A stretch of 32,496 bases of DNA from Alphaproteobacteria bacterium (GTDB lineage: Bacteria; Pseudomonadota; Alphaproteobacteria; Acetobacterales; Acetobacteraceae): the NCBI GenBank assembly GCA_026400775.1, contig JAPLOK010000197.1:1-32496 (forward strand). Direction: 5' to 3'. The notes below the pieces were generated by a model that worked only from the letters and a program-made list of their open reading frames with translations, did no database searches and was not told where the DNA came from. A program made the translations under genes and the position numbers. This document shows positions 1 to 32,496 of this stretch, one piece after another. Position 1 is the stretch's first letter; each line of letters opens with the position of its first letter.

Positions 1-2
1 CC

Positions 3-335
3 TGGCGGCGCTGGGTCGGCATTCTGGTCACCTTCCACATCGTCTGCCTGGGCTGGGTGCTGTTCCGCGCCGGCGACATGGCGACCGCGATGGGCATGCT
101 GGAAGCGCTCACGCGCTGGGAGCAGCCCACCGAACGCGCGCTGGGCTGGCTTGTGGCGATCATCGCGGTGGCGCTCGCGCTGCACGCCCTGCCGCCGCGC
201 TGGACGGAAAGGCTGGAGGCGCGCCTTGCCCCCTGGCCCGCGCCCGCCCTCGGCTTGGCGTTTGGCGTCGCACTTGTCGTGATCCTGACGCTGGGCCCCT
301 CCGGCGTCGCCCCCTTCATCTATTTCCACTTCTGA
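3..335 (+). CDS. MBOAT family O-acyltransferase (AlgI-like), C-terminal part, truncated by window start
   Basis: Open frame from the window start; WRRWVGILVTFHIVCLGWVLFRAGDM and C-terminal ...GVAPFIYFHF are typical of the C-terminus of AlgI/MBOAT proteins. Confidence 0.8.
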   Translation, partial: WRRWVGILVTFHIVCLGWVLFRAGDMATAMGMLEALTRWEQPTERALGWLVAIIAVALALHALPPRWTERLEARLAPWPAPALGLAFGVALVVILTLGPSGVAPFIYFHF

Positions 336-347
336 GCGGAGGCACGC

Positions 348-638
348 ATGCGCCAACCCTGGCTGCCCGGTTCGCCCCCTTTGCCGGTGCCCGATGATTT
401 CTCGGCGCAGACGCGATGCATGTCAGCGGGGCGCGTGGCGGCGGCGCTGGCCATCATGGCGCTGCTGCTGTTGATGGGCCGCTCGAAGGAAATCCTCGAT
501 GCCGTGTTCGGCCTGGACCCCAGCCCGCTGGCGGATGCGCTGCTGGTGGTGGCCGAGGCCTGGCACGGCGCGATGATGGCCATCGGTGTGGCGCCTGCGC
601 TGGGCTGGCTGCATGCGGTGCTGGGCTTCGCCGCCTGA
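348..638 (+). CDS. small hypothetical membrane protein
   Basis: ATG 12 bp after the MBOAT stop, one hydrophobic segment (VAAALAIMALLLLMG); likely co-transcribed. Confidence 0.5.
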   Translation: MRQPWLPGSPPLPVPDDFSAQTRCMSAGRVAAALAIMALLLLMGRSKEILDAVFGLDPSPLADALLVVAEAWHGAMMAIGVAPALGWLHAVLGFAA

Positions 639-653
639 AGTCTCTGCCGGGGG

Positions 654-1328
654 CTACCCCCTGCGCCAGAGCGGGTCCTTGATCTTGTCAAGGAACGCCG
701 CATGGGCGGCCTCGCGCTCGGCTGGCACGATTATGGGTCGTGGCGCGCGTTCGCGCCGCGCCTCGGTCGCCAGCGCCGGGCCATTGCCGCCCGAACCGCC
801 CAGGCCCAGGCCCTGCTGCCGCCCGCCATTCAACTCCAGATAGACCTGCGCCAGCAGCCGCACATCCAGCAACGCATTATGCGTGGTGCGTTCCGACAGA
901 TCGATCTCAAAGCGGCGGCACAGCGCATCCAGGCTGTTGGGCATGCCAGGGAAGCGCTTCTTGGCCAGCGCCAGCGTGTCCACCACGCGGTGCGACAGGG
1001 CCGGCCGGCCGGCGCGCGCCAACTCGGCGTTCAGGTGCATCACGTCGAATGGCGCGTTGTGCGCGACAATCGGCGCATCGGCCACGAATTCCAGCAGTGC
1101 ATCGATGATCTCGGCGAAGCGCGGCGCGCCCTGCACATCGGCATTGGTGAAGCCATGAATTCGCGTGGAATCGGAGGGGATGTCGCGTTCGGGGTTGATC
1201 AGCGTGCGGTAGTGCCGGCCGGTAGGCAGCATGTTCACCACCTCGATGGCGGCGACCTCGATGATGCGATGGCCCTCGCTGGGTTCAATACCGGTGGTCT
1301 CGGTGTCCAGCACCACTTCACGGCTCAT
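654..1328 (-). CDS. dnaQ: DNA polymerase III epsilon subunit (3'-5' exonuclease)
   Basis: MSREVVLDTETTGIEPSEGHRIIEVAAIE, HNAPFDVMHLNAEL, HNALLDVRLLAQVYLEL exonuclease motifs. Confidence 0.95.
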   Translation of the reverse strand: MSREVVLDTETTGIEPSEGHRIIEVAAIEVVNMLPTGRHYRTLINPERDIPSDSTRIHGFTNADVQGAPRFAEIIDALLEFVADAPIVAHNAPFDVMHLNAELARAGRPALSHRVVDTLALAKKRFPGMPNSLDALCRRFEIDLSERTTHNALLDVRLLAQVYLELNGGRQQGLGLGGSGGNGPALATEARRERAPRPIIVPAEREAAHAAFLDKIKDPLWRRG

Positions 1329-1914
1329 GGCGGAACTGCCTCACGATGCGGCGCACCGCGCGGTCGGTGGCGTGACGCGCCCCACCGGTGCGGATGATGA
1401 TGTCGGCACGCGCGCGCTTCTGCGCATCGGGCATTTGCCGCGCCAGGATGGCGGCCAGGCGGTCCGCGGTCATGCCGGGGCGGCGCAGCACGCGGGCGCG
1501 CTGCACGGCGGCCGGGGCGGAGACAACCACCACCGCGTCGAACTCGCGCGCCGCGCGCCGCGTCTCGAACAGCAGCGGAATATCCAGCACCACGAGCCGC
1601 TGGCCATCGCGCCTCGCGCGCGCCAGGAAGCGGCGTTGCTCGTCGCGCACCAGCGGATGGATGATGCGCTCCAACATCCGCAGCGCCTCGGGCTTGCCCA
1701 GCACCGCGTCGCGCAGTGCCTCGCGCTCTACGCGGCCCCGCTTCACCGTACCGGGAAAGGCCGCGCCGATGGGCGCCACGGCTCGCCCGCCGGGCGATTG
1801 TAACAGATGCACCGCGGCATCGGCATCGAACACGCGCACACGCCGCGCGCTAAAACTGCGCGCGGCCGTGGACTTGCCCATGCCGATGCCGCCGGTCAGG
1901 CCCAATATCTTCAC
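1318..1914 (-). CDS. coaE: dephospho-CoA kinase
   Basis: MKILGLTGGIGMGKSTAARSF P-loop, VLDIPLLFE motif; overlaps the dnaQ start. Confidence 0.95.
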   Translation of the reverse strand: MKILGLTGGIGMGKSTAARSFSARRVRVFDADAAVHLLQSPGGRAVAPIGAAFPGTVKRGRVEREALRDAVLGKPEALRMLERIIHPLVRDEQRRFLARARRDGQRLVVLDIPLLFETRRAAREFDAVVVVSAPAAVQRARVLRRPGMTADRLAAILARQMPDAQKRARADIIIRTGGARHATDRAVRRIVRQFRHEP

Positions 1915-2726
1915 CCCAGCACCGCCGCTTCCAGCGCCGCATCCACCACCGGCTCCACGCCGAACCAGGCGGCGAAGCCTGGCCTGGCCTGGTGCAGCAG
2001 CATCCCGATGCCGGTGACAGCGGCCAGCCCCTGCGCGCGCGCGGCCAGCAGCAGCGGCGTCCAGAGCGGTGCATAGACCGCATCGGCCACCACACCGCTG
2101 CGCATCCGTGCCAGGTCGATGACCAGCGGCGGTTCGCCCACCATGCCCAGGCTCGTGGTGTTCGCCAGCAGCGCGGCCTCGGCCAGTGGCGGTTCGGCCG
2201 CCACGCGGATCGGCCCGCCCAGCGCATCCGCCACCGCCTGCGCGCGGTCGGCGCTGCGATTGACCAGCACAACCTCCGGCGCGCCGGCATCCAGCAGCGC
2301 CGCGGCAATGGCGCGCGCCGCACCGCCCGCGCCCAGGATGACGGCCGGCCCTGTTTCGGCCCGCCAGCCCGGCGCGCCGGCGCGGAGGTTTTCCAGGAAG
2401 CCGAAGCCATCGGTGTTGTCGCCCAGGATCCGGCCATCGCGGAACACCAGCGTGTTCACGGCACCGGCGCGGCGGGCGAAATCGCTCACCTCATCACACA
2501 GCGCGAAGGCCGCTCCCTTGTGCGGGATGGTGACATTGGCGCCCGCGAAGCCTGCCGCCATCACGCCACGCACGGCGATGGCGAAATGCTCGGGCGGCAC
2601 CGGCAGCGGCACATAGGCGCCATCGATGCCATGACGCGCCAGCCAATGATTGTGCAATTGCGGGCTGCGCGAATGCCCCGCCGGCCAGCCGAACACGCCC
2701 GCCACGCGGGCCTTGCCGGTGATCAT
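1911..2726 (-). CDS. aroE: shikimate dehydrogenase
   Basis: VFGWPAGHSRSPQLHNHW, GANVTIPHKGAAFALCDEV, LGAGGAARAIAAAL; ATG at 2726, with upstream GTG/TTG alternatives at 2759/2762. Confidence 0.93.
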   Translation of the reverse strand: MITGKARVAGVFGWPAGHSRSPQLHNHWLARHGIDGAYVPLPVPPEHFAIAVRGVMAAGFAGANVTIPHKGAAFALCDEVSDFARRAGAVNTLVFRDGRILGDNTDGFGFLENLRAGAPGWRAETGPAVILGAGGAARAIAAALLDAGAPEVVLVNRSADRAQAVADALGGPIRVAAEPPLAEAALLANTTSLGMVGEPPLVIDLARMRSGVVADAVYAPLWTPLLLAARAQGLAAVTGIGMLLHQARPGFAAWFGVEPVVDAALEAAVLG

Positions 2727-2749
2727 GCGCCGCAACGTCCCGCCCGTGA

Positions 2750-3199
2750 TCACGGGCACCAACGTAACGCGGCCGCGTCGTCTTCGGCTTTGGCCTCCAC
2801 CCAGCGGGTGGTGCCATCGGCGAATTCCTCGGCTTTCCAGAAGGGCGCGCGGGTCTTCAGCCAGTCAATCAGGAAGGCACATGATTCGAGTGCGGCGATG
2901 CGATGCCGCGAGGCCGTCAGCACCAGCACGATCGGGTCACCCGGCAGCATGCGGCCATGGCGGTGGATCACGGTGCAGCCGGTCAGCGGCCAGCGCGCCT
3001 CGGCCTGCGCGGCGATGGCGGCCAGCGCGCGTTCGGTCATGCCGGGATAGTGTTCCAACGTCATCGCCGCCAGCCCGTCATCGGCGCGACAAATGCCCAA
3101 GAAGCTCGCGATGCCGCCCACATCCGTCCGCCCCTCACACAGCAGAGCACTCTCCGCGCCCAGGTCGAATACCTCCCGCTGCACCAGCACGCGCGCCAT
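2750..3199 (-). CDS. moaE: molybdopterin synthase catalytic subunit MoaE
   Basis: GGIASFLGICRADDG, LEHYPGMTERALAAIA, HRHGRMLPGDPIVLVLTASRHR, DWLKTRAPFWKAE; ATG at 3199. Confidence 0.93.
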   Translation of the reverse strand: MARVLVQREVFDLGAESALLCEGRTDVGGIASFLGICRADDGLAAMTLEHYPGMTERALAAIAAQAEARWPLTGCTVIHRHGRMLPGDPIVLVLTASRHRIAALESCAFLIDWLKTRAPFWKAEEFADGTTRWVEAKAEDDAAALRWCP

Positions 3200-3200
3200 C

Positions 3201-3452
3201 TCAGCCGCCGGTGACAGGGGGGAAGAAGGCCACTTCGTCATTCGCCGCGACCGGCGTGGAGGGCCGCGCGAAATCCTGGTTCACCGCGGCGCGGATCTGT
3301 GCGGCATGGGCGAAGGCATCAGCATAGCCAGGGCTGCGGGTGGCGAGCCAGGCCGTCAGCCCGGCCACATCCCGCACCTCCGACGGCGGGTTCACGGTTT
3401 CCTCTGCCAGGCCGACCTTCTGCCGAACCCAGGCGAAATACAGCAGCTTCAT
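3201..3452 (-). CDS. moaD: molybdopterin synthase sulfur-carrier subunit MoaD
   Basis: MKLLYFAWVRQKVGLAEE..., C-terminal DEVAFFPPVTGG with terminal GG; directly upstream of moaE. Confidence 0.93.
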   Translation of the reverse strand: MKLLYFAWVRQKVGLAEETVNPPSEVRDVAGLTAWLATRSPGYADAFAHAAQIRAAVNQDFARPSTPVAANDEVAFFPPVTGG

Positions 3453-4054
3453 CGCGGCGGGTTCAGCACCTGCTGCGAGGTGCGGCCAGGTTCGGTGATG
3501 ATGGTCACCGCGCTATCGCCGGTGACGGCGGCAGGCCGCCCGCCAGGCCCGATCGCAGCCCCCGCGCGCGGATTGTCCAGGATGGTGAAGGTGCCCGCGG
3601 GCGTGGTCACGGTGCGGCGTTCCTGCACCAGGACGGGCGCGCCGACCGGCTGCGGCGGAGCGACCGGCAGGCTGGCCTGTGACGCGCGCGGGGCATCAAG
3701 CGCCGCACCCGAGCCACGCGTGCGCTGGGCGGCAGGCGGGGTTTCGGGGCGGTAGGCGGGCACGCCGCGCAGCGCCTCGTCAGGGTTGGCGAGCGTGGCG
3801 CGCGGGCCTTCGGCAGCGGGCCAGACATTGCCATCTTCCTCGCGCAGCGGCTCGGCGCCGGCCATGGTCGGGCCACGACGCACGCGGTCCACCGTCAGGC
3901 CACCGGTGACCGGCGCCGAACGGTCCCCCGGCGCCACCAGGCCGAAGCCTGAGATGGTCGAATCGGTCAGCCAGTTGAAGCTGCGGTCGGCCGGACCGCA
4001 GGCCGAGAGGCCCAGCACGGCGGCGAGCATCGCGGGTGCCAGCAAATGGTTCAT
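3449..4054 (-). CDS. hypothetical lipoprotein
   Basis: ATG at 4054 with a GAGGAG-like RBS; MNHLLAPAMLAAVLGLSACGPADRS is a lipoprotein signal with lipobox LSAC. Confidence 0.75.
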   Translation of the reverse strand: MNHLLAPAMLAAVLGLSACGPADRSFNWLTDSTISGFGLVAPGDRSAPVTGGLTVDRVRRGPTMAGAEPLREEDGNVWPAAEGPRATLANPDEALRGVPAYRPETPPAAQRTRGSGAALDAPRASQASLPVAPPQPVGAPVLVQERRTVTTPAGTFTILDNPRAGAAIGPGGRPAAVTGDSAVTIITEPGRTSQQVLNPPR

Positions 4055-4160
4055 CCAAGCCTCCTCAGGATTCGTGGGGAAGATGCGCCTTCGCGCGTGG
4101 TGTCTCAAGGGCGGGCACCGGGCAGAAGCGTTTCGTGACATGGCGCAAGCCGGGCGCCCC

Positions 4161-4769
4161 TCACCCTTCCGGCGGCGCATCGGCGCGCGCGGCATGGCGC
4201 AGGCCGGAGACCAGGTAGTCCCAGCCGGTCAGCAGCGTAAGGATCGCGGCCACCCAGAGCATCACCTCACCGATCAGCCCGATCGGCAGCCAGCCCAGGC
4301 CGATCAGCGGGGCGGCCGAATCGCCGACCAGCAGCACGCCCAGCGCGCCCATCTGGAAACCGGTCTTCCATTTGGCGAGCTTGGTGACCGGCATGCCCAC
4401 GCGCAAGGTCGCCAGATATTCCCGCAGGCCCGAGACCAGGATCTCGCGCAGCATGATGATGATGGCCGGCAGCAGCGCACGGTCATCGAGGCGTTCGAAG
4501 CCCACCAGCACCATCAAGGCGGCCGCAACCAGCAGCTTGTCGGCGATGGGGTCCAGCATGATGCCGAAGCCTGAGGTGATGCCGCGGTCGCGCGCGATCT
4601 TGCCGTCGAAGTAATCGGTGATAGCAGCGGCAGAGAACACCGCGCAGGCGGCGAGATCCGCCCATGGCGCGCGCAGCATCACCAGTGCCACCAGCAGCGG
4701 GATGGCGGCGATGCGCGAAATCGTCAGCAGGTTGGGCAGAGAGAGCAGCACGCCCCGCCTATAACCCAT
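4161..4769 (-). CDS. pgsA: CDP-diacylglycerol--glycerol-3-phosphate 3-phosphatidyltransferase
   Basis: LPNLLTISRIAAIPLL; CDP-alcohol motif DYFDGKIARDRGITSGFGIMLDPIADKLL. Confidence 0.94.
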   Translation of the reverse strand: MGYRRGVLLSLPNLLTISRIAAIPLLVALVMLRAPWADLAACAVFSAAAITDYFDGKIARDRGITSGFGIMLDPIADKLLVAAALMVLVGFERLDDRALLPAIIIMLREILVSGLREYLATLRVGMPVTKLAKWKTGFQMGALGVLLVGDSAAPLIGLGWLPIGLIGEVMLWVAAILTLLTGWDYLVSGLRHAARADAPPEG

Positions 4770-4848
4770 GCCGCGCGTTACGTCAGGGGTTGGCGCCGCC
4801 GCCGTCATGGGCTTGGCGGCGCCGCCGCGGGGCGCGATACGGGTGGCG

Positions 4849-5865
4849 ATGCGAATTCTCTACTATTCCGTGCATTCTGTGCTCGAGCATGACGAGGTCA
4901 CGCTGCTGCGCAGCCTCGGGCATAAAGTGTTTCCGCTGGGCGAATATTTTGATGCGGCACTCGGCCAGGGCATGCGGCCCATGGCCGATCCCGGCCCCGG
5001 CCATGCCGCGCTGTTGGAACGCTTCCACGCCGAGGGCTGCCAGTTCCGCCGCTTCTCCGCACCCGAGGAGACGGTGCTGACACCAGGCTTCGTCGCGCTG
5101 TTCGACCTGGTGGTGGTGATGCACAGCGCTGAGTTCATCGAACACCACTGGGGGGTGCTGGCTGGCCGGCCGATCATCCTGCGCACCATCGGGGTCGGCC
5201 TGCCCTGGCGCGAGCCGCGAATCGCGGCCCTGCGCGCGCGCGGCGTGCGCGTGATCCGCTATGCCGAGACCGAACGCCACGCGCCCGACTACGCCGGCCA
5301 TGACGCGGTGATCCGCTTCGCCAAGGACCCGGCCGCCTTCGATGGCTGGCAGGGCGATGCGGCGCAGGCGCTGATGTTCTCCATGGCGTTCCGCGAACGC
5401 TTCCCCGAAGAATGCGCGCTGTGGGAGGCAATCGCCCCCGGCCTGCCGCTGGTGCTGGGTGGCGCTTCGAACGAGGGCATCCCCGGCGCCATCGGCTTCC
5501 AATTGCCGGATCAGCAGATGGCGCTGCTGCGCACGAGCCGCGCCTATCTCTACTGCTCGGGCCTGCCCATTCCCTACACGCTGAACTTCATCGAGGCCTG
5601 GATGATGGGCATCCCGCTGCTGGCGCTGGACCCTGCCCTGGTGACCCGCCCGCACAACTGCACCGAATGGCCCGGCCTGATCCGTCGCGGCCAGGATGCG
5701 CTGCTCGCGCGTGACCCGCGTGAGGCACGGGCCATGCTGCGCAACCTGTTGAACGACCATGGCCTGGCGCGGCAGATCGGCCAGGCGGGCCGCGCGCGGG
5801 CGATCGCGCTGTTCGGCACGGCGGTGATCGCGCCGCAATGGCAGGCGGCGCTGGCCTGGGCATAG
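4849..5865 (+). CDS. glycosyltransferase family protein (GT1/GT4-like)
   Basis: MRILYYSVHSVLEHDEVTLLRSLGHKVFPLGE N-terminus; NFIEAWMMGIPLLALD and RARAIALFGTAVIAPQW C-terminal features. Confidence 0.65.
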   Translation: MRILYYSVHSVLEHDEVTLLRSLGHKVFPLGEYFDAALGQGMRPMADPGPGHAALLERFHAEGCQFRRFSAPEETVLTPGFVALFDLVVVMHSAEFIEHHWGVLAGRPIILRTIGVGLPWREPRIAALRARGVRVIRYAETERHAPDYAGHDAVIRFAKDPAAFDGWQGDAAQALMFSMAFRERFPEECALWEAIAPGLPLVLGGASNEGIPGAIGFQLPDQQMALLRTSRAYLYCSGLPIPYTLNFIEAWMMGIPLLALDPALVTRPHNCTEWPGLIRRGQDALLARDPREARAMLRNLLNDHGLARQIGQAGRARAIALFGTAVIAPQWQAALAWA

Positions 5866-5923
5866 TGTCCTGGCCGCGAAGTTCGCTGCTCTTCCCAGCG
5901 GGCTTCGCGGGTTACCTGGCCAC
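5865..5923 (+). repeat. 59-nt structured 3'-UTR repeat, copy 1
   Basis: GTGTCCTGGCCGCGAAGTTCGCTGCTCTTCCCAGCGGGCTTCGCGGGTTACCTGGCCAC; 50/59 identical to copy 2 (complement of 13311-13369); 15-bp stem CCGCGAAGTTCGCTG/CAGCGGGCTTCGCGG with two G-U wobbles. Confidence 0.8.
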
Positions 5924-5955
5924 TGAACAGAGAGCCGAGTGTCCCGAGAAGGAAG

Positions 5956-5973
5956 GCGCCGCTGATGCGGCGC
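5956..5973 (+). terminator. candidate terminator-like hairpin after the glycosyltransferase gene
   Basis: GCGCCGC-tgat-GCGGCGC perfect 7-bp stem; no strong T-tract follows. Confidence 0.4.
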
Positions 5974-6070
5974 ATTCCAGGCTCGTGGCACGCGCAATCG
6001 CCTTCATTCCACCCCAATCCCGCGCTGTAATCTGCGCCCGTTCCCCCCTCGCGGCACGCCGGAGGCCCTG

Positions 6071-8266
6071 ATGCCCGCGACCACACGCTGCCTGCTGCTT
6101 GGCGCCGCGCTGCTGCTGCCCTGGTGCGCGTTGGCGCAAGGTGATCTCAAGCCCGGGGTCGCGCCCGCCGCCCCCACGGCCCCGGCCACGCCGGAAGAAC
6201 AAAACATCCCCGACCCGCCGGCCCGCGCCGGGCGGCTGGCCGCCTTCTCGGGCGGGGTCTCCCTGCGCGACCCGAGCCAGCCGCAATGGCAGCCGGCCGA
6301 ACGCAACCTGCCGATCGCCACCGGCAGCGCGCTGTGGACCGAAGCCCGAGGCCGCGCCCTGCTGGAACTGCCCGGGGTGAATCTGGGCCTGGAGAGCGGC
6401 AGCGGCCTGGAATGGACCCGGCTGGATGATGCCGGCGCCGAAGCCAGCCTGGCCCAAGGCCAGGTCGCGCTGCTGGTCCACGCGCTGGACCCCGATGATG
6501 TATTGCGCATCGCCACCCCGCGCGGCACCGCCGAAATCCTCAAGCCCGGCCGCTATGTGATCGAGGCGGGCGCGGAGGGCGCGCCCTCCCGCGTGGTGGT
6601 GCAGCAGGGCCATGCTGCCTGGGTACAGCCCGATGGGCAGCGCATCCTCCTCGGCCCCGGCCGGGCGCTGGCCACCAGCGGCGAGGCGCCGGCCATCACC
6701 GCCGCCAGCGAGGCCGCGCCCATCCTCGCCTGGACGCTGGCCCAGGAACCCAAATTCAACGAAGTGCCGCAATCCGTCGCCCTGATGCCCGGCGGCCGGC
6801 AATTGGCGGAATTCGGCCGCTGGTCCCGCCATCCCGAATATGGCGATATCTGGCGCCCGGAGGTGCCCGCCGGCTGGGTGCCCTTCCGCGAGGGCAATTG
6901 GCGCTGGACCGACCCCTGGGGCTGGACCTGGCGGGATGCGCAGCCCTGGGGCTTCGCCACCTCGCATTACGGACGCTGGTTCGAATATGACGGCGCCTGG
7001 GCCTGGGCGCCGGTGGTGGTGGCAGCGCCTATCGTGGTGCTGGCGCCCAGGCGCTGGCCGGTCTTCACGCCGGCGGTGGTGGGCTTCTTCGGCCCGCCGG
7101 GACGCTGGGGTGGTGGGCGGCCGGTCGGCTGGGCACCGCTGGCGCCGCATGAACCCTTCTGGCCGGGGCGGCGATTCTCGGCGGGCTATGTGCAGCGGGT
7201 GAATGCCGGGGCGGTGCGCGACGCGCCGGGCTTGGGCCCGCGCTGGGCCGATGGGGCGCGCCGCCTGCCGCCGCCGGCCTTCGCCAATTGGCGTGGTGCG
7301 ACGGCGGTACCCGGGCCGGTCTTCGCAGGCGCGCGGCCGGTTGGGCCGAACCGCCTGCCCTTCAACGGCCCGCCCCAGGCGGCGCTGCCGCCACCTTCCC
7401 TGCCTCCGCGCCCGCTCGGCCCGGCGCCGCAAGCCGCGCTGGGGCCGCGCCCCGACCTGCCGCCCGCCCTGCTGCGGCCTGGCGATGCCGTGCGGCCCGG
7501 CGCGCCCAATGCGCCCATGCTACCGCCGCTGGCTGCACCAGGAGTGCGGCCGCCGGTCTTTGCGCCTTCGCCGGCGGCGCTGCCGCCTGGACAGAGGCCG
7601 GGCTTCACGCCGCCCTTCCAGACCCAGGTGCCGGGTGGGCCTCAGGTGGTGCGGCGCGCGCCCACCCTTGCCCAATATGCCGCCGCCGGGCGCGGGGCCT
7701 GGCGCGCGCGAGCCGATGGCGCCGCCGCTCGGGGCACGCCCACCCTTGCCCAATATGCCGCCGCTGGGCGTGGGGCCTGGCGCGCGCGAGCTGGGGGGAC
7801 CGCCACTCGGCGCACGCCCGCCTTCACCCAATATGCCGCCGCTGGGCGCCGCGCCTGGCGCGCGCGAGCCGATGATGCCGCCGCTCGGGGCGCGCCCACC
7901 CTCGCCCAATATGCCGCCGCTGGGCGTCGCGCCTGGCGCGCGCGAGCCGATGGCGCCGCCGCTCGGGGCACGCCCGCCCATGGGCAATATGCCACCACCA
8001 CCGGCCTTCGCGCCGCAGTTGGGCGGAAGGCCGCCCATGGCCAATGTGCCGCCACCACAGGTCTTCGCGCCGCCGCGCGCGCCCAGCCCGCCACCGCAGG
8101 TCTTCGCGCCGCCGCCAGCGATGCGGCCGCCGCAAGCGGCCAGCCCGCCGCCGGCCTTCGCCGCACCGCGCCCACAGGCGCCAAGCTTCGCGCCGCCAGT
8201 TCGGCCCGCGCCGCAGCAACAACAGGGGCCGGCCCCGCGGCGGTAATGGTCTTGCCTTCAGCCTGA
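6071..8266 (+). CDS. FecR-domain / DUF6600-like secreted proline-rich protein; probable frameshift near 7650, after which the natural frame ends at 8246
   Basis: Signal peptide MPATTRCLLLGAALLLPWCALAQ; FecR-like ITTGSALWTEARGRALLELPG-type segment; repeated WVPFREGNWRWTDPWGWTWRDAQPWGFATSHYGRWFEYDGAWAWAP as in DUF6600 proteins; Pro-rich coding moves from frame 2 to frame 3 after about 7650. Confidence 0.75.
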   Translation: MPATTRCLLLGAALLLPWCALAQGDLKPGVAPAAPTAPATPEEQNIPDPPARAGRLAAFSGGVSLRDPSQPQWQPAERNLPIATGSALWTEARGRALLELPGVNLGLESGSGLEWTRLDDAGAEASLAQGQVALLVHALDPDDVLRIATPRGTAEILKPGRYVIEAGAEGAPSRVVVQQGHAAWVQPDGQRILLGPGRALATSGEAPAITAASEAAPILAWTLAQEPKFNEVPQSVALMPGGRQLAEFGRWSRHPEYGDIWRPEVPAGWVPFREGNWRWTDPWGWTWRDAQPWGFATSHYGRWFEYDGAWAWAPVVVAAPIVVLAPRRWPVFTPAVVGFFGPPGRWGGGRPVGWAPLAPHEPFWPGRRFSAGYVQRVNAGAVRDAPGLGPRWADGARRLPPPAFANWRGATAVPGPVFAGARPVGPNRLPFNGPPQAALPPPSLPPRPLGPAPQAALGPRPDLPPALLRPGDAVRPGAPNAPMLPPLAAPGVRPPVFAPSPAALPPGQRPGFTPPFQTQVPGGPQVVRRAPTLAQYAAAGRGAWRARADGAAARGTPTLAQYAAAGRGAWRARAGGTATRRTPAFTQYAAAGRRAWRARADDAAARGAPTLAQYAAAGRRAWRARADGAAARGTPAHGQYATTTGLRAAVGRKAAHGQCAATTGLRAAARAQPATAGLRAAASDAAAASGQPAAGLRRTAPTGAKLRAASSARAAATTGAGPAAVMVLPSA
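7655..7996 (+). repeat. 78-bp (26-codon) tandem repeat, about 4-5 copies
   Basis: The CAATATG core recurs with AA at 7674, 7752, 7830, 7908 and 7986, exactly 78 nt apart; frame-3 unit is about ARPPLPNMPPLGVGPGAREPMAPPLG. Confidence 0.95.
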
Positions 8267-8340
8267 TTCTGGGAAAATCCCGTGATCGTCATTGGCCAGC
8301 CGATCCACTGAACAGGCTGCACAAGCCTGTCCAGATCAGG
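8262..8340. terminator. branched structured element between convergent genes (candidate bidirectional terminator)
   Basis: CCTGATtCTGG (8262-8272) pairs with CCAGATCAGG (8331-8340); internal perfect hairpin ACAGGCT-gcaca-AGCCTGT (8312-8330). Confidence 0.5.
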
Positions 8341-8345
8341 TTCTT

Positions 8346-8360
8346 GCGAGCTCAGCTCGC
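8346..8360 (-). terminator. short palindromic hairpin overlapping the stop codon of the TTT binding-protein gene
   Basis: GCGAGCT-c-AGCTCGC perfect inverted repeat spanning the stop codon complement at 8352-8354. Confidence 0.35.
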
Positions 8361-9311
8361 GCCGGAAGCGCGGATCACCGGCGCCCAGCGCGTCTGCTCG
8401 CCGGCCACCCAGGCCGGCAGGTTGGGCTGGTCGATCCAGTCGGTGCGCACGAAGGCGGCCTGGTCCAGGCGCTCGCGCACCTGTGCATCGCCCAGCACGC
8501 CGCGCACAGCCTCCGCCAGGCGCGTAGCAATGGCCTGGGGCAGGCCCGCGGGGGCTGCCAGCATGAACCAGTTGAGGCTGACGACATCACCGAAGCCGGC
8601 TTCGCGGGCGGTGGGCACATCGGGCAGGATGGCCGCGCGCGTGGCCGAGGAGACGGCCAGCCCGCGCAAGGTGCCGCCGCGCACAGCGCCCACATTCGCC
8701 GCCGCCGTGTCCCAGAGCGAGGTGGTGCTGTTGCCCAGCACCGCCTGCTGCGCCTCGGGCGCGCCGCGGAAGGGCACGTGCAGCAGTTCCGCCCGCGCCT
8801 GCATGCCGAACAGCACGCCTGTCAGATGCCCCATCGAGCCGATGCCCGAGGTGCCGAAGCTCACCGCCTCACGCCCGCGGCGCGCGGCATCGGCGTATTG
8901 CTGAAGATTGGTGATGGGGCTGTTCGCCGCCACCGCGCACAGGATGGGCGCGCCGCCCATCAGCGCGATGTAGCTGAAGCTGCGCGCGGAGTTGTAGGCG
9001 ATGCCCTGCTGCATCTGCGGCAGCAGCACCAGCGGACCAGGTGTGGAGAGCAGAAGCGTATAGCCATCCGGCCGGTCATTGGCCGCCGCCGTCAGCCCCA
9101 CAGCGCCACCGCCGCCCGCCCGGTTGTCGATCACGAAGGGCTGGCCCAGCGCACGTTCCAGCCGTTCGGCCACCGGGCGCATCATCAGGTCCGAGGCGCC
9201 GCCGGGCGTGAACGGGATGATCACCCGCACCGGGCGCGAGGGCCAGGCAGGCTGGGCGAGAGCCGGGGCAGCGAGAGCTGATGCGGCCAACAGGGCGCGA
9301 CGAGAGACCAT
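8352..9311 (-). CDS. tripartite tricarboxylate transporter substrate-binding protein (Bug family)
   Basis: MVSRRALLAASALAAPALAQPAWPSRPVRVIIPFTPGGASDLMMRPVAERLERALGQPFVIDNRAGGGGAVG; AAGGAG RBS upstream of ATG at 9311. Confidence 0.93.
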   Translation of the reverse strand: MVSRRALLAASALAAPALAQPAWPSRPVRVIIPFTPGGASDLMMRPVAERLERALGQPFVIDNRAGGGGAVGLTAAANDRPDGYTLLLSTPGPLVLLPQMQQGIAYNSARSFSYIALMGGAPILCAVAANSPITNLQQYADAARRGREAVSFGTSGIGSMGHLTGVLFGMQARAELLHVPFRGAPEAQQAVLGNSTTSLWDTAAANVGAVRGGTLRGLAVSSATRAAILPDVPTAREAGFGDVVSLNWFMLAAPAGLPQAIATRLAEAVRGVLGDAQVRERLDQAAFVRTDWIDQPNLPAWVAGEQTRWAPVIRASGAS

Positions 9312-9415
9312 GGAAACACTCCTTCGAACCCCGGCAACATGCCAAGCATGGGGGCGCGGCGCAGCGTTGCGCAACCCGGCTTTCGCACGGCGCGGCGCAG
9401 CGATTGCCCCCGTGC

Positions 9416-9431
9416 GCGGCAGGCCTGCCGC
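9416..9431. repeat. 16-bp perfect palindrome downstream of the alkA-like gene
   Basis: GCGGCAGGCCTGCCGC, just past the 3' end of the minus-strand glycosylase gene. Confidence 0.6.
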
Positions 9432-9439
9432 CAGCTTGG

Positions 9440-10072
9440 TCAGCCAGCGCTGTTCTTGATCGCCTTGTTCATGTCCGCCCGGCGCCAGAGATACCAGGAC
9501 GCCACTGTACGATGCGGCGCCCAGTCGGCGCCGATCGCGGCCAGTTCGCGGGGCTTGGGCTGGGCGTCCAGGCCCATCGCCAGGCGGTAGCCTTCGCGCA
9601 CGCCGAAATCATCCACCGGCAGCACATCCATCCGGCCGAGTGTGAACATCAGCAGCATCTCGACCGTCCAGCGGCCGACGCCGCGGATCTGCACCAGGCG
9701 TTCGATCAGTGCGTCGTCCGACATGCGCGCGGCGGCGCGGCGGGTGGGCACCAGGCCCTCTGATGTCTTGAGCGCGATGTCGCGGATGGCGGCCTGCTTG
9801 CTGGCGGAAAAGCCACAGCCGCGCAGGGCTTCGGCCGGCAATGCCAGGATGAACTCGGCGGGCGGAAAGCCGCCTGGTTCATGCAGCGCCAGCAGCCGGT
9901 TGATCATGGCGCGCGCCGCATTGCCATGCACCTGCTGGTGCGCGATGGCGCGCACCAAAGCCTCGTATGGCTCGCGCTTTTCCTGCGCGAGCGTGCACGG
10001 CCCGACCTGCTTGATGATGGGCTTGAACGGCGTGATGCGGCTCAGGGCTTTGGTGGCTTCGGCGTGCGACAT
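9440..10072 (-). CDS. DNA-3-methyladenine glycosylase II (AlkA/HhH-GPD superfamily)
   Basis: YEALVRAIAHQQVHGNAARAMINRLLAL, LIERLVQIRGVGRWTVEMLLMFTLGRMDVLPVDDFGVREGYRLA (HhH-GPD, catalytic Asp region). Confidence 0.9.
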   Translation of the reverse strand: MSHAEATKALSRITPFKPIIKQVGPCTLAQEKREPYEALVRAIAHQQVHGNAARAMINRLLALHEPGGFPPAEFILALPAEALRGCGFSASKQAAIRDIALKTSEGLVPTRRAAARMSDDALIERLVQIRGVGRWTVEMLLMFTLGRMDVLPVDDFGVREGYRLAMGLDAQPKPRELAAIGADWAPHRTVASWYLWRRADMNKAIKNSAG

Positions 10073-10140
10073 CAGCCCGGTATAGAGCATGATCCGCAAA
10101 GGCGGGATCGCCGGCGCGGTCAATCATCCTCGTATAGCGG

Positions 10141-10177
10141 CTACAGCGTGTTTCCGTGAAACGGGATCACACTGTAG
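10141..10177. repeat. REP-like near-perfect palindrome in a divergent intergenic region
   Basis: CTACAGcGTGtttCCGTgaaACGGgatCACaCTGTAG; nested stems CTACAG/CTGTAG, GTG/CAC, CCGT/ACGG. Confidence 0.75.
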
Positions 10178-10213
10178 CGCGGCGCGGCGCATCGCGGCAG
10201 ATTGGCGCCAACG

Positions 10214-10633
10214 ATGCTGCTGCCGGACCTGAACGCCACCGAAGCCCTGGCCGCCCGCCACGCGCAACTCGCGCGGCCGGGCGATGCGGTGCTGCTGAGC
10301 GGCCCGCTGGGCGCGGGCAAATCCGCCTATGCGCGGGCTTTCCTGCGCAGGCTGGCCGGCGCGCCGGCGCTGGAGGTGCCATCGCCCACCTTCACGCTGG
10401 TGCAGAGCTACGAGGTGCCGGGCGGGTTCGCGCATCATCTGGACCTGTATCGCCTGTCCGGCCCGTCCGATCTGCGCGAGCTGGGTTGGGATGAGATGCT
10501 GGCCGATATCCTGCTGGTGGAATGGCCCGACCGGCTGGGCGCGCTGGCCCCGCCCGGCGCGCTGCGCATCGCACTCGACTACGCCGAGGGTGATGCCCGC
10601 CAGGCCAGCATCACCGGCTGGGAGGAACGATGA
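10214..10633 (+). CDS. tsaE: tRNA (adenosine(37)-N6)-threonylcarbamoyltransferase complex ATPase TsaE
   Basis: LLSGPLGAGKSAYARAFLR P-loop, VPSPTFTLVQSYEV, HLDLYRLSGPSDLRELGWDEML, LVEWPDRLG. Confidence 0.95.
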   Translation: MLLPDLNATEALAARHAQLARPGDAVLLSGPLGAGKSAYARAFLRRLAGAPALEVPSPTFTLVQSYEVPGGFAHHLDLYRLSGPSDLRELGWDEMLADILLVEWPDRLGALAPPGALRIALDYAEGDARQASITGWEER

Positions 10634-11562
10634 TCGAGGCCTTCCTCGCCACCCATGGCTTCGGCGCGGCACAGCGCGCGCCCTTGCCCTCGGATGCTTC
10701 CTTCCGCCGCTACGAACGCCTGCTGGATGGGCCGGAGCCGGCGCTGCTGGTCATCGCACCACCGCCCGAGGATGTGACGCCCTTCGTGACACTCGCCCGC
10801 CATCTGGGCGCGCATGGCATCGCCGTGCCGCGCATCCTGGGGGAAGCGCCGGGGCTGATGATCGTGCAGGATCTTGGCCGCCGCACCATGGCCGAAATGC
10901 TGGATGAAGGCGCCGATCCCGCGCCACTCTACCAGCAGGCGGTCGCGGCGCTGGCGGCCTGGCATGCGGTGCCGCCACCGGCTGGCGTGCCCGCCTGGGG
11001 GCTGGCGGAGATGCAGCGCACCACCGCCGCCACCCTGCTGGACTGGTGGTGGCCCGCCATGTTCGGCGCGCCGCCCGGTGATGAGATCCGCGCCGAACTG
11101 AACGCCGCACTCGCCGCCATGCTCGCACCCTTCGCCGGCGGCGCGCTGGTGCATCGGGACTACTTCGCCGCGAACCTGATCCCGCGCCAAGGCGCGATGG
11201 GCATCATCGACATCCAGGACGCGGCGATCGGGCACCCCGCCTATGACCTGGTCTCGCTGGTCGAGGATGCGCGGCGCGACATACCCGCCGGCGTGCGGGA
11301 CGCGGCGGTGGCCCGCTACACAGCGCTGACCGGCGCGCAGGAGCTGCACGCGGCCATGGCGGTGCACGCGGCGCAACGGCATCTGCGCGTGGCGGCACTC
11401 TGGGTGCGGCTCGCGCGGCGCGACCACAAGCCGCACTACCTGGCGCATGGCCCGCGTTGCTGGGCCATGCTGGACCGGGCGCTGGCGCACCCAGCCTGCA
11501 CGGCGCTCGCCGGCTTCATGGACCGGCACATCCCGCGCGCAAAGCGAGCCAACCCGCCATGA
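10630..11562 (+). CDS. amgK: aminoglycoside phosphotransferase-family sugar kinase, probable N-acetylmuramate/N-acetylglucosamine kinase
   Basis: LPSDASFRRYERL, GALVHRDYFAANLIPRQGAMGIIDIQDAAIGHPAYDLVSLVEDARRDI; ATGA overlaps with tsaE and the nucleotidyltransferase. Confidence 0.85.
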   Translation: MIEAFLATHGFGAAQRAPLPSDASFRRYERLLDGPEPALLVIAPPPEDVTPFVTLARHLGAHGIAVPRILGEAPGLMIVQDLGRRTMAEMLDEGADPAPLYQQAVAALAAWHAVPPPAGVPAWGLAEMQRTTAATLLDWWWPAMFGAPPGDEIRAELNAALAAMLAPFAGGALVHRDYFAANLIPRQGAMGIIDIQDAAIGHPAYDLVSLVEDARRDIPAGVRDAAVARYTALTGAQELHAAMAVHAAQRHLRVAALWVRLARRDHKPHYLAHGPRCWAMLDRALAHPACTALAGFMDRHIPRAKRANPP

Positions 11563-12263
11563 AGGGCATGGTGCTCGCCGCCGGCCTGGGGCAGCGCATG
11601 CGGCCACTGACCCAGCACACCGCCAAGCCGCTGCTGCCGCTGCGCGGGCGCTCGCTGCTGGACCATGCGCTCGACCGCCTGCACGAGGCCGGGGTGCGCG
11701 AGGCAGTGGTGAACGCCCATTGGCAGGCGCCGCGCGTGGTCGAAGCCATGGCCGGGCGGCGGGCGCCCAGCGTGCGGGTGCAATTGGAGACGGAATTGCT
11801 GGAAACCGGCGGCGGGGTGCGGCTGGCCCTGCCGCTGCTGGGGCCTGACCCCTTCTTCGTGGTCAATGGCGACGCCTTCTGGCTGGACGGGCCGACCCCC
11901 GCCCTGGCCCGCCTGGCCCACGCCTTCGACCCCGCACGCATGGACGCGCTGCTGATGATGGTGCCCACCACCCGCATCGAGAACGCACCCGCCCGCGGCG
12001 ACTTCATGATGGATGCCTGGGGCGCACTGCGCCGCCCCACCCCGCGCGAAGTGGCACCCTTCCTGTTCGGCGGCATGCAGGTCCTACGCCCGGAACTGCT
12101 GGCCCCGGAACCGCTGGAACGCTTCAGCCTCAACCGCGCCTATGACCGCGCAGCACGGGCCGGGCGGCTGTTCGGCATCGCGCATGATGGCGTGTGGTTC
12201 CATCTCTCGACGCCGGCCGATCTGGCGCGGGCGGAACGGCGCCTGGAACGCGGGCTGGTCTGA
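11559..12263 (+). CDS. murU: N-acetylmuramate alpha-1-phosphate uridylyltransferase (nucleotidyltransferase)
   Basis: MKGMVLAAGLGQRMRPLTQHTAKPLLPLRGRSLLDHALDRL, TGGGVRLALPLLGPDPFFVVNGDAFW; ATG at 11559 overlaps the amgK stop. Confidence 0.88.
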   Translation: MKGMVLAAGLGQRMRPLTQHTAKPLLPLRGRSLLDHALDRLHEAGVREAVVNAHWQAPRVVEAMAGRRAPSVRVQLETELLETGGGVRLALPLLGPDPFFVVNGDAFWLDGPTPALARLAHAFDPARMDALLMMVPTTRIENAPARGDFMMDAWGALRRPTPREVAPFLFGGMQVLRPELLAPEPLERFSLNRAYDRAARAGRLFGIAHDGVWFHLSTPADLARAERRLERGLV

Positions 12264-13241
12264 TCAGCCATGCCCCGGCGGGGCGGGGTCCAGTTCCTCG
12301 GCCTCCGCGCGGTCCCAGCGAGCGCGCCAGGCGGCCAGCCCGGGCGTGTCGCGCGCAGCCTGGCGCAGCGTGACGCGGCGGGTGGCGCGGGCCTCGCGGC
12401 TTGAGGGTTCGGGCAGCGCATCGGGCGGCGCGCCGGTGGCCAGCGCTGCCCGCACCGCGGATTTCTCGGCCAGCGCCGTGGCGCTGCCATGCGCGGCCAG
12501 CAGCGCCTGGAAGGCGGCGTGGCGCGCGGTGTCGAAGGGGACCGGCTCGCCCATCGCATCGGCCTGGGGGTGCGGCGGGAAGGCATCCAACACGGGCACC
12601 CAGCCATCCGGGATATGCAGCGTGGCGGCATGGGTGCGGCGCGCGCGCAGCAGTTGTGGCAGCAGATGCGTGTGCGGCCCCTCGGGCGAGCGGCCATCGG
12701 GCGGTGGGATGGGCTGGAACACCTCGACGCGCGCGGCCCGCGTGATGAAGACGCGGTGCGGCGAGAGCGCGGGGATGGCGGCGCCGGCGGGGTTGCCGGG
12801 TTCCAGCAGCGGGCGGCCGCAACCGGCGCGGATGGCGGCGATTACCGCGGGCTCCGCGCTGCGCACGCAGGCGCGCAGATGCGAGAAGCCCAGGCCCATG
12901 TCGAAGAGAATCGCGCCCCGATCCTGCGGGCGCAACGCGTCCGTATCCGGGCCGAGTTCGGTGACGGTGTCGGCCGCGCCCGGCAGTGCGGCATGGCCCG
13001 TGGGCAGGCACAGCGTCAGCCCCTGCTGCCAGTGATGTGCGCGGCGGCTGGTCTGTTCATGGGCGAGAAGCAGCGCCTCGGCGGGTGGCGCCACGCGGAT
13101 CGCGCCGCGCGCCGTCACCACATGGCCGCGCGTGATGTCGGCTGGTTCATCGGGCATGCGCGTGAACTCGCCGATGGCGCCGAAGACGCCGACGCCCCAA
13201 TGCCAGTGCGGGTCGTGCAGACCATCGAGCAGCGCTTGCAT
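12264..13241 (-). CDS. DUF6925-like hypothetical protein
   Basis: MQALLDGLHDPHWHWGVGVFGAIGEFTRMPDEPADITR...; ATG at 13241; family name from memory. Confidence 0.6.
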   Translation of the reverse strand: MQALLDGLHDPHWHWGVGVFGAIGEFTRMPDEPADITRGHVVTARGAIRVAPPAEALLLAHEQTSRRAHHWQQGLTLCLPTGHAALPGAADTVTELGPDTDALRPQDRGAILFDMGLGFSHLRACVRSAEPAVIAAIRAGCGRPLLEPGNPAGAAIPALSPHRVFITRAARVEVFQPIPPPDGRSPEGPHTHLLPQLLRARRTHAATLHIPDGWVPVLDAFPPHPQADAMGEPVPFDTARHAAFQALLAAHGSATALAEKSAVRAALATGAPPDALPEPSSREARATRRVTLRQAARDTPGLAAWRARWDRAEAEELDPAPPGHG

Positions 13242-13276
13242 GGGCCAAGTGGACCATGCAAGCGCGCCCTGGGAAA

Positions 13277-13306
13277 GGTGCCGCGCCGGCGAACCGGCGT
13301 GGCGCC
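13277..13306 (-). terminator. probable Rho-independent terminator of katG
   Basis: Minus strand GGCGCCACGCCGG-TTCG-CCGGCGCGGCACC followed by TTTCCC; 13-bp stem with mismatches/wobble and a TTCG tetraloop. Confidence 0.65.
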
Positions 13307-13310
13307 ATGG

Positions 13311-13369
13311 GTGGCCTGGTGACCCGTCAAGCCCGCTGCAAAGTGCAGCGGACTTCACGGCCAGGACAC
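13311..13369 (-). repeat. 59-nt structured 3'-UTR repeat, copy 2
   Basis: Minus strand GTGTCCTGGCCGTGAAGTCCGCTGCACTTTGCAGCGGGCTTGACGGGTCACCAGGCCAC, just after the katG stop. Confidence 0.8.
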
Positions 13370-13375
13370 CGGGTA

Positions 13376-15595
<2,220 letters not shown>

Positions 15596-15845
15596 CTAGG
15601 GAGCGCTTCGCCATGTCAGGTCGGTGCGGGGGCCGCGCCGTCAAGCGGTGAATTGGCACGGCGGCGCATCGACTGTCCATGGCGGGCGGCAATGTACCCG
15701 GGCAAATAGCCGCCGGTGATGGCTGGGGTCTAGTGAATTGTTTTGGTAACAATGATCGTTTTTTCCGATGATTCTTGGCGCGCATGAAGAATGCTGGAGA
15801 CAGCCAGGGGGCATGGCCGGGACAGCTCGGCCAAAGATGGTTTTA

Positions 15846-15871
15846 GAATTATATTGATTTGAATATGATTC
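15846..15871. promoter_or_regulatory. AT-rich inverted repeat (candidate operator) 18 bp upstream of comM
   Basis: GAATTATATT-GATTTG-AATATGATTC, 9/10 complementary arms, in the katG/comM divergent intergenic region. Confidence 0.4.
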
Positions 15872-15889
15872 CGCACCACCTGCGGCTGC

Positions 15890-17296
<1,407 letters not shown>

Positions 17297-17474
17297 GGCG
17301 TAGGAGAAATAGCGAGCGGCGCTTTATCTAGCGGTATCTGCAATTAGACCCCATATCAGTTTTCCAATACACCACCCTCGTGTCGTATGAGTGTCTTATT
17401 GATAATTTACGCACTATAGGCACCAGGTAACCATTACCCACCCCCAACAACAAAAAGAGCAGCCAGAAAACATC

Positions 17475-18386
17475 ATGCTGAAAGAAATGCTAAATGAAGC
17501 AAAAATAGAAGGCGGGGATATGAATGTCGAACGCCGAGCCGTCGCCGAAAAAATCATCCTCTATTTTGAAAATAGACTTGAATACATTGCAAACGCGCGC
17601 AATATAGAGCGAGGCTATGTGAGGCCGTTTGCTGTTGGTTCGATAATTTGTGGCAATACAGATGACACATTTTATGTCGGATATATTCCAAATATCGGCA
17701 TGAATAGATTGGTATTTATGAACTTAACTCATAGCGGCCACCACAGCGATATAGCGTTCCATCGGTTTTTACATTCGCGAACAGGAATGGATTTTTCGGT
17801 TGCGCGCCTTGAAGGAAAATGGATGAATCTCGATGAAGCGTCGCGCAACTCTAAATTCGATGCTGTTGCAAGTATTTTGATCGCAAATGAAATGAATAGA
17901 AAGAAAAACATCGATATGATTGTTGAAAATAAACCTCTGTTCGGCCCAAATAAATATCCCGTCCAGCCTAATTTTGTATTCGTTCTTATGCCCTTTAGAG
18001 ATGATCTCACGCAAATATACAACCACGTCGTAAAACCTGCTGTCGAACAAAAAAATCTTGTTGTGCGACGGGCGGATGAAATGCATACAAACAATGCGAT
18101 TATGGCAGATGTATGGAAATCGATATGCGAGGCCAGAATAATAATCGCGGATTTAACCGGCCAGAATCCGAACGTTATGTATGAGCTTGGGATTTGCCAT
18201 ACAATCGGAAAAGAAGTTATAATGATAAATCAGAACAACGAGCAATCTAAATTTCCTTTTGATGTATCCCATATAAAAATAATTAATTACGATAATAGTG
18301 CAATTGGTGGTATGCATTTGAAGCAGAGGCTTGAAGAAACGATCGAACATGTACTATCGAAAATTGGTGGAAATTTGTCCAGTTAA
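17475..18386 (+). CDS. AT-rich island protein with C-terminal nucleoside 2-deoxyribosyltransferase/TIR-like domain; putative defence effector
   Basis: 303 aa; NFVFVLMPFRDDLTQIYNHVVKPAVEQKNLVVRRADEMHTNNAIMADVWKSICEARIIIADLTGQNPNVMYELGICHTIGKEVIMI; alternative start ATG 17520 with upstream GGCGGGG. Confidence 0.85.
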   Translation: MLKEMLNEAKIEGGDMNVERRAVAEKIILYFENRLEYIANARNIERGYVRPFAVGSIICGNTDDTFYVGYIPNIGMNRLVFMNLTHSGHHSDIAFHRFLHSRTGMDFSVARLEGKWMNLDEASRNSKFDAVASILIANEMNRKKNIDMIVENKPLFGPNKYPVQPNFVFVLMPFRDDLTQIYNHVVKPAVEQKNLVVRRADEMHTNNAIMADVWKSICEARIIIADLTGQNPNVMYELGICHTIGKEVIMINQNNEQSKFPFDVSHIKIINYDNSAIGGMHLKQRLEETIEHVLSKIGGNLSS

Positions 18387-18478
18387 GTCGGAATAACAGA
18401 AGCGTAGACCTACGGTTGTTTGTGTCGGACAATCTCAGTCGATGCAGTTGCCACGTACTGCACTGCCGATATTACGGA

Positions 18479-18539
18479 CCAGGACGCCATCGAATGCGCG
18501 CATGTCGCCGAGGCGCGGTCCTATCGCCGGCCCGCGTAA
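18479..18539 (+). repeat. 61-bp direct repeat, right copy (orphan comM 3' end)
   Basis: CCAGGACGCCATCGAATGCGCGCATGTCGCCGAGGCGCGGTCCTATCGCCGGCCCGCGTAA; encodes QDAIECAHVAEARSYRRPA* versus QDAIERAHVAEALSYRRRA* in comM. Confidence 0.9.
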
Positions 18540-18558
18540 CCCGTGGCAGCATCAGGCC

Positions 18559-19602
18559 ATGCGCCTGCTGCTGCTGTTCCTGCTGCTCGCCGCGCCCGCC
18601 TGGGCGCAGACGCCCCCCTGCCCGCGCGACGCCACTGGCCTGCGCGCCGATGCCACGCTGAATTGCGCCTGCACCCCCGAAGCCGCCGCGCAGGCGACCA
18701 GCATCTGGGGCACCGAATTCTACACCGCCGACAGCCAGCTATGCCGCGCCGCCGTGCATGTCGGCGCCATCACGCGCCGCGGCGGCGAGATCACCATCCG
18801 CGTCACCGAGGGCCAGCCGCGCCACCCGGCCAGCTTGCGCAACGGCATCCGCAGCAGTGATTCGGGCGCGGCGCGCCTGTCCTTCCGCTTCGAGGGCCTG
18901 CCCGAATTCCCGCAGCCGCGCCTGTGTCCCGACACCATGGCCACCTTCCCGCGTGGCGCGTCACTCACCTGCATCTGCACCGGTGAGGCCGCTTTGCGCA
19001 CGCCCACCGTCTGGGGCAGCGGCCCCTACACCGCCGACAGCCATATCTGCCGCGCAGCACTCCATGCCGGCGTGATTCCCGTCACCGGCGGCCAGGTGGA
19101 GGTGAACCTGGCCGAAGGCCCGGCCAGCCATCCGGGCTCCATGCGCAATGCCGTGCAGACGCGGGATTTCGGCGCCTTCGCGCGCAGCTTCGCCTTTGTC
19201 GGGCCGCAGGCCACGGCGCCGCGCGAACCCACGCAGGGGCCGGTGGCGGAGAGCCTGGCCACGCAGGGCCGCGTCTCGCTCTACATCCATTTCCACACCG
19301 GCTCGGCCGAGCTGGAGCCGGCCGCGACACCCGTGCTGGAGCAGCTGCGCACCGCACTCACCGCGCGGCCCGAGATGCGCCTGCAACTGCTGGGCCATAC
19401 CGACAACCAGGGTGGCCCCACGATCAACAACCCGCTCTCGGCCCGGCGCGCGGCGGCGGTGCGGGACTGGCTGGGTCGCAACGGGGTGGCGGCCGCGCGC
19501 ATCACCACCGATGGTCGCGGCCAGGCCGAACCCATCGCCGACAATGCCACCGATGCCGGGCGCGCGCTGAACCGCCGCGTCGAGGCGATCCGACAGGACT
19601 GA
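18559..19602 (+). CDS. secreted protein with two LCCL domains and a C-terminal OmpA-like peptidoglycan-binding domain
   Basis: Signal peptide MRLLLLFLLLAAPAWAQ; two similar units with xxTCxC...VWGxxxYTADSxxCRAAxHxGxI; OmpA domain IHFHTGSAELEPAATPVLEQL...LLGHTDNQGG...NNPLSARRAAAVRDWL. Confidence 0.88.
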   Translation: MRLLLLFLLLAAPAWAQTPPCPRDATGLRADATLNCACTPEAAAQATSIWGTEFYTADSQLCRAAVHVGAITRRGGEITIRVTEGQPRHPASLRNGIRSSDSGAARLSFRFEGLPEFPQPRLCPDTMATFPRGASLTCICTGEAALRTPTVWGSGPYTADSHICRAALHAGVIPVTGGQVEVNLAEGPASHPGSMRNAVQTRDFGAFARSFAFVGPQATAPREPTQGPVAESLATQGRVSLYIHFHTGSAELEPAATPVLEQLRTALTARPEMRLQLLGHTDNQGGPTINNPLSARRAAAVRDWLGRNGVAAARITTDGRGQAEPIADNATDAGRALNRRVEAIRQD

Positions 19603-19608
19603 CAGCCG

Positions 19609-20016
19609 ATGATCTTGGGCCTTGGCAGTGACGTGGTGGATATCCGCCGCATCCATGAGGTGCTGGACCGCCATGGCGAGCGCTTCCTCGCGCGCATCTT
19701 CACCGCGGAGGAACGCCGCAAGGCCGAGCGCCGTACGGAGAAGATCCGGGTGGCCACCTACGCCAAGCGCTTCGCCGCGAAGGAGGCCGCGAGCAAGGCG
19801 CTGGGCACCGGCTTCCGCGCTGGCGTCTTCTGGCGCGACCTGGGCGTGGTGAACCTGCGTTCGGGCCAGCCGACCATGGCGATGACGGGCGGCGCGGCGG
19901 TGCGGCTGGCGCGCATCACGCCCGCCGGCATGGTGGCGGATGTCGCGCTGACCATGACCGACGAGTTTCCCTATGCGCAGGCCATGGTGATCATCAGCGC
20001 TCGGCCGGCCGGCTAG
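19609..20016 (+). CDS. acpS: holo-[acyl-carrier-protein] synthase
   Basis: [54 protein letters not shown]. Confidence 0.95.
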
Positions 20017-20064
20017 AGCGGGATGCGTTGAGGTGGCATCACCGACAACGCCAAATCCCGCTCT
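20015..20064. repeat. long palindromic REP-like element / terminator after acpS
   Basis: AGAGCGGGAT (20015-20024) / ATCCCGCTCT (20055-20064) perfect 10-bp arms; nested GCGTTG/CAACGC and GGT/ACC. Confidence 0.8.
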
Positions 20065-20168
20065 CAACAGCGCGCATGAGCAGGCTGTGTGAACGCATGT
20101 GAACGCGGCATGCTCCGCCTTCCTTGACACCCCCAGGCGAGGGGGCCACACCCGCGCCAGAGCTTCCC

Positions 20169-20927
20169 ATGGACCCAATGAACACCGCGATCCCGAAGAA
20201 GAAATCCGGCGGCTGGGGCGAGAGCATTCGCACCATCCTCTATGCCGCGCTGATCGCGATCGGCATCCGGACCGTGGCGTTCGAGCCGTTCAACATCCCC
20301 TCGGGCTCCATGATCCCGACATTGCTGGTGGGCGACTATCTGTTCGTCTCCAAGTACAGCTACGGCTATTCGCGGCACTCGATGCCGTTCAGCCCGAATC
20401 TGTTCCAGGGTCGCATCTGGGGCGCCCTGCCAGCGCGCGGCGATGTCGCGGTGTTCAAGCTGCCGCGCGACACCAGCCAGGACTACATCAAGCGCATCAT
20501 CGGCCTACCGGGCGACCGCATCCAGGTCATCCGTGGCGTGCTGCATGTGAATGGCGAGGCGGTGCGCCGCGAGGGCATCGGCCCCTTCGTGGTGGAGGGT
20601 GACGGGCCGCGCGTCAGCGTGCGCCTGTATCGCGAAACCCTGCCCGGCGGCCGCGTTCACCAGATCGTGGAGCAGACCGATGACGGGCCGCTCGACAACA
20701 CGCAGGAATTCGTGGTGCCGGCCGGCCATGTGTTCGCCATGGGCGACAACCGCGACAACAGCCTGGACAGCCGCGTGCTGAGCGCGGTCGGCCCGATCCC
20801 GATCGACAATCTGGTGGGCCGGGCGGAGTTCATCTTCTTCTCCGTCGATGGCTCCTCGGCGATCTGGGAAGTGTGGAACTGGCCCTTCGCGATCCGTTGG
20901 TCGCGCCTGCTGACGGCGGTGCGGTGA
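20169..20927 (+). CDS. lepB: signal peptidase I
   Basis: FNIPSGSMIPTLLVGDYLFVSKYSYGYSR, IKRIIGLPGDRIQV, VFAMGDNRDNSLDSR; start at 20169 or 20178. Confidence 0.96.
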   Translation: MDPMNTAIPKKKSGGWGESIRTILYAALIAIGIRTVAFEPFNIPSGSMIPTLLVGDYLFVSKYSYGYSRHSMPFSPNLFQGRIWGALPARGDVAVFKLPRDTSQDYIKRIIGLPGDRIQVIRGVLHVNGEAVRREGIGPFVVEGDGPRVSVRLYRETLPGGRVHQIVEQTDDGPLDNTQEFVVPAGHVFAMGDNRDNSLDSRVLSAVGPIPIDNLVGRAEFIFFSVDGSSAIWEVWNWPFAIRWSRLLTAVR

Positions 20928-20946
20928 GCCGCCGGGGCGCACCCGC

Positions 20947-21609
20947 GTGAATACGCTGCCGGAGCGCCTGGGCCACGAGTTCCAGCGCCCCGAATTGCTG
21001 GAGCATGCGATGACGCATCGCTCCTCCACCGGTCCTGGCCGTGGGCACCTGGCCAGCAATGAACGCCTGGAATTCCTGGGCGACCGGGTGCTTGGCCTGT
21101 GCATCGCCGAATGGCTGTCCGAACGCTACCCGCATGAACGCGAGGGCGATCTGGGCAAGCGCCTGGCGGCCCTGGTCTCGCGCGACACACTCGCACCCAT
21201 TGCGGAAAATCTCGGCGTGCCGAGCGCGCTACGCATCCCGCCGGCTGAACACCGCACCGGCCTGCGCGAACGCGCCAATGTGCTGGCCGATGCGTTGGAG
21301 GCGGTGCTGGGCGCCATGTATCTCGATGGCGGGCTGGATGCGGTGCGCCAGTTGGTGCGCCGCGAATGGGCACCCTTGATGGACAGCACGCCCGCGCCGC
21401 CGATGTCGCCCAAGACGCGGCTGCAGGAATTGACCCTGGGCCGCGGCGCCGGCCTGCCGATCTACGAATCGCTCTCGACCACCGGCCCCGCGCATGCGCC
21501 GATCTTCGAAGTGCGCGTGACCGCACTCGGCCGCAGCGCCGATGGCATGGGCGAGAGCAAGCGCGCCGCCGAAACCGCGGCGGCCGAAAACTGGTTGAAT
21601 GATACATGA
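20947..21609 (+). CDS. rnc: ribonuclease III
   Basis: NERLEFLGDRVLGLCIAEWL signature, LADALEAVLGAMYLDGG, C-terminal dsRBD; GTG start. Confidence 0.95.
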   Translation: MNTLPERLGHEFQRPELLEHAMTHRSSTGPGRGHLASNERLEFLGDRVLGLCIAEWLSERYPHEREGDLGKRLAALVSRDTLAPIAENLGVPSALRIPPAEHRTGLRERANVLADALEAVLGAMYLDGGLDAVRQLVRREWAPLMDSTPAPPMSPKTRLQELTLGRGAGLPIYESLSTTGPAHAPIFEVRVTALGRSADGMGESKRAAETAAAENWLNDT

Positions 21610-22493
21610 CATCCTGTTCGATCATCGCCGTGATCGGCGCGCCCAACGCGGGCAAATCCACGTTGGTCAACGCGGCCTCGGGCACCAAGGTGTCCATCGT
21701 CTCGCCCAAGCCGCAGACGACGCGGTTTCGCATCCGCGCCGTGGTGATGCGCCCGCCGGCGCAGCTGATCCTGACCGACACGCCAGGCATTTTCGCGCCC
21801 CGACGCCGCCTGGACCGCGCCATGGTCGCCGCCGCCTGGGGCGGTGCCACGGATGCCGACATGGCGCTGCTGGTGGTGGACGCCAAGGCCGGCCTGACCG
21901 AGGCGCTGACCGCCATCCTGGAACGCGTGAAGCAGCTGCGCGTGCCGGTCTGGCTGGTGCTGAACAAGGTCGACCTGGTCGACCGCCCGGCGCTGCTGCC
22001 CTTGACCGCGGCCCTGACGGCGGAAGTGCAATTCGCCGAAACCTTCATGATCAGCGCCACCAAATCCGACGGCGTGGACCGTCTGCTGGCTGCGCTCGCC
22101 GCGCGCGCCCCGGCCGGCCCCTGGCTGTTCCCGGAGGATGAGCTGTCGGACCTGCCCAACCGCATGCTGGCGGCCGAGGTGGTGCGCGAGCACATCCTGC
22201 GCCTGACGCATGAGGAAGTGCCGCACCATGCCAGCGTCGAGACCGAATCCTGGACTGAAAGGCCGGATGGTTCGGCGCGCGTGGACTGCACCATCTATGT
22301 CAGCCGCGCGGGCCAGAAGGCGATCATCATCGGCGATGGCGGGCGCACCGTGAAGGAGATCGGCCGGCGCGCGCGCGAGGAGCTGATCCGGCTGCTCGAA
22401 AAACCCATCCACCTGTTCCTGAACGTGAAGGAACGGCAGGGCTGGGATGAGGAACGCGCGCGGATCAGGGCGCTGGGTCTCGAGGAAAGCTAG
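21606..22493 (+). CDS. era: GTPase Era
   Basis: IGAPNAGKSTLVNA, SIVSPKPQTTRFRIRAV, DTPGIF, LNKVDLV, C-terminal KH domain; overlaps the rnc stop. Confidence 0.96.
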   Translation: MTSCSIIAVIGAPNAGKSTLVNAASGTKVSIVSPKPQTTRFRIRAVVMRPPAQLILTDTPGIFAPRRRLDRAMVAAAWGGATDADMALLVVDAKAGLTEALTAILERVKQLRVPVWLVLNKVDLVDRPALLPLTAALTAEVQFAETFMISATKSDGVDRLLAALAARAPAGPWLFPEDELSDLPNRMLAAEVVREHILRLTHEEVPHHASVETESWTERPDGSARVDCTIYVSRAGQKAIIIGDGGRTVKEIGRRAREELIRLLEKPIHLFLNVKERQGWDEERARIRALGLEES

Positions 22494-22559
22494 CCGCTCG
22501 GCGCTGGACAGCCCGCCGCCACCACGCCAGCCTTCCCCAAACACCGGAGGAAGCGAGGC

Positions 22560-23492
22560 GTGGCATCACCGCTGCACCCCGATTGCATCACCCTGCTCGA
22601 GATGGCGCGCCGCGCCGGTCGGCCGCGCATCGAGACGCTGGAACCACCCGCCGCGCGCGCGCAATACTTGGCCGGCAAACCCAGCTTGCAGGCCGAACCA
22701 CCGCCAATCGGGCCGGTGCGCGACATCGCGGGGCCGGGCTTCACAATGCGGCTGTATCGCCCGCTGAATGCCGAGGGCGCCCTGCCCTGCCTGGTCTTCG
22801 CCCATGGCGGCGGCTGGGTGATCGGCGATCTCGACAGCCATGACAATCTGGCACGCACATTGTGCCACCAGGCGCGCTGCGCAGTGCTGGCGGTGGATTA
22901 CCGGCTGGCGCCCGAGCATCCGTTTCCAGCAGCGGTCGACGACATGGCGGCGGCGGTGCGTTTCGCGCAGGAACATGCGGCGGCACTGGGCATTGATGCC
23001 ACGCGGCTGGCGGTGGGCGGGGACAGTGCGGGCGGCAATCTGGCGGCGGTCGCGGCCATCATGGCGCGCGACGGCGCGCTGCCGGCGCTGCGCCACCAAT
23101 CGCTGCTCTACCCCTGCACCGAGATGGCGGCCACGCATCCCAGTTGCTCGCGTTTCCCCGAAGGCCTGCCGCTGATCACCAGCACCATGCAGTGGTTCCG
23201 CAACCACTACGCGCCCGCCCCCGCGACATGGGAGGATTGGCGCGCCTCGCCGCTGCGCGCGGCATCGCTGGCCGGCACCGCGCCGGCCTTCGTGCTGACC
23301 GTGGGCCATGATCCGCTGTGCGATGAGGGCATCGCTTATGCGCGGCGGCTGGAACGCGAGGGCGTGCGGGTTGCGCATCTGCACGCGGCCGATCTGCTGC
23401 ATGGCGCGCTCACCATGACCGCGGTGATCCGCCCGGTGCTGGATGTGATCACCATGGCGAGCGCTGCCCTGGCGCGGGACCTGCAAGCATGA
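22560..23492 (+). CDS. alpha/beta hydrolase (HSL/esterase family)
   Basis: FAHGGGWVIGDLDSHD oxyanion motif, VDYRLAPEHPFPAAVDD, VGGDSAGGNLAAV nucleophile elbow; GTG start after GGAGG. Confidence 0.92.
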   Translation: MASPLHPDCITLLEMARRAGRPRIETLEPPAARAQYLAGKPSLQAEPPPIGPVRDIAGPGFTMRLYRPLNAEGALPCLVFAHGGGWVIGDLDSHDNLARTLCHQARCAVLAVDYRLAPEHPFPAAVDDMAAAVRFAQEHAAALGIDATRLAVGGDSAGGNLAAVAAIMARDGALPALRHQSLLYPCTEMAATHPSCSRFPEGLPLITSTMQWFRNHYAPAPATWEDWRASPLRAASLAGTAPAFVLTVGHDPLCDEGIAYARRLEREGVRVAHLHAADLLHGALTMTAVIRPVLDVITMASAALARDLQA

Positions 23493-24238
23493 TGCTGGCC
23501 GGCAAGGTGGCGCTGGTGACGGGCGCTGCCTCGGGCATCGGCCGCGCCACCGCGCTGCTGATGGCGGCCGAAGGCGCGCAGGTGGTGGCCGCGGACATCG
23601 ATGCCCAAGGCGCTGCCGCCACCGCCGGCGTGATCGCGCAACAGGGTGGAGAAGCGCTGGCGGTGACCGCCGATGTCACGGATGACGCGCAGGTGGCCGC
23701 GATGGTCGCGGCCACGCTGGCGCGTTTCGGCAGGCTCGACTGCGCCTTCAACAATGCGGGCGTGGCCCCGCGTGAGGCAGCGCCGCTCGCGGCCATCGAT
23801 CCCGCCGAATGGCAGCGCGTGATCGCGGCCAATCTGACCAGCGTGTTCCTGTGCCTGCGGCACGAGATTCCGGCGATGATCGCGGATGGTGGCGGCGCGA
23901 TCGTCAACACGGCCTCCATCGCCGGGCGCATCGGGTTGGCGCAAGCGGGCGCCTATGTCGCGGCCAAGCATGGCGTGATCGGGCTGACGCGCAATGCCGC
24001 GCTGGACCACGCGAAGGACGGCATCCGCGTCAATGCCGTCTGCCCCGGTTTCGTGGACACGCCGCTGGCCAGCCGCGGCATCGAGCGCCGTCGGGCCGCC
24101 ATCCTGGCGCGCGTGCCGATGGCGCGGATCGGTGAGCCCGCGGAGATCGCGCAACTGGTGGTCTGGCTGTGTTCGGACCGCGCGAGCTTCGTCAATGGCG
24201 CCGATGTCGCGGCCGATGGCGGACATGTGGCGAATTGA
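23489..24238 (+). CDS. SDR family oxidoreductase
   Basis: ALVTGAASGIGRATAL, NNAG, YVAAKHGVIGLTR (YxxxK), VCPGFVDTPL. Confidence 0.92.
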   Translation: MMLAGKVALVTGAASGIGRATALLMAAEGAQVVAADIDAQGAAATAGVIAQQGGEALAVTADVTDDAQVAAMVAATLARFGRLDCAFNNAGVAPREAAPLAAIDPAEWQRVIAANLTSVFLCLRHEIPAMIADGGGAIVNTASIAGRIGLAQAGAYVAAKHGVIGLTRNAALDHAKDGIRVNAVCPGFVDTPLASRGIERRRAAILARVPMARIGEPAEIAQLVVWLCSDRASFVNGADVAADGGHVAN

Positions 24239-24249
24239 AAGGACCAAGC

Positions 24250-25020
24250 ATGCGCTTCAAGGACCAGGTCGTCATCATCACAGGCGCCACCGGCGGCCTG
24301 GGCGCGGATGCCGCGCGCAGCTTCGCCGGCGAAGGCGCGCGGCTGCTGCTGGTGGACCGCGATGACGGCGCGGCACTCGCCGCCGAACTCGGCGCGCGCT
24401 TCCACCGCGCCGATGTGACGCGTGATGCCGATGTCGCGGGCTATGTGCAGGTGGCGCTCGACGCCTTTGGCCGCATCGATGTGTTCTTCAACAATGCCGG
24501 CATCGAAGGCCGCGTCGCCCCCATCACCGAACTGACCGAAGCCGATTTCGACGCGGTAATGGGCGTGAATGTGAAGGGCGTGTTCCTGGGCCTGCGGCAT
24601 GTGCTGCCGGTGATGCTGCGCCAGCGCGCGGGCGCCATCGTGAACACCGGCTCCACCGCCTCGCATGTGGGCTCACCCGGCCTCGGGCCTTATGTGGCGT
24701 CGAAGCATGCGGTGCTGGGGCTGACGCGCGTGGCGGCGGTGGAGGCGGCACGCGCGGGCGTGCGGGTGAACGCCGTCTGCCCCGGTCCCACCGAGACGCG
24801 GATGATCCGCTCACTGGAGGAACAGGCGGCCGCGCGCGGCCTGAATGATGCGCGGGAGCGCTACATGGCCGGCATTCCGCTCGGCCGCTACTGCACGCCG
24901 GCAGAGGTGACGGCGGCGGTGATGTTCCTGTGCTCGGCCGAGGCCTCGGGCATCACGGGGACGCATCTGCTGGTGGATGGCGGGCGTACCGGGGCGCCTT
25001 CATCCTCGGCGATACGATAG
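24250..25020 (+). CDS. SDR family oxidoreductase
   Basis: VIITGATGGLGADAARSF, FFNNAGIEG, YVASKHAVLGLTR, VCPGPTETRM; ATG at 24250. Confidence 0.92.
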   Translation: MRFKDQVVIITGATGGLGADAARSFAGEGARLLLVDRDDGAALAAELGARFHRADVTRDADVAGYVQVALDAFGRIDVFFNNAGIEGRVAPITELTEADFDAVMGVNVKGVFLGLRHVLPVMLRQRAGAIVNTGSTASHVGSPGLGPYVASKHAVLGLTRVAAVEAARAGVRVNAVCPGPTETRMIRSLEEQAAARGLNDARERYMAGIPLGRYCTPAEVTAAVMFLCSAEASGITGTHLLVDGGRTGAPSSSAIR

Positions 25021-25045
25021 CCGAAAAGCGGCACCGGCCCGCAAA

Positions 25046-26458
25046 CTACCTGAACACCGGCACCGCATCATCATCGACGGGCGGCGGCGGCGGCACCTCG
25101 ATGCGCACGGTCGCCGGGTCCACCGTGGGCCCGCTGGAGAGCCAATAGGTCACGCTCTCGGGCCAGAAGATCACCACCGCCACCAGCGCCAATTGCAGGC
25201 ACAGCCAGGGTATGGCGCCCAGGTAGATGTCCTTGGTCAGCACCGTCTTGGGCGCGATGGAGCGCAGGTAGAACAGCGCGAAGCCGAAGGGCGGATGCAT
25301 GAAGCTGGTCTGCAGGTTGATGCAGAGCAGCACGCCGAACCACACCAGGTTGATGTCCAGCTTCGCCGCCACGGGTGCCAGCAGCGGTACGACGATGAAG
25401 GCGATCTCGAAAAAATCCAGGAAGAAGGCCAGGAAGAAGATGAAGATGTTGACGAAGATCAGGAACCCCGTCTGACCGCCCGGCAAATGGGAGAGCAGAT
25501 GCTCGATCCAATGCCCGCCATCGACGCCCTGGAACACCAGGCTGAACACGGTCGCCCCGATCAGGATGAAGATCACCATGGCGGTGATGCGCGCGGTATT
25601 GCCCATGGCTTCGCGCAGCAGGGTCCAGCTGAAACGACGGTTGATCACGGCCAGCACCACGGCACCCATGGCACCCATGGCACCCGCTTCGGTGGGCGTG
25701 GCCAGGCCCATGAAGATGGTGCCCAGCACCAGGAAGATCAGCACGATCGACGGCACCATGCCGCGCGCCACGCGCCAGTACAGGCGCCAGGTGCGCGGCT
25801 CCAGCGCCTCGGGCGGCAGTGGTGGCACCTTGTGGGGTGCCACGATGGAGACCACCGCGATGAAGCCCATGAACAGCAGGATCTGCAGGATCGAAGGCCC
25901 GATGGCACCGGCATACATGGCACCCACCGACTGCCCCAGCTGGTCGCCCAGCACGATCAGCACCAGCGATGGCGGGATCAGCTGCGTGATGGTGCCCGAC
26001 GCCGCGATCACGCCGGTGGCGATGCGCATGTCATAGCCGTAGCGCATCATGATCGGCAGCGAGATCATGCCCATGGCGATCACACTCGCGGCCACCGTGC
26101 CGGTGATCGCACCCAGGACCGCGCCCACCAGAATGACGGCATAGGCCAGCCCGCCCGGCACCTTGCCGAACAACTGCCCGGTGCCTTCCAGCAGATCCTC
26201 CGCCAGGCCGCAGCGTTCCAATATCGCGCCCATCAGCGTGAAGAAGGGGATCGCCAGCAGCAGGTCATTGGACAAAATCCCGAACACCCGCAGCGGCAGA
26301 TTGCCCAGGAAGGCGGTGCCGAAAAACCCGAGCTCAATCGACAGGAAGCCGAAGAACAGCCCGACGGCGCAGAGGCTGAACGCCGCCGGGAAGCCCAGCA
26401 GCAGGAACAGCACCAGCCCGCCGAACATCAAGGGCGGCATGATGTCGAGTGAGAGCAT
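25046..26458 (-). CDS. TRAP transporter large permease subunit (DctM-like)
   Basis: MLSLDIMPPLMFGGLVLFLLLGFPAAFSL, PFFTLMGAILERCGLAEDLL, ASGTITQLIPPSLVLIVLGDQLGQSVGAMYAGAI. Confidence 0.93.
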   Translation of the reverse strand: MLSLDIMPPLMFGGLVLFLLLGFPAAFSLCAVGLFFGFLSIELGFFGTAFLGNLPLRVFGILSNDLLLAIPFFTLMGAILERCGLAEDLLEGTGQLFGKVPGGLAYAVILVGAVLGAITGTVAASVIAMGMISLPIMMRYGYDMRIATGVIAASGTITQLIPPSLVLIVLGDQLGQSVGAMYAGAIGPSILQILLFMGFIAVVSIVAPHKVPPLPPEALEPRTWRLYWRVARGMVPSIVLIFLVLGTIFMGLATPTEAGAMGAMGAVVLAVINRRFSWTLLREAMGNTARITAMVIFILIGATVFSLVFQGVDGGHWIEHLLSHLPGGQTGFLIFVNIFIFFLAFFLDFFEIAFIVVPLLAPVAAKLDINLVWFGVLLCINLQTSFMHPPFGFALFYLRSIAPKTVLTKDIYLGAIPWLCLQLALVAVVIFWPESVTYWLSSGPTVDPATVRIEVPPPPPVDDDAVPVFR

Positions 26459-26477
26459 CAGTGCAACTCCTCAGCAT

Positions 26478-26580
26478 CCGGCCGCAAGGCGGCCGGCGCC
26501 GCCCATAAGCCCGCAGGGCCAGGTGCGCCTGGTGCGCGGCGTAAGCCCAGCGCGCGGAGCGCGCGCCCGGCGCCTGAGGG
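26478..26580 (-). repeat. cluster of stem-loops between dctQ and dctM
   Basis: CCGGCCGC-aag-GCGGCCGG (26478-26496), CCAGG-tgcg-CCTGG (26519-26532), GCGCGC-gga-GCGCGC (26550-26564). Confidence 0.6.
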
Positions 26581-26591
26581 CGCAAAAAACT

Positions 26592-27140
26592 TCATTGCTC
26601 AGGCTTCCGATACTCGAGGAACGCATTGCCCGCGACCTCATGCCCGCGCAGCACGGCAATGCGCTTGATCAGCTCCGACAGCCCCTGCGCCACCATCAGC
26701 GCAAAGCCCAAGGGCAGCAGCAGCTTGGCCGGCCAGCGCAGCAGCCCACCCGGCGCGCCCGAGGCCTCGTTGCGCATCCAGCTGTCCAGGAAGAAGGGCC
26801 AGGTCATCCACAGCAGCAGCGCCATCGCCGGCAGCACGAAGAGGGTGAAGCCCAGAATATCGATCCACAGCCGCGTGCGGTGCCCGACCCAGCCATAGAG
26901 GATATCCACCCGCACATGCTCATTGCGCAGCAGGGTGTAGCTCGCGCCCAGCATCACGACGGCGGCGAAGAGGTACCACTGCGCCTCCAGCCAGGCGTTG
27001 GAGGACATGGAAAACCCGTAGCGGATAAAGGCGTTCCCCGCCGAAATGATGCAGGCGGCCAGCACCGCATATTCCGCGATGCGACCGAACCGTGTGGACA
27101 CCCAGTCCACCCCGCGGCTGAAACCCAGGAGTACTCCCAT
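26592..27140 (-). CDS. TRAP transporter small permease subunit (DctQ-like)
   Basis: Four hydrophobic segments; AQWYLFAAVVMLGASYTLLRNEHVRVDILY typical DctQ signature. Confidence 0.9.
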   Translation of the reverse strand: MGVLLGFSRGVDWVSTRFGRIAEYAVLAACIISAGNAFIRYGFSMSSNAWLEAQWYLFAAVVMLGASYTLLRNEHVRVDILYGWVGHRTRLWIDILGFTLFVLPAMALLLWMTWPFFLDSWMRNEASGAPGGLLRWPAKLLLPLGFALMVAQGLSELIKRIAVLRGHEVAGNAFLEYRKPEQ

Positions 27141-27183
27141 GTCGCAGCATTTTCATATTCCGGCGCGCGACGGAAGGGGGCTA

Positions 27184-28746
27184 TCAGTTGTCGGTGTAGC
27201 TCCAGCCGGGCCGCGTCATCTCGATCGGCGTCGGTCCCCGCTTGGGCACATTGCGCGCCAGCACATCGCCAAGCTTGCTGGTCGCGCCAATCAATTCGAA
27301 GCCCCAGGGCGTGAAGGTGGCCTCGTTCCAGACGTGCTCGGACAGCAGCGGGTTGGTCAGCGCCTGGCTGAAAGCATCGACCGCGACGATGCGGAGTAGA
27401 AGGCCCGGCAGGGGCGAATCCTCGACCCGATCCTCGGCCATCAGGCCGGGGTAGAATTCGACACGGTCGGGGCTGCCGTAGAGGTTCTCCAACAGCGCCG
27501 CGATCTCGGGGTTGGTGGAGATATCCGCGAAGCTCGTGGCCGGCTCCATGCCGAAGGCAACGCGATAGGCATTGTAGGTGGCCACACGGTTCGTACGTGC
27601 CTGCGACACCGCGCGGTCCTCGATATGCAGCAATGCGGCGCTGGTGTTCAGTGCGCCCAGTTCACCCGCGGCCTGAGCAGCCGCGCCAGAAAACGCGGCA
27701 TCCAGCCCGACCGCCAGCAGCGGCCGGTTGTCCTGCAAGAAATCGGCCAACGCAATATCGTGCGCCACCGCTTTCGGCCCCGCCGGCCAGGCGATGCTGT
27801 CAGGCATCAGCGAATGCCAGCGATAGACCAAGCTGAACTCCACCGTCATCCTGTTGGGCCGGTTCCAGGCGGCGTCCCACGCGACGGTCGGGTCGGCGCG
27901 CAGGCTGAAGGGCAGCGGCGTGATATGGTTGATATAGTGCTCGACCACGATCTTGATGAAGATGACGATGATGATGTTGCGTGCCACCTGGAAGACGCGT
28001 TCGTCGTCCCAGGTCGGGTTGCGCGCCTCAAGTTCGGCGGCCACCCGGTTGTGTTCGCGCAATAACAGCGTGTTGATCATCGCCGTATGCGGCGTGGAAT
28101 TCACGCGGTCCCCGCCCACTGCGAACAATGTGTCGCGCCGTGGAGATGGCAGGCTGTCATCGACCAGCGGCGTGTCGAGAACGGCGAAGGCCGGGTCGGA
28201 CAGGTCTTTGGTACCGGGCAGGTATAGAAATGGCGAAAACTCCTCCGCGCCGACGAACTGGCTCTTGAGCCGGCCGCGCTTGCCGGACACGTCAGCGCCC
28301 AGCCTTAGCGCCCGCGCCTGGTCGGGCGTGCGGCCATACAGGGTGCAAAGGTCGATTTCGTGGTTACTCGTCGTCTGCGCGACGTTGTTCATTTTGGTGC
28401 GTATGAAGCCGTCCGTCAGGTATTGCGCGAAGGCCGGGAACAAACAGGTGGATTTGGGCGAGAGCAACGCCTGGCCCGCCGGCCGCGCGAACAATGCGCG
28501 CAAGTCTGCCTCAGGCGGTTGCACCGGCACGTCGGCGGGCGGCAGGTGGCGTGCCAGGTAGCTGCGATCGGTCAAGCCCTGCCAACACGTGTAGTCGGCA
28601 AATGTGCTGAAAGGATGAGGACGGTTGCGTGTGACAGCCACGGCGCGGTTCACGACAACAGCGCTTGCCTTGCCAGACAGCCAAGCCCACCCATCGATGA
28701 CGCTACCCGCCGCTCCGAGCAGACGATCTTCAAGCCAGCTACCCAT
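27184..28746 (-). CDS. animal-type heme peroxidase, cyclooxygenase (PGHS)-like / fatty-acid dioxygenase candidate
   Basis: EFSLVYRWHSLMPDS (COX Tyr385/His388-type motif), INTLLLREHNRVAAEL, DERVFQVARNIIIVIFIKIVVEHYINHI, NHEIDLCTLYGRTPDQ; ATG at 28746 with GGAGG RBS. Confidence 0.9.
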   Translation of the reverse strand: MGSWLEDRLLGAAGSVIDGWAWLSGKASAVVVNRAVAVTRNRPHPFSTFADYTCWQGLTDRSYLARHLPPADVPVQPPEADLRALFARPAGQALLSPKSTCLFPAFAQYLTDGFIRTKMNNVAQTTSNHEIDLCTLYGRTPDQARALRLGADVSGKRGRLKSQFVGAEEFSPFLYLPGTKDLSDPAFAVLDTPLVDDSLPSPRRDTLFAVGGDRVNSTPHTAMINTLLLREHNRVAAELEARNPTWDDERVFQVARNIIIVIFIKIVVEHYINHITPLPFSLRADPTVAWDAAWNRPNRMTVEFSLVYRWHSLMPDSIAWPAGPKAVAHDIALADFLQDNRPLLAVGLDAAFSGAAAQAAGELGALNTSAALLHIEDRAVSQARTNRVATYNAYRVAFGMEPATSFADISTNPEIAALLENLYGSPDRVEFYPGLMAEDRVEDSPLPGLLLRIVAVDAFSQALTNPLLSEHVWNEATFTPWGFELIGATSKLGDVLARNVPKRGPTPIEMTRPGWSYTDN

Positions 28747-28781
28747 GATTGTTTCCTCCGACCTGCATAAGCCGACCCACA

Positions 28782-28797
28782 CAATATGACAATATTG
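28782..28797. promoter_or_regulatory. inverted repeat in the peroxidase 5' region (candidate operator)
   Basis: CAATAT-GACA-ATATTG perfect 6-bp arms, 35 bp upstream of the ATG. Confidence 0.4.
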
Positions 28798-28810
28798 ATT
28801 TATGGGATAG

Positions 28811-28839
28811 ATGATAATTTGATGGCATTATTTATGCAA
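28811..28839 (-). promoter_or_regulatory. candidate sigma70-type promoter of the peroxidase gene
   Basis: Minus strand TTGCAT - 17 bp - TATCAT in an AT-rich intergenic stretch. Confidence 0.4.
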
Positions 28840-28985
28840 CCACAATTGAAATCGGACTTTGAATTTTTTGAAGTGAAATGCCGCTCGGCGGTGAATGACG
28901 CTGCGGTCCGACACGGAGCGCCAGAAGCACTGCTTGCTCGCAGACGGGCGTCACCTTCGCTCTACAACAACAAGCTTGTTCTGCT

Positions 28986-30989
28986 GTGCGGATGCAGCCA
29001 GCCCTTCCCCCCAAGCCCCCGACTGCCCCATCCTGCCGCGGGGGACCCCGATTCGTGCTGACGGCGCTGACACTGCTGCTCTGTGTGGTGGCGCTGCTTG
29101 CGGTGCCAGCCTGGATGCGCGCCTTTGCCTGGCTGCGCACGGGCGCCGCACTCGCCATGGCCGGCTGCGCGGTCCTGGGCCTGCTGGCCCTGCACAGCCC
29201 TGCCCCGGCGCAGCCCCTGCCGATCGGCCCGCCCTGGGGGGCGATGCTGGTGGGGCTCGATGCGATATCTGGCTTCTTCCTGCTGGCGCTGGCGCTGGCC
29301 GGTGCGGCCACAGCACTGACCATCCGCCCGGCCGCGCGAGCCGAATTGCTGGCCGTGCCGCCCTTCCTGCTGGGCCTGGTGCTGACCGCCGTGGCGGCCG
29401 ATGGCTTCACGCTGATCCTGGGCATCGAACTCGCCTGGCTTGCCGCCTGGGCCGGGCTGCATGACAGGCGCGCGGCACGACTGCTGCTGGTGGTGGGGCT
29501 AGCCGGCGCTTCCTGCTGGATGGGCGCCTTGGGCCTGCTCTCGGCGGGTGCCGGCTCGCTCGGTTTCGCGGCCCTGCGCGCCGCCCCGCCCGAAGGCTGG
29601 ATGGCCGGCGGCGTCATGGCGCTGGCCCTGCTGGGTGCGATCGCCAAGCTCGGGCTGCTGCCGCTGCATCTGTGGTCGCTGCGCGCGGCGCAGGGTGCTG
29701 CCGCGCCGGTCGCGGTACTGATCACGGCCGCGCTGCCGCTGGCGGGCCTGCTTTGCGCGATGCGCCTGTTGCTGGAGCTGGCCGGCCCCGTGCCGGGCTG
29801 GTGGGGCCTGCCGCTGCTGCTGCTGGGGGCGGGCACCGCGCTGCTGCAGGCGCTGCGCGCGCTGCTGGAAGGCCGGCTGCCCGCCATCATCGCCGCCACC
29901 GCGGTGGCGCAGATGGGGTTGATCGCGGTCGCACTGGGCTTGGGCCTGCTGTTCCGCGCCGCCGACATGGCGATGCCGGCGGCGCTGGCACTCACCGCCG
30001 CGCTGCTGCTGGCGCTGCATGCGGCGCTGGCCATCACGCTGCTGCTGCTGGGCGCGCAGGCGCTGGCGCTGGCCACCGGCACCGACCGGCCGGATGCCAT
30101 GGGCGGGCTGCTGCAACGCATGCCAGCCCTCGGCGGCGCGATGCTGCTGGCCGGGCTGTCCATCGCAGGGTTGCCGCCGCTGCTGGGCTTCGCCGGGCTG
30201 TGGCTTCTGATGCAGGCCATGCTCTCGGTCTCGCTGCTGGCCGATGCGCCGGCGCAATTCGTGGTGCTGGCGGCGATGGCGGGTGCGGGCATGGCCATGG
30301 CGCTGCTGGCGGGTGCGATGCTGCGCGCACTCGGGCTGGCGCTGTTCGGCCGCCCGCGCAGCCCGCGCGTGGCCGGCGCGGAGGAACCACCCGGCCCGGC
30401 GCGCGCGGCGCTGCTGGTCCCGGCGGGGTTGCTCGCGCTGCTGGGCCTGCTGCCGATGCTGGGCGTGGCGCTGGCGCGGCCGGTGCTGGCGGCGCTGGGC
30501 TTGCAGGCCGCGCCGCCGGCCGGGCTGCTCGGCATGGGCGCGGGCGATGCAGGGGCCTGGTACCCGGCGCTGCCACTGGCGATCGCACTCGGCGGGCTGG
30601 CCTGGCTGCTGGCCTGGGCCGCGGCGCGGCGCGCGCCGGCCGGTCTTTCGCAAGGGCCGGGCTGGGATGGCGGGATGATGGCGCCGCCTTCGCATATGGT
30701 GTTCGGCGATGCGGCGATGCAGCCCTCGGCGGCGGGGCTGGCGCAGCCGGCGGGCCGGCTGTTGGGCGGCCCACTGCTGGGCTGGCGCGAGCACATCTCG
30801 CCCACGCAGGCGCGCATCACCTGGCGCGACCCGTTCCGCCCGCTGGTGGCGCGACTGGCGGCGCTGCGCCATGCGATGGCCGCCGGCGCCGACCGGCTGC
30901 GCGAGCCTTCGGCGCGGCAGGCCGTGGTGCTGGGCTTCGCGCTGCTGCTGGGGCTGCTCGCCGCGCTCGCCATGGTGGCGCAGCCATGA
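28986..30989 (+). CDS. hyfB: proton-conducting antiporter-like membrane subunit, hydrogenase-4 component B / NuoL-M family
   Basis: GAIAKLGLLPLHLWSLRAAQGAAAPVAVLITAALPLAGLLCAMRLL, HAALAITLLLLGAQAL; followed by HyfC- and HyfE-like ORFs; exact start uncertain. Confidence 0.85.
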   Translation: MRMQPALPPKPPTAPSCRGGPRFVLTALTLLLCVVALLAVPAWMRAFAWLRTGAALAMAGCAVLGLLALHSPAPAQPLPIGPPWGAMLVGLDAISGFFLLALALAGAATALTIRPAARAELLAVPPFLLGLVLTAVAADGFTLILGIELAWLAAWAGLHDRRAARLLLVVGLAGASCWMGALGLLSAGAGSLGFAALRAAPPEGWMAGGVMALALLGAIAKLGLLPLHLWSLRAAQGAAAPVAVLITAALPLAGLLCAMRLLLELAGPVPGWWGLPLLLLGAGTALLQALRALLEGRLPAIIAATAVAQMGLIAVALGLGLLFRAADMAMPAALALTAALLLALHAALAITLLLLGAQALALATGTDRPDAMGGLLQRMPALGGAMLLAGLSIAGLPPLLGFAGLWLLMQAMLSVSLLADAPAQFVVLAAMAGAGMAMALLAGAMLRALGLALFGRPRSPRVAGAEEPPGPARAALLVPAGLLALLGLLPMLGVALARPVLAALGLQAAPPAGLLGMGAGDAGAWYPALPLAIALGGLAWLLAWAAARRAPAGLSQGPGWDGGMMAPPSHMVFGDAAMQPSAAGLAQPAGRLLGGPLLGWREHISPTQARITWRDPFRPLVARLAALRHAMAAGADRLREPSARQAVVLGFALLLGLLAALAMVAQP

Positions 30990-31927
30990 TCGCGGCGCTG
31001 CTCGCCGGCCTGGGCGCGCTGCTGGCGCAGACACTGCATGTGGCGCTGGTGCTGGCGCTGGCGCCGCTGCTGATAGGGCTTGTCGCCTGGTTCGCCATGC
31101 GGTTGCTGGGCGCGCGCGCGGCACCTCCCTGGCAGGGCTGGCGGCGCATCGCGGTGCTGCTGCGCAAGCGGCCCTTGCTGGTCGAGGGCGCGGGGCCGAT
31201 CCCGCGCATCGCCCCCGCTCTGGCCTGTGCCGCGACCTTGCTGGCCGCTGCCCTGGTGCCGGGCTTCGCGCGCGGCATGGCGCTCGCCCCGCTGGCCGAT
31301 CTGCTGCTGGTGCTGGCGCTTCTGGGCCTGGCGCTGGCCCTGCGCGTGCTGGTGGCGCTGGAGGCCGGCAGCATGGCAGGCGGCATCGCGGCGGGGCGCG
31401 CCTTCGCGCTGCTGCCCTTCGCGGCACCCGCCTTGATCCTGCTGGTGCTGGCGCTTGGCATGGTGGGTGGCGGATCGAACCTTGATGCCATGCTGGGCGC
31501 GCTGCGCGAGGCGCCACCCGGCTTGCCCATGATGCTGGCGGTGGCGGCACTCGCGGTGCTGGCGCTGTGCGGCGCCGGGCAGCCGCCTTTGCCGCAGGCG
31601 CTGCCCGATACTGTGCTCGAGGCCTCCGGCCGGCATCTGGCGCTGTGGCAGTTGCAGGGCGCCTTGCAGACGATGGTCTGGGTGATGCTGCTGGTCGCGA
31701 TCGCCTGCCCCTGGGGCATGGCCGAGCGCGGCGCCGGGCCGCTGGCCTGGCTGCTGGGGCTGCTGCTGTGGTGCGGCAAGCTGGCGCTGGCCGCATTGGG
31801 CCTGGCACTGGCGCAACCGCTGGCGCCACGGCTTTCGGTGTTCCGCGCGCCCGAAATCCTGGGCGGCGCGATGCTGCTGGCCGCCTTGGCCGGCGCGCTG
31901 CTCTTCCTTGCCATGGGCTTGGCCTGA
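30986..31927 (+). CDS. hyfC: hydrogenase-4 component C / respiratory complex I subunit 1 (NuoH-like) family
   Basis: GWRRIAVLLRKRPLLVEGAGPIPRIAPAL, ALEAGSMAGGIAAGRAF; overlaps hyfB by ATGA. Confidence 0.85.
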   Translation: MIAALLAGLGALLAQTLHVALVLALAPLLIGLVAWFAMRLLGARAAPPWQGWRRIAVLLRKRPLLVEGAGPIPRIAPALACAATLLAAALVPGFARGMALAPLADLLLVLALLGLALALRVLVALEAGSMAGGIAAGRAFALLPFAAPALILLVLALGMVGGGSNLDAMLGALREAPPGLPMMLAVAALAVLALCGAGQPPLPQALPDTVLEASGRHLALWQLQGALQTMVWVMLLVAIACPWGMAERGAGPLAWLLGLLLWCGKLALAALGLALAQPLAPRLSVFRAPEILGGAMLLAALAGALLFLAMGLA

Positions 31928-31928
31928 G

Positions 31929-32495
31929 ATGGAGGGCTTCGGGCAATTCCTGGCCGGTGCGGCGCTGCTGCTGGCCTTCCTGCAACTCTCGCGCCGCAGC
32001 GTGCGGGCGATCATCTTGCTGGCCGCGGCCCAGGCGGGGCTGCTGGCGCTGGCCGCCGCCGCCGCGGGCGCCTGGTGGGTGGCGCTGCTGGTGCTGGCGG
32101 GCAAGGCGGTGTTGTTGCCGGCAGCCTTGTGGAAGGCCGCGCCGGATGACGCGACCGATACCGGCATCGGCGTCATCGCCTCACTGCTGGCCGGTGGCGC
32201 GCTGTTGGCCTTGGCGATTGCGGTGGCGCTGCCGATCGCACCGGGCGGGCTGGCGCTGAGCCGGCAGGAATTGGCGCTGGCACTCGCTGTGCTGCTGCTG
32301 GGCCTGCTGATGCTGGCCACGCGCCGCCACCCGCTGGCCCAGGCCGCCGGTCTGATGGGTGCCGAGAATGCCGTGCTGCTGGCCGCGATCGGTGCCGGGC
32401 TGCCCGGGCTGCTGCCGCTGGTTGCACCGATGACAGACCAATTGACCGGGCCACCGAAGCGCGCGCCGAACGAGTACACCCAGTCGTTGACATAG
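31929..32495 (+). CDS. hyfE: hydrogenase-4 component E-like protein with atypical C-terminus
   Basis: VLAGKAVLLPAALWKA, LATRRHPLAQAAGLMGAENAVLLAAI, then an unusual hydrophilic tail MTDQLTGPPKRAPNEYTQSLT*. Confidence 0.7.
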   Translation: MEGFGQFLAGAALLLAFLQLSRRSVRAIILLAAAQAGLLALAAAAAGAWWVALLVLAGKAVLLPAALWKAAPDDATDTGIGVIASLLAGGALLALAIAVALPIAPGGLALSRQELALALAVLLLGLLMLATRRHPLAQAAGLMGAENAVLLAAIGAGLPGLLPLVAPMTDQLTGPPKRAPNEYTQSLT

Positions 32496-32496
32496 C

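Follow-up and report, generated by a model that had tools for sequence, protein, structure and literature searches.

Stop-adjacent hairpins of Acetobacteraceae as the probable left arm of a TA-targeting, stop-regenerating mobile repeat

The Rhizobium intergenic mosaic element RIME1 is an intergenic repeat of rhizobia, about 108 bp long and built from two large palindromes. Among transposases, those of the IS630 type form a TA-targeting enzyme family. The CcrM-associated intergenic repeats (CIR) of Caulobacter and Brucella (Chen & Shapiro 2003) are alphaproteobacterial and intergenic, and as PMC2229807 presents them they measure about 110 bp, with a linker between two long inverted-repeat arms and GANTC in one arm, exposed at a loop; their mobility is called unresolved there. 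The RUP of pneumococcus is a 107-bp MITE with TA as its target, and it was proposed to move in trans by the transposase of IS630-Spn1 (PMC2229807, PMC3049150). The REP elements associated with RAYT transposases (PMC3733652) are dispersed palindromes that also form arrays.

The repeat considered here was met in a 32,496-nt contig of an Acetobacteraceae bacterium (JAPLOK010000197.1; this whole stretch is called the window), where a preliminary description had pointed to a 59-nt hairpin at the 3' ends of two genes. We propose that this hairpin forms the left arm (H1) of a mobile repeat that is MITE-like and non-autonomous, targets TA, regenerates stop codons and is probably mobilised by an IS630-type enzyme; we would put the probability of this reading at roughly 0.78. 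By description, the nearest known kind appears to be the two-arm repeats of the CIR/RIME type. RIME1 is alike in approximate size, in its two palindromes and in its intergenic location, with a different host range, and the two are likened by description only. The element shares with CIR the alphaproteobacterial hosts, the intergenic location, the size and the plan of two arms and a linker, again a likeness by description only; in contrast to CIR as the source portrays them, it has defined GTGTCC..GGACAC ends, a TA/CTAG target and a habit of landing at stop codons, and GANTC occurs in only about half of its second (H2) arms. RUP offers the mechanistic parallel, being a small repeat with a TA target for which IS630-type mobilisation in trans has been proposed. 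However, RUP shares terminal inverted repeats with a known IS, whereas the present element has no partner IS among the loci searched and consists of two separate hairpins. It resembles REP in its dispersed palindromes and arrays, but it is longer and bipartite and has neither a RAYT nor the GTAG/CGTC tag.

The features of the window that bear on this proposal are as follows.

4768-5865, forward strand: glycosyltransferase gene (Glyco_trans_1_2 by Pfam; orthologs in genomes G008, G002 and G006), host of copy 1.
5863-5864, forward strand: target dinucleotide TA, read from the sequence; with the element's first base it makes the glycosyltransferase TAG stop.
5865-5923, forward strand: arm H1 (copy 1), a 59-nt bulged hairpin, from its fold, its covariation and a covariance model match of 66 bits.
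5924-5938, forward strand: linker TGAACAGAGAGCCGA, from the profile alignment; the family consensus form is TGAAAACAAAGxGCTA.
5939-5991, forward strand: degenerate arm H2 (GTGTCCCGA..TCGTGGCAC), right end of the 127-nt element, from the profile match and fold.
13311-13369, reverse strand: solo H1 (copy 2) in sense to katG, with no linker or H2, from alignment, fold and profile match.
13376-15571, reverse strand: katG-type peroxidase gene (Pfam peroxidase), host of copy 2.

Alignment and a whole-genome BLAST search (E 1.6e-12) confirm that the two hairpins are 50/59 identical, and they make up the longest inverted pair within the window. Their positions are also as first described, each in sense orientation at the 3' end of its gene, and the two genes are unrelated. 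Copy 1 opens with the G that closes the glycosyltransferase stop codon (TAG, 5863-5865); copy 2 begins 6 nt after the TGA stop of katG and has no TA flank.

At copy 1 the full element extends over 127 nt (5865-5991), with H1, an A-rich linker and a degenerate H2. Positions 5865-5990 match from end to end a profile built from 45 full-length relatives, the window excluded (E 6.3e-15), and the fold of 5863-5993 has a z of -4.2; copy 2 matches the same profile over H1 only. A second strong hairpin had been reported downstream of both copies. At copy 1 this hairpin is H2 of the element itself, but at copy 2 the downstream hairpin folds no better than shuffles (z -0.18) and does not represent H2. 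The aligned loci give a family layout in which CTA is followed by GTGTCCTGCCC, H1, GATAAGCAGGCCAC, the consensus linker, GTGTCSCGA, H2 and TCGGGACAC, and then by TAG outside the right end. With modal lengths of 127 and 116 nt and outer ends GTGTCC...GGACAC, the element shows the traits of a MITE, namely a short (116-127 nt), non-coding body and terminal inverted repeats (GTGTCC/GGACAC). Arrays of two to four H1 units exist as well.

The sense strand of H1 folds well, with -35.4 kcal/mol for copy 1 (z -4.8 against shuffles) and -43.9 for copy 2 (z -5.8). The 15-bp stem originally drawn belongs to a real hairpin, but the outer GTG/CAC and CCTGG/CC(A/T)GG pair too, and the whole 59 nt make up a single bulged hairpin in which GTG/CAC is followed by a T.C mismatch and five pairs, then by four bulged bases on the 3' side and the long stem. 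The exchanges said to preserve pairing between the copies are present (C-G to T-A at 13/43, U.G to C-G at 19/37 and C/C to C-G at 25/31), but 14/42 changes from G-C to G.G, hence the compensation seen with two copies is partial. Over 50 distinct H1s, 91.4% of cells are paired; the figure is 81.6% for column shuffles and about 35% for slid controls, and pairs with double changes number 14 versus 9.0 in the shuffles (126 versus 47 cells). H1 thus covaries strongly as a structured, dispersed element; since column shuffles ignore relatedness, what they demonstrate holds for pairing across the family and not for single sites. In about half of the H1 copies, Watson-Crick pairs give way to a conserved 3x3 internal loop of the G.A/A.N/A.G type (columns 14-16 with 40-43 of alignment A4). 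Outside this loop, G.U outnumbers A.C mismatches by 33:11 on the sense strand, a ratio drawn from related copies that are not independent, and this faintly hints at pairing of that strand as RNA or as single-stranded DNA. Rfam gave no match in the window at the gathering threshold, and a permissive search of the relatives returned just sub-threshold miRNA noise, nothing credible.

The family is widely and unevenly distributed. A covariance model made from two sequences found matches in 74 of 398 Acetobacteraceae genomes, the window's own family, and in 36 of its 102 genera. The locus of the window recurs in G099 and in Limobrevibacterium gyesilva, which points to Acetobacteraceae as the family of the window. 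With a 50-sequence model (R2), used beyond the family, relatives also came to light in four further alphaproteobacterial families; in one of these H1 is 50 nt long and the copies number at least 14. Copy numbers reach at least 138 in G095, at least 35 in G384 and at least 28 in G099. A pattern scan of GTDB places the element in Siccirubricoccus, Limobrevibacterium, Neoroseomonas, Roseicella and Belnapia, and further in Acidocella, Rhodopila, Acidisphaera and other Acetobacteraceae. The search for additional copies that had been recommended thus gave very many in relatives and one clear extra in the genome of the window itself (516 contigs, 94% complete), where copies 1 and 2 are joined by a full-length inverted copy on contig 29 and the remaining weak matches are doubtful. 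TA stands at either end of this third copy, which supplies the TAG stop of a hydantoinase B gene; the Pfam match of that gene extends to the end of the profile. The plasmid and phage collections searched contained no match, and a literature search for the motif letters returned chance matches only. In IMG/VR the element occurs in 3 contigs only (L296, L297, L298), which are perhaps proviral or host DNA.

The flanks of 157 copies point to the target, CTA being the most frequent on the left and TAG on the right. To the left there is TA in 97/157 and CTA in 82/157; among the 105 copies with a defined right end, TAG follows in 60 and TA stands on both sides in 37, with departures elsewhere mostly of one base. 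About two thirds of these copies have something other than TA (CA, TG or GA) on at least one side. The ends also often abut other palindromes, so that target duplication is blurred; L292 has a perfect TA at both ends. The H1 end coincides exactly with a TAG stop in 24/157 copies and the H2 end in 15/105, 39 in total. Only four called genes have their stop at another point within an element, and five span one. Gene ends are TAG in 24 of 28 cases, versus one third expected under random insertion in genes (p 2e-8). The preliminary description had expected stop-adjacent placement in sense orientation; the bias for stop codons is strong, but no orientation bias accompanies it, the orientations relative to neighbouring genes being 28/28/27/23 over the 157 copies.

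Genes were called with a simple caller that erred on the strand of both host genes in the window, and the stop-codon result was therefore checked with Pfam. Domains were found in the called frame in 18 of 30 stop-coincident genes, and several of them reach nearly or fully to the stop: YchF 363/364, RNase J 346/346, PmbA/TldD 441/442, cytidylate kinase (Cmk) 204/209 and chromate transporter 275/279. DnaA and MutL at elements have complete C-terminal domains. Position and Pfam together show that elements occupy genuine stops of intact genes. Examples of essential or core genes whose TAG stop is formed by the element, and of convergent called gene pairs in which a single element supplies a stop to each gene with its two ends, are listed here.

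L079, 260-1744: dnaA, TAG stop formed by the element.
L121, 5369-6409: RNase J gene, TAG stop formed by the element.
L147, 2124-3218: ychF, TAG stop formed by the element.
L143, 861-2630: mutL, TAG stop formed by the element.
L098, 1532-1647: element between convergent genes, both stops formed by its ends.
L139, 612-738: element between convergent genes, both stops formed by its ends.
L110, 2522-2645: element between convergent genes, both stops formed by its ends.

That the element might instead truncate genes, with TAG arising by chance, was considered and rejected on the ratio of 24 to 4 and on the Pfam result.

Comparison with relatives gives a view of some of these sites without the element. 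In the congener G002 the glycosyltransferase ortholog is free of the element, and its stop at this codon is TAG; the ortholog in G006 also has TAG at this codon, followed directly by a different palindromic repeat (CAGGCTGCTGAAAAAC..), and that in G008 carries the element with TAA. The katG genes of G003, G006 and G007 are without copy 2. In G095, a composite is inserted at site A, the counterpart in G169 being GCGGGTAGCGCC; G169 lacks site B, and site D has a TAG stop versus TGA in G216. None of the empty/filled pairs compared was single and clean with both flanks aligned. As a side observation, the G006 palindrome in the glycosyltransferase TAG stop (CAGGCTGCTGAAAAAC..GTTTTTCAGCAGCCTG, L195 at about 2455-2640) is a third palindromic repeat.

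It was first suggested that the hairpin is a structured 3'-UTR RNA element, which would protect or end the host mRNA or bind an sRNA or protein. Several observations speak for it, including the strong sense-strand folding, the compensatory changes in H1, the excess of G.U over A.C and the sense placement of both window copies next to stops; the reverse strand of copy 1 even fits a simple terminator pattern twice. That scan, however, gave matches on the opposite strand only; on the strand of the host gene there is no intrinsic terminator, copy 1 being followed by TGAACAGAGAG, and no U-tract stands behind H1. Stops are found equally at either end of the element, the orientation is random, the third copy in the same genome lies inverted at its stop, and orthologous genes in congeners are missing the element. 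At the sole locus with an ortholog, copy 1 in G008, H1 differs at 6/59 positions (10.2%) versus 6.3% in the remaining intergenic sequence and about 5% in coding sequence, and there is no sign of purifying selection on H1. What stands of the original description is a structured, covarying and dispersed element with a real stop-codon association, carried by the covariation and the exact stop coincidences; a sense-oriented regulatory role is not supported, and we regard it as improbable. Because either end of the element is found at stops, the orientation is random and the glycosyltransferase codon is TAG even in a congener that lacks the element, the stop-adjacent position is a matter of target choice, the TA of CTAG with the stop regenerated, and not of a 3'-UTR role.

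Two further readings take the element as DNA. One would have it a functional repeat of the CIR kind, in which transposition belongs to the past and the GANTC sites of the arms act in CcrM methylation or in control of the cell cycle. The two-arm-plus-linker plan and the size agree with CIR as PMC2229807 describes them, and GANTC is present in 82/148 H2 arms versus 15/145 control stretches. Yet nearly half of the H2 arms, that of copy 1 among them, have no GANTC, and most family genomes searched are without any match, which means that methylation control can do without the element; we hold this reading to be quite improbable. The other, a REP/BIME element mobilised by RAYT (an HUH Y1 transposase), has the dispersed imperfect palindromes and tandem arrays on its side, and the earlier label of REP-like was apt as far as dispersal goes. 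The transposase that defines REP is absent, however, with the Y1_Tnp domain in 0/15 carrier genomes, the window's own included, and matches in 5 control genomes; the missing GTAG/CGTC tag and the 127-nt bipartite build also disagree, and we give this reading very little credence.

The preferred reading, a TA-targeting mobile repeat, can be put into a mechanism. The architecture, dispersal, covariation and lineage-specific presence of the repeat are shown above, and insertion at TA, usually within CTAG and with TA left at both ends, is supported by the flanks and the element-free relatives. In these GC-rich coding regions CTAG is rare, and stop codons offer it; 400 kb of G095 have 29 CTAG in coding sequence, 21 at stops and 58 in intergenic sequence, many of these in repeats. 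As position and Pfam show, insertion in the TA of TAG does no harm, since the element starts with G whichever way it lies and so restores TAG, and where a CTAG is common to two convergent genes both stops are restored. Mobilisation would probably occur in trans by an IS630-type transposase, through cut-and-paste by a TA-targeting DDE enzyme. The paired arms were probably kept in source copies since hairpin or cruciform DNA aids movement or survival, and after landing the hairpin tail at the 3' end of the host mRNA would be a by-product, although a hairpin behind a stop could act on mRNA ends.

IS630 elements of the carrier genomes have ends in which CTA is followed by GAGC.. or by GTGTTATGCC.., and they are flanked by TAG; one of them (L248) starts with GTGT. 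Their target and style agree with those of the repeat, but their ends do not. No autonomous IS with GTGTCC ends was seen among 30 IS630 loci or among all loci retrieved, and three carriers (G004, G008 and G084) had no IS630 domain match. As no IS630 with matching terminal inverted repeats occurs in this incomplete sample of 30 loci, we do not file the element as a proven IS630-type MITE. The internal ORFs tried as an autonomous partner were a pirin gene (L126) and unconvincing frames.

A mobile repeat of this kind could spread cheaply in gene-dense, GC-rich genomes where TAG stops supply the rare CTAG target, with the stop rebuilt in either orientation of the element, and this holds even for dnaA and other essential genes. 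There is a warning here as well, in that covarying, stop-adjacent hairpins can mimic regulatory 3'-UTR RNAs and yet arise from target choice. Now that ends and target sites are defined, the mobility of two-arm intergenic repeats in alphaproteobacteria becomes testable. On a more tentative note, a wider lineage of two-arm palindromic mobile elements may use TAG stops, among them the CTAG common to convergent genes, as regenerating landing sites, with distinct families (the GTGTCC, GAGC and CAGGCTGCTGAAAAA types) behaving alike; genomes might then acquire structured 3' UTRs time and again without damage to genes, and pairing at the RNA level might be kept.

The element and a sister family (GAGC..H..GCTTGAACAAAGACCTG..GAGC..H) are found fused head to tail at CTAG-like joints, and of the 85 TAG stops that 400 kb of G095 contain, 10 have AGC behind them. 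In the same genome the sister family lies at L217 (11303-11560) and L218 (16230-16500); it has the same bipartite build and CTAG joints, its ends are GAGC..GCTC (H..GCTTGAACAAAGACCTG..H), and fusions with the GTGTCC type are frequent. The window has other repeats as well. A 78-bp tandem repeat of 5 units, a multiple of three in length, lies inside a DUF6600 gene (7652-8041), and a 90-nt direct repeat, 78% identical between 17217-17306 and 18460-18549, is the 3' end of a Mg-chelatase/ComM-like gene recurring downstream.
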